Source of the DNA: Tubiluchus corallicola
Lineage: Eukaryota; Priapulida; Priapulimorpha; Priapulimorphida; Tubiluchidae
Direction: 5' to 3'
Assembly: GCA_030141605.1 (NCBI GenBank)
Contig: JAQGDQ010000008.1
Coordinates: 508,501-572,500 of the forward strand
Length of the DNA stretch: 64,000 nt
How positions within the stretch are numbered: position 1 is the first letter of the stretch; the number at the start of each line of letters is the position of its first letter. Shown piece by piece: positions 1 through 64,000 of the stretch. The translations under genes and the position numbers were made by a program. The notes beneath the pieces are model-generated. The model was given only the letters and a program-made list of their open reading frames with translations. It did no database searches and was not told the DNA's origin.

Positions 1-480
1 TTGCAAAAGCATTTTCCGTCTTAATCACGTTGAGTGCATTGTACAGTGGTCAAATCTTCACTATATTCAAAGCCTATAACACGTATAATTAAACCTACTT
101 GGTAGCAAGGGTGCATTACCTCCACTTGCCTGTCAAGCAGGTATTCCTGTTCGCCTGAGGAAGATTTACAGTGGACTCATCTTGCTGCCTCTTTTGCTTG
201 TGTTAATAAACATCGCAAATTATTCTTTGGATTCGCTGCAGACGACAGACATGTTTGTTAGTCCATCACAAAGGGCTGTTTTGTCCAATTTGAGTTACTA
301 TGGGAGCCCTTCTGAAAATTTGAATGCCAGCAATGACAGCTTTTTCCATCTTCCTTATGATTTATGTAGTCCGATTTCTGTACATTAGCAAAATATTAGT
401 GGCTTGTATGCGAAAACTCAGGAAGTGTTAATCACTCACTAGGATCAATCTCAGATCCTACCAACAATGATCTGCATGTA
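1..480. other. AT-rich flank left of a LINE, no gene recognised
   Basis: I see no recognisable exon here. A 68-codon open frame at 182-388 has no family signature and lies directly before the endonuclease start of the LINE remnant, so it may be decayed 5' LINE sequence. By position it is probably UBA2 intron, since UBA2 exons appear only from 4086 onward. Confidence 0.4.
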
Positions 481-499
481 GCCATGCATAGATTTTCTC

Positions 500-3400
500 A
501 TCCGTAAAGGAAAATATCATTTCTATCTCTTAACGCCAGAAGCTTAAAAAACAAGCTGAATGATTTTACAATTTTCCATCGTGGTGTGTGTGTGAGATGT
601 GGCTCAGTGACTCGGTCTACGATGGAGAAATACTACGCGAGCCATACATAATTATTAGAAAGGAAAGCTAAGACTCATATGGGTGCGTCTTCCTTGCGAT
701 ACACGGAGACTGGCTACCCCAGTGGAAACAAAGTTTGGAATCTGACTGTGAAATTCTGTGGGCGGGGTAGAGTGTTCTACTAAAATCAGAAAATTGCTTG
801 TTGGTGTATTTTACAGGCCGTCCTGTAGAGATATGCAATCTTAATTAGCCTATTTGTCGAAGCTGGGACAATCACTCGAGAAAGTTCAGATGTGTAAGAG
901 TGAGCACAATCATATTATGGTATAGTACTAATGGGAAACTTAAATACACATGCAGATTGGACTGCATTTTCAAGCATTGCAAGCGACGCAGTAGACGAAA
1001 ATATCAATGATTTCTTAGATGAGTTGAATCTCACCCAGCTAGTGACTGAGCCCACGTTTCCTCAGTACTGTGTACCAGGAACAAGATCTAGAACACTGGA
1101 ACTCTTGCATTAGTAACCTTACTGCTGTCTCTAGTTTGAACATCGTAAACAATATAAGCATAATCTAGGATCATTCTGCTGCTTCAAATTTTAGTAGTAA
1201 GTAGCGAAAGGCAATTTCCAAACTAGTTTATATTTATAAAAATGCTGACTTCTGTCGCTTGAATTCATTATTACATTATACGCCATGTGATATTTGTTAT
1301 GTTGATAACACAAATTTTGACCAGTTCTATGATCGATTGATTGATTTGTTAATGCTTGTGGGTGTGAAGCAGTGTTCTCTATAATAGGTGAAAGTATCAC
1401 CCCGGATTTCTAGCGATCTCTCCAAATTATGTACCAAAAAGCGTCAATTCTCCAGATGTGCATCATGCACTAACTATCCAAATGGCATGCTTAGACTTCG
1501 TAGGTTTAGTCGCTCACTTAAAGACAAGATCAACAAGTCAACTGCACAGTATTTAAATGTACTAGCACATAAGTCATAGACTGGCTCTAAGGTGTTTTGG
1601 CAATTCATCAGCCAAAGACGTAGAAGTAGTGTCCGGAAATTCAAATTTGATAAACAACACAGTCATCACTGACCCTGGGTCAATAGCCAAACATTTTAGT
1701 GATTTCTTGCAGAATCCTTTACTAGTGATTCTGATGGTGATCGTAATAGTTTGTGCTTATCTGATTGCCTATTCGCTCACCCGCACATAAGCGATCATAT
1801 ATCTAACATTGTTACATGTTTATTCCACTTTAGTAGCATTAAATATTACTAAATCAGTGGGGCTCGATGGCTTCCCAAATAAAAACGTCAAAGAGAGCGT
1901 GCCTAGCCTAGCTTCACCTCTTTATAGAATGTTTAATGAATTGTTGTCTTCACTTGGATGTCGCCCCTACATATAAAAGGAGTGGGAAAGACTAATTTAT
2001 TTGACAGCTATCAGCCAATTTCTATTACTAGTGCAATAGGTAAGGTAATGGAAAAACTAGTTGTAATTGGTATGACTGACTATCTAAATGCAGCTGGCAT
2101 TATTAGTGATACTCATTTTGGCTTCCTAAAAGGATCAAGCTGTGAAGACCAACTTTCCTTGTTGTACGATCACTGGTGCAAGTCTCTAGATGTTGCTAGT
2201 CCACCTCGTGTCGACACCATCTTTCTGGATTTCCTCAAGGCGTTCAACACAATCTCGCACAAGAAATGCTGGATATGTTAAGATCTGTTGGCATTTGTGG
2301 CAACGTTCATAAATGGATTTCAAGCTTTCTGTATAAAAGACCTCAGCAAGTAAGGCTGTAAGTCTAACTGGGTACCTGTTACTTCCGGCACTCCCCAAGG
2401 GTCTCTTCTTGGCCCACATTTGTTTGTTTTGTATACTAATAGCTTGTCAGAAGTTATTTCTCACGAAAACCATTTATACCAATATGCTGATGACACAGTT
2501 CTATATAAGGTTATTAGGAGCTCTGAGGATGAACTTTCTTTACAGGTAGATCTTCTCAATGTTAACAACTGGTGCAGGGCAGACAAGCTAGCTCTTAATA
2601 CCTCAAAAACCGAGCTCATGATTATTTTTAGAGGCTCTCGCCCTGATGCCATTAACTATACTATTGATGGTAAGGTTATTAAGGAAGTGCAGACTCATAA
2701 ATAACTTGTAGTATATCTGTCAAACAACCTTACCTGGAACCAAAGTCTGCAGTCAAGCAAGACACCTGCTTGTGTTTGTTTCTAGAGCATGAAAGCTTCA
2801 GGCTATTGTACTATTCACTGGTCCGGCCCATACTGGAGTACAGTGCCATTCTTTTCCACCCCACACTGTCTTTTGCATTCATAAACTAGAATCTGTGCAA
2901 CGAAAGGCAACATGCTATATGTACCTCCTAGACCGTAGACCCATGCCTGACTACAGTAATCGCCTGTAAACTCTCAAAATATGAGTTTCAAATGCAAACG
3001 GGACCTATCCTGTCTTGTATTTGGATATAAGGCAATGCACGGTTTCTTCCGTCACGAATTAGATAGCTAGTGGGCATTTTTAAGATCAAAAGTGTATGCG
3101 TGGTCGAATGCTTTTAAACAAAAATAGAATCTGCACGCCTCATTTTATAACAGATTTCCACGCTTATGGAACAAATTACCTGCAGATGCTATTTTAATGG
3201 CATCATCATCTTCTTTCAAACAGGCTGTCTTCCATCATTTTGCTATCTGAAGAGCAGTATTTTAATCATTTGGCTTCGTAAACAACTTATTTATTTTTAG
3301 TGTTTAATGTTATTTCTACATAATTTTTGTATTTTAAGTAATTTGTTTTGAATATTTTATGTAATTTTTACGATGTAATTTTATTTTAGTTCTATGTGCC

Positions 3401-3590
3401 TACTACTGGATGGATGACAGGATGTGATCTGTCTGAGAATTTAGTTCCTTGCTGTCATCCATGGCACACAGTGATGGGCACCACATTCGTGTTGACCACG
3501 ACCATATAATTTTACTGTTTACTTGTACTCATTTATATTTTTGTGTATATAAATGTATATATTTATTTTTGTGCCTAATAAATAAAAAAT
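500..3590 (+). mobile_element. Decayed CR1/Jockey-like non-LTR retrotransposon (endonuclease + reverse transcriptase)
   Basis: A degenerate ORF2 is readable in broken frames. Endonuclease traces start near 541 (NARSLKNKLNDF) and continue with WLSDSVYDGEIL near 600 and a GNLNTHADW block at 931-1113 ending in a TEPTF-type motif. Reverse transcriptase follows: a YQPISITSAIGKVMEKL block and an FLDFLKAFNTISH block at 1958-2281, then the active-site strand YQYADDTVLYK at 2420-2704. The thumb region with RPILEYSAILF is near 2820. Frameshifts and stops separate all blocks, so it is inactive. The 3' end is AT-rich with AATAAA-like repeats near 3580-3600. The clade is inferred from motif wording and would need an RT alignment to fix. 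It lies left of the UBA2 3' exons and probably inside a UBA2 intron. Confidence 0.85.
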
Positions 3591-4085
3591 AATGATAAAT
3601 AAATTACGTTAAGAAAGTGGAAGAGGAGAGAATTAGACATCCATTTGATGGTAGGCATAGTAAGCCTATTTAGATTTCCAGAGAGTTTTTCAGTCTTTCC
3701 GAATTCGCCCAAAAAACTTTTTTTTAGTTTTTCTTGAGGCTTACAGGAAGCGCTATACTCTTTGAAAACAGAAAGCACTTTGCTATTCGATGTAGTGGGT
3801 CACTTTAAAAAAATTGTACTAGAGCTAAAAGCAATTGTGTAATTCCAGGCTATATTTCAGAGATTTTGTACATGGAAAACTGTAAGGCACCCTGCTTGTA
3901 ACATTTGTTTATGACTCTTATGTATGTAAGTTGTATCTATTAGAGCATTAACTTAATTAAAGGGGTAAAGAATAACAAGCAATTACTATGTGAAATGCCT
4001 GTGCATTACTGAATCCATTTTATGAATCATTAATGCTTTGATGATAATCTTACTATTGCTTAATCCATAAAAAACTTTCTTATAG

Positions 4086-6650
4086 GTACTGTTCTCATTT
4101 CCAGTGATCCCAGTGACTGTACAGACGGTGAGTAGTACTTTGGTTTTTTTTTGGTAGACCATGTGTTTAGAATGCATGTATTTTCAGTGGTTTAGCAGTT
4201 TCCTTTATTACCCTAAACAGGCCCGTCTTAAGGCAAGTGCATGCTGGGCATCTGAGCTTTTTTTGGCTCCACTCTGTCGTATTGTTAAAAAAGTTGTGAA
4301 GTTTTCTTAGCAATTTGACAAATTACTGGTCTATTCATACTTTAAGGACAGATTTGCCACCTCCTATTTGGCATCTATTGTACTTATGTACTTATAAATT
4401 ACAAAAAAAGTTTGCATATTACACTAGCTCTTCGCACAACTCAAGTAAATTTAAACACATAAAAAAAGTGCAGGCAGCTGCCATTAATTATCGTAACACC
4501 ATTGTTTTTAGTAGCAAGTAGCAGCAGTACACTGCTTGTCATGAAAACTTCCTTGCACATGCAAAAGCATTTATTTTAACTGGCTTTCACACTTGTATAT
4601 TGAAACTGACATGTCCAACACCATTCACTTCAAGCCCATTATAAATCAATTATGTGCAAAGAAATCTCTCAACAACCTGTGTGTTGATTAATAAGTATAT
4701 ATGCTCATTTCTATAAACTGTAGAATCTATCACTTACACATTGAAATTATTGTGCTTTCTAGACTAGAGATATAAAGTTAAGTATTTAGGATCTGTTAAG
4801 TAACTTTAAATTTCACTATTTAAAATTAGGTGACGATTCAAATAATTTTAACATACGCTTTCTATCTTTAGAGAATAATGAAAAGCATTTAGACTTTTTT
4901 GGCATTGGGCACAACACTAGGCTCCGATGTGATGACTTTTTCCAGAACTTCGAAATTATCGTCAACATTTATCACAGGTAAGCAGTTTTCATATTTCACT
5001 ATAGTAGTTTGTTTCTTCCAAAGTGACTAATAGTGTGTCAGATCGCATTGGATAGTTACGTTTCATAGTGTGAAACTTGCCGGCAATGTAGTTAAAAATA
5101 TACATAACATGGCACCCTCAGAAATTATTGAGTTTGTACTGATTAAGTTTCCATACACGATTGTGAAAAAAGTCATTTTGAGTGTGTCAGTTTGTCAACC
5201 ATAACAATAAATTAATCCAGTCGTATAAATGAACAGTAAACCTGTGCTGCAAGGATAAGAAATAAATTAACTCATATAAACCTATATGTGAATGGTAGAG
5301 CAGGTAATTTGTAATCATAAGCACTCAAGTTCACTGGTTCATAATATTCGGCTACTCCTTTTCTGGACAGAATTGTTCGTAATTAATTGTTGTTTCTTGT
5401 ACATTGTTGAGATTATTAAATATAACTTATCGTTGTGACTTTGAGATTCTTGAAAGCATACTAGCTTCTGATTAAGTTAATAATTGCAGTACCATTGCTT
5501 TAAACAATGCTGTTAATAGTCTATATGTGTGTGACCCATTGACGAACAAGAAGCAGCTTAACAAGTTATTTTTTCAAAATGTTGATTTTTTATCTCGGTA
5601 GTTAAAGTCAAACAAGTTCTTATTTCTCCTTAACTTCGTTGGGCTGTTTTTTCGGCTGTAATTTCTCATTTGTGCAACATAAAATATTTAAATTTTTTGA
5701 TTTTATTTCAGTGAAGAGTTGACAAGAGAGGTGGACTTTGAGATTATTGGAGATGTAGCGGAACTCAAGGCTAAGCTGGAAAAAGAACCCAATGAAAATG
5801 AGGCGATTCCAAATCAAGTCGATGGTAAAGTAGAAAATGAAGTTGTTGAAAAGGCAGAGAGAACTAACGGTCAACGAAATGGCACAGCCGACGCTAAGTC
5901 CAATGGTCCTCATCAGCCTAAAGGTAGAGTTTTTGAACTCATTCAAATTTCTTAAAATTATTACTTGTTTATATGCCATTTGCTTGCACAGTTCTTGATG
6001 ATAGTTTATGACAGTAAGTTAACTTTTTGTTATTTGTGACATTTATGGGGTGAGGTGGATTGCCATATGCTTGGCGTGCTTAGCTAAAGTTAAGCACTGC
6101 ACTGTAGAGACTGGGTTCGTTACATAAATGGGTGATGCTGAGTTTGATGCTCATTCTGTGCAACACCATTCGCTTTACTGGTTCGGTATGTTTACCTCAG
6201 TTTCGTCAGCCTTGATAATGAGCCAGATTTTGGTCCCATTGATGAATGTTTGACTAACATTTGCTGTATGTCGAATTATGAATAAAAATATTAGTCAGTA
6301 TAAATTTGACGTCCTGGTAATCTTTTGCGAATGACATATAAACAGACAAGAAATAAAAAAGTGAAGTTTTATCTCATTATGTAAGTATTTTATTTTTACT
6401 GTTTGGGCATTGAGTGAGCAACTCTAGTGACTACTAATTCCAATAAAGAAATAATAAGGTAATATTTTTAACAGATGTTGATATGGTGAGCCTTCTAAGT
6501 GACGAGGAAGATGATGCTAGCAAAGGAAATAAGCTCATTAGAAAAAGGAAGGTTTCAAACGGGGATGACCATGCGACTGCTGTGATTAAAAAGGCCAGAG
6601 TCGAGCATGCGGCACCACCGACCGATGATGAAGATTTGATTGTTCTTTGA
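4086..6650 (+). CDS. UBA2: SUMO-activating enzyme subunit 2, C-terminal exons (partial)
   Basis: UBA2 is the catalytic-cysteine subunit of the heterodimeric SUMO E1 (SAE1-UBA2), acting mainly in the nucleus. Four in-phase exons are seen: 4086-4127, 4872-4977, 5712-5923 and 6475-6650, each with AG/GT borders. The first reads TVLISSDPSDCTD, matching the ubiquitin-like domain strand of UBA2. The second contains LDFFGIGHNTRL and DDFFQNFEIIVNIYH. The third starts SEELTREVDFEIIGD, the end of the ubiquitin-like fold, then a low-complexity linker. The last holds the acidic SLLSDEEDD patch, basic RKRK and KKARVE segments (nuclear-localisation type) and ends DDEDLIVL, like the family C-terminus. All exon phases join without a break. 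Upstream exons (adenylation and cysteine domains) are not visible and must lie left of the window or be hidden by the LINE. The stop is at 6648-6650. Confidence 0.9.
6050..6240 (+). repeat. 5S-like SINE copy in UBA2 last intron
   Basis: The head has GCTAAAGTTAAGCAC followed by a degraded ATGGGTGA box. The tail has CCTTGATAATGAGCCAG, shared with copies near 18.4, 21.8 and 43.3 kb. The head resembles the 5S rRNA-derived part of SINE3 elements. This is the weakest of the better copies. Confidence 0.45.
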
Positions 6651-7779
6651 GGACAGCTGTTTTTAATAACAACTCAATGGGCTAGCCTAGTCACAGTGAA
6701 CGTCATCTTCCTAACATCCCACCAAACTAATGTGAAATTGAGGTCATTCTGTGTTAGCTAATTATTGGTGGCAACAGTCAGTGTCATTAGAGCACATTAC
6801 ATTTACAGAATGATTATGTTTTCGTAACTTAAATAAAACGGTTGTCTTTTGACATAACTAACAATCGTACTACATTGGCTATCGGTATATATTTATGACT
6901 TACCTTGTGGCCCAGACTTCGGCATCTCTAGATTTTTGTATGTACTTCAGCCATAAAACTTCTTTAATGTGAATGAGTACTTTTCCCAAAAGTGAATGGA
7001 ACACCATTATGTAATATTCAGCCATGCTTATTCTTTAGTTTTTAGGAAAAATTAATGTAATTATGCTGGTACTTATGCAATTGTAATTCCATTTAGCTCA
7101 AGTGTTAATGTATTTGATAAATGTAAATGTCATATTAATTTTTGACCAATTTTTTTATAATCTATTCATTTGCATGCAAAGCATTTAGCTTCTTAATTTA
7201 TTTGATGCGTTATCGTTTGTCTCATTGCTTGTGTGTTAATGTTTGCAATTTAAAGTTCAAGTATATTCAAAACCTGCTGCAATGCTGCCCTTCAAATAAT
7301 CCAATTTCTAATGAAGTGACATTTGCACTTGTACATTACACATTCTACATAACCATTCTACCAAATTCTTTTAGTTCTGTACCATTAGTAAGATCAAATA
7401 AGTAAAAGCAGGTTGATATTGTTAATACATGTACATCACATCTGCGATGTTTAAAAGCTTTTCTGGAAATAGTCGCCAGAAAAAATAATGAAGGAATTGG
7501 CAAAGTGTGAAATTAGCACTCTCTAAATTTAGCTGTTACTAACTTGTGTCGGTGCTATTGCGTGTTGCCAGTTTAATTGTAGAGTCATAGAAATCTGTAA
7601 TGTCATAGAATTAAGCTGACTCTGACCTGACTGTGAAAAGTATAAAAACGCTTTGTCTAACAAGCTAACATACCATAAAAGCATTGATTTTCTAATCTGT
7701 GTCAAATGTAGTTGTACAAGGAAGAAGTAACCAAATGATATTAAATGTGAAAGTAGGAATTCTTAATTTTCATTAAGTT
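6651..7779. other. UBA2 3'UTR and intergenic DNA, no gene seen
   Basis: AT-rich sequence after the UBA2 stop. Open frames such as 7142-7405 are hydrophobic, have no family signature and look like chance. Confidence 0.5.
6832..6837 (+). terminator. UBA2 poly(A) signal
   Basis: An AATAAA lies about 180 bases after the UBA2 stop codon, the only canonical signal close to it. Confidence 0.5.
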
Positions 7780-7970
7780 GCAAAGAAGAAGATACAGTGG
7801 AGCACATTCTTAAGTGTACAGTGACAAAGAATGTTCTACTGGTGTATGAAATCATCAAGACCTATTAAAATAAACCTTAAGATAATTTCTTAATCATAAC
7901 GGAGAGAGCAACTACCACAGAGACTAAAAGAAAATTGGAGAAAGAAAGAGTTATACATATAGAAATAATA
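7780..7970 (+). mobile_element. 3' fragment of a LINE ORF2 C-terminus
   Basis: The sequence reads KEEDTVEHILKCTV and then a Lys/Glu-rich stretch with ETKRKLEKERV. It matches, at DNA and protein level, the tail of the much longer LINE at 59460-59690 ([15 protein letters not shown]), so both are copies of one family. This copy is truncated at its 5' side and contains stops. Confidence 0.7.
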
Positions 7971-8611
7971 GGCGATTCAATTGTGTTGCTTGTGTCTTAT
8001 GCATTAGATTAGTTACATAATTTATATAAACATGCATGGTCTACTGTAAAATATGCACTTCAACACCAAAAATCCATTGTATCTAAGCAACATAAAATGG
8101 CATTTTTGTAACAAAACAAAAAATAAATATTATTGTCGGTAACTATTCCTGTTGTTAATTCTTAACCATATTTTCCACTCTGTTATGTTCAGTGAGCAAA
8201 AGTGATTTTTTATTAAGCAGAAAAGCGATACAGTTGCCTTTTTGCATGTAAAAAATATTAGGTGAACAGATTTAGTACTTTATTACAGTTTTTCTGTTAT
8301 TTTGCAATGATAACCAAATGCATAACCAGCTGTGCTATGAAAAAATTAACTGGTTTATCACCATCTTAGCCATAGTGTATGGAAATAGAAAGGCCTTTCT
8401 TAAGTCACTGAAGCAATTTTAAGCACTTATTATAAGAGCCGTTATATTAAAAATTACATACCGAAACATTAATTCATTCAGATTAAATACAACTTAGCCT
8501 TCTTTACATTTTATTGAAGGTAAAGACTGAAAATCCTTGAATTAGGTAACAAATATTAAGTGACTTGCATTGACAACTAACTGACAATGTTTCAGACGTG
8601 ATCAGAAACTG
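7971..8611. other. AT-rich intergenic DNA, nothing recognised
   Basis: No exon, RNA gene or clear repeat is recognised between the LINE fragment and the tandem-array element. Confidence 0.4.
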
Positions 8612-9686
8612 AATATTTTGCAAACAATAGTTGTAAAATTGAGCCTTAAAAATGAAGAGACGATAGTCTTTTTTGAAAGTACTTATTTTCTTTTATTGAA
8701 TTCTCCTTGCTTGAGTACATAGTCCATTTCACAATGAAATCTCAGCATTTAACTGTTCAGCCCGTCACCCACATGTTAAGAATCAACCAATCTCCACATA
8801 TCTTATATCAATTAGTTTGTCTCATTGAGACCTTGCATTTAATACACTACAAGCTCGTTTCGGTTGACAGTGAAAGGCACTTGTCTCCTCAACCCCTATT
8901 TTGTCCCCTAGTGGGGTCACAGGTTAACCATTCTCATTGTAAGCAGTGCCATTTGATTCGTCTCATCGAGGCCTTTTATTTGACATGGTACTATTCGTAC
9001 GCACTCGATTCATTTATGTTCCCGACCCCCAGTGTTCGGTTTGTAAATACTGGGGTCAGAGATCAACCTTATGCCATTCAGTTTGTCTCGTCGACTCCTA
9101 TTTTGCCCCTATTGTCATTGTAACCATCATAAAACCATGTTAACTATGCCGTTCAATCTGCCTCATCGAGACTTTCGTTTGATATTCTACAAGGCACCAT
9201 CGCTCGACACTCGGTGCACTTCTGTTCCCGTAACCCTGTTTCCGGTTCTTGCCCCCTAATGACAAGGCCACGACCCCACCTAACAACATGCCAAATATTG
9301 TGGCCCTGCTGAAAATCTATGGGAGCAGATGATTATAAAAGAATAAATGTAGACCTGCCCGCTCCGTGACCTTTTACCCGGCAGCTCGTGTCACACGTAT
9401 ACATAAACAACTTTGCCCAGAGAGTGCACCCTGTGAGTTTCGTGTCCCTAGGCCTCATGTAAAAAGGCACCAATTGGGGGGACTTCAAATTTTGCATTTT
9501 AGCCCCTCCCTCGGGCGTTTAAAGCTTGTCGGCTTTTTAAAACCCTAGGTGCACATCTACCTCACAGTACCCAAATACTTGTTAAAAAAAATTGAAAAAA
9601 CGGAAAACGCTAGGAGGAGACGCGACTTAAAGGAAAAACTGGCCGATGCCCACTGCCCTTCCCCCCTTGCTACAGCAAAATCTTAA
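8612..9686 (+). mobile_element. Non-autonomous element with central tandem array, copy 1
   Basis: The left end AATATTTTGCAAAC is preceded by a small stem (GTTTC..GA/TCAGAAAC). The right end is GCAAAATCTTAATTAT. The middle carries diverged monomers marked by TCTCATTGAGACC, TCTCATCGAGGCC and CCTCATCGAGACT-type boxes at about 8821, 8957 and 9162. The single-copy right part (9270-9660) matches the reverse complement of 34440-34680. Compared with the other two copies, it lacks the GGAGAATAAATA region before the right end. There is no protein-coding capacity. It looks like a pearl/HINE-type non-autonomous Helentron, by inference from the layout only. It ends about 235 bases before the DDX1 start codon. 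Confidence 0.65.
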
Positions 9687-9766
9687 TTATAAGCAAAATG
9701 ATAGTGAAGTGTTGTTATAATAATATTTGCTTACTTAGAAGGTTGCGGTTTGCAGCTTTCGTAACT

Positions 9767-9782
9767 GGGTCAACATTGACCC
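9767..9782. promoter_or_regulatory. GGGTCA inverted repeat upstream of DDX1
   Basis: GGGTCAA and TTGACCC face each other across a CA spacer about 140 bases before the DDX1 ATG. GGTCA half-sites are the nuclear-receptor core. It could also be a chance palindrome, and no TATA box accompanies it. Confidence 0.3.
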
Positions 9783-9920
9783 ACCAGTGCAGCAACTTTT
9801 CCTTTACAAACGTGCACGCAGCTTGCTTTTTATTGCTTCAGCGTAGCATTTAGCAGTGAATATTAAACTTTAGTAGTATAAGTAAATTTGGGTAAAAATT
9901 TTCTATTTCAAAAGGCAACA

Positions 9921-12900
9921 ATGACTGCATTTGAAGGTATTTTTATTGACTAATAATTTTTGAGCTGTTAAGGTTTAGTGTTGTATTTTTGTCCAGTAGT
10001 ACAGAGAAAATTATATTATAAATATACTTAGGTTAGGTTTATTCAGGGATACTACCAGAAATGTTGGGTCAATTGCTGTTAGAATGTAGTATGACTAGTA
10101 TCACTACAAGTGCAATTGCTTTCATGAAAAGTTGCGGCGCTACTAATGCAATTACTTTTTTAAAAAAGTATTTGCAGCTGCAGTTACTGTATGAAAGTAG
10201 AACCGCTGCGCGTTTACTTCTAAACAGCGTTGATATAGTGCACTGCAAAATGTAGGTAGCACATTAAAGAGCTTGTTTTTAGATGTAATAACCAAATTGT
10301 TAAATTTCTGCTAAAAAACCCAAATACAAACACAAATTGCATCACGGTTCTTAGTGAGCAGTTTATAGTTTAAACAAACGAAGAGTATGCATATATTGCT
10401 AACAGAATAGTAAATTATTTATTATATTATTATTCATATCGCATTTTACCACTTAGTGTTAAGTGATAAACTACTGTCCATGCTTCAAATAAGTTTATTT
10501 GCTTTAAAAATATTTTTTTAAATGGCCACTAAGCAACTGTTCACCTTTTGGGCAGAATACGTTTTCCTAGAGAAGACTCATGAGTAACAATGACTAGTAA
10601 AGCATAAGACACATTAACTGTGAACAGTATGAATTAAATTTAGTACAGTAGTTGTATTGTACTGGACTGTACTGGAGTTAACATACCCCCAGAAACTTTT
10701 GTCAAGACTGTATTATTTTTCTCAGTCTTATTATTATTATCATTCTATTATCTAATATCATTCTCAGTATATGTATGTGTAAGTATGCGTGTAGGTAATG
10801 TATGTATATAGGCATGATCCATTTTTTATGAATTTATGTAATTATGACTTTGATTAATTGTCACTAGCACAATGTTAATGTTACTAACATCAAATTAGAG
10901 ATGACTGACTGGGTGACCGTATGGTCTTTAGTCACCTTTGCTCAAATTTATCTGTATAATATGCACTAACATCTTAACTACTGTATTAAGTTTATGAAGC
11001 TAAATAAATTTACTATTACTATTATTATAGTATTACAACATTACTTGAAAAAAGCGCTACTAATTTTAGTAGTGACGATATGTACTAGCACTATTGTCCA
11101 GACTACTTGTAATATATAACCATGGAAACTGAAATCATTAGGGTGCCATGATTAGCATTTCTCACAAAACCTGTGTCTAAGTAAATGCATTATACGCTGT
11201 TGACGTTTTCTCTTGATGTTGTTTTAAAAGAGCTTGTGCCTGTCTTACCATAATATAGCACTTATAGCCTACACGGCAATACATAATATGACACATGCGG
11301 TATCATGGCCGAGGCATTACATGGACATTTTTCTTGCAGAGTTTGGAGTACTTCCAGAGATCTCCAAGGCAGTAGAGGAAATGGATTGGACGTAAGTATT
11401 ACTCATGGAATTAATTACATAATAGGAAATTAAACATTAATTTTGTTTTCCTTTTTATCAATTTGCAGTTATAGATATTCTCTAAAATTCTCTTAATGTA
11501 TTTTTAAAACCTCCAATAAATCTTTTTAGGCTTCCTACAGACGTGCAAGCCGAGGCCATTCCTCTTATACTTGGTGGTGGAGATGTTTTGATGGTAAGAG
11601 GAGTCTTCGTCAAGTTATTCCAGCCGAACTTGAAACAGTGTCATTTACCATTGCACTCGATTTTGCATTTATAGTTACTTGACAAGATAACACTCTTCCT
11701 GAATAAAGCTTAAAAATTCGTCTTGAAATTTTGTAACACGCTGTCTTATTGCATAACAAGAGCTTGCATTAGCATTAATGCTGTATAAAACTTGTAACAA
11801 TAAACTCCCATGGTGACCGTTAAGTGCAGACATTTTAACAGTAAGTCATTTGAAATAGGTTTAGACAGCATTGCATAAAAATACACTTTTGGTGAATCTG
11901 TGGTACAGCCATGGAAAGGTGGAGTCAGTGACATTTTGCCACTTAATGTGAAAATTTTAAATTATTAAGAACTTTATTTTTCAATTACATTAGTTTTCAA
12001 ACAGGTAAGCATAATGCTACATAAATTATAACTTTGTATGGATACACCATAAAATGCCCTTTTCTTTCCCTTTAAACTATTTTAGCATTATGAATAACTA
12101 GTTAATTAATTAATATACAATGTCTGTTACTTGCTGAAAAATGAAGTGGCATTAGTTGTGCTATTTTTGATGCTTCCTCAAGATGTGAACTTTTTTGGAT
12201 TTATGCACTCGTATTTTACTTTTTTATCTTATATTATTTCAGGCGGCTGAAACAGGGAGTGGAAAAACTGGCGTAAGTATTACATTGTGGGTCTTGTTGC
12301 CAAAAATGTGTTAGGCTTTGTAAAAAGAATTTTATCTGTTTTGTGATTGTGACGCGTGACTTTTTTTACAGTAAGTCCTTGCTTAAAGACTCTCCATTTA
12401 GCGACGTTGTTTTAACAACTCTGAACATTTGACATCTTTGACAACTTAAACGCACATTTCGTTTAAACGACAATTTTTTTACTTTGCTCACAGCCATTTT
12501 TTCTTTTATCAACAACTTTTTTGCCTAATTTGAAGCATTAAAACGGTATACAGTAGTACCTCTGTTTTCGACCATAATTCGTTCCTAAAAAGTGTTTGAA
12601 AACTGATTTGGTTGAGAACCGAACCATTTATTCCCATAAGAAATAATGTAAAAGCAAATAATTCCATTCTCAAGCACCAAATGAACTGTAAAGTATTACT
12701 AAAATAATATAATAATGCAAAAATGTTTATTCAAACAATAAATATGATATAATTGATAAGAAAAACATGATAGAATTACTTTGAAAGAAAAACGTCATTG
12801 TTCCTGCATGAAAAAGTGGGGAAAAGTAAGCATATAAAGCACTTAGCGATGTTAGGCAATTCAAATGTTGTGCGTGATTACTCTCGGGCACAGTCAGTTA

Positions 12901-15900
12901 TGCTCAGCTGTACTCGGCTCGCCGCGTATGCGTTCATCACGTGTTTGGCGGTTGGTCAAGTACCGAAATTCTGGTCGAGAGCGGAAACAATTTCAGATGA
13001 GATTGAAGTCTTTGCTGCTGGTCTACATATTATCTTTTCAATTTTCAGAATAGACTTGCCTCAAAAACATTATAAACCTAATAAATATTTAGAGATTCTT
13101 GCCACGTTGATGTGCTAAAGCCACTACCATTGTTAAGACCGTTATCTTTTTTTCAGGCATTTTGTCTTCCAGTTTTGCAGATAGTTTGGGAAACCCTGAA
13201 AGATCTGCAAACAGGGAAATCTGACAAAACTGCCACAAAGTCATGCGAAGGAAGTCACCACTGGGGAATGAACCCTTACGACAGAGGAGACGCCATGGGT
13301 ACGTAAAGTACAGATCTGTACAGCACTAGTATTTGTGTTTGTGGTGCCATGGTAGAGTCATTGGTCAAAGTTTCGGAAACTGGTTTACTGGGCACCGAAC
13401 ACCATTAGTGGATCTCTGGCATGGTTCATGACTGCCACTGCTTTGATTTCATTCCAAAGGCTTTTGCCTTCAAATCCAGTAAATTTAACTAAAAGTGTTT
13501 ATTTTAAAAGTTCAGGCTTGCTCACTTGTGGCATCAGTCATATAAAATGCAAGCTCACTTTGAACTGCAAGCCTTGTTGTCTCTGTGACAGCACAAACTG
13601 TATTCAAAAACTGTATATTTTTTTCATTCAAATGCCATATGGTATTTGATGTCTGTGTCAAATTAATCTATAAAGCATCCTATTGTATTGCAACGGAAAA
13701 ACGAAGACCTAAGGTTGGTGCAGTGGACCCACAATGTTAAATGGAGGCTTGCACTATTTTATTGCCAAATTGATAAAAAACATTTCACTTACAAGTAGGA
13801 AACTGTTTTGATTCCGTCTTTTATTACAGTTACTTTGTTAGCAGCATCAGTAGTTACTCATTTCATATTCATTTTTTATCTTAAAGCAATTGATCCAGAT
13901 GGAGTCCTGTGTCAAAGCAGGGATCAAATGGGTTGGCATGGGTGCCGATCCACGAAGGGAGTCAGAGGTTCGGGTGAGTTTATCTAGCGCCAGTACTTTT
14001 TCAAAATAGCTCACATGGTTTAATCTATTGGACTTTTAGTACACTTAATTGAGTGCTAAACTTATAATAAAGATAAGCATGCACTTTCAGTCAGGCAAAA
14101 GCTGCATGTTTCATCTGGCCTCTGTTCATTAATGTTGCATTGTATTTTAAGAGCAAAAAACTATTAACTTTTTATGCAGTGCCCTTAAATAGTGTTTGTG
14201 TGGCCAGCCTATTACTTTGTGATTTCTTACAGATTTTGTTCGACTAAATCATCTCAAGTCATAAAGCTGACATCAGTAGGCTAAATACCTAATTTTGTAA
14301 AACACACCTCAGTTATGTTTATTTGGGTTTTAGTATGTTGCTTGTCTTTATTTGTCATCCAAAATTAAACACAAATGTTATAAAAAAGTTAAATTTTCAA
14401 GTTTCAAGTTTTGGGAAAGTAAGCACACAGAGTAAAATAAAAACAGGTAATACAAAACTTTCTAGAACAAACAATAAGTAAGGGTAAAATATAGCATAAT
14501 TAGAACTGTGGATGAAGAATCATCCAAACACCGAGCAGTTTACTTTCTAAAATGATAGAGTCAAATAAATAATTTTCAAGCAAAGTGCTTTGGCACATTT
14601 GCAAATACACTGTATTTTTAGGTAAATACTACTACGAAGTAACCGTGAAGGATGAAGGCTTGTGTCGTGTTGGGTGGTCCACCATGAAAAGTACTATGGA
14701 TTTAGGTGAGCTGTAGGTTTTTCTAGAATGTAATTGTCTTTTGCTTTGAAAATTTCTTGTTCTACCTGAAAATTTGAATCCAGTAATTGTTGTTATATGG
14801 ACAAATAAATGTAGTGAGTTTTTGTGTGTGTGTACTAAAAGCGTAGACAAACATTGGAGTGATTATCAGATTCTGGTCTTTCACTCTGTGATGTTTTTTC
14901 TTTGTTCATTTTCTGCTGGTATCTGCCTATGCGTACTGCTTGAGTAGCAGAGTAGTTATGGTATCACTTTTGTGTAAATTATGCAATGCTAAAAGCAGGT
15001 CAGTGATTGGATGGGTGACCACTTGGATGGGTTCAGTACTCCCTGTGTGTAGTTTCATTTGTCATACTAATTCTGCTTGTTACTTCATTTAGGTAGGACA
15101 TTTCAATCTGTGCATAATCAACACAAATACCAATTTATTGTCTGATCTGTGAGGATTAGTCTAGATTTTGAGTTAATCTACCCATAATCTGCCTGCTGCA
15201 AGGCAGATTCATCCTGCCACAACCATTCATATTTAGTAGGCAAAAACTGTTGAAAAAATTCAACTAATAACTCTGGCACTAGCTGCGACACCAACTACGA
15301 TACACGAGTAAAGACTTTTACATGTTCCAGCTGCTGCCATTGTATTTGAAATTGTTAATGATAAAGACGTACAATAAGATTAATTAAGTGTTAGTGTGTA
15401 AACCACTATTAACAACTCACTAAGACATGTTGCAACACATATATCTAACACAATTCACTATGCAATATTGTAAATGGACAAAATGGTGTAAATCAGTGGG
15501 ATGTGTATTAGGACAATGGATTATAAAAAAGCAGAAATTATGTGTGATTTTCTTAGTTAATTTTAGGTCAGTGTTTTATAAATCAATTGATCAACTCATT
15601 ATTTTACAGGCTGTGACAAGGAATCATTTGGGTATGGAGGAACTGGTAAGAAATCAACTGGAAAGCAGTTCAATGACTACGGCGGACCGTACGGGTTAAA
15701 TGATGTGATTGGCTGCTTCATCGACCTGGATTCCGGAACAATGAAATATTCAAAGAATGGAAATGACCTGGGAAATGCATTTACTGTTTCAGGAAACATG
15801 AAAAATTCTGCATTCTTTGCTGCAATTGTTCTAAAAGTAAGAGCCATGCTACCATGACCAGTTTCTAAACTAAATGAAAACATTTTTGTTACAAGTTCTG

Positions 15901-18900
15901 TTCTTTTTTCAAAATGCCTGAACTCTGCATACCCATATTGTGTGTAGCTGATAAAAGCTGTTACACTGTTAGTTTGTTCAGTTAAAAAAAATTTGTATAG
16001 GTGGACCAGTTTTTGGTTACACGATATACGAACAGGTGCTATTCAATACACGAACAAAACGAATGATATTTTAGGCATTTGCATTAATATGATAATTAAC
16101 CAACAAAATTTTGAAAAACTAATGACAATACCCGAAAACCAATAGCGATAGAAACTTATAACTGTGCATTAAACTGCTGATAATAAATAAAATTAGAATA
16201 TTTTGTACTGACACCTGCACCTGTAAGATGCCATGACACACAGCCAACGGAAAATTGCTGCCCTCTGGCAGGCAGACAGATCACAAGGTGGATACATACT
16301 GGACATAATGTTTAAAAAATGAAACTCTTTAATAAATGCTGATGCAATAATTGTAAGAAAAAAATTATCAAAGAGTTTACTGATATGCATGTTTTATGGC
16401 TTTGTTTGCTCAAGCCAGTTATTCAGTATCGAATAAGTAAAAGATTATTAGGCCTAAATAGGCACTAGTAGTGTTAATATACTACTGAAACGGGAAGGAG
16501 TTTACAATTCCTTATACAAATACCCTAACCCTAACCCGTCCCTAACCGTAACTCCAACCCCAACCCTACTTCTAATCCATTTCAGGAACTAATTTCTTGT
16601 GAGTGGGGAATTGTAAACTTTAGCCCTAAAATGTTTTTCCAGAAAAGTTAATTATGTCAAAATACAATTTGCTAACTGTAATAATACATGTAATGGTAAA
16701 TTGATAATTGTCTGATAATGTTTTGACAGGTATTTGCAAATGTAAAAAAATAATGTAAATATTTTTAAGAGCAATAAGTATCTAAGTATCTAACAACAGG
16801 TTGTAACTGCTTATAGAAAGAAGTGACCACCTAAACCATAACATCGGCAGCCTACTTTAGCTGATGTGATTAACATGATCTCAATCTTGGCTTGTATGAA
16901 TTGCAAGGAAGATTTTCATTTCCTTTACCAAAGTAGATAAAGTAGATGTTTCACAAATTATTTAAAGAATTGCAAGAGGATTTTGAAATCATGAAATTAT
17001 GTAATTGCTATTCTTTGCAGAATGCAGAAGTGGAACTGAATTTTGGTGCCACACCTTTCAAGCATCCTCCCATTTCCGTAAGTTTCTGTTCTTTTGTCAT
17101 CATTTTGAAACACTGATTTTTATCTCTTGATGCTGGTCATGTATTATCACATCACTCAGAAAGTGTTTTATTAATAGTTCGTGTGCAAAAGGTCAAAAAG
17201 ACAAGTCATTGAAGAACTGTGTGTAGAAATATTTATTGCTCTTTTGTGCATTTTTTCATTTAGGGCTACATTGCTCTTAGTCAAACACCAAAAGACAACC
17301 AAGTGAAGTCAACATCATCTGCCGCTACTGCTCCAAGCAAAGCTGCTCCAAATGCTCCTCAAGCTCTGATCTTAGAGGTAAATTTTCTACTGATGCATAA
17401 TAATAGTGAAGTACAATTTATTGCCATTACACGTTTTTGATCTATAACTTCCCAATCTTGATTTTAATATTCTGCTGTTTCTTTCTTAGGTATTTCAAAA
17501 TCTTTATGTTCTGGTGTACCACTTGTGTATTGAATTATTAAACTTTGCTTAATTGTATATGATTTTATTTTTCAGCCTTCTAGAGAACTGGCTGAACAGG
17601 TTAGTGTTATTACTATGAAAATGTTTGTCTTTTAGCAAATTACTTTGTAAAAAAACTTAAAGTTGTCTGATTACCTTTAACTTGATACCTGATTATCATC
17701 TTAGAATATGTTTGTATTAGTTTCTATTAGCCATATATGGTAATTGATAGCAATTTGATTTTCATTATCATTTAATTATCGGTTTTTATAAAAAAAAAAT
17801 GGGTATTATATTTTTGTTATTAATCTTGATTTGTTCCATCACTTTTGTTAAATTTCATTTTAATTAAATTTTATCTAGTTTTTTTTTACTTTTTTATGAA
17901 GTGTTAGATTTGGTTTTGGCAGTAATTTTTTGGCACCCAACGAGTGCGAGCATGTACTGTAAAAAAATCAGACTTATTTGTTTTCAGACGTTGAATCAGA
18001 TTCGGATGTTTCGGAAACATTTGTCAAATCCTACCCCTAGGTAAGCTTTAGTGTGTTTTTTTTTGTTGTTGTTGTTGCACTCTTCTTATTATACACTTTT
18101 TATCGTAAGTTTTGTAATCATTAATAACTTTTAAAAAGTAACTTGCATTGCAGTTACTGTTAGTTTACCTTCCTTCGTTAAAATTGGTGAATGGAATAGC
18201 TGAAAGGTCTTTATATATGCTTGGCTGCATGGTGCGTGTTAAGACTATGGCCTTACTTGGCCACTAAATTGATTGATGACTACCCGGAAACTTAGTTTTT
18301 TTACCTGTCAAACTGCCTCCGGTCCACTTACCTGATTGAAGGTGGATGTACCTAAAGTTGCGAAGCCATCTCTGCCACTCCTGTCTCTAATCTCAGAGAA
18401 TTGTCCTTGCTAATGAGATGAATTCTGCTCTTGCAACAACCGTCTACATTGAGTAGGAATTAAACTCTGCCAGTGTATACTGGAAATACTCATCTTGGAA
18501 TTCATACATGTTTATAAATACCAAAACATTTCCTTGAGCTCTGCAAGCCAAATGTATAAAGAAACTTCATTTGATGTAAATCCGGAATCTGCCTTTCATA
18601 GTTAGATTTTACAATGACATGTTAAACTTATAAAAGTTGTAAGTTTACTATCATTTTTGCAGAGAATTGCTGATCATCGGAGGTGTCAGCGGAAGAGAGC
18701 AAATAGACAAACTGCATAATGGGGTAATGTAAAGTAATGTGAAAAAACAATGTAATACTGACCTTGCATGCTATTTGCAGCTAAATTTTATTTAAAGTTT
18801 TTCATTTGTCAAAACTACAACTGCATCCAACTTTTTCAGTAACACATATCTTAGGACATGGGTGGCACCGTGAAAGGGCTGATAGCCAGCAGCTCTCCCA

Positions 18901-21900
18901 GATTTTTAGCTAGGCCCCTTCCCAAAATGTCTGAGTAACTGAGTAAGACTATACATAAGTAGGCCTAATTACCAATTTTATTACTGCGAAATCTGCTATT
19001 TTTTTCTTTTCCTGAAATCAGAATGCAGCCTGTTACAAGTGCTATTGGGATACATAAAAATAAGGCAAAATAATTATTCCTAAGAAACAAAATGATAGAC
19101 AACATTCCAACAAACAAACTTAAAACAGTAATTAGCTGAACATGTTATCAGAACAGCAAGCAATCTTGCCCTTACCTACTGATAAATCATAGCCCTCTGC
19201 TCCTAAAATCCTGGTGCCAGCCTTGTCTCTGGATGAAATTATGCAGGTCTCCGTGAATTTGATACTGGCATAATTAACTGAATAAATTCTGGTGAAAATG
19301 GGAATGCAATTGTTGCCATGTTCTCATACAGTCACTGACAGCCTTGAGTTCTAGCGGTATTGAAATTAGTAATCTCAATAAATAAAATTATTATAATAAT
19401 AAATAAATTTTTATTTTATTTATGGATTTTACTTTATGGACTTTTAGCTATCTAATGTTTTTAATATTCCACATTGTGTATAATTGTAATAATTTCATTG
19501 TTGTTTTATTTTTAATTTCAAATAATGTCCTGTTGTGCCCCTGCAGTTGGATTTTATGTCCACTCTTCTGAAATGTCTGCCCATCTTTTATTTTGTTTTT
19601 GAGTAAAACGATTTTAACACACAAATTGGATTAAGTAGTTGAGTTCAGTAAGTTAGTGAATTAGTCAGTCGCTGGTTATTCATTTATTTATCTAATTAGT
19701 TGTCAGTCAATCAGTCATTCAAAGTAATTTTGGCCATTGTCATTCTAGCAATTTATCAGTCAGTTAGTCGATTTGTCAGCTGTCAGTCACATCAATATTA
19801 CCTATTAATGTGTCAGTCAATTGTTTAGCCAGTAGTCGGGCAGTTTAGTAAGACAGTCAGTCACTATCTCTGTTAATAGAGATATGTACTAATAATGATA
19901 AACAAAAAAATACAATATATAATAACTATCAAATAAGCAGCAGGAAATTTTGAAAATACTCTAACATTTTCACTAACACGATAGTGACAGTAATCACATG
20001 TCTGTGCCTCTAAGCACCTGTGTTTGCACCGATCACATAAATCACTACCGTAGTTTTTCAAAAATTTGCATCTGTCTTTTTAACACCTACAGATCGTATT
20101 GCATCTGCTTAGTAAGGAAAGCAGAAAGAGCACTCTTGCCTAATCATCAGCAGATTTTGCTTTGTGTAGGTTGATATTGTGTGCGGCACACCTGGACGCT
20201 TGGAAGATCTCATTTCCACTGGTGAATTACTGCTATCTCAAGTATGATGGTTGTTTTGATCGTTTCTTTAAACATCAGTCATAACAAGAATTATGATAAG
20301 AAGCTCAGAGTCCTTTTCACTGTAATTAAAACAGTAACTTAAAGAACTTGGGTAATGTGGTTTGCAATGGTGGGTGTGCAGAATTTGCTGTACAGTTATC
20401 AGCATAATCCTCAGCTAGGTCACTCTTGTTTCAGTTCTTATTTATAATGTTGTTCAAAAATCGCACCATGAAAATTTACCGCCTCGTGCTACTCTTTACG
20501 GGCTAAAATATCAGAAGAGGGCTACTTTCTGGGCAGTGAGGTTGAGTCTACTATAGTGGCACATGTTAGGAGTACTAACCACAGTATCAATACAGATTAG
20601 ATTATATTAGACAAAGAAGAAAATGGAAAAGTCACTTTCTAAACTAATTTTGCATTGTAGTGTATAATGGAATACTGGTTTGGTATTTGTAAACCTTCAT
20701 TCCTGTTTAAATCAATTTTGAGGTATTTATATGGTTTTAGTTATAAATAAGTCTATTTTTATTAAACTGCATGATTATATAGAAATTTTTCTTAGCTACT
20801 GTAATTTTAGCGCAATGGCTAGTCAAATTCAATTTCTCAAATTTGAAGAGATAAAATTTCTTTTTTTTTCACTAAAATTAATGTGATCCTGAAGATGGGA
20901 GAAATATGGATAAAAATCAGGAATTTTTAACATCAAAACTTTATTGTTTGATTATTTTTGCTTGAAAAAAGCAATTGACAGTAAAATTCAAAAAAATCTG
21001 TTGAAATAATTCCACTGTCTTAATGTGTTAGAAAAACAACTCCAATTAGTTCCCCATCCTCTAATTCAGTAATTTATTATTGCCATCATTTTCATCAACA
21101 TAATTTTCGTTGTCATTACTGTCACCCTAATCATCATCACTGTCATCACATCATTATCATCAGTAGCAGCACAGACATTAGCAACAGAAATTTGTTTGCA
21201 GTTTGACAATTTTTGTTAATAATGAGGATGACAAATATTTTTGCATGTCATTAGTTTCTTTGTCAAAACTACAATTAGTAAGTTTAATCCTAAGCAGAAA
21301 CATACCCAGTAAACAAATAGACATATGTGCCTAGTAGAGTTCTAAATCATGATTTTAACCATACACACACATAAGCTAGCTTAGTTAGCTACTGCTCACT
21401 TGATTACTAATACTCTGACTATTTTGTTTTAGGTTCGATTTTTCATTCTTGATGAAGCAGTGAGTAACATTTACTTTCGTTTTATCTCAGCATTGACATA
21501 CTTTACAAATAGAAATCTAGTTTTTCTAGCCTTTTCAGTAAGTTTTTTCTAAAGAAGAATGGTAAAGCTTTTTGTTGTCACACACCTTATAATGTTAATA
21601 CAACTTTAAATAGGTGAGCACCTGTTTCACACAAATAGCTTGTGTCTGCTTGTATTCTATACTCGGTCTAGGAAGCTAAAATTGCATAGTTGATGGGTGT
21701 AATTGTTTTTTTAGATAGAGGTTGTGTCTGAATGTGATTGACCTCTGAAGATTAGAGGGAATTCCTTGATAATGAGCCAGGTTGTAGTTATACCGTAAAT
21801 TTCGAGTTAAACAGGGTCGCTGAATGCTGAATTCTGGCTTGAAGTCTGCCGAAATGTGTTAAGAAAATGTTTCTTGAGTTCAGTTTTTTATTACTAGCAC

Positions 21901-24900
21901 TTTGTAATTTCATATCTTATTTATGTTCAGGATGGATTACTCAGCGCTGGTTACAATGAACTGATCATGAGAATGTACCAGCAAATACCTAAAGTTACAG
22001 TTGATGGAAAACGACTTCAGGTAAAGAGAGACTTTAAAATATTCACTGATTTAAATCAAAACTCTTTAATGGAATTGTTTTACTGCAAAGTGCATTTGGT
22101 TTTTCATAGAAATGTACTTTTCTCTTTTTCAGATGATTGTTTGTTCTGCGACGCTACATTCATTCGATGTGAAAAAAATGGCTGTAAGTTATTATCGGAA
22201 ACTTCTGACCTTTTACCATAATGTTGCACATTTGAAAGTGCCATTAACATAAATAATGAGTTGAAATCGACTGTTAATTTAGCCAGTTGATTCATTGTGA
22301 ATTACTGTTAACATGTGTGGCTGTTGCCCGCAGGGGTGACATAGTGCTAAAGTAGTTTTGTTGAAGCAGTCTGTATAAATAATGAAGTTGAAATTTATAC
22401 TCATTTCGTAGCGAAAATGTTCGTCCTTTAAAACAAGTTTGTCCGAGACCTGTTCATTAGTGACTAATTTAGGTACAAAATGTATAACACTGAATTTTTT
22501 TACTCATTCGTCTTTGCTTCGGGTTTTCCAAACTGTGACCCAATAAAAAGTCTGACTATAGGGAGCATTATGGCTATATTTTAGGTGTTAACATGTTTTA
22601 CAGGAAAAGATAATGCATTTTCCAGTTTGGATAGATTTGAAAGGAGAAGACAGTGTTCCGGAGACCGTCCATCATGTCGTTGCTTTGATTGATCCGACTA
22701 CAGACACGTCTTGGCAAAAACTACGCAAGCACATTGCAGTAAATAACTATATATAGTTGCTTAGTGTGTTTTTAAATCACTTTGCAATTTTTTTGTCTTT
22801 GTTATTGGATTTCTTACTATTCCATTCATTTTCTTGCAAGAGAATCTAGAATTTCTCAATTGTATGCCAAGGCTGAAGTACATATGTGAGAGTCCATGCT
22901 ACTTGATGCCTAGGAAACTTTTTAAATCAGCTTAATTTTTTTTCTGCTGTTATTTTAGACTGATGGAATTCATGCCAGGGATAACATCAAGCCCGGTAGT
23001 AACAGTGCAGAGACACTGTCAGAGGCAGTAAAGATTCTGAAAGGGGAATATGCGTTGCGAGCCATTGACGAACACAAAATGGACAAAGCTCTTATCTTTT
23101 GCCGGACAAAAGTCGACTGTGATAACATGGAACGATACTTGATTTCTCAAGGTGGAGGTATATACAAGCCTGGTTTCTTTTTTTACATCTTATTTTCTAG
23201 AGCAGGACATACTGAAGTTCATAGGAATATATCATTAAAGGAGTTACATTATGGCTGGTTTTACATAAAAGAGCCGGCTTCTGGAATTGACATGTTGTTT
23301 ATTGGTGCAGATGATCATTTCGACAGCAACTGTCATTTTCAATGCTATAAATCAAGCCAAAACATTTAATTAGTACAATTATGATACTACTAACCAAGGC
23401 ATACAATAAATTACATCATTACACAATCACACTTGAATGTCACTCTTGTGATTGTGTAATGATAAATTTATTGTATGCCTTGGTTAGTAGCGTCATAATT
23501 GTACTAACTAATTGTTGTCACTTTATTTATAGCACTGAAAAGTTGCTGTCGAAAGGATCGTCGCCGCTAATGAACAACCTGTTAATGGTTTTGTTCGCAT
23601 TCAGTTAATTGCTGGTCTCACCTTCTGTTGTGGAGATTCTATAGTACAGTAGAACAATCTTCTTACCTTGTAGAAGATTCGAGAACTTTCTATACTCGAT
23701 GCGCGTAATAGTTTCTAGATTGTTCTGGTTTAGTCCATGTGCACTGATATATAAGGCGGAGCTAGTCCCTCAAGTTTATTCTCATATTCTCAGATACGCA
23801 CACTCCCGTTTACATGTTTCCAAATTATCACTTGTCTGTACACATTTCGCGTTCCTTCATACTTTTGTGTTATAGCATTCTCGCATAATAAGCTAGTTTA
23901 ATTTGACGACGTGTTTTCTGGTTTTATCTACGAGCTATCCGTGAGAAACAAAACACAACACCTTCCAAGCATGAATTTTTGTATGCTTTAATGAAAAATA
24001 TGCTGGTTTTAAAAAAAGCAAATTTTTCTTTTTTCAGGTCAGAGAGGTTCGGGCAAATATTCCTGCGTTTGTCTGCATGGTGACCGGAAACCTCCGGAAA
24101 GAAAGGCCAATTTAGAAGCTTTCAAGGTAAAGTTTATGAAGCAGTAAATCCGATATGATTACTATAGCTATTAGCTGTAATTACAAAGCTTGTGCTGGAA
24201 GTTATATTTGTTTAACCTTGCTGTTATAGTAAAAACGATTCTTTTTTCATCTTCATGCCCTTCATCATTATCCTCCAAAAGATCCGTGCATGAAATTATG
24301 GAAACCATTTGGACAGAGTCTGTTTTCTAACAGGCACTTCCTATACAGCACAAATAAAGTGTATTGAAGAATCTAATAAAATAGCTGAAAATAGCTACTT
24401 ATGTACCAGATGTACCAATTGTCAGCAATCATATCGCTGGTAGATGCATCACTTCACTAACAGTCTTAATTTTGCTGCTGAAATTGTTTATTAATTAATG
24501 GTTTAATTTATGTTTCATGTTGTGGAACTTGAACTACATTTGACATGCTTGTAATTCGCCCAGTGGTCAATGACCATTATAACTGGTGATTATATCTTGT
24601 TTCAGATATAATCTCCAAAATTTTAGTTTCTTGTTTTATAGCTTGTTTTTTCAGATTGATCTTCCCTTCTGATCATTTGTTGAAATAACGTCGCATTTAA
24701 TTTACAACGCTATTTGAACTGCAGCATGGCCTGGTAAATGTAGTTTCCTATAATCTCTATCCTCTCTTGCAGCAAGGAAAGGTCAAGTTTCTTATCTGCA
24801 CGGACGTAGCTGCTCGTGGAATAGACGTCAAGGGTGTGCCATATGGTAAATAATTTTTAATTTTCATTTGCAAAAATGTTAATGTTAACCCTCATTTATT

Positions 24901-27900
24901 AACACTGAAGTGCAAAAGAACTCCAAGCATTTCTGTTGCTTCATTACATTTTACTTTAAAATGGTGTTTAGCCATTTTCTTGTTTTTAAATATTTGTAGA
25001 TGCTGCATTTGCTTGTGTTTGCTATTGAAATTGGTATGACGTCTTCGTTTTTAGATACATTAGTTGACCACTTCACTGCCCGTCATGAAAATGCTATTCC
25101 GCCTGGCCTGTATGACAAGACTCTACCATCATGCTTAATATGCAAATTAAGTTGCGCCTACGCCAGTAGCAATAATCCTTACACACGCACCACGTGCAAT
25201 TGAGGAATCTAGCTTTGAAAACAAAAAGTGGTGGTGTCCTCTTTTGTCTAAAAATATGATATACAAGCTACAAAACATTCATGTCCAAAAAATGTACAAA
25301 ATGAGCAAAGAAGATTGCTGCTATTGCTGAACTGTCATCTATTACGTTGCCACTCTCAAACAAAGATCTATATGAAAAAATAAAAGAAGAATCTGGACAG
25401 AAAATAAAAAGACGTTTAAGATGTATTGGGCATATGCTTAGACTGCCTGATGATATTCCAGTGAAGGTAGCTCTTCAACAAGCCATAGAACCAGCTAAAA
25501 CAACCTGCAGGAGGATAAATGTTAACATATTTAGATTTTCCACAGAAAGATTTAAACACTTCAGCATTGATCCTTAGAAATAAATGCTCTTGGGGCATTG
25601 CGGCGAGCAGGGAGTCCTGGCATAGGGAGGTGAGCAGCATCATGCCCCTGGACGTATGATTCATCGGATGATGATGATTGCCACTGTTGCATAGCTTTCC
25701 TCTACCTTTGTCGAATTTTTGTCCTCAAATGACCCAGAAAAGAGGCAGTGTGGAGCAAATTAAGGACTAGCTTGCAAAATTTGGGGTTGAGTCATCAGAT
25801 AATGGTAGGTGAAGCCAATCCATATGTGTAATTAGATATGAATATTTCAACATCGTATGGTTGATGAATTTTGTACATACAAGCTAAAAATTACAGCAAT
25901 AGGCCTGCCTTTATTTCTTCTACACACTAGAATGGCTATTGGGTAAAACATTTGACAGCACTGCTCTTACATGTTTTACAAAAAATTTTGTGCAAAATAC
26001 AACATTCAAATTGTACTGATACAGTGAAGGATGGCCAAAAAGTTGTGAAAACTGTATGTGTGAATGCTTGCGTATGTGTGAATGTTTGTGTGATGTGTGC
26101 ATACATGTGCATGTAAACACATGCATATAAATTAGGCAATATTTGTTCGTGTATGTATGCTTGAATGCGCAATGCTTTTTTTAGAATCACAAAGTGATGA
26201 CAGTGGTGATACTGTTGACGATGGTGGTGACACTGATGATGGTGATGATGATGATGACGACAATGACATCGACACTAATACTTTTAGAAAAAATTACAGT
26301 TATAGTATTTTTGTGAATTTAAATCTTAGTAAAAATTTACTTTGTAACAACACAACAATATTTTGCGTATCAGAAACTCTGCTTTTATTTTCTTCTACTT
26401 TTATTTCTTTTCTGCTTTCCCTTTTTCTCAACATTCTTCATCATTCTCTCAAATTTGCTAATACTTCTACAAGAGATGGTAGGAACAATGACACTGGTAG
26501 TAGCAGACACAGGTGGCAGTGGCATGGTGGCAGCGTTGGCAGTGGCATTGGTTGTGGTGGGGGGGGGGGGTGTCACAACAGTTATGATGGCACCAATGGC
26601 AACAATTGGCAACAATAACAATAGAAGTGGTTGTGATGTAGTGACAACCATACTATAATAACATTGCATTGCCTATAGCAGTAGCAACTTTTCATTTTAC
26701 TAAAATATTCTTGCGCAAAATACAAATTGCATGGCAGTGAAGTAGTTAATTAATCCGAATATAGTTTACATAGATGGGGATATCAAATCATTCGTTTTAA
26801 ATTAAATTATTATAAACATTGTAAACGATTACAGTATATTTTTAACAACAATAAACTCTTGAAAATCACAAATATAATTGAAAAAAAGCTTTTAAGACTC
26901 ATAGTGTGAGTAAAACAGTTATCAGTGGGAAATTGCAGCTTTTTGGTCAAAATCAAAATCAGAGTAGAAGTGGTTTAAATGTCTTTTTAATGTTAATATT
27001 TGAAGTCTGAAAAATTTAATTATTTTTTAGCCAAATAGACAATAAAGGTTTTTTTGTTATAGTGATTAACATAACCCTACCGCCAACAGATGAAAAGTCA
27101 AACTATGTGCATCGAATCGGCCGTGTTGGTCGTGCAGAAAGGTATAGCATGTAAACATACCCACATTACCACATTTCTAGTACAGTTAGTAAATGCTTCA
27201 GTTAAATGCAAAACGAAATATGAAAATTTCTATTCCTATTAACCTGCATAAAAATCTTGTAAATATGGATGAAACTGAAATGCATAAAATGTAAAGGAAA
27301 AAGGTCTAGCATTCAATGGTAACCTGCGGCAGACCTAGAATTTGGTCAAGGATATCCCTTAAAGATGAACTATTGAACTGGTGCAGGTTTTTAGCCATCT
27401 TTTTGAGTACAACTACATTCTTCTCTCAGTAAGGTACAATCATTATGGTGTTTGATTAAACAAAACCACTTAGGTAAAATGGATTCATGGATATGGTACA
27501 TTTGCATTGTCTTTACAGTAGGCATTGTTTTGCTCTTAATTTGTTAGCAACCCAACTTTGTCATTCTTCCACAGGTAGAAATGAAATCGCATTTATTGTA
27601 TCTAATTTAGTTTCATTTATTTTAATTAATTAATTTCAGGATGGGCTTAGCCATGTCTCTTGTGGCAACTGTACCTGAAAAGGTGTGGTACCATGGCTGT
27701 CCCAGCCGTGGTAAGAACTGTAATAACAGCAGGCTTACAACCGAAGGTGGCTGTGCCATTTGGTATAACGAAATGCAGGTAGAGTTTTAGTAAAATTTGG
27801 TATTCTTGTCCAGAAATTCAGTTAACAAATCCAGCAGCTTAATGCGGCTGTTACAGCTGAAATAGAAATAATGCAGTCTGCCATTCATAAATACAAATTC

Positions 27901-29616
27901 GGTTTTATGTATCCACCTGGCATGCTGTATTGTGATTTACTGCCATTTTTATTACAATTGAGTTGATCAACCAGCGCATTTTATTGGCTTAACAAATGGC
28001 CAAATACAAATCAGTAGACATCCAGCATGCGACACAACAATGGCTGCTTTCAGGTTGTACAGATGTTTGTTATCGGACCTTTATTCCTTGCGAAGTGGTG
28101 ACATAATGTTTGCTCCAAGGAAAGTGTTTGTATTAAAAAACTCCCGGGTGTGATATTTGTATACCTCTCCGTGCCCATGTTTCAATGTTATTAAATTATT
28201 TTCAGTACCTGGGTGCGATAGAGGAACATCTCGGTGTAACAATTTCCCAAACTGAAGCAGATATGAAAGTTGCCCAAAATGAGTTCGACGGAAAAGTTGT
28301 GTACGGTCAGAAACAACAGCAAACAGGTATGTTAGTCCATTTCTATGCATGAATGCATAGTATAATGTATAGGCCTGCAGAAGCCATCTTTTTCTGCTGA
28401 AGAATTTTCTGTGTAATAGGAAATTTGCTTTGCTAGTTACAGTCAACAAGAAATAAACTTTCTGACAGTTGCTGTGAATTGATTTACTGTCTATTGTAAA
28501 TGCTTCTGCAAGTATACTATCAGCAGCTCACGACACTTCTTGCAGAAAATAGAGACAAGCTCTATTCGTTGGGAGAACAGCAGAAATGTTGCCAACTTGC
28601 CGAGGGTAATTTCTCTCTAGTGTGACTGATGTTGCTAGATCTGTCGTGAGTTTTGTTGAGAAGCTCACACTTTCTTATGGGAGGGTAACTCGCAGCAAAT
28701 AAACTGAACATGCTTGCAAGTTACTTAGTGAGAAAACTCACTAGTGTGATCTCACACTTAAGGCTGATGTGTGGTAACTTAGTACAAAACAATAAAAATA
28801 TCACTTGCACTGAAGTCGTAAAAATAATTACCGTAATGAAGGAGTACCAAGTTTGAAAGCAAATTTGACTGAAAAAAGAAAATGTAAAAAGTCTGCTGTG
28901 TCCAGATTTGAACCCTTGACCAGGCACAATCTATGCTAACACCATTGGAAGGTAATCAAAATATCCAAGGTTCAAACCCAAGCTTGGTCCAAACTTTTCC
29001 ACATTTCCTTTCTTTTTGTCTAGTTTGATTATGAATTTTTTATAATTGTATTCAATCATTAATGTATAATTTTGAAATTAACACGGCAAATAATTAACAA
29101 TGATCATAATCCTATAAAACATTCTTTTCTTCTTATGATAATGCATCGTAAAATGCAGTATAATGTAGTGTTGTCCTTTTTAAATATGTTTTGGCCACAT
29201 ACTATAGCAACAATATATTGATTAATCCACCAAGCATAATGAATCAACATTTAATTAGGCTAGCTTCTAACTCTTGTACAGAAATTATGGCCTGCAGAAA
29301 AAACCTCATGTGCAGTGTAGATTGATTTGAAATCAATAAATAGTGTTTCATTAGCCAATTAGCAGGACTTTACTGCAAAATCTCTATCATAATGAAAAGC
29401 ATTAGCTTCTTCTTAGCTAGAGTACATTTTCTATACCGAAATTAACACGATCACAATAAATATGTTAACTTAATTATAACATTAAATCATTTAGGTTCCA
29501 AATACAAAGGCCATGTGGAATTTCTCGCTCCTACTGTTGCAGAGCTAGCAGCCATGGAACAACAAGCACAAAGTAGTTTTCTTAGACTTCAGCAAAGAAA
29601 ACCAATTAGATGCTGA
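9921..29616 (+). CDS. DDX1: ATP-dependent RNA helicase DDX1, 25 exons, complete
   Basis: DEAD-box helicase with a SPRY insert, known from the tRNA ligase complex and RNA-clearance functions. Exons: 9921-9936, 11340-11391, 11530-11593, 12243-12272, 13157-13298, 13887-13973, 14622-14705, 15610-15836, 17021-17077, 17264-17377, 17576-17599, 17988-18040, 18663-18723, 20170-20241, 21433-21459, 21931-22020, 22133-22183, 22604-22738, 22959-23157, 24038-24126, 24773-24845, 27063-27141, 27640-27778, 28206-28326, 29495-29616. They total 2208 bases in one frame (735 aa; human about 740). The tiny first exon MTAFE joins to [16 protein letters not shown] as in the family. Motifs in order: [10 protein letters not shown] (I), SPRY insert with [12 protein letters not shown] and the SKNGNDLG block, PSRELAEQ (Ia), TPGR (Ib), DEAD (II, split DEA|D by an intron), SAT (III), LIFCRTK (IV), [10 protein letters not shown] (V), [11 protein letters not shown] (VI). 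All catalytic motifs are intact. Confidence 0.97.
10650..11035 (+). repeat. Probable LINE 3' tail in DDX1 intron 1
   Basis: A block with GACTGGGTGACCGTATGG, then AAGCTAAATAAATTTACTA and a short (ATT)n run has the look of a LINE 3'UTR ending in a microsatellite tail. No coding sequence remains. The rest of intron 1 (9937-11339) shows nothing else. Confidence 0.35.
12372..13010. repeat. Mariner/Tigger-type MITE debris in DDX1 intron 4
   Basis: Two stretches resemble pogo/mariner-type terminal repeats. CAGTAAGTCCTTGCTTAAAG at about 12371 is followed by a block with TTTAAACGAC. CAGTAGTACCTCTGTTTTCG at about 12551 is followed by ATAATTCGTTCC and an ACCGAAC-rich arm. A related TACCGAAATTCTGGTCGAG stretch sits near 12960. 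Boundaries and target duplications are not resolved. Confidence 0.45.
14960..15245 (+). repeat. 5S-like SINE copy in DDX1 intron 7
   Basis: GGTCAGTGATTGGATGGGTG followed by ACCACTTGGATGG closely resembles the 3' half of 5S rRNA (the GTTAGTACTTGGATGGGAGACC region). Downstream, CCTGCCACAACCATTCATAT matches the tail shared by other copies in the window. Confidence 0.55.
16499..16619. repeat. Telomere-like CCCTAA tract flanked by inverted repeats
   Basis: CCCTAACCCTAACCC at 16523-16537, followed by degenerate CCCTAACC/CCAACCC units, lies between AGTTTACAATTCC (16499-16511) and its perfect complement GGAATTGTAAACT (16607-16619). It sits in DDX1 intron 8. It may be the core of a small MITE or an interstitial telomeric insertion. 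Confidence 0.7.
18210..18480 (+). repeat. SINE copy in DDX1 intron 12
   Basis: A GATTGATGACTACCC box at the 5S-like position and a tail with TCTCTAATCTCAGAGAATTG, TCCTTGCTAATGAGATGAATT and GCAACAACC match the plus-strand copy near 41.8 kb and the reverse complement of the copy near 43.3 kb. Confidence 0.55.
19640..19860. repeat. Degenerate CAGT/TCAG tetranucleotide tract
   Basis: Many short TCAGTCAGT, GTCAGTCAATC and AGTCGGGCAGT units occur in DDX1 intron 13 next to AT-rich (AATAAA) sequence at 19370-19460. It is a low-complexity expansion. Confidence 0.6.
21080..21185. repeat. ATC/CAT-rich simple repeat
   Basis: Interrupted CATCAT and ATCATC units in DDX1 intron 14, a decayed trinucleotide microsatellite. 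Confidence 0.6.
21690..21855 (+). repeat. SINE tail copy in DDX1 intron 15
   Basis: GAATTCCTTGATAATGAGCC and GAATGCTGAATTCTGGCTTG match the reverse complement of the copy at 43225-43380. The head is not preserved. Confidence 0.5.
23370..23507. repeat. Near-perfect 61-bp-arm hairpin in DDX1 intron 19
   Basis: The arms 23370-23430 and 23448-23507 are almost exact complements with a 17-base loop. Both contain AACCAAGGCATACAATAAAT in inverted orientation, with a handful of mismatches. Transcribed within the DDX1 pre-mRNA it would fold into a long double-stranded stem. A MITE or recent foldback is the simplest reading. Confidence 0.85.
23621..23965 (+). mobile_element. Solo LTR with 5-bp target duplication
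   Basis: The 335-bp LTR spans 23626-23960, begins TGTTGTGGAG and ends AACACAACA, with perfect 7-bp inverted termini (TGTTGTG/CACAACA). It is flanked by CCTTC on both sides (23621-23625 and 23961-23965), a 5-bp target-site duplication typical of Ty3/gypsy-class integration. A perfect heat-shock element lies at 23672-23691 and a TATATAAG box at 23748-23755. No internal retroelement sequence remains nearby, so it is a recombined solo LTR inside DDX1 intron 19. The orientation follows the TATA box. Confidence 0.9.
23672..23691. promoter_or_regulatory. Perfect four-unit heat-shock element in the solo LTR
   Basis: The pattern is GAAnnTTCnnGAAnnTTC with no mismatch: GAA 23673-23675, TTC 23678-23680, GAA 23683-23685, TTC 23688-23690. 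This is the HSF trimer-binding consensus. It sits 57 bases before a TATATAAG box (23748-23755), a promoter-like distance. Upstream AATCTTCT and AGAAGATT also form an 8-bp inverted repeat. Confidence 0.7.
25240..25680 (+). mobile_element. LINE ORF2 C-terminal fragment with GATGAT tail
   Basis: The segment reads [10 protein letters not shown] and [20 protein letters not shown], then [10 protein letters not shown], the conserved post-RT region of RTE/CR1-like LINE polyproteins. It is followed by a decayed [11 protein letters not shown]-like stretch and ends with GGATGATGATGATTG, a microsatellite-type LINE tail. It is 5'-truncated and lies in DDX1 intron 21. Confidence 0.75.
26195..26665. repeat. 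GAT/GGT trinucleotide low-complexity tract
   Basis: Runs of GATGGTGGTGAC and GATGATGATGATGAC at 26195-26275, and GGCAGTGGCATGGTGGCAGC-type sequence with a G10 run at about 26495-26640. The open frames across it are compositional artefacts. Confidence 0.75.
28871..29025. repeat. Inverted repeat with tRNA-like B boxes (SINE candidate)
   Basis: GGTTCAAACCC at about 28970 is a perfect B-box consensus on the plus strand. GGGTTCAAATCTGG read on the minus strand (28903-28916) is another. On the minus strand, GTTAGCATAGATTGTGCC precedes GGTCAAGGGTTCAAATC, tRNA-like spacing. The outer arms (AGAAAATGT.. / ..ACATTTCCTTTCT) are partly complementary. No full cloverleaf was found, so this is not a tRNA gene. 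Confidence 0.35.
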
Positions 29617-31459
29617 ATTTCTGCTAACGAGACTGTTTTGCATCACCTTGTATTAATTGCATTAATAAAGCGTTTTTTGTTGTTTTTTGTACAGTATTTA
29701 ATCTTGTTTTCTTCATTGCGTTCATTTTGCAAGGAGGAGGATTATTCTTTCTCTTCAGCTTCCATGATACACCCCTATATTGTACCATTTCCTGTTTTTG
29801 TCGCAGTGTATTGTGTACGAATAGAATCTTTTAAATACACTTGAAACGTGCTATTTTTGCTCAAGTACAGTTTCCCTATGTTCTGTTAGTCTACTTTCAC
29901 AGAAAAACAATTTTTATCAGCAATATTTATTGTAAACAAAACATCAAAAACAAACAGATGTTGCCATCTTTTATGAACAGAAAGTTCTGGAGCAATATAA
30001 GAAATTATGACAGCTGTGGCAATACTCTTACAGCCTGCACCGGTACTACCAAGTTCTAAAATGTGACGAAAATTCAGGCTCTATCTAAACAACAGATTAA
30101 TATTTTTGACAGTTATAAAAACCAACAGATAGCACACATAGCAACAAAAAAGTAGATACTTCATTGATATAAATCCCAGATCAGCAAAAAGGACAAGTCC
30201 TGACATCATCATCATAGACAATGCACAACATTGAAAACTTCATAGACAAACATCACCTATCAATATCATAGCATGTATACAGTGTATTGTATACTACATC
30301 ATTGTACACAGTCTGTCAACAAACAGAGCACATCGATTTACTGATAAATTACTCAGGCACTGACAATTAATTGAGCCATAAAGCTATGTTGTTTTAGTAG
30401 CCATTAGAATAACCACAACATTGATAACATGCAGACTTTGGATGGGCACCACTGCCTTTTCGTAGATTGCCAAAACAACAGAAAATTCAAATTAGTTGAG
30501 TTTTCAGACGATGCAACGCATTTCACGAGTAGCACTTGTAAAATAAAAAATATTGCACTGCCGTTAATACTATCTACTATTATTCATTCAGAGTAAATTA
30601 TACTTCATAAGCGAGGTGAAAATTTCTATTTCGCATACAAATACATTCCAAACAATGAGATATTTTGGTACACAACAGTTGGCAGAACCAAAAGGGCTGA
30701 TAATTTGATAAAATGTCTTTAATAATCAGTCCATGAAATTTATTTTAAATAAATTAACATTCCTTTCAAATACTCAAATCAACAGAGTGTTAGTGTTACA
30801 AATTTAAAATAACTACAATTCACACAAATGGGATCTGTTCACAACACAATTGTGATTCAAGATTGTTATACACATTTTTGTTAGTGAAATCATAGCAGTT
30901 TTGAACTTTTAGTAATTTAGCGTGTTTATAATCATGAATCCCCTATATTCACGCTGATAAGTGATGAATTACCAAAGTATTATTAGTACAGTCACACCAG
31001 CACAACCTTGTTTATTATGATTTCAGAAATCTACGACTTGAACAACCTTGAAGTATATGAATATACAAATGGTAGCAACGACACATATATGCTTATAAGA
31101 ACAAATATTTTGGCTTACTTAATAAAAACCATACTAGGATATTCTACTCCATGTATATAAATATATACATTTGTACAAATAAGTTTGATTTTGCAATGCC
31201 CAAGTACTGCTTGCTGAGGCTGAAAAAAACATCGTTTCTTGTAGGTGGTACGAATGAAGCATTAAAATCGATCCTGAATAATCGACAATTTTCTTTAAAA
31301 GTATTTACATGTGCTGACTAAAAACTGTATGCAAAATTATATGAGTGAACTAAACATCTTGACAACTTACTAACGGCATCATCCAGAAAAATTGCTTTTT
31401 ATAGCGCAGTAAACAATAAAAACTTTCTTATTTGTTTTAAAACGATTTAAAATTTAGTG
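29617..31459. other. Convergent intergenic region between DDX1 and CK1 gene
   Basis: AT-rich DNA holding the two 3'UTRs. Open frames at 29638-29844 and 29841-30059 have no family signature. No repeat family from elsewhere in the window was recognised here. Confidence 0.5.
29664..29669 (+). terminator. DDX1 poly(A) signal
   Basis: AATAAA lies 48 bases after the DDX1 stop codon. Confidence 0.7.
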
Positions 31460-31465
31460 TTTATT
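31460..31465 (-). terminator. CK1 gene poly(A) signal
   Basis: AATAAA on the minus strand, about 80 bases after the CK1 stop. Further minus-strand signals occur farther downstream (for example near 31018), so a longer 3'UTR is possible. Confidence 0.5.
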
Positions 31466-31542
31466 TATGCACCATTACTTAATTGGCTGGTTAAATTTGC
31501 ACTTATATGCTTTTTCAAACATCAAAAATCTTCGGTTCATGG

Positions 31543-32742
31543 TCATTTTTTATTAGACTTAATGCCACGTCTATCCTCTCTTCGTAGACTGTTAATGCCA
31601 GAATGTCCAGTAAACCTTGCTGCATCATTTGGAGCACTGGGTGCAGACACCTGCTGCAAGCGGCCCAGTCCTTCTTGATCCCTTGCAAGAGGGCGCGGTG
31701 AATTGGGAACTGCGCCAGCACCGCCTGAGCCAGTCTGCAACTGAAGCTGATCCGTCCTCATCCTACCACTGCTGCCCGTGCCTAAAAGTGCCCTGGTTGA
31801 ATGGTGGGCTCTTTCGCGTCTATCTCTATCCGTCTCCTCTGTATTACGAGCACCACCAAATTTTAACATGTTCCAATCGAAAACATAATCATACGTAAAA
31901 CCCTGCCGATGAAATAAGTTTCTGTATAGCTGACGCAAATAACTATAGTCTGGTTTGTCATCAAACCTAAGTGAGCGACAAAAATTTAGATATGTTGCAA
32001 ATTCTGATGAGTAACTTTTACACAATTCCTCAATCGGCGTGGACATTTTCTTTTCGCTGATTCGTTCATACTTCTGACGTTTGTTGGCAGCTTTTAGACC
32101 CTGCCACGGCAGACTTCCTCGATTAAAATACATGAGCACGTATCCAAGAGACTCGAGATCATCCCTCCGACTTTGTTCTATTCCCAAATGGGTATTAATT
32201 GAAGCATAGCGCGCTGTACCAGTGAGATTTTTATTCTCTCGATAAGGAATATGTTGATGGGTACGAGGATCACGATACTTCTTTGCTAACCCAAAGTCAA
32301 TAATGTAAACCAAGTTGCCTTTCTTGCCTAAACCCATGAGAAAATTGTCAGGTTTCACATCTCGATGTATAAAATTTTTTGAATGTATATATTCAACACG
32401 ACTAATCATTTGATCGGCTAGCAAAAGGACAGTTTTTAAACTGAATTTTCGATTACAGAAATTAAAAAGATCTTCTAGACTTGGCCCTAGCAATTCCATC
32501 ACCATAACATTGTAATCACCTTCTGCACCACACCATTTTATTGCTGGAATTCCAACCCCGCCTTGCATCATCTTATAGAATTTACTTTCGATGTGTAATT
32601 GAGGATGCTTCGTTTTAACACATTCAAGCTTAATAGCCACTTCCTCTCCATTCGTTATGTTTGTGCCTAAGTAAATATCTCCAAAAGAACCACTGCCTAT
32701 TTTTCTACCAAGTCTGTATTTGTTGCCAACTCGAAGCTCCAT
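31543..32742 (-). CDS. CSNK1D: Casein kinase I delta/epsilon-type protein kinase, intronless
   Basis: Ser/Thr kinase of the CK1 delta/epsilon class (clock, Wnt and DNA-damage substrates; cytoplasm, centrosome, nucleus). The ATG at 32742 gives [20 protein letters not shown], the invariant class N-terminus, 399 aa in one exon. A GTG two codons upstream is in frame but not a likely start. Visible residues: glycine loop GSGSFG (16-21), VAIKLE with Lys38, HRDVKPDN catalytic loop, [42 protein letters not shown], and a Ser/Arg/Gly-rich tail of about 100 aa, the usual autoinhibitory region. The segment FNRGSLPW has Arg where the class normally has Leu. A TTTTTAG acceptor-like site lies just upstream (about 32752), so a 5'UTR intron is possible. 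D and E paralogues cannot be separated here, so the symbol stands for the shared ancestor. Confidence 0.95.
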
Positions 32743-33109
32743 TTTCACCAGTCTAAAAATTAGAATTGGTGAAACTCTTAATCATAAGAAACATGCATTA
32801 TCAACGTCTCGACGTCTACGTATTGTAGCATTGCCGCTTCATTAATATAACTTTTTCACCGTCGAAATTTTCCACGGGATTATACCGATTTTCAGCTGCA
32901 AGCTCTGATATCGCCATTATGATTCATTGTGAATCATCGATTATTTGATTACACGACGAAAATTCTTTCTTCACATAACTAAAAAAAATTCCAAGCGGGT
33001 AAAGCTTTTTTAATTAAAGTACTCGCAGTATAACGTGATGATATTATACACTAATTTGTTGGAATTTGTCAAATTTCGCAAAACCAAGAAAATTAACCTT
33101 TTGTTCGTC

Positions 33110-33125
33110 ACCCGGAAGTGACGCG
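33110..33125. promoter_or_regulatory. ETS-type CCGGAAGTG element with adjoining TGACG
   Basis: CCCGGAAGTGACGCG is a consensus ETS/GABP site fused to a TGACG half-CRE, typical of TATA-less housekeeping promoters. It lies about 370 bases upstream of the CK1 ATG and before the proposed 5'UTR intron, so it probably marks that promoter. Confidence 0.45.
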
Positions 33126-33488
33126 TTAAGTCGAGAAATACAGAAATACGGTAACGCCAAACAACCAAAATTTCAAATCGATTCCTAATAACTTTCTAGC
33201 AATGCCAGCATAAAATTACAATTTAAATACGAAAAGGTCAAAAGAAAAAGCATCATCATTGCTTGTTTGTAATTTAGACAGTGTGGTAAAAATACCTGAG
33301 ATACATATATTGTTTAGCTCTTTTTCTCTTGTTCTTCATGTTCCGTTTCGTTCTACAATGAAGGCAGGATGCAATGGCAGATTTCCATCTATTACGATCC
33401 ACAGCAATTCAAGCAATTCCAGTATTTTCTTCTTATAATCATCAAAACATCGGCATATTTTTTGTGTCACCTCATATAGTATTGTACA

Positions 33489-33540
33489 TCTACACACACA
33501 CACACACACACATATATATACATATATATATGTACATGTA
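33489..33540. repeat. CA/TA dinucleotide microsatellite
   Basis: An (AC)n run followed by (AT)n with interspersed TGTACATG. Open frames on both strands here are artefacts of the repeat. Confidence 0.85.
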
Positions 33541-34222
33541 TGTAAAACATTATATAATATATTACTTTATACATATTACTGTTACGGTGTCTGTTCTTAA
33601 TAATAAAAAAACTGCTAAGTTGAAAACTTGATATAATTTGCTGCAACTTGTATTTGTATTTTTTGGACATCTTTAGTTACAACTTACAATTTAGTTACCA
33701 TTTGAATTTGTGCTTGGGTTTATTTAGCTAGCAATCGACAATTTAACTATCACTATTTGTCTATTAACAAGGCTTTCTGACATAAGCAAGCATTTTGCTG
33801 TGTACTAATTATTAAATCAACGATGAAGTTAAAACTTAATAAGACATAGACAACTAGTCGCAGTAAGACCGTGGAATAACAGACCGGAGTTGTCTCTGTA
33901 AAGAAGAGACAACCTGAGAATGAAAAAATTAAACGTATGCCATATTGCAGACAAGCAACGAAGCTTAAGAAGAACTTCAAAAGTCGTGCCTGCGTAAAAA
34001 TTTGAAATTTTGATCGTTGCGATGATCAGTTTGCTACATGGAAATTGAGAAGTGGTTACTCACAACGTGTGTGATTAATGTTCCCCTGTTTTTGAGGTAT
34101 TTTCTGTTATAACCATACGTATTTTGTGTGTATATGTTACTTGTATTATCCAATGATATTTGCGTTTGCAACATTGTCCTCTTCGCTTGTTGCGCTAAAC
34201 AAACCTGCCGGGTCACTAAATC
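33541..34222. other. AT-rich intergenic DNA, nothing recognised
   Basis: No exon or known repeat is recognised between the microsatellite and the tandem-array element. Confidence 0.4.
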
Positions 34223-35409
34223 TAAGTTTTAGCTAAATTCTTTTAAGTGTGTAATAATTACTGTTTTTCATTGAGTTATTTATTTATATTTATTCTCCGC
34301 CACTTCAACGCTTAATAATTCGTAAGTCTTGCAAGCCAGGCTCACCAACCTCACAGGGTAGGTAGCCCTGGGCGGAGCACGTACAGCAATTTAGTAACCG
34401 CTGATCATTGATCAAGGGGGAAGGGCAGTGGACGTTGGTCAGTTTTTCCTTTATGAGTCAACTCCTCCTAGGGCTTTCGTTTTTCACAAGTATTTGTGTA
34501 CTGTGGGGCAGGTGTGCATCTGGGTTTTTAAAAAGCTGACAAGCTTTAAATGTTCGAGTGAGGGGCCAAAATGCAAAAACTGCTCGCACAGTTTTTGAGC
34601 TACTATTTGGTATGTAGCTAGGTGGTGTCGTGGCCTTGCACATGACAAAATATAGCACATGCGCATATAGCCAAATTTTCCACTAAGGGGCAAAAATCGA
34701 AAAATGGGGGTCAGGAACAGAAGTTTGATCAATGGTACTTGTAGCATATCAAATGAAAGGTCTCGACGAGGTGGATCAAATGGCATAGGTTACAATGAGA
34801 ATAGTTAACCCGCAACCCCGCTAGGGGGCAAAAACGGAAAAATAGGGGTCGGGAAGTGAAGTGCACCGAGTGTTGAGCAAAGGTACCTTGTACCATATCA
34901 AATGAATGGTCTCGATGAGGCGGGTCGAATGGCATACGTTGCAATTAGAATAGCTAGTGTGCGAGACCTCTAGGGGGCAAAAACCGAAAAATGGGGGTCG
35001 GCAACAGAAATGCATCCAGTGTCTACGAATAGCACCATGTAGCATATCAAATGAAAGGTCTTGATGGGGCGAGTCGAATGGTATAGGTTACAGTGTGAAT
35101 CGTTAACCTGTGACCCAGTTAGGGGCAAAATAGGGGTCGAGAAGACAAATGCCTCCCAGGGTCCATGAAAAACAGGTTGTTGTGTATCAAATGAAAGGTC
35201 TCAATGAGACAACCTGAATGATGTAAGCTATGCCAAGATTGTTGACCTTTGACCTGTGGGTGATGGGCTGAACAGTTAAATCCTGTGGTTTCGTTGTGAA
35301 ATGCACTTTCCATTTATTCAAGCAATTCAACAAAAGAAAATAAGCACTTTAAAAAAAAGCTGTCATCTCTTCATTTTTGAGGCTGGATTTTATTGTTTGC
35401 AAAATCTTC
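34223..35409 (-). mobile_element. Non-autonomous element with central tandem array, copy 2
   Basis: The most complete copy, inverted relative to copy 1. Four monomers are marked by CATATCAAATGAAAGGTCTC-type boxes at about 34745, 34894, 35043 and 35188, a period of about 149 bp. Each monomer also carries TAGGGGGCAAAAACGGAAAA- and GGGGTCGG-type boxes. The single-copy part 34440-34680 matches copy 1, and 34260-34400 matches copy 3. On the minus strand the element starts AAGATTTTGCAAAC (with GTTTCTGAC/GTCAGAAAC stem just outside) and ends in a degenerate palindrome at 34223-34247. Short reading frames across the monomers are artefacts of repetition. Confidence 0.7.
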
Positions 35410-37470
35410 AGTTTCTGACTGCGTCAGAAACATTGTCAAATAGTTTAGTTTGATTTTCTTCTGTTGCTTTTTCCTTGGTTCGACTATTAGAGCTTTTTTC
35501 TACAGCCTGGAGTGGCGAAGCTTGTGGCAGCTTCTTTATACGCCTAGCAAGCAGTCTTTGTCCAAAGAACAGAACACATGCGATCGTCTTAGGGGCTAGG
35601 GCAAACCAGATTTACGGAAGAATGTTGTACTCAACTTTGCTTTATACCAGACTGTACAAATAGATGCAGAATTATGTAAATTACTAAGACCAAAGGTGTG
35701 CCACTCATCTGCTATTTGTGCTGCATATTTCAAAAAGCACTTTAAAATCAAGTGCTGACATTTATAAATTAGAGAAAACGAGGAATCTTAGAGCAAATTA
35801 AAGTGGTATAATTTAAATTTACAAATTTCAAGAAGTATTAAAATCTAAAGTGAAATATTCGGGTAAAAGAATTGAATTTAATTAGAGTCATATTGTTCAG
35901 TAAGGGTGGTACATTAATCTTAGCGCTGAAAATTTTAGAAAGGTCTTGCTCCTTAATCTCTAGTACTCCTGCATTCTTTCAATGCTCTTATTCAATGCAT
36001 TTTAAAAAGGAACGGAAATCGGCGAGGGATAAAGGGGCAAATTTCATGGTTCTAGCAGTCGATGCAGTCATTCATAATGTGGTAACGTTCTGTTCTGTTT
36101 AATTCTTAACTGTACAATATTAATTTTTGTTCAAGCATTAATATGACCAAAAAATGTTTGTAAACTTACTGTATGTCAGTGAATTTTTACCAGTATGTGT
36201 GCTCAGCTGCACTTGCAAACTTAGCAAAACTTGTGCTCTGGTCTCTGATTCTAGCTGTTTACTTCATGAGTTAAGGATGCATACATCCGAACGTGGCTAA
36301 ACTACATCTACCAGTTCAATGACCTTGTCTTAGATACGGTGCCTTGATAATGACAGTGATGATCATCATCATTGTTGAATTACAGTTGAATGCTTGATTC
36401 AAACCTGCATTGTACCAAACTTTATAAATATCAGTACTCACACTGGTAGCAAAAATCAGACTCCTTATACCGGTCGGGTACCCGACGGTTGAGATTTAAT
36501 GCCTGTGAAGAAACTGTAATCATTTATATTCACAAATAAAAACAACCACTGGTGCATTTAACTAACTGCACTGTTATGTTAACAACAAGCATTCGTTTAT
36601 TACACCCTGAAGGCCTGAACACGAGCTGTGTGTCGCAAAAGTTAGTGTTTTCCCCACACTCAAATTTTTGCATGCCAAACAGACCTTAATTACTTATATG
36701 CACGCTTTGTCAATGAGTCGGCTATGGCACTGAGCATTATTAATGTTGCTATGGAATAAAATTATCTATACTCCTTTTTGTGTGCTGTTAAACCTAACAG
36801 TCCGTTTACTTGTATCTTTGTTAGTGCCCCGAAATAGGTTTTTAAAGGTTAATAAACAGTTTCATTTGGATGATTAACCTCTTAGTAAAGAAATTATAGT
36901 TTGTTTTTCATACATCACTCCTACAGCAAAAATGGTTTGATCTGTCATCTCCCTACTGGCTTTTGGGGCACAGCCAATGCAGCAGTTGATAGTTTGCTAG
37001 TAAGTACCTACTATAGAAGCACAAAACAGAAAGTGCCATTTAAATTTTAAATTCTCCAACAGTGGATACTGTGTTACAAATGTTTGCATTTTCATTGTTG
37101 GAACCGACTAGAAATAGGCTCGTGCGTGTGGGCATGTTTTCATTACACGAATATGCTATACACACACGTAAGAAATTAAAAACAAAAATTTGTAAGTTCC
37201 AGATTGCTGTCAACTTCAGAATGATTTGGTTTTAAAAAATGCTTTAAGAAGTCAACAGATGGGGTGTGAAATTAGACTGTTAGGGTACAGTGATAATGTA
37301 CAAGATCTGGAGTGGATATTAATGGAAAGCTGTAGATAGCTCGCCCGTAAAAAATCTCACATTAGTGGAATAGATCTCCAGCTAGTTGTCAGTTTTAGTT
37401 CATATGTAGAATAGAATAGAGCTAATTGGAAGCAGTTCATTGTGGACTGAATAATCTTTTTTGGGAATTG
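35410..37470. other. Intergenic DNA upstream of the GH1 gene
   Basis: No gene is recognised. Frames at 35475-35663 and 35872-36102 have no family signature. A SINE tail at 36270-36430 and a 14-bp GC-rich palindrome (GTCGGGTACCCGAC, 36473-36486) are the only structures seen. Confidence 0.5.
36270..36430 (+). repeat. SINE tail fragment
   Basis: TGCCTTGATAATGACAG and TTGAATGCTTGATTCAAACC match the reverse complement of the copy at 41395-41530 (TGAATGCTTGATTCGAACTT). Confidence 0.45.
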
Positions 37471-37483
37471 CAGAACTTTGAAG

Positions 37484-37708
37484 TAAAAGAAACATAAAAT
37501 GGCTGCCTTAAACAAAGAGGAGGATGAAATGGCTGCCTCGGAGAAAGAGAAACATAAAGTGGCAGCTTTAAACAATGAGGAAGACAAAATGGCCAACTGG
37601 AAAAAACAGAAACATAAGATGGCTGACACGAACAAAGAGAAATGTAAAATGGGTACGTCTAACAAAGAGGAAGAAAACCTGGCTGCTCCAGAATCGTCAA
37701 AATCTCCA
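37484..37708 (+). repeat. 30-bp (10-codon) coding tandem repeats at the GH1 N-terminus
   Basis: Seven 30-bp units code the first 70 residues of the GH1 protein. Two unit types alternate at first (NKEEDE-like and EKEKHK-like), so there is a 60-bp higher order. Part of a further unit lies upstream of the start codon, behind a stop codon. Confidence 0.85.
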
Positions 37709-39139
37709 ACACTCGATAAACTAGCCTCAGCTCAGTCATCTGCAATTTTTCCTGAGGGCTTTAAGTGGGGTGTAGCAACAGCTTCATATCAGATAGAGGG
37801 TGCCTGGGACAAAGATGGAAAAGGTAAAAGTGTGTGGGACGTGATTTCTCACTCTGGGCGAATTGCAAACCAAGACACAGGTGATGAAGCTTGTGACAGC
37901 TACCACAAATGGCAAAACGATATTGAACTCCTAAAACAGCTAGGCGTGCATCATTATCGATTCTCTATTAGCTGGCCTAGAGTTCTGCCTGATGGTACGA
38001 CATCTTACATTAATCAATCGGGCATCGACTACTATAACAATCTAATAACGTCCTTGTTACAAGCTTCCATAGAACCTTGGGTAACAATCCATCACTGGGA
38101 TCTGCCTCAAAGTCTACAAGATAAATACGGTGGTTGGCTGAGCACTAAAATAGTGGAGGACTACGTCAATTTTGCAGACGTGTGCTTCGCAAACTTCGGG
38201 GATCGTGTGAAAGTCTGGATAACAATCAATGAACCTTGGATGATTGCAATCGACATATATGGCACTGGTATCATTAATCCGACTGACTTTTCAACCGGAA
38301 CAGATGCTTACAAAGTGGGACATAACTTGATACGTGCACACGCTGAAGCTTACCATCTATACAATAACAAGTATCGTTCATCTCAACATGGACGAGTGGG
38401 AATTACATTGGATAGTCGATGGATGGAACCTGCAAGTAAAACTGAGAAAGATCACGAGGCTGCTGAAACTGCCCAACAGTTTTTCCTGGGTTGGTTTGCA
38501 GAACCCATTCTCAGTTCTGGCGATTATCCAGCTGTTATGAAACGGAAAATATTGCAGAAGAGCAAAGAGCAAGGATTAAGAGACAGTAGACTTCCGCAGT
38601 TTACTGTGGGAGAAGTTGAGAGAAATAAAGGCACTGCAGATTTTTTGGGTTTGAACTACTACTCGGCGTACATGGTTAAACCGCATAAGGAGTTAACGAA
38701 TAAACCAAGTTACCAAAGTGACCAGGATGCACTGCTATATGACGAACCATCGTGGCCTAAGTCAGGATCAAAATGGCTAAAGGTTGTTCCTTGGGGACTG
38801 CATAAGTTGCTGTGTTGGATACGCAATCATTATAAGAACCCAGTTGTGTACATAACAGAGAACGGATTCTCGGATAATACAGGAGAACTGCAAGATGATG
38901 ATCGGATTAACTATCTCAAGCAGCATATAGAAGCCATTCATCAGGCAATAAATGAAGGCTGCAATGTCAAGGGTTATACGGTGTGGAGTCTAATGGACAA
39001 TTTCGAATGGATGGAAGGATATAGAGAACGGTTTGGCATATTTCACATAGATTTCAAATGTGAGTCGAAGACACGAACGGCAAAAAAATCAGCTATGTGG
39101 TATAGTAGATTAATTCAAGACAATGGGATTTTTGAGTGA
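37499..39139 (+). CDS. Family 1 glycoside hydrolase (beta-glucosidase-like) with N-terminal decapeptide repeats
   Basis: GH1 retaining beta-glycosidase, 546 aa in one exon. The barrel starts near residue 80 with FPEGFKWGVATASYQIEGAW and runs to the C-terminus, the normal GH1 length. The acid/base Glu245 is in TINEPW and the nucleophile Glu454 is in YITENGFSD. Substrate-site motifs HHWDLPQ and the late VWSLMDNFEW are intact, so it should be active. There is no signal peptide, unlike secreted digestive or lactase-type members, which suggests a cytosolic enzyme. Residues 1-70 are seven Lys/Glu-rich ten-residue units (MAALNKEEDE, MAASEKEKHK, VAALNNEEDK and so on). The ATG at 37499 is preceded in frame by TAA at 37484-37486 and then Lys-Lys-His-Lys codons that look like the end of another unit. 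ATTGCAG at 37465-37471 could be a 5'UTR splice acceptor. Confidence 0.93.
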   Translation: MAALNKEEDEMAASEKEKHKVAALNNEEDKMANWKKQKHKMADTNKEKCKMGTSNKEEENLAAPESSKSPTLDKLASAQSSAIFPEGFKWGVATASYQIEGAWDKDGKGKSVWDVISHSGRIANQDTGDEACDSYHKWQNDIELLKQLGVHHYRFSISWPRVLPDGTTSYINQSGIDYYNNLITSLLQASIEPWVTIHHWDLPQSLQDKYGGWLSTKIVEDYVNFADVCFANFGDRVKVWITINEPWMIAIDIYGTGIINPTDFSTGTDAYKVGHNLIRAHAEAYHLYNNKYRSSQHGRVGITLDSRWMEPASKTEKDHEAAETAQQFFLGWFAEPILSSGDYPAVMKRKILQKSKEQGLRDSRLPQFTVGEVERNKGTADFLGLNYYSAYMVKPHKELTNKPSYQSDQDALLYDEPSWPKSGSKWLKVVPWGLHKLLCWIRNHYKNPVVYITENGFSDNTGELQDDDRINYLKQHIEAIHQAINEGCNVKGYTVWSLMDNFEWMEGYRERFGIFHIDFKCESKTRTAKKSAMWYSRLIQDNGIFE

Positions 39140-39293
39140 AATGCATATAATGTTTATCTATAGGTAGAAACGTAATTGCATTTGTATTGTAGTTATACTT
39201 TAGTTTAGAGTTTAGACAACTTCCTCATTCCTGGTGTTTTCTTACAGTTGTTGAAATAGAGTGGGAAAAACATTTTCCTTTGTCACATGTTCA

Positions 39294-39299
39294 AATAAA
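39294..39299 (+). terminator. GH1 gene poly(A) signal
   Basis: AATAAA lies 155 bases after the GH1 stop. Confidence 0.6.
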
Positions 39300-40129
39300 A
39301 AGATTGTACAACAAACAAAAACATAATTGCTAAAAAGTATTTGTATACATGTTTGTTATCTGTAACCCTGCTATACTATCAGTGATTTTCTGCAAGAGGT
39401 GCTACACGTTTACAGAAAATGCACTAGTATCAACGAATGCCATTAAGTACTCAAGTACATTTCTGACTTCTCACCTCATCAAACCTAGTAATGGCTTATC
39501 ATTACTAACAGTAACATTATTAATTCTTTTACTTGGAACAATTTTTGTTAGCTGTAACATGGTGAGAGATGGTCAATGCTTTTTCAGCAATTAATTATTA
39601 TTACAGTATATAACTGCTGCTGAAATGGACTGTTTTAGCTTAATGCAACATTCATGGATGTAGGTAGGTTGAAAAATTTTAATTGAACAGTTCAAAATTG
39701 GTGCAGTCGATAACAATGTGTGCAGTATACCTATTGTAGTTGACTAGACAAAAACAAACTTCTTTTTAATAAACAAACCAGGTTCCGTTTCTTTTTAATG
39801 CACAAACCATATAAATAATAATTACAATTTAATTCTGTTCATTTTAACTGCCAAACGTTTTAGTGGCATTAAAACCATTCGCACTGCTAAGTCAGTAATT
39901 CAGAGCGATTTTAGTAACATTGCCTTATACAAGTAACACACAGATAACTGAAGTTTAACAGTTGTGGAATGTCATATGGGGGTTGTATCATAAGAACAGA
40001 AGATGCTGAACATCTCGCATTAGTCCTAGACCATACTTCTACTAGTTTGTTTTCTTTCCAGATAGAGCCTGAGCCAAACGGGGAATTAACAGACGAGCAC
40101 TACATATTTAGTCAAAAGAAAGTTTTGAA
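39300..40129. other. GH1-EXOSC3 intergenic region
   Basis: A 61-codon frame at 39969-40154 overlaps the EXOSC3 start by 25 bases in another frame and has no family signature. TTTTCTTTCCAG before 40061 could be a 5'UTR splice acceptor for EXOSC3, which would remove most of that frame. The 81-codon frame at 39349-39594 has one hydrophobic stretch but no support. Confidence 0.4.
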
Positions 40130-40840
40130 ATGGCAGAACAAGTTGGAAAAGTAGTACTCCCAGGTGATATTTTACAGGCAATACAAGAAAAAAACTCCAG
40201 ACAAAAAATAACTATTGGACCAGGACTAAGGCGAGATGGTCAGAAAATATATGTAACCAAATGTGGCATATTGCGGCAGCGAGAGCTGTGCGTGTTTTGG
40301 GTCGACTGTCATCAGAAACGCTACGTCCCAGCCAAGAGCGACAACGTGATAGGTGTGGTAATGGCAAAACAGGGCGATTACTTCCGCGTCGACATCGGAG
40401 GCAGCTCACCAGCATCATTGTCGTATCTGGCGTTCGAAGGAGCAACAAAAAGAAATCGTCCAAACCTTAATGTCGGTGATCTTGTCTACGCCAAACTGTT
40501 AGTGGCAAATAAAGACTGTGAACCGGAACTCGTGTGTATTGATCACTACGGTAAAGCATCCGGATTGGGGATTTTGCCCTCCAGTGGTTTTTTGTTCTGC
40601 TGCAGCATTTACTTGGTCCGAAACCTTTTATCTGTGGATTCAGAGCTGTTGAAACTTCTGGGAAAATCAATCCAATACGAGATCGCAATCGGCATGAATG
40701 GCAGAATATGGCTTCAAGCAAAAACTGCGCGGGAAACGATAGCGTTAACCAATGCAATATGTACCTCAGAACTGATGAGCAAGGATGAAATTCGGACTTT
40801 GTGTACAAAGAAATCGTACTTGCAAAATAACAGCTTTTAA
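40130..40840 (+). CDS. EXOSC3: Exosome complex component RRP40, intronless
   Basis: Cap subunit of the RNA exosome (nucleus and cytoplasm), which threads RNA into the nine-subunit core. The protein has 236 aa in one exon, slightly short of the human 275. The N-terminal domain has VVLPGDIL and GPGLRRDGQKIYVTKCG. The S1 domain has RYVPAKSDNVIGVV and the very conserved SYLAFEGATKRNRPNLNVGD. The KH domain has the family GMNGRIW motif (GxNG). The start at ATG 40130 gives MAEQVGKVVLPGD, in line with the family N-terminus. A shorter linker after the N-terminal domain accounts for most of the length difference. It is convergent with RCC1L on the other strand. I saw no frameshift and no missing core motif. 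Confidence 0.95.
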   Translation: MAEQVGKVVLPGDILQAIQEKNSRQKITIGPGLRRDGQKIYVTKCGILRQRELCVFWVDCHQKRYVPAKSDNVIGVVMAKQGDYFRVDIGGSSPASLSYLAFEGATKRNRPNLNVGDLVYAKLLVANKDCEPELVCIDHYGKASGLGILPSSGFLFCCSIYLVRNLLSVDSELLKLLGKSIQYEIAIGMNGRIWLQAKTARETIALTNAICTSELMSKDEIRTLCTKKSYLQNNSF

Positions 40841-41394
40841 GTAGTAGCTTCTGTTAAAATAATAGACCAATAATTTAGCATTATGCTCACAACTATCATT
40901 GCACAGTAATTGCAGAATCCCTCCAAGAAAGTCTTTAAATGGCTGAATATAATTGTAGACTTCCAGGGTCAGCACATATCCTTCGTTTTGTAAATTGCTT
41001 TAGTTATGTCCTGCAAGAGTCCGTGAACAGAGCTTGCAATAGTTCCACTTACCGGGTTTACTTTTAATCACGTTTCTATATTAGAATACCATTGGGCATT
41101 TTTAAAAATTTTATACATAGGATTTCGTCAGCACTATTGTATGGTCAAATCCGCAAGCAATCTTTCGTACTTCTGAACCTATAACGACCTGTACAAAAAT
41201 GGAAATTTACATTAATGCAATTTTGATAATTTCTGTATGCTAGCAATAACTTTTAAGGTATCATATATTACAACAGTATTTTTCATACAAGTTAGATTGA
41301 AATTGATGCAGAATTTGAGGTCTGACATAAATTTCTTTTATAGGCAAACGAGTTAATAGTGCAGCCTGACAACCGCATTTTTTTCTTTTCATTT
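40841..41394. other. EXOSC3 3' flank, nothing recognised
   Basis: AT-rich sequence. A minus-strand segment at 41000-41060 with modest resemblance to an RCC1L C-terminus was considered and not accepted. Confidence 0.35.
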
Positions 41395-41530
41395 AATTTA
41401 GCACCCTGCAAGTTCGAATCAAGCATTCAGTGACAAGGCTTACTATACATGGTTGTAGCAGGAATTGGTGTAATTCATTATCAGTGCTAATCCTCTAAGC
41501 TGGCACACTGAACTAATTGTGGTGCCTCAT
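41395..41530 (-). repeat. SINE tail copy
   Basis: On the minus strand it reads CACTGATAATGAATTACACC, CCTGCTACAACCATGTATAG, TGAATGCTTGATTCGAACTT, the tail shared with 36.4 and 43.3 kb. Confidence 0.5.
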
Positions 41531-41639
41531 TCAGATGTGAATATGTGCTCTGCTCGACGAGATAAACAGCTAGAATCACTATGGTGAATGAAATTGCTTA
41601 GAGCAAATACGCAACCAGACCCTTCCACTCACTGGCCTC

Positions 41640-41880
41640 ATACAGTGGCCAACAGAAGTGAGACAATGCTGAGTTTAGGCAGTAAGTAGTTGGGGGATCA
41701 CCACGAAACCTGTCTGGGAACAATTTCATCTGCTAATTTGCCTCCGGCTACTTCACAAAGATGTAGCTGAGACATCTCTGGGCAAATCAGTGTCTCATCT
41801 CACATGCTTGTCAACTAGTTGAATTAATAATGAGCTAGGTTTCTGCTCTGTCATAGTTGGCCACATCCACAAAGTTCTTG
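41640..41880 (+). repeat. 5S-like SINE copy overlapping the RCC1L 3' end
   Basis: CAGTAAGTAGTTGGGGGATC followed by ACCACGAAACCTGTCTGGGA is the 5S-like box. GTGTCTCATCTCACATG and AATAATGAGCTAGGTTTCTG are the tail, aligning with the copy at 18.4 kb. Its right end overlaps the best candidate for the last RCC1L exon (minus strand). Confidence 0.55.
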
Positions 41881-42026
41881 ATTCTAGCTTCAGAATGCCA
41901 AACTATAAAAAAATATGTTGTTTCTCTAACTGCAATATAATTAATAGTAGTGATTGTATGAGCCTGTAAACTTACTAAAATAGTTAGTTTTACTAAAATT
42001 TCACATTTGACTATTTCCAAACATAC

Positions 42027-45000
42027 CTTAAAAGGAAAAAAGTAATCTCTTTTATTTCCTAATCCCAGTGCTGCGGTTTTATTAAGACCCCATGTATATA
42101 AGTCACCTTTATCTAAAATAATAAAAATACAATGAGCTATACTACCCTAAGCTGATATCCAATTTTTCCTAAATGTTAGTAACAAAACGGGTCAACTGAA
42201 AAAAATGAATGTTACCCGAAGCTGTCTCATTCTTCAAGCGCTCATTGCACTGACACCAACATGCAGTTTCTCACAGCTTTTTGTTTTAAGGTCGTTTGAA
42301 GCTATTTGTTCATAATTGCATCAAATGCAAAATGTGTAAAAACAAAACTTTTTAACGTGGAATTCGTACAGTGTAATACAGTGAAATCAATGTAGCTAAA
42401 AAAACTACTTGTTATAGCAGCCAGGTATGCATGCCCTGCAACCACTCGGTTCACTGCAGCATCTGGATTTAATTCATTCCGTCCAAACAATACCTCGGGA
42501 ATTTGAGTAGGAGTTTGCGATAAAGTTGTTTTTGGTCCTTTTCCAAGTAGTCCAAATCCCCATGTGAAGACCTGTCCCTTATCTGCCAAGAACAGTTATG
42601 ATTATCTCTTAACTCTGGTAATCACACTTTACTCAAATTTCATACAAGATAGTGGCTTGCAGCGATTGCATAGTAAAAACTCTATACAAGTGGTGTGTAA
42701 TAAGTTAAATTATATAAATATCCATATGTTTATACTTTATCGTTTTTCATTTTATTTCCTTGGCACTGATTGCAGCTTCTGTTTACCTATATAGTTAATT
42801 TTCATTTGAAAATTATACGTACGTACTATTAACAACTGCACATAGACTTCTGCTTACTGCACAATGCTTGGCATGACCGACATTAGACATTTTCAAGTAT
42901 GTAGGGGTCTTGAACTGTGAAGAAAAAAATCTAGATAGTAAAGACAGTAAAGTTAAGCCTTTCCTCACGTATTTTCTTGATGACTAATACTGTATGTAAA
43001 ATCACTTGCCATTGCAACAGATCTCACGTAAATGCCTTCTTGCTTAGGACTTTTTGCCGTGACATACAATAAACAAAATGGCAGTCTAATTCATTAATCA
43101 CTACGGGACAACTTTGGAAGGCACAGCAACGCAATATTACACATATTAGGGTACTTTTTGAACTTAGCTTGTTAGAGTTAACCTTCGATAATTATCTATT
43201 CCATACACAATTAATTTGGCCTCAGTCTCAGTTTAACCTTTGGGCAAGCTGGAATTCAGCATTCAATGGAAGGCATGCTTCAGGCACATGGTTGTGGTAG
43301 GAATGGATCAGACTCGTTATCAAGGCAAATCCCCACAGATGAGACACTAAACCGGCAGAGGCTGAGCTGGTTAAAACCTATCTAAGTAAAAGACCTGGCA
43401 TCCCCAAGTAACAAAGCAAAGTTTATCTTTACTATTCTGTAATTAAAAATAATGTGCTGAGGGTTTACCGTTGACTTATCCAGTAAACATGGAAGTTGGT
43501 AATACTGGGAGTTTCCGCAACCAAATATATCTCCCTTATCTATAAAAACACAGAAACAAGAAAAATAATGTGCTTTACAGCAAATGGAACACAACACTGT
43601 TAAAAGAAGTACAACGTTTTTTCAACGTGGAAAACTTATATAAATGTAGTAAATTAGTTATATGTTATTCACCAGTTTTAAGTATTTCCTTGTCATATTC
43701 CATTTACTCAGAATTTGCTTCGTTTCATTGTAGGTAGCCTAATGTTACATCACTACAAATTTATTACAATTCAAAATAAAAAAGTAATATACTTTGCAAT
43801 ATAGTAGTATACTTTGAAAGATTACAAATAAAAAAATTTGAAAATACCATTAGTCGCAAGAAGGCAGTCATGCGATGAAGCTATGGTCACAATCTTCTCT
43901 CCGTGGATGTCTCCTTTTAACAATGTTGGCACACATGCACCGCTAACTTCACCTAAACCTTTAACAAGAAATGTTAGCTACTAGCTACTTTACCAGATTA
44001 TTTCAGCATCACAAAGTGGCTAAGAAACTTTCAGCGCAGAATGGCCAAAAAATCACCAAACATGCCCAAAAGAAATTTAACTATTGATTTTTTAATTTCT
44101 TAACATTTATTGTCACAAACGCAGTCTTAGAATCTCACTTTGTTTTAACTCACAATGACATCAAAATGTTCTAACACTTATTAGGCATTCATACCATACA
44201 AAGTTGCTGTACTACTTATTTCAGTATATTTGGATTTGGAAAACAAAATTGTGCAACTAAATATGGGTTTGTATTCTGCAAAAATAATCGCACATCTGTA
44301 AGGAAATATCCTTGCTCAGTTTACTCTTATGTGCACCAAAGTTTTATTTTGTTATCATGGAAGTTTGCAAACAAATGTACTCCAAGTGTAATATTTAATA
44401 TATCTAGATAACACTTACATGGGCCGGAGCCGCAGCCGTACACTTGTCCTTGCTCGGTTAGAAATACCGAATGATCTTCCCTGCATAACACGTGAATCAC
44501 ATTCTCTGGTAAGTCTCTTACTTTATGCACGGTGGGATTAGAACTAAAATGCAAAAATCTTACAATTTATGCAAGTAGAAGGTATTAAAATTATTACACC
44601 TTTGATAGAGACTTTTGACAAAAGGTTACGTTCAAGCAAAAATGAATCCGGACTTTTAAATTTTATTTAACCGCAAATCTACACACATATTTGAAAAGTG
44701 TCGCTTCAAATCCTGAGGTTATTTATGGCATTACAGGAAATTCTGCTATGTTGCCAATAAGATATTACTTGTTTTACATGTTTATGTACAAAAAAGAGAA
44801 ATGTTCCTTATTTTAAGCAGAATTAAACATTAGAAGTTAATATTTTGTAATTATTCAGGCTTGAAATCATTTCATTAACTCAATATCGGACTACGTCTTA
44901 CAAAGCTGGTTCAGCGCATGACGATTATGCATCTAACTTAAAAACAGATGAACTGGTAATGTTCATCCTGCTAACTACTATTAATTAATTAATCGTTAAT

Positions 45001-48000
45001 GTTTATTATAATAGTTTCTAGCTTTCCATTTTTCTGCTGATAATGATTGCACAAGTACACTTCTGGTGTCTAATGATTTTAACTTATCTTCAGATGTGAC
45101 ACTGCTAGCCGTCATGTTAAAGATACCACACATACAGTATCTCACAGCAAAATCCATCATGTGCACCATGAATACCTGCAGGATGCAGCATGTACTTCTG
45201 ACTTTGGACAATGTGGCAAATTCTATCCACCGTACTATCTTCATTAGAATGCTTGGCAATTTATATGTACAACAGTTATCAAAACACCCTGATCAAGGCT
45301 TTCACAAAAGTCAAAATGAAATGCAGCTAAAAATGTCAAACAAAGGACTAAGTTCCAAGGTAACCATGGCAGGAAGTGTTGGGAGTGTAGACAATCACGA
45401 AACTGTGGTAAGAAACAAAGCAGATGTGCGAACTACATATGAACATTATTTGCAAAACATGCTAAACATAAGAAATACTGATGCAAACCAAATTCGCAAG
45501 ACAATTCCAAAGATTGTTAATATTCCATATGCTAGATTAGCTGCCACAATGAACAAGTTGCAGGAATTGGGGTTTTGCAAAGAAGAGATAATAAGGAGAC
45601 CACCTGTTTTAATGTTGAGTGCAGACTCAATACAGAGCAGAACTGTTGCATTTCAAGATATGGGACAGAATCCTGTCACTGTTGATATGCTGGTTTACTA
45701 CAAAAATATTACTTTTGACACTGGAGCACACAAGAAGTATTTAAATAATCTCAATGTATTCCACAACAGCGTGGAAACACTAGGGTGTAGCCAAGACTTT
45801 GTGGATGGTATCTTGCAGAAGTATCCTGGTATCCAGAGTTCTTCAGTGCTGACAATTCGCAAAGTGTTGAAACAAGAATACACACGCATGAGATTAAATA
45901 TAGCTGATGAAGAGGATATTCCAATGGGGATTACCACAATCAACCTATCAACTCTTCGAGAAAGATTAAACTTCTTGCTAAATAATGTGAAGTACAGCGA
46001 CGAGAAAATCATCAGGAATCCTACTTTGTTAAAAACTAATGTAGAGCTCGCAAAACAGAACATAAATGCTCTTTCAGAATTCTTCGGATTAGATGCACGC
46101 GTGATAATAAGAAAGTTTCCACTGCTCTGTGCAATTCAGACCAATACCATAACAACTACTCTTGAACTTCTGACTAATGCGGGCATGACAAAAGAGCAGA
46201 TATTGTCATCGATAAACATTTTAACCCTGTCACCAAAGACCGTAAAGAAAAGGCTGGAAAAGCTGCCTAAAATCCCAACGCTTCACCTTTTGAGGCATGA
46301 TCGCACATTTGTGAAACTGGTATTTTACTTCAAAAAAGTGGTACGAAGACTCCGACAGTTGCGTGACCTAAAATATCCATATATATCTACCACACTTCTT
46401 TATACATCAGAAAACAACTATCTGCAGATGATTAGAAAGGGATGGAATATTGGTGCATTTCGGCAATCTGTCTTACATATAATGAGTAAGTGTCCAGGAA
46501 CAGAAGAAAGGGTGATAACAGACACACTGAGATTCCAGACACGCCATGTGCGCTTAGTTAACATTTTTAACACGAGTGACGTCATGGAATTCTTATTTTC
46601 CAAAGGAGTGACTGAAGAACAATTTTTGTCAGCTGTTGGAATTGTGCAGTATGACTTACAGCTGGTAAAATCTCACTATGAAGCTATGACTGAGATGAAG
46701 GAACTGCAGCCATTTGAATCACTGTGGCAGCACCATCCTAATTTGATTCACCTTTTGATATATTATATCGAAAAAGACATGGGTTATCTGGAACTGGAGC
46801 ATTCAAAGTTTGAATATTTCACACCAGCATATGCCAAGATCGCAGACGCAAGCAAAGAACTAGATTTTGTAGATAATGACCAAGAGACTGAAGAAGATTT
46901 TCAAGAGGAAGATTTTGAACCAATGGATTTATCCCCAGAAGACTGGTACAGTTAGAAAACTGATCGATGTACATCGAACCTTGATTCAGCATGACACAAT
47001 CAGCATGTGAATCACTGTGCTGCATTTGTAAAACCTCAACATTTCAACATCCAACTACTATTCAGTTGCTAAAACATTGAGTACGAATATAGATGATGCT
47101 AATTGTGGCAATAATTGGTGGCCATTAAGTTTACTACAATTATATTAATTTTATTCTTTTTAATGTAAGACTATTCTAGACAATAGTTTCAGTAACATAC
47201 TGTTTGTGTTTCTATCAAAGAATTTGTGACTGATTTTCCACACATTCATTTGTTATCGTTTAAGTGAAATAAAATTGATGTATAAACCAATATAACATAT
47301 ATGCAATACATATATAAAGTTAACCATGCTAAAGAAACACGAAACAACATATCACCTATATTTTTCTCCTTCAACAACTGGACGGCCACACTGCCCAAAT
47401 TTATTGCTGCCAAGGCTGAAAGCTCCTTCTTTGTCTGTAAGTACGATAGTGTGGGATCGCCCACAAGCTGCTTCAGTAACCTTTGTCTGCTGGTCTATCA
47501 GTGGCAGTTCTATGGGTCCTGGCTGTGCTAGCAACTGTAAACTTATACCTAAACAATTATAGTTCCGTGAAGTAAGACAACCAAAATCCGCTGATTACAT
47601 TTCAAAAGACTGTGATGTTTGTCAATCTTTATCGATGTTTAGAGGATTCGTTCTATAAGCTTATAATGTAGTATGCTTTTGCATATTTTTTAGGAATCCG
47701 AATTCATGTAACTTCACTATAAAGATCACCTGGATCACCTGTAAGATTTTGAGATCCTGTAAGACACACTAGATATTTACAGTAAAGCAGTGTTAAACTT
47801 ATACACTAGACACAAAATGAAATTAGCTTTTCTACTTCTCTACTGTCCAAAAATTTTACTTTAAATAATTACAAATAAAATTTAAGAATTGAAATACCAA
47901 ACAAATTTAACATATATGCCAGTGTATAACAGTCATAATTGGTTCTACATCTATTCGCACTGTGATTTTGATTAATAACAGATTCTTCATAAAGTAATAT

Positions 48001-50689
48001 TTCAACAAACAAAATTTATTCTCAAAGTAATGCAAAAACTCGTCAATGAAGCAAAACAGAAAGTTTGTCACAGTTAAAACAATGTTAAACAGGAAATCGT
48101 TAAACTAGGATTTACTGTACATCGTATATGCAGTATTATTACTAAAGCATTGTTATTCAGAATTTTGCAAGTCTAGACTTTCATCTGCTCTGTTGGAGTT
48201 ACTAAAACTGATATACAGTACACATAGTTATCTGAAGAAATCCACTTAAGGAATAATAGTGTGCTTACCCGAACCTTTCCGTGTTTCATGGAAGCCTATT
48301 TGGGACTCTGTATTGAGACCTGTGCCAAATAACTTATACTGAGTTTGGGGTGCACGGGGAATAAATACTGTGAAACCATATCCACAGGCAACATCAGAGA
48401 TCTGGAAAAAACATGCATTTGCAATTGTATCACAGCAATGCCTATTCACACAGGTCACATTACAGTGAGGGTCACTAACATGTATCTTTTGCTGGTCATT
48501 TCATGTCAATCGTTCTGTAAATAAACTCTGATAATTGCTCTATAAAGGACAGTTTGTATTGTTTAGGAAACAATTTGATGATATACATTTTGTTATGCAG
48601 TTGTGCCATAATGAATGTTTTTTAAGACTTAGACTTAACAGAAACTTGTAGTATCTTAGGGAGGTGCTGCCATCTTTTGGTTGTTTGGCTGTAAAATTAA
48701 TTTACCTATTTCTTAAGCTGTTTACTGTACTATCTATTTACATACCATTTACTGGGTTTCAACTAAAGTTAATGAGGTGTAACAGGAGTCCTGGCTATTG
48801 TATGTTGGGCAGTAGTAGTTCAGGTTTCATAGTCTGCTGGTGAAGTTCAAATTTCAAATTTCATAATGTAGTTTGTCAAGGTATGTTTGCTTCAAATTAT
48901 ATTTTTGTGGTTTTTTTATTTGCTAAACTGAGGTTAGTGCTTTAAATTTAATTTTTGTTGTAGTGTGTTAAACCTAAGTGAATTATTAAGTTCTAAATGT
49001 TGCTTTTTACTTTTATTATTTCAGACTGCAATTTATGTTGAAACCCACCCCCCCTCTACACCGGTTTCACTTCTACTTTTTTTTTGATACTAAAGGAAAT
49101 CAACCTGTACCAAAGTGTTCATCATTTTATTGGTTATGGGTTACAACATGCAGACAGGCAAACTGGACAAAACACCCCATTATTTATGGACCAGCCAGTT
49201 AATGAAAACGTAAAAGCCAATGGTATTAATGGACCGAAAGAGCATTTGATGCGTAATTCAACAACTTCTTTTGACACTGCCTGTCAAACTTGCGGCAATA
49301 CCACTATCTTGCTAGAAACTGTTTCTGTACCACATTAGTCACATTTCAATTTTTGCAACCGGTAAAATAAATTTCAAATGTTTTCTGGCCTCAGTCCTAG
49401 TGATATCATTCAACTAGTCGTTTCAGCAGCTTTCATACTACTGATGTGTCTTAATGTACATGCATGGATGCATGGCATAGTTTTCAAATTCTCAATAACA
49501 TCATGTCACATTTATCGATCCACCCATTCGGCCCACCTGCTGGATAACTCAGCCCGCCTGCTAGAAGTAACAAGGTTCTATCATCCACTCAAACATGACT
49601 ATCATGTTGCAAATTTCAACAACTTGGTGAAGAAGGAAACAAATTTCTCCAAATTTTATTTTTGGCCTTCAATCACCTTTCCAAGGTCAAAGTGTGGCCC
49701 TCTGCAAGCTACGATCCAGCACTCATTGGCAGAGCCTACTCAAAATACATGTAGATGGGTAATGCTTAAAGAGAACCTATTTTTTGCCAAAAGTAACCGT
49801 CTATAATGAGTCTGGATTGGCAGAATTGTCTCAGCCAAGTTCAGCTGCTCTCTCAATATGCAAGAGTGGCACACTAAATAAAACCCTCACATAGCCAGTC
49901 ACCCTCCATTTATAAACCAGGCTTGATGTGGATTAACTTCGATTACTACAAATACAATAATCACTCAGCTCTTCCGTCAACCTATAGAAAAATCATGCAC
50001 CAAGATAGCAGTAACATATATCCAATAACTTCTCACCTTTAAGGCAAACATGACCTTTTAATAAATCTTTCAAAAGCTATGAGAGGTATTATCAGTCCCT
50101 TCATGGGTAGAAAAATGAAAAGCCTTGAAGTTAGAAGCACAAAAGTAGCAAGCACTTATGAAATTTATAACTAGGAACTGTTACCACTAAGTTTTTAACC
50201 CTTACATACAATGAATAATAAACCTGCATATAACATGGTAACTACCAAAATTAGACTATTAGTAAATTCAGAAACGAAACCTGCAAATGAATTGAGTTTT
50301 GAAATGCATACAGACAATAGCATACTTACAGGATATTTGTCTGCAAACTTCAAGCGATAGGGCTTTGTCTGGCATATCCTTGGCTTAGTTCGGGTGCCGC
50401 GATCAGGTTTTACAAACTGTTTCACACCAAGTGCACCAGTATGTGCTATGCCCCATACGTAAATACGATCGACTCTTTTGCTGTCTGCTCCCACATACTG
50501 ATATATAGGCATCTCATCAATGCTAAAGGGCTCTAATTTCTTTCTGACACTTGTCACAGTTGTAGAGAAACAATTGCTTATACATGGGAGAGTTTTGTGC
50601 AGCCAGTAAGACATTAAGAGCAGCTTATTTTGCTCAGCATAGAGGTTCTGGTTTTTAGCTACAATCCGGCACAGCTGGTTTACCATCAT
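42027..50689 (-). CDS. RCC1L: RCC1-like mitochondrial protein, nine exons seen, last exon unresolved
   Basis: RCC1L (WBSCR16) is a seven-bladed propeller in mitochondria that supports mitoribosome large-subunit assembly. Minus-strand exons: 50330-50689, 48269-48401, 47356-47548, 44419-44543, 43848-43952, 43469-43539, 42858-42914, 42409-42582, 42027-42112. The start at 50689 (MMVNQLCRIV; in-frame stop upstream) precedes a basic, hydroxylated presequence-like stretch, then YQYVGADSKRVDRIYVWGI. Blade signatures: VACGYGFTVF, EAACGRSHTIVLTDKEGAF, REDHSVFLTEQGQVYGCG, KGDIFGCGNSQYYQL, KGQVFTWGFGLLGKGPKTT, KGDLYTWGLNKTAALGLG. Phases agree at every junction except between the seventh and eighth exons, where one base is missing. 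About 10-25 C-terminal residues remain unplaced. A candidate terminal exon, NFVDVANYDRAET then stop, lies at 41835-41876 within a SINE. An mTERF-family gene lies antisense in the third intron. Confidence 0.9.
43225..43380 (-). repeat. SINE copy in an RCC1L intron
   Basis: On the minus strand it reads TTTAGTGTCTCATCTGTGGG, CCTTGATAACGAGTCTGATC, CCTACCACAACCATGTGCCT, GAATGCTGAATTCCAGCTTG. It is the best reference tail for the family in this window. Confidence 0.6.
45114..46955 (+). CDS. mTERF-family mitochondrial protein, intronless, nested in RCC1L
   Basis: mTERF-domain proteins bind mitochondrial DNA or rRNA through repeated three-helix units and tune mitochondrial transcription or ribosome assembly. 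From ATG 45114 (MLKIPHIQYLTAKSIMCTMN) the protein has 613 aa in one exon. The N-terminus lacks acidic residues over about 25 aa and suits a mitochondrial presequence. Typical repeat wording recurs: LQELGFCKEEIIRRPPVLML, VKYSDEKIIRNPTLLKTNVE, FGLDARVIIRKFPLLCAI, NAGMTKEQILSSINILTLSP, GVTEEQFLSAVGI. The C-terminal 40 residues are strongly acidic (NDQETEEDFQEEDFE). It is longer than animal MTERF1-4 (about 350-420 aa), and closest in size to insect MTERF5-like members, so paralogue identity is open. ATCTTCAG at 45084-45091 is a possible 5'UTR acceptor. The gene lies wholly in the RCC1L intron between 44544 and 47355, on the opposite strand. Confidence 0.88.
   Translation: MLKIPHIQYLTAKSIMCTMNTCRMQHVLLTLDNVANSIHRTIFIRMLGNLYVQQLSKHPDQGFHKSQNEMQLKMSNKGLSSKVTMAGSVGSVDNHETVVRNKADVRTTYEHYLQNMLNIRNTDANQIRKTIPKIVNIPYARLAATMNKLQELGFCKEEIIRRPPVLMLSADSIQSRTVAFQDMGQNPVTVDMLVYYKNITFDTGAHKKYLNNLNVFHNSVETLGCSQDFVDGILQKYPGIQSSSVLTIRKVLKQEYTRMRLNIADEEDIPMGITTINLSTLRERLNFLLNNVKYSDEKIIRNPTLLKTNVELAKQNINALSEFFGLDARVIIRKFPLLCAIQTNTITTTLELLTNAGMTKEQILSSINILTLSPKTVKKRLEKLPKIPTLHLLRHDRTFVKLVFYFKKVVRRLRQLRDLKYPYISTTLLYTSENNYLQMIRKGWNIGAFRQSVLHIMSKCPGTEERVITDTLRFQTRHVRLVNIFNTSDVMEFLFSKGVTEEQFLSAVGIVQYDLQLVKSHYEAMTEMKELQPFESLWQHHPNLIHLLIYYIEKDMGYLELEHSKFEYFTPAYAKIADASKELDFVDNDQETEEDFQEEDFEPMDLSPEDWYS
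47268..47273 (+). terminator. mTERF-family gene poly(A) signal
   Basis: AATAAA 313 bases after the stop and about 80 bases short of the RCC1L exon at 47356, so transcripts could end just before that antisense exon. Confidence 0.5.
48402..50329. other. RCC1L first intron
   Basis: Open frames at 49084-49338 (84 codons) and 49378-49806 (142 codons) run on the plus strand. Neither shows a recognisable domain, and the second includes SINE-like sequence in its 3' half. A C-rich run with GAAACCCACCCCCCC is at about 49040. Confidence 0.45.
49690..49880 (-). repeat. Probable SINE copy in RCC1L intron 1
   Basis: On the minus strand GTGTGCCACTCTTGC, TGAGACAATTCTGCC and CTCATTATAGACGG resemble the tail of the other SINE copies, with weaker identity. 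Confidence 0.35.
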
Positions 50690-52090
50690 GGTTGCTTGGT
50701 CCTTCAATTACATACTATAGCACATTAACGAATGAATGATTCAACTGTTCTACATGTCATGCTGTTCTTTCTGACTACATTACATTCCCAGGCACTATTC
50801 CAGTCCTGCAAAAGCAGTAATATCCTGAATAAGAGATAAGTTAGTGAACTTTTTGCATCCATACTTAAGAAACCTTGTTACAATTTAGCACATGGTGTTA
50901 TTATCTTAATGGTATACATATATCAGATGGCGCAGAAAACATGTTTAGATTACAATAACATTAGAAGCAATTGAAATTTCACAGCATGACACAACAGTAT
51001 ATTAACTTTTGGCTGTGAAAGATACAAGTTTATCCCTTTGGTAGTTTTTAAGTTATGGCTTGTCTTGCTTGTTATAAATTTAAACGCTGGAGCAATGTCA
51101 GCTAATCATCAATTGAAAAATAGCCGCATCTCCATATTTAAAACACTCAGTACACATAGCAGCAAAATAATAAAGAATTCAACCAGTTTATATTATGCTC
51201 TTCACAACAGAAAATAAAGTACTGACAAAGCCTTGTTGTCAAGAAAAAATGAAACCTATGGTTTCTCTTTCTTGAGAAACTGTACGATGACCACACAAAG
51301 CCGCTTGATGTAGAGAAACTAAAGGCAAAAAGTGCTAAACACTGGGACTAAATACCCCTTACGTAAGTAAAAAACTATGTCAGCTGTTGGAAGAAAAGCG
51401 TTTGTCTAGTTTGTAGTGAAAATGGTCGTCACATAAACAGTTGCTGTAATTTTAACAATAGTGATCAAACTTATTCCAGCACTTATTTTTTCACTTGTTG
51501 TTTTAAAACGTCTATGTCTTTGCAAAAATTTAAGAGAAAGAACTAAAATTTTAGGAATGTACCAAAAAGCATCTGTAACATCAGTGTGTTAATTTTCAAG
51601 CAATACCATCATTTTCATCTCGTAACAATGTGATCAAAACTTGATACATTAGCGGACATTTCCATTAGGTCATTAATGATTTTAGCAGGTGATGACACCG
51701 TTAAGAACTGTAAACAGCAGGCATTAATCCAAAAAAATAGTACAGTAAAAATATACTGATGTGCTGAAACATTCTGATCAACTAACAAAGAAATGTGACT
51801 GAGTACTAAGTCATAATAGTAAATACTTATACAACAATAATATGCTGGGAGTATATGTATGTATAACTTGGTGTGACCATAACGGACTTTGTATGGTTTA
51901 ATATTGTTATGCCTATACATTTGTTAGCAGGGCCAGTGCTAGGAAGTGCGAGGCCCAATTAGAAAATTCTACAAGAGGCGAAGATTGATGTTTTATGCTT
52001 TCAGGAAGTATTCAAATATCTCAGCCAGGAATAAGCAACAACAAGAAGTATATTTGTGGCTTTAATATACAGATCGCAAGATATGTTTAG
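50690..52090. other. RCC1L upstream region
   Basis: No gene is seen. A block at 51925-51965 with GCAGGGCCAGTGCTAGGAAG is a repeat-like fragment. No TATA box or other clear promoter was identified. Confidence 0.4.
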
Positions 52091-52099
52091 CCCCGGCCA

Positions 52100-52140
52100 A
52101 CTTATAATATATACACACACTTATATATATATATACAACT

Positions 52141-52170
<30 letters not shown>
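52100..52170. repeat. TA dinucleotide microsatellite
   Basis: Two (TA)n runs separated by CAACT, preceded by ATACACACAC. Confidence 0.9.
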
Positions 52171-52171
<1 letters not shown>

Positions 52172-52316
52172 ACCTAAAAATGTCATGCACCTGTAAGTAA
52201 ACTTGCATTTTTAATAAGGGGCAGCTGATCAAGTGACAAATAGGTCTTTCGCTACTCTTTCTCTGTTGCAATGAAATGTAAAAATAAAAAAGAAAATAAA
52301 ATCGAATTGAATTGGT

Positions 52317-52480
52317 CAGCGGTTGCTATACGATTGTACGTCCCCCGCCCTGCGAGTTTGGCGACCCTAGCTTGCAGGGCTTACGAGTTACTAAGTGTTA
52401 AAGTGGCGGAGAATAAATAAATATTATGAACTCAATGAAAAACAGTAGTAGTACTAAGATTTTGCTATAGCAAAATCTTA
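52317..52480 (+). mobile_element. Non-autonomous tandem-array element, 3' end fragment (copy 3)
   Basis: TCAGCGGTTGCTATACGATT through AAGTGGCGGAGAATAAATAA and CTCAATGAAAAACAGTA aligns with the reverse complement of 34255-34405. It ends with a perfect 26-bp palindrome at 52455-52480 (half-site TAAGATTTTGCTA), the intact version of the end seen in copies 1 and 2. The tandem array is missing. Confidence 0.7.
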
Positions 52481-52719
52481 ATTATCGGAAACACTTTAGC
52501 ATTATTATAGGTGCTAAAACATAGATATTGCTGTATTTCAAAATGGGGTAGAACATGAAAAATCATCCTGTCTTCCTTTAACTTAAAATTGAATAACCTT
52601 ATAATTTCATAGCTATATAGATCAGAATGCTGGCATTGATGGAATGATGTTTAAATAAACTGAACAGTGGTTACATGGAAGAAACAAGTGGTTTTATGTT
52701 AAGTGGTTTTAAACAGAGA

Positions 52720-53400
52720 TATGTCTTCGTGGGGGTGAAGCACATCAATGGATGTGTACTCCGGCCTGTTTTGTTTTAATCTTCATAAATGATACGGATG
52801 ACAGCATTTCCAGTGCTATTCTAAAGTTTGCTGATGGTACCAAGATTTTTAAAGCAGCGGGCAGTTCTGGAAATGCCTTCACTATACAGGAAGGCTTGAG
52901 CAAAATGTATGAGTGCTCATTTGACTGACAAATGCTGTTTAATGCAGAGAAGTGTGAAAGCATTCAGTTTGGTTTAAATAATATCCATTATGATTATTTT
53001 ATGGGAGACAAGACCACTTGCAAAGTCTAAGAGCAAGCTAACACTGTTTTTGACTGTCTCTTCTCAACGATTTGCAAAATTGAGGCACATTTGATGCGTT
53101 TTATTACTGAATTGGTCAGAATTCTAAAGTTACAGATCTGGGAATGTTAATAAATGAGTCACTGAAGTCTAGCAGGCAATGTGCGGAAGCAGTCAGAATG
53201 GCTCACAGAATGTTAGACATAAAATTAAAAAGGTCCTTTATTAATGAGAACATAAAGGTAATAGTAAAATTTTAGACAATACTTGGATTACTGCAATCAG
53301 GCACAGATACCAATATGAGAAAAGATATTAGATTGCTTGAAGGTGTCCAAAAAGAGAGCTATAAACCTGACTGAGTGTCCTAGTAGTTTTGAATGCTTAA
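52720..53400 (+). mobile_element. CR1-like LINE reverse transcriptase fragment
   Basis: Broken frames read INDTDDSISSAILKFADGTK, IQEGLSKMYECSFD, MLFNAEKCESIQFGLNN, then LGMLINESLKSSRQCAEAVR and RKDIRLLEGVQK. The active-site strand is FADG instead of FADD, and stops interrupt it, so it is dead. The 5' part and 3'UTR are missing. Confidence 0.8.
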
Positions 53401-53472
53401 CATAAAAAAAATTATGAACAACAATTGAACAGATGTAGGTTTGCAGGAAGCAGTGTTTGGAGCGGAGTAAGA

Positions 53473-54213
53473 CACTAGCCGAAGTAGGACAATTGGCATA
53501 CATGGGCTAGCCCAAGTGGGACGCATCGTACATGGGCTAGCCCAAGTAGGACGTGTCACACATGGGCTGCACAAGTAGGACACTAGGGACAGGTAAAGAA
53601 CCGAGTCGTTAACCATACTGGCAGCATCTGATGCCTTTGTTTACTTAATAATAATAATTGAAAACGTCAATACACGTCGAATAATTTATTATACATCTGA
53701 TAAAATAACATAATCTTATTCTGAGCTAGTAGAACGGCCAATATTAAATTTGGCTTCTATACTAATCTTTTTGAAGTGAAATAAGCCTGCTTTTTAGGCA
53801 ATTTCAACTTTTGCTCACGGTATATCATGTTTTATTTTGTCTCGCTTCACAGACATGTGATCCGTTTCACTAACTCTTGGACAAATAATTGTTTTCTATT
53901 AAGTAAACGGGCTAGCGAGTTACGTGCCTACACAGTTCCTCTTTTTCAAGCATTAGGTACTTAGTTTAATGTTATGATGATATTAATGGGGCTAATAATA
54001 ATGGTATTGTTGTAAAAATGCATTTGCAAATTGTCAAGGACTATCCATCATTATTATAAAGTTACTTTTCTTTAGTTTTATGTTTTATTATGTCATAATT
54101 CTCGATTCTCGACAGAAATCGCCAGTGCCCTACTTGGGCTGCCCATGTATGACACTGCTTTTCCACAAATTTAGCACATGCACTTTAGCAGAAGTGTCCT
54201 ATTTTAGGTAGTG
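53473..54213. mobile_element. CACTA-type MITE with 30-bp subterminal repeats
   Basis: The left end CACTAGCCGAAGTAGGACAA and the right end, read inward as CACTACCTAAAATAGGACAC, are imperfect terminal inverted repeats. Near the left end three 30-bp units start CATGGGCTAGCCCAAGT (53501, 53531, 53561). An inverted copy (CCTACTTGGGCTGCCCATGT) lies at about 54127. CACTA ends and subterminal repeat arrays are features of the EnSpm/CACTA class. The target duplication is not clear, and GGAGTA also flanks both ends in inverted orientation (TACTCC on the right), so the true termini may lie a few bases outside. Confidence 0.6.
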
Positions 54214-54413
54214 GCGTACTCCGTGCCTTACAGCTATGGACTGTACCAGTGTAAATGCTATCAAGTCACTTGGAGGAGTATTTGAAGAAGATTGGTGAGC
54301 GGAGCACTACACAAGCTTGTCCAGGCTTACAATCTCAGCTACCACTGCCATCGATTACATTGTCATTTTGATGAAGTTGGTTACCATCAGTATGTATAAT
54401 ACTGTTCAAAAAA

Positions 54414-54773
54414 TTTGGCACTCTATTAGAATCCAGGTCCCGCTCGATTTTCGTCCAGCTATCTTTAAACTCTTCATACCGATAAATTTACTTAAAATAA
54501 TTATATAGTTATTAGCAAGTAATTTTAGGTCATTTAAGCAGACAATTTATTTATTCAGTCACACGAACCAACGTTTCGACTGAACAAAGTCATATTCAGC
54601 ATTATCTCAATTATTAAATAAATAATGTCTATTTTCACCGAATTCTATACGCAAAGTATTGACGAGCAATCGTGAGAGTAGCGTAAATCGTTATAATGCG
54701 CCAAGCAATCATATTGAATAAGTGATCGCTCGGCGAAAATCGACTGGAACCTGGATTCTAATGAAGTGCCAAA
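54414..54773. mobile_element. Foldback MITE with 50-bp inverted arms
   Basis: Arm 54414-54463 (TTTGGCACTCTATTAGAATC...) is the imperfect complement of arm 54724-54773 (...GATTCTAATGAAGTGCCAAA), about 85-90 percent by eye. The 260-bp middle has no coding capacity. Confidence 0.7.
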
Positions 54774-55031
54774 AATTCTCAAATCATTTAGAAAAAGTAC
54801 AAATTGAAAGTGACAACCAAAATTAAAATACTGTGACACAAACGTAGTTACAAAAATTACTTTATACATTCCAGTCACAAAAGAAAGGCGTTTCATTTAT
54901 TCTTGCCAACTTAAATGTAGTTATTACCACATATTAACATGTTGTTTAAGGAGGCAGACATCTTTTTACAGTGGTCTGTTACTGTATTTCTGTAGACGGC
55001 AATGCCTTATGGGTAGGTTTATGTTTACAAC

Positions 55032-58000
55032 ATGGCGTCGTCCTTGTCGGGTAATTTGTCAGAACCATATAGTCAAGGAAAGAAGTATGAAAGATTTAAT
55101 GAAAGTGCGGAAGATGCAGGACAACGTCATGGTCAACCAATGAAGCCGGTACCTTAGACTAGGCAAATTTTAGCTTGCTAATTGATTTTCAATGGGCGTA
55201 GTACTAATACTATTGTATTGGTTGTACTGTCTCGCCTCTTCTTACAGTCTCAGGCGTGCGGAAGGAGTTAGCGGTGTTAACTCACCTTCGTGGTGAGTAA
55301 ACCCTGATTTCCGTCTCTTGCACCAATCTCTCATCCACTGAGTGGCTATCCAAATCACACACTTGTCCAGTTGTTCGTTGTTGGTTTACTCTCCTTCTAA
55401 TATACCCACTGCACTGGTATTAAAATAGGAGGTTTCTCGCACGGAGTTCTGAATCAAGTTTATGTTTGAAACTATTTACATTATTTTCACTCACTAATGA
55501 TTCTGGTAATGAGTTCCACAGTATTACTTCGGCTTGTGAAAAACTATGCCCAGACTTTTCAGTATTAACCCTATGCTTGTAGTTGTACAATTTAACACCA
55601 TGCCCACGTGTAATGCTTCTGTTTAGTGTAAAAAAACTGGTTTGCATTGATGTCAGTAAATCCCTTAAGAATCTTGAACATTTCAACAAGTCTCCCCCTA
55701 CGTTTTCTTGCAGAAAGTCGATACAAGTCTAATTTTTGCAAATATGAGAGTCCTTCACAACCTATGATCATGTCCACAGCTCGTGCTTGTACCTGCTCCA
55801 CAGCACGGATGTCCTTGAAATAGTAAGGGTCCCATACCTGACTGACCCTATTCGAGATGAGGACAAATAAGAGAATTGTATAGTGGGAGAATTAGCTCAG
55901 TTCTTCTGGAAGTTATGGTTCTACTAATTAATCCAAGGATTTTGTTACTCTTAGTAATTTTCTTAGAGACATGACTTCAAAAATTTAGTTTACTATCTAC
56001 TAACAGTCCAAGATCCACCTCCTCAGTGACTACAGGCAAATCAGCATCACCAAAGCTGTATGTGGCTGGATTGGTCTGATTACCCTCATGCACCACCTTG
56101 CATTTACCATCGAGTGTGTTAAATTCCATCTGCCATTTATCAGCCCATGCACAGTCTTCTTGGAGCTGTCTCACTTACATAGAACAACATATTGGATATG
56201 CTAATTTGGTATCGTCAGCAAACTTGAGTAGCCGACTAACTACATTATCATCCATGTTGTCAATGAAGATGAGAAATAACAGGGGTCCGAGGACACTTCT
56301 TTGTGGCACTCCTGATAGAACTGGGACGGTAGAAGAATTACAACCCTTGACTTCGACATATTGGAATCTGTCACTTAGCCGTGCTGTTACCCAGTTAAGC
56401 AGGCTGTCCTTGAATACCATATGCCTCAAGTTTAAGCAGCAATCTTCTATGTGGGGCTTTGTCAAACTTTGAACGTTGTTCGGATGTGTTTTGCAATTTG
56501 GCAGATTTTAGCTTAAAAGCATTGATTAAGTGTGTGAATTTTTATCAAGTTAATTGTAAACTAGGCATATATATAATATTTTTTCCTTATGAGTTTCCCA
56601 CGGTTCGTGTAAAGATGGAGATGATTTGAAGTTTAGGCTAATGAAACTACTTCATGTTTGGGATATCTCTCTTTTTTAACAAAGAATAAGTTTATTAACA
56701 TGAGGGTACTCTGGAAAAAAGCTAAGTCGGGATAATTAGCCAATAATAACATTCACTAAAAATCAATAAGAGATTAGCAAATTTAAGCAAGATAATTTAT
56801 AGCATACTAATTAGTAATATTATACTTACTAACTTGATATTATAGACAGATAAATGTAATTGTTACAATTACCAACTTAAGGTTTTTGTTTTTAGACTAA
56901 AATTATGAACTGCACTACTAGTGAAAGGGATGCAGCAGTAGATAATAAGAGGTACATCCAGGACTCATAGTGACTTGGTGACTAAAGGCAGCACAGATTA
57001 TTTACTAACAATTTTTTTTCACAGGGGGTAATTAGCTGGATTTAGTTTGCCAACACGCATAACATTGACAATAAATAATACTTACAAGCGCAAACTTATT
57101 GTTCTACAATTACCTAAATTTAACACTCAGCTTTGATGGTAATTAAGAATGTCAAATGAAAAAGAGAATGGCGAAAAGGTAAGCAGAAAAATAAGTCGGG
57201 TTGAAAAGGCATTGTGTGAATTTGTGCAAGTTGATGATAGTGGAATGCAAATGAACAAAGACAAAGTGAGTAGGAAGCCAGGAGAACAAAAAGTTCTGGA
57301 AGGAGATGAAAACAATGAAGATGAAGATGAGGAGGTTAGTTGGAATGAAATTTGTTCCAAGTATGTTAAAAGAGTAAGAGTTGGTGAGGATAGAATGAAG
57401 TGTGCATGGTGTGAAGAGTGGCTACATAGAGAATGCATAGGAATGTCTAAAAGAGCTTACAAAGTCGTAGGAACAAGCAAGTAAAAAAGTGTGGACGATA
57501 CTTTCCATTGGTATTGTGAAGTATGCAAAAAAAATTTAAAACTGTGAAAGAAGGTGTAAGCCTGGCTGTATAAAAATTACAAAAACAGCAAGAAGTTTAG
57601 GTTGACGATGGAAAAGTTGGAGTTGGTAAAAACTTTGGCAGAAACAATAGAGAATAGAATACATAAGGAAGAAAATGAGAAAATCAAGAAAAAAGAAGAA
57701 GTAGAAAAGAGGAAACTACAGAAAGAGATGGGTGATTATAAAACAAATCTGGAAAAAACTGAGAGAGAGCTTATTGAAACTAGACATAAGTACAATCTGG
57801 CACAAGATTACGTCGAACAACTAATGAAATTAAATTTAGAGTTAGAACTGGAAATAAGTCAAGGGAAAGTTCGGAGAAGCAAAACTGATGAAGAAAACAA
57901 CAAAAAGGCAAGAGAAATAAGTGATAAAATCAAGGTGATCAACTAGAAAAACCCTTGATAAAAAGGAGAAAGTGGAATGAAACGAATTAGAAATTAATTA

Positions 58001-61000
58001 AGAAACGAAATTTAACGAAGGGAACTTCTAGCAAATAGGAAAGGAGTAGCCAACAAACAAATCGACAGTAATGATAAGCGTGATATAATTTGTTAGTATC
58101 ACAAGGACTTGAAGTATTATTTCGGTGAGAATTGTAGATACAAGCTTGTGCAGTTTGGAGAAATGATTACTGTGTGCAGGTACTTCAGACAAGGTAGATC
58201 TGGAGACAAATGTAGGTTTGGACATGACAAAGAAAATTTAGATCGAGAGAGAAGAAATTAAAGTAAACAGAGGAAGATGGGAAACAGAAAGAATTGGTAA
58301 AATACTGAATGGGAGAGGGACTATCGAATGAGAGGATATGAGCGGGAAAATAGTAGTAACATGAACTAGTCAAGAGAGCTAAGAGAAAGAGATGAAAAAT
58401 GGAAGGTATGAAACAGCAATTACATTTTCTAGGCGAACAAGTGCAATAGATGGTTTTCCGAATAAATCAGAGGTGGTAAAAACTAAAAAACGGAACAAAG
58501 AGCTAAAACGAAAAGTAAGAAGGGGAAATAGTAGTAATACATTATAGTAGGTTACATAAACTGCAGGGGTTTAAAAAAATAAGGAAGAAAGTGCTAAATT
58601 AATATTAGAAGAAAAAGATTTAGAAATTATGTATATTCTTGAAGCCTTTTTAAATGATGGAGAGAAAGAAAATGAAGAATTTAATTTTAAAACAAAATAT
58701 AATGAATACAATAAAGTCGTTATTAATCGAAATGGCGAAAAAGGAGGAATCATGATTTTATTAAAAAAAGAATTAGCTAGAATAACTGATATATTAGAAA
58801 AAGTAAATGAAAATTATGAAGGGATTTGGATAATAATCAACAATGGTAGAATCAAAGTGAGAATTAGCTGTATATATGGACTGCAGGGGGGAAGGACAAA
58901 AGTTCAACAATTAGTAAGTGGAGTGGAGTAACAAAAGTAAAAATTGGCAGGATGGAAAAAATTCAGAAGGAAATGTTACAAAAACTATTATCGCAAAAGG
59001 CATCAACTAGTCATTGGGCTATGCTAATGCAAATAGGTGTGTGGCCATTTGAACAGAAAATAGATTCAAGAGACTGATGTTTTCACATAATCTAGTAAAT
59101 TCGAGTGAGTCTAGAGATGCACGAAAAATGATGGAAATTAAGTGTGTGGAGCAAAGAAATAGAAGGAAGTTGGACAGAAGAAATTAGAAGTCTTAGTGAG
59201 AAATATGATTTAGGCATATAGTTTGGGCATATAAAGACTCTTAAAAAGTCAGTCTGGAATAAGCATGTAAAAGAAAACATAAGAAAATTTATTAAAGTTT
59301 CTGCACATCACTGATATACAGAAAAACTAAGTTAAGGTTCTTAACTTATGAGCATGATAAACTCAAGTAGTATATAACTGAGTTAACACCAGAACAGACA
59401 AAAGGGGTTTTAGAGATATAGCTTAATATGCTACCATATGTAATTGTAATGTAATTATAGAAGTAAGTTTAAAGGAGATCTATGGTGCCCACTATGTGGT
59501 AAAGAAGAAGATACGACAGAGCATCTATTCAAATGTACGGTGATAAGAAATGTGCTACCAACTACAGAAGTGGATTTTGAAAATCTGATTCAGTCAGAAG
59601 ATCCACAAATGACAAAGCAGTTGGTGGAATTTGTTCAAATAGCAATAGAAACAAGAAAAAGAAGATGGTGTCTTGCTGTAAATTTAGCCAAAATAATAAT
59701 AGTCATAAACAATATATAAGCATCAAGGTTGATTACGTTACTTGTGTCTTCCATGGTGTCATTCAGTTGTGCCTATCTAACCAAATAGAGTGGACACTTA
59801 GGAAACAAAGAAACCACGAACTCTTAATTAATCCACCACTAGCAACAAGTAGTCTTAATAAACGGCGGCTTTTTTATGCGCCTGCTTTTTTCAAGCATGC
59901 ATGTGTATTAGTTTTGTCAGTCATTTTTATAACCAAGGTGTGCATAGAAACTATGCATTTTAGTCAAACATGTCTCTGTTTACTTTATTTAATCCAAAAT
60001 TTTACCCATTTGCACCGTTTGACCAGTATAATTTAATGCGTTACGTACAAAACTTTGCTTATAAGCTTACGCAGACATTTGGCAGTCAGCTCGCATTATC
60101 GCATGTATCTGACATGAAATGATGCAAAATAAAAATGACATACCTTAATGAAATGTTGGAATTGCTTATTTAACCTCAAGAAATGCACTTAGCATGATTG
60201 GGAATAATGGGTAATATAGGTAATAATTATTTACATGTCATATTTGTTCATTTTAATCCTTATAGCGTTACCGACCTGCAGAAAGCGTCCCATTTTGACT
60301 GTAGTTTTCAGAGCACTGCATGACGTTAGGGTTGCGAAATGTGTTTCCAAACTCGAAAGACATTAAATGTGAAAATGTTCGTATACGGTCTACATTTAAA
60401 TCAGAGGCTGTAACATTACTTAAGATTATAATAATTAAGGTTCTGTCATGTCATAAGTAGTGAATTTGTTATAGCCCATAAAGTGAATGACTGCCAAATA
60501 ATGTAAGCAAACAAATAGGTATATGCTATTGACTACATGTAGAACATATTACTATGAATGTGCCAGATGATTGTAGGTCTATTTGGTCACCTAGGAGAAT
60601 TTTAGCTATTTTTTGCGCCATAGTATGTGATATAAGGCATTAATCACTTGGTTATAATACAGCAAAAATACATGTTGGCTACTCCTTTTGCGTTGATATG
60701 GGAAATTTGCAGTGGTTGCTTCAAATTTATGTGGTTGATTTTGGCTAAACCTGATAGGGCTGTTATAGACTGACTGTGTGATTACTGATTAGCGAGAACA
60801 AATTTCATTAATAAAGTGTATACACTAACATTATAACTGTTTCAGCGCATGACGTTTACTCCCGATGAACTACGAGTTTTGAAAGAATGTGGCAGAGAAG
60901 CTTTTTACAAAAGAAGTAAGTTTCATTTGCATTACACACATTAAACAATGTTTTGTAAGTAAGTATGTCCAGGCAGCTATGCTAATCATTACACTGCAGA

Positions 61001-64000
61001 AGTTCTCTTACTTTTCCGACTCAGAAATTTACACTATGAATCAGGAATGGTCGTTCAACAAAAAGTCATTGTCCACACTGTATCAAGAAATAGCACAGAT
61101 TCATATATATCAACAAGTGTAAGCAATACTAGCATAACTTAGCCTTTATCACTACAATACTGTATGCGGGGCTGACCTCATATCAATACATAAAAGTATT
61201 CCAGTCGTCACATTAATGTGTAAATGTAATAGTGGTAGTAGTGAGAAATTTTATTTGCCATATAAATTACTCAGCTAAGAACAATAAGCAATAATAATAA
61301 TAGCCCGATAAAATGTTTAATAGTAAAAGCAAATGCATCACAAGCTACAGTGCTACAGTTTGAGTGCAAAATTAAAAATTGGCAAATTAAAACACAAGCT
61401 TACCCAAATAAAAAAAGTAAAAAATCAAATCACAAGCAGTTGTAAAATGGCTCCTGACATTTTTGGTAATAATCAGGTATAAGGATGTCACATTATCTGA
61501 ACAGGTTTACCACTGGCGGTAGCTTCAATGCTTGGAGTACAACTGGCAACATACAGGGGATATATAAAACCACATCCTCGATGGGGTATCTTGTGGAAGG
61601 TTTGTGGTAAGTTATTTGGTGAGTCATTTATGTGGAGTATTGCAACAATAATGATATTATTCACTTCTTACACAAACACTTTATTACTTGTAACATATAA
61701 GATATTAATTTCCAACTGAGCCAAAACTTAGCATGATATTTTAGCACGGCTATTTGGTCAAAGGACATTTGGACATGGGGATACTCAGGCAGGAGACTTG
61801 CACACCACTAAAATTTTATATTGCACCTATTTTTTACATATTTATTAAATTTCATATAGCTTGTTGTGGAATTTTCCTAACTGCGTCAGTAAAAGTAGTG
61901 CAACATTTTATCTAGTATTATATTACAATATTGTATTCATTAAACACTTGGTATGCTTTAGGAAAAATGGACCTTGAATGCATTGTTTAGTGCTTGTACT
62001 GTACTGTCTATCAATTTGAAAACAACCAGCTAGATCAGCTAGTGATTGAGTCACTTGAATTATGTATCGCTATCAGTATCAACAATAACTGTAAACATTT
62101 TTGCTGTATCTCTTGCAAAATCCATGATAATATTATGTGATCAGCAGCAGTGTTTTTACACGTGCTGAGTTATACTTTATTTATTGTATTTTTCTTTATG
62201 TATTCATCTTTATTTAGATAGTCATTGTCATCTTTATTTTATTATGATCTTTATTTTGTTAATATATGTTTATAAATTACAGCTTTTGGTGTACGGCTGA
62301 GCCCTTCTAGAGTGCGAAATTAAGTAATCTTGGTATTGTGTAATTATGTCTATTATTATATGCTGTTTTGTTTTTATTTATGATGCTGTGTAATTACATT
62401 AGAATTGGCAATTATGTTTATTATAATTGTACTCAAATGACTTTGTATCTTTTATTGTGTGTATTGCGTGTAGATTTTATTGCTATGTATTAAAATAAGC
62501 TCTTTTGTCCTTTATTCTGTATGTATGTTGTGATGGATTATAATTTGCAACTATGTCGGTTGTATATGATTGTTGTCTTTCAGTGTGTGTAATGTTAGAT
62601 TCTAAAATTATGTATATGACAATATGTTTAGTGCTTTGTAAAAAACTTTTAGCAATTTTAAAACATATCCCTGCTATATATATTGTATCTTGAATGTATA
62701 TTGGGGAATGTATATATGAATATAGGGAATATATATTGCGTCATGTTTTCTGGTAGGTCATTTAAAGATGAAAGCAGGCATTTAGTGGTAATCCCAGAAT
62801 GCTATTTTATTGAAATACAGAATAATCGATGCACTGCTGTACAAATAGATCTAATGAAGTTCAAATCATAATACAATACTCTACATATTGTACATAATTT
62901 TTTCAAAAATAAAGAATTATAATAAAAAGATAAATTATATATAAAAAGCACCTACTATAGTTGTTTCCAATTTTAATGACATGATCGGACGAGCATTCCC
63001 ACTAAGTCTAGGCACTAGGCAACGTGATTTGTAGCACAGCTTCATAATGTATTCTTGTGTAATCAAGTCACGCTGGACATAACAAAAGCAATGTGCTCAA
63101 CTGAGCCAATGCCCAAGTGTCTGATCCCCAATCAGCCATGCCCAAACGTCCTATCCACATGTTTATTCATCTTCTGAATTGAGAAATTTAATATTTGTGA
63201 ATTCAGGTGCAGGATTCGTTGGCTACATGTTTGGAAAGTTTTCTTATCAAGGTGTCTGTCGTGAGAAGCTGATGAAATTGGAAAACAGCCCATTGGCCGA
63301 GGCATTGAGAAGGGGTAAATCTGGCAGAGACCATTATATTGATATGTGAGTAGAAATTTTTGTAATAATTATTTTTTCTTGAAAGATCATCAGATTTATT
63401 CATTTATTTTTTTGTTAATTAATGAAATTAAAGCCATTATTTTTCACCTGTAGTGGAGGAGCAGCTAGTCCCAGTGAGTGCTTAGTCGCAGAAGCGATAC
63501 TGAATTTAGTTAGTATCTGCGCGGGTGACGGTCAGGAAGGTTCTTACAGGGGATTTTATTGACATATTATCTCTGATTGTGGGAAATTGTTTAATACGTC
63601 CAAAGAGGCACCTCCTCCGTCACAGTTTTCATCTCAGACAATTTTCTTTATAATGAGGTCCGGTCCTTCCACAAATTGGTTTTTCTATTAAGTGTTAGAT
63701 TTTGGCTTGCAGAGTAGCGAACTGTTAAGATTTTGAAATTTTTGGAATATTTTCAATTTTCACAGAGCAATGCATTTTCACGGAGTCGTATGCCTCTGTT
63801 TATGTTTATGCCTGTTTAGGTGTTAACACACTTCATATTTTAATTATTCTCTGTCTTATCATAAGGGTGTAATATGTAAATCATAACCTTTCCAGGGCAT
63901 GGAACGCTTCCAGCACTGAACAGCAACAATCTGGATTAAGTAGGTTACAATCAGGCACATCAGACGATTATCAGGGCACTTTTGATGTGGACACAGACAC
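55032..64000 (+). CDS. OCIAD1: OCIA domain-containing protein, five exons, 3' end beyond the window
   Basis: OCIAD proteins are two-helix membrane proteins of mitochondria and endosomes, linked to complex III assembly and signalling. Exons: 55032-55148, 60846-60915, 61505-61606, 63207-63345 and 63896 to beyond 64000, all in phase. Exon 1 codes [20 protein letters not shown] and ends QPMKP at a GTACCT donor, the weakest junction. The OCIA domain spans exons 2-4: [20 protein letters not shown], then [20 protein letters not shown] and [13 protein letters not shown], then [20 protein letters not shown] and [20 protein letters not shown]. The last visible exon starts [12 protein letters not shown] and is low-complexity, as in OCIAD1 tails. 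A long tail after the domain favours OCIAD1 over OCIAD2. Two LINE remnants occupy intron 1. Confidence 0.88.
55400..56480 (-). mobile_element. CR1-like LINE, 3' half of ORF2, in OCIAD intron 1
   Basis: Minus-strand frames read [52 protein letters not shown] (intact FADD), [10 protein letters not shown] with [14 protein letters not shown], then a C-terminal region with [34 protein letters not shown] and the [10 protein letters not shown] end near 55425. Frameshifts occur at several points. It is 5'-truncated upstream of the RT palm. It differs in wording from the 52.7-kb fragment, so it is another subfamily. Confidence 0.85.
57149..57540 (+). pseudogene. LINE ORF1 PHD-finger segment
   Basis: A 111-codon frame rich in Lys/Glu ends with Cys-x2-Cys spacing followed by WLHREC. 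A TAA at 57482-57484 interrupts it, and in the continued frame HWYCEVC supplies the last Cys pair. The order matches a C4HC3 PHD finger. It belongs to the LINE rather than to OCIAD, because it precedes endonuclease sequence and no splice sites link it to OCIAD exons. Confidence 0.65.
57602..57946 (+). pseudogene. LINE ORF1 coiled-coil segment
   Basis: 114 codons, nearly all Lys, Glu, Leu and Arg with heptad-like Leu spacing ([17 protein letters not shown]-type start, then [15 protein letters not shown]). Coiled coils are common in LINE ORF1 proteins, where they drive trimerisation. No other homology is visible. Confidence 0.6.
59700..60845. other. 3' part of OCIAD intron 1
   Basis: No exon or known repeat is recognised. 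The 123-codon frame at 59665-60036 begins in LINE-tail sequence and has no family signature. Confidence 0.4.
61607..63206. other. OCIAD intron 3
   Basis: AT-rich DNA. Around 62270-62350 a GGTGTACGGCTGAGCCCTTC block before TCTAGAGTGCGAAATTAAG may be an old LINE 3'UTR, without coding remains. Confidence 0.35.

Follow-up and report, generated by a model that had tools for sequence, protein, structure and literature searches.

Introduction

Among the known transposable elements closest to the family described here are the central-array elements of oysters, Cg_HINE and the pearl elements. In Crassostrea gigas, Cg_HINE combines a 5' subterminal inverted repeat (subTIR), an inverted repeat, a microsatellite-like stretch, a short central array, a 3' subTIR and a palindrome; the array has a fixed orientation and few monomers, monomers of 160-180 bp dominate, and a preference for TT targets has been reported (PMC7492417). 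The cited sections of PMC4067079 describe HINE/DINE-1 elements more generally as having subTIRs (the 5' one palindromic in mite HINEs), a 3' subTIR followed by a palindrome, no ORF and optional tandem repeats, and as inserting at TT in T-rich targets, with variable numbers of T, no target duplication and no CTRR terminus. According to the same sections, Rep motif 2 reads RGS in Helentrons and RGL in Helitrons, and a Phytophthora proto-Helentron, autonomous and ~14 kb long, has TT at its 5' end and CTAG at its 3' end, with A|T insertion and no target duplication; no subTIRs or central array are described for it there. The lepidopteran non-autonomous Helitron Hel-2, as portrayed in the cited part of PMC4344730, has a 5' inverted repeat, subTIRs, a 3' hairpin, a CTAG end, A/T flanks and a tetranucleotide microsatellite; it starts with 5' TC and has a 250-bp consensus, and that part mentions no central 149-bp array. 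In Helitron2 elements, by definition, the terminal inverted repeats are asymmetric and each end has a hairpin (PMC5148889).

Here we analysed a 64,000-nucleotide stretch of the Tubiluchus corallicola assembly (C215:508501-572500; hereafter the window), in which an earlier note had recognised three related places and interpreted them as a non-autonomous Helentron family of the HINE/pearl type. Our results indicate a new family of a well-known kind. We are highly confident in its assignment to the non-autonomous Helitron-like (rolling-circle) transposons, with a HINE/DINE-type layout and hundreds of old copies.

Structure, abundance and copies in the window

The element has the structure TT-AAGATTTTGC...GCAAAATCTT-CAGTTTCTGACnnnGTCAGAAAC-ATTGTCAACTAG, with family ends TTAAGATTTTGC...GTCAACTAG. 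The 5' end, TTAAGATTTTGC(C/T)ATAGCAAAATCTTACTGTTTTTCATTGAG, passes into a TTATTTATT-rich stretch, and its clean terminus TTAAGATTTTGC is found in copies 1 and 3 as well as genome-wide; the 3' end, read from ~30 loci, is TTGTTTGCAAAATCTTCAGTTTCTGACCACGTCAGAAACATTGTCAACTAG. From the 5' end, the order is TT, the subTIR AAGATTTTGC, its complement 4 nt further on (making a hairpin), a microsatellite-like, T-rich stretch (in the copy L059 an expanded (TTTC)n), a unique block, the array, a second unique block, the 3' subTIR GCAAAATCTT, a 9-bp palindrome, ATTGTCAA and CTAG. The 5' hairpin folds at -9.5 kcal/mol (z -6.3). The 3' palindrome, with a 9-bp stem and a 3-nt loop 12 nt from the CTAG end, folds as DNA at -7.8 kcal/mol (z -3.1; in copy 2, -4.3). 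The HINE-like layout noticed earlier was borne out: we observed subTIRs, a 5' inverted repeat, a T-rich stretch, a central array of ~150 bp units and a 3' palindrome. This conserved palindrome is the small stem that had been placed outside one end, and it lies within the element.

We then searched the 343.5-Mb assembly for these ends. The exact 21-bp 3' end occurred 77 times and its reversed pattern never; allowing ≤3 mismatches, there were 199 matches to the 35-bp 3' end and 112 to the 5' end, with no match to either reversed-pattern control. Ten shuffles of the window gave a single 5'-like match and no 3'-like match. The 77 exact 3' ends against none for the reversed pattern, together with the shuffles, indicate that the family ends are not due to chance. 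Pairing of the ends listed yielded terminus-to-terminus elements of 280-2748 bp. The genome-wide search with copy 2, proposed in the earlier note, returned 591 candidate places, of which 40 were scored. Full copies diverged by 7-13% from their own consensus and had a mean mutual likeness of 83.5%; the family is therefore old. It is an interspersed family with defined ends, represented by hundreds of worn copies.

Self-comparison of the window confirmed that the three places are related in sequence (copy 1 and copy 2, 67% over 1126 columns, E 4e-125; copy 3 and copy 2, 74% over 149 columns, E 4e-23). They do not all share both ends, since copy 3 is a 5' fragment lacking the 3' end, and its AAGATTTTGC/GCAAAATCTT pair is the 5' hairpin rather than two element ends. 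The 3' boundary had been set ~34 bp short of the point where the copies end in ...TAG (35443 in copy 2, 8577 in copy 1). Copy 2 diverges by 11.3% from the family consensus, and its own 5' end is degenerate (CTAAGTTTTAGC). In copy 1, a deletion has removed block A and the hairpin's second arm at the 5' end, joining the 5' terminus to GGGGGGAAGGGCAG. As previously reported, copy 2 has no ORF (none ≥110 aa was found in it), and a scan of the window for Rfam families and tRNAs found none. The coordinates of the copies, together with the other genes and repeats observed around them, are listed in Table 1.

Table 1. Element copies, their parts and neighbouring features, in window positions.
Feature	Position	Strand	Details
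Copy 2, whole non-autonomous element, 1222 bp	34222-35443	+	5' terminus decayed; 3' terminus ATAG; flank TTT
Copy 2, degenerate 5' subTIR and partner	34222-34251	+	By-eye alignment to TTAAGATTTTGCNATAGCAAAATCTTACTG
Copy 2, central array: lead-in partial, 3 full and trailing partial monomer, period ~149 bp	34680-35306	+	TRF and monomer profile
Copy 2, 3' subTIR GCAAAATCTT	35399-35408	+	~35 bp before 3' terminus
Copy 2, 3' palindrome GTTTCTGAC-TGC-GTCAGAAAC	35411-35431	+	DNA fold
Copy 2, 3' terminus ATAG (family CTAG)	35440-35443	+	Target T next
Copy 1, 1110 bp	8577-9686	-	5' terminus intact (9686 inward); 3' terminus TTAG at 8577
Copy 3, 5' fragment only, no 3' end	~52313-52481	-	5' hairpin TTAAGATTTTGCTATAGCAAAATCTT at 52456-52481
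Casein-kinase-like protein kinase	31543-32781	-	Host gene
Glycosyl hydrolase family 1	37487-39139		Host gene; 30-bp tandem repeat at its N-terminal end
RRP40 exosome subunit	40112-40840		Host gene
mTERF	45015-46955		Host gene
Non-LTR retrotransposon reverse-transcriptase-like ORF fragments	1940-2704 and 56175-56507 (minus)		YADD/FADD motifs by eye

Insertion target and search for an autonomous partner

Among 25 distinct 5' ends, 21 had an A before the TT (p 1.5e-7 relative to base composition), and a T followed CTAG in 41 of 43 distinct 3' ends. Empty sites were available for one copy, L012 on C716, and for one internal case, L007. When the flanks of the C716 copy were joined, they aligned with nine paralogous empty sites as ...CTTGAACTAA|TTTAT..., which confirms both termini and leaves the Ts as the sole ambiguity. 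The empty sites themselves (L079-L087, on C1428, C1946, C1204, C1451, C648, C469, C1507, C798 and C1924) are members of a different dispersed repeat family, ≥120 bp long (TTACTTTGCTTTAACAAATTAACAAA...), whose members are ~80% alike. The L007 copy lies inside a tandem repeat of 42 bp, the intact unit of which is CTATAA|TGAATT; because this empty unit has a single T, a duplication of TT is excluded there. The simplest statement is that a TT...CTAG element was inserted between A and T without target duplication, and these boundaries give copies 1 and 2 their limits in Table 1.

Direct repeats around two copies were considered as long target duplications. Those at L007 were rejected, the local tandem repeat being present there, and L030, itself 5'-truncated, apparently lies between two copies of another repeat.

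An alternative is that the family is a true HINE, derived by deletion from a Helentron with an endonuclease and inserted at TT, as for Drosophila DINE-1 or oyster Cg_HINE. The subTIRs, the palindromic 5' subTIR, the 3' subTIR ~35 bp from the end and followed by a palindrome, the T-rich part and the central array all correspond to HINEs as described in the cited sections of PMC4067079 and in PMC7492417, and the Ts flanking both ends are usually two. Against this, the 3' terminus is CTAG, the target is A|T, and the empty site at L007 has one T only.

The Pfam domain Helitron_like_N was found at one place (C2069:9053-9544, 1.4e-47), with short relatives on C1731 and C5, and C2025 carries a PIF1-type Helitron helicase, of which C659 has a decayed copy. 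A single Rep motif 2 could be read in the genome: VTEFQKRGL, which is of the RGL type and is truncated right after; its link to the family is putative. A GSP in the Rep of C2069 was rejected as a Helentron signature, as it belongs to another motif and the diagnostic motif 2 position reads L. The Rep part on C2025 falls in a run of N (from ~228 kb upward), and its ORF stops just past the helicase; the 0.7 kb that follow contain no ORF large enough for an endonuclease. Where the contigs with Rep/helicase remnants (C2069, C2025, C659, C5 and C1731) could be read, they carried none of the family ends listed, and the sequences downstream of the remnants (L071, L077) had no ends in common with the family. 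Likewise, no autonomous partner was found in the 10-kb stretches upstream of three odd-bodied 3' ends (C4, C968, C723).

Other PIF1 matches, on C493, C869, C2119 and C1247 (L073, L074, L076, L078), lie on bacterial-looking contigs, where purM-like, NhaA-like and TonB/SusC-like ORFs were recognised by eye beside a RecD-like helicase. The assembly thus includes bacterial sequence, from a contaminant or a symbiont.

Because neither a Helentron-type Rep nor an endonuclease after the helicase was found in the readable sequence, and given the CTAG end and A|T insertion, descent from a true Helentron is possible but rather doubtful. Of the earlier classification, the rolling-circle class and the layout stand; the Helentron label is not supported.

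Asymmetric ends and composite copies

Several copies are composites. Stacked 5' ends were observed on C64, C676, C762, C1738, C1744, C2301 and C2307, mostly spaced by 48-67 bp, and where they could be read, the next copy in the stack begins at A|TTAAG, within the preceding copy's T-rich stretch. In the two cases tested (C762 and C1744), a single 3' end was followed by non-element DNA, with no remainder of the outer copy. Plain nested insertion was rejected at both, because that remainder would be expected past the 3' end. Conversely, in 5 of 43 distinct 3' ends a second unit followed within 1-6 bp, starting in the T-rich stretch and lacking the 5' hairpin; the first units of L002, L008 and the C859 pair (L028/L055) each had a single 5' end to their left among the listed ends. 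Nested insertion followed by deletion is a possible origin of the composites, which look like products of rolling-circle transposition out of nested copies.

A tandem-repeat-bearing MITE moved by a cut-and-paste transposase is very unlikely. Elements with short inverted repeats near both ends, no ORF and small deletion derivatives, as in this family, have often been called MITEs. However, its inverted repeats are asymmetric, lying 2 nt from the 5' end and ~35 nt from the 3' end, and stacked 5' ends occur among the listed ends, while stacked 3' ends do not. We looked for target duplications and for transposase-type terminal inverted repeats and found neither; the nine empty sites and L007 need no target duplication, which largely refutes a MITE.

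Deletion derivatives were also present, C968 being a short one comprising both ends. C723 and C4 are 3' pieces with no nearby 5' end. Directly upstream of the lone 3' end on C4, a thioredoxin-like exon was seen by eye in antisense (L064 ~8633-8890), reflecting either gene capture or a chance neighbourhood. Some groups of contigs share element copies, with identical spacing or match scores: L008, L009 and L010 (C1753, C1309, C156), which also have identical flanks, and further C2016, C2136, C2140, C2209, C1796 and C45, C2048, C2100, C2197, C2212. All these groups are either unmerged haplotypes or segmental duplications.

The central array

TRF detected a 149-bp period in copy 2 at 34740-35130, and the monomer profile matched element positions 459-1085, corresponding to ~4.2 monomers, in agreement with the four monomers of ~149 bp counted previously. 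In the census of monomers per copy that the earlier note had suggested, the number varied by whole units from 0 to ~7 in a fixed phase; in nearly all copies the array runs from profile position 78 to position 127, with 0 to ~6 full monomers in between. Likeness was 80.8% for monomers that occupy the same position in different copies, compared with 66.9% for those at different positions within one copy, and only 5 of 95 monomers had their closest relative within their own copy. Four copies (L060, L044, L047 and L059) have no monomer and yet keep the ends, the 5' ends of L047 and L059 being imperfect. As same-position monomers (81%) are closer than own-copy neighbours (67%), the array is cargo inherited with the element and is not homogenised as a satellite is. 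That the family is satellite DNA in short scattered arrays with incidental flanks as ends, to which the satellite-like monomer length points, is scarcely credible given the fixed junctions, the monomer-free copies with ends, the lack of homogenisation within arrays, and the size of the arrays at the best 40 places for the monomer (≤~9 monomers, the longest ~1.3 kb), none of which was a long satellite array without family ends.

Discussion

The family combines features of several groups. As in the Helitron superfamily, there is no target duplication, the target dinucleotide is fixed and a 3' hairpin lies just before a CTRR terminus, but the 5' TC terminus of canonical Helitrons (Helitron1) is absent, the family starting with TTAAGATTTTGC. 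SubTIRs near both ends and a 3' palindrome are as in Helentrons and HINEs, and the lack of an ORF, the tandem repeats, the T-rich target and the absence of target duplication are likewise common to the HINE/DINE-1 elements of the cited PMC4067079 sections, from which the family differs in its CTAG end and A|T insertion and in that a Helentron partner was not found. Cg_HINE (PMC7492417), to which it is likened by layout, has the same order of parts and an array of few monomers in fixed orientation, but predominantly longer monomers than the 149 bp found here, and TT rather than A|T as its reported target. Both termini, the A|T insertion and the lack of target duplication are those of the Phytophthora proto-Helentron, as described in the cited sections; Hel-2, in the part of PMC4344730 cited, is similar in its 5' inverted repeat, subTIRs, 3' hairpin, CTAG end, flanks and microsatellite and differs in its 5' TC and its length. 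Asymmetric inverted repeats with hairpins at both ends also agree with the definition of Helitron2 (PMC5148889), whereas insertion between TTTT and T or C does not, the left flank being A in 21 of 25 ends. The terminal inverted repeats and target duplications of TIR transposons and MITEs were not found, nor, among the best 40 places, were the long homogenised arrays of satellites. The CTAG terminus and A|T target fit a Helitron or proto-Helentron rather than a Helentron, and we class the family as Helitron-like and non-autonomous, with a layout of the HINE type, rather than as a proven derivative of Helentrons.

For this Helitron-like family, we infer the following steps of transposition. A Rep/helicase supplied in trans would nick at the 5' TT end and displace one strand, which would stop at the 3' palindrome and CTAG and be pasted between A and T. 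Within the 5' part, the T-rich stretch would offer the element a good site for its own insertion. Where one copy is nested in another, transposition that starts at the 5' end of the outer copy and terminates at the 3' end of the inner one would give copies with stacked 5' ends; transposition that starts at the 5' end of the inner copy and passes its terminator to reach the outer 3' end would give a second unit without 5' hairpin. The 149-bp monomers are carried along, and their number changes by whole units.

We tentatively propose, as a quite possible reading, that the family retains the two reciprocal outcomes expected when nested copies undergo rolling-circle transposition, namely stacked 5' ends that share one 3' end, and a single 5' end with a 5'-less second unit past a bypassed terminator. 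The T-rich 5' stretch would then act as a self-targeting landing pad, and the end type would be intermediate, with a HINE layout and TT...CTAG ends.

The family is clearly delimited and unites a HINE-type layout (subTIRs, hairpins and a central array) with the CTAG ends and A|T insertion of Helitrons, a combination that had so far been linked to proto-Helentron intermediates. Its fixed-phase arrays indicate that satellite-like repeats can spread as cargo without homogenising. The composites are the most useful feature of the family, as they give genomic evidence on the polarity of rolling-circle transposition, with a 5' start, a 3' stop and occasional bypass. If the proposed origin of the composites is true, the family would be a natural record of initiation and termination sites in Helitron-like transposition.
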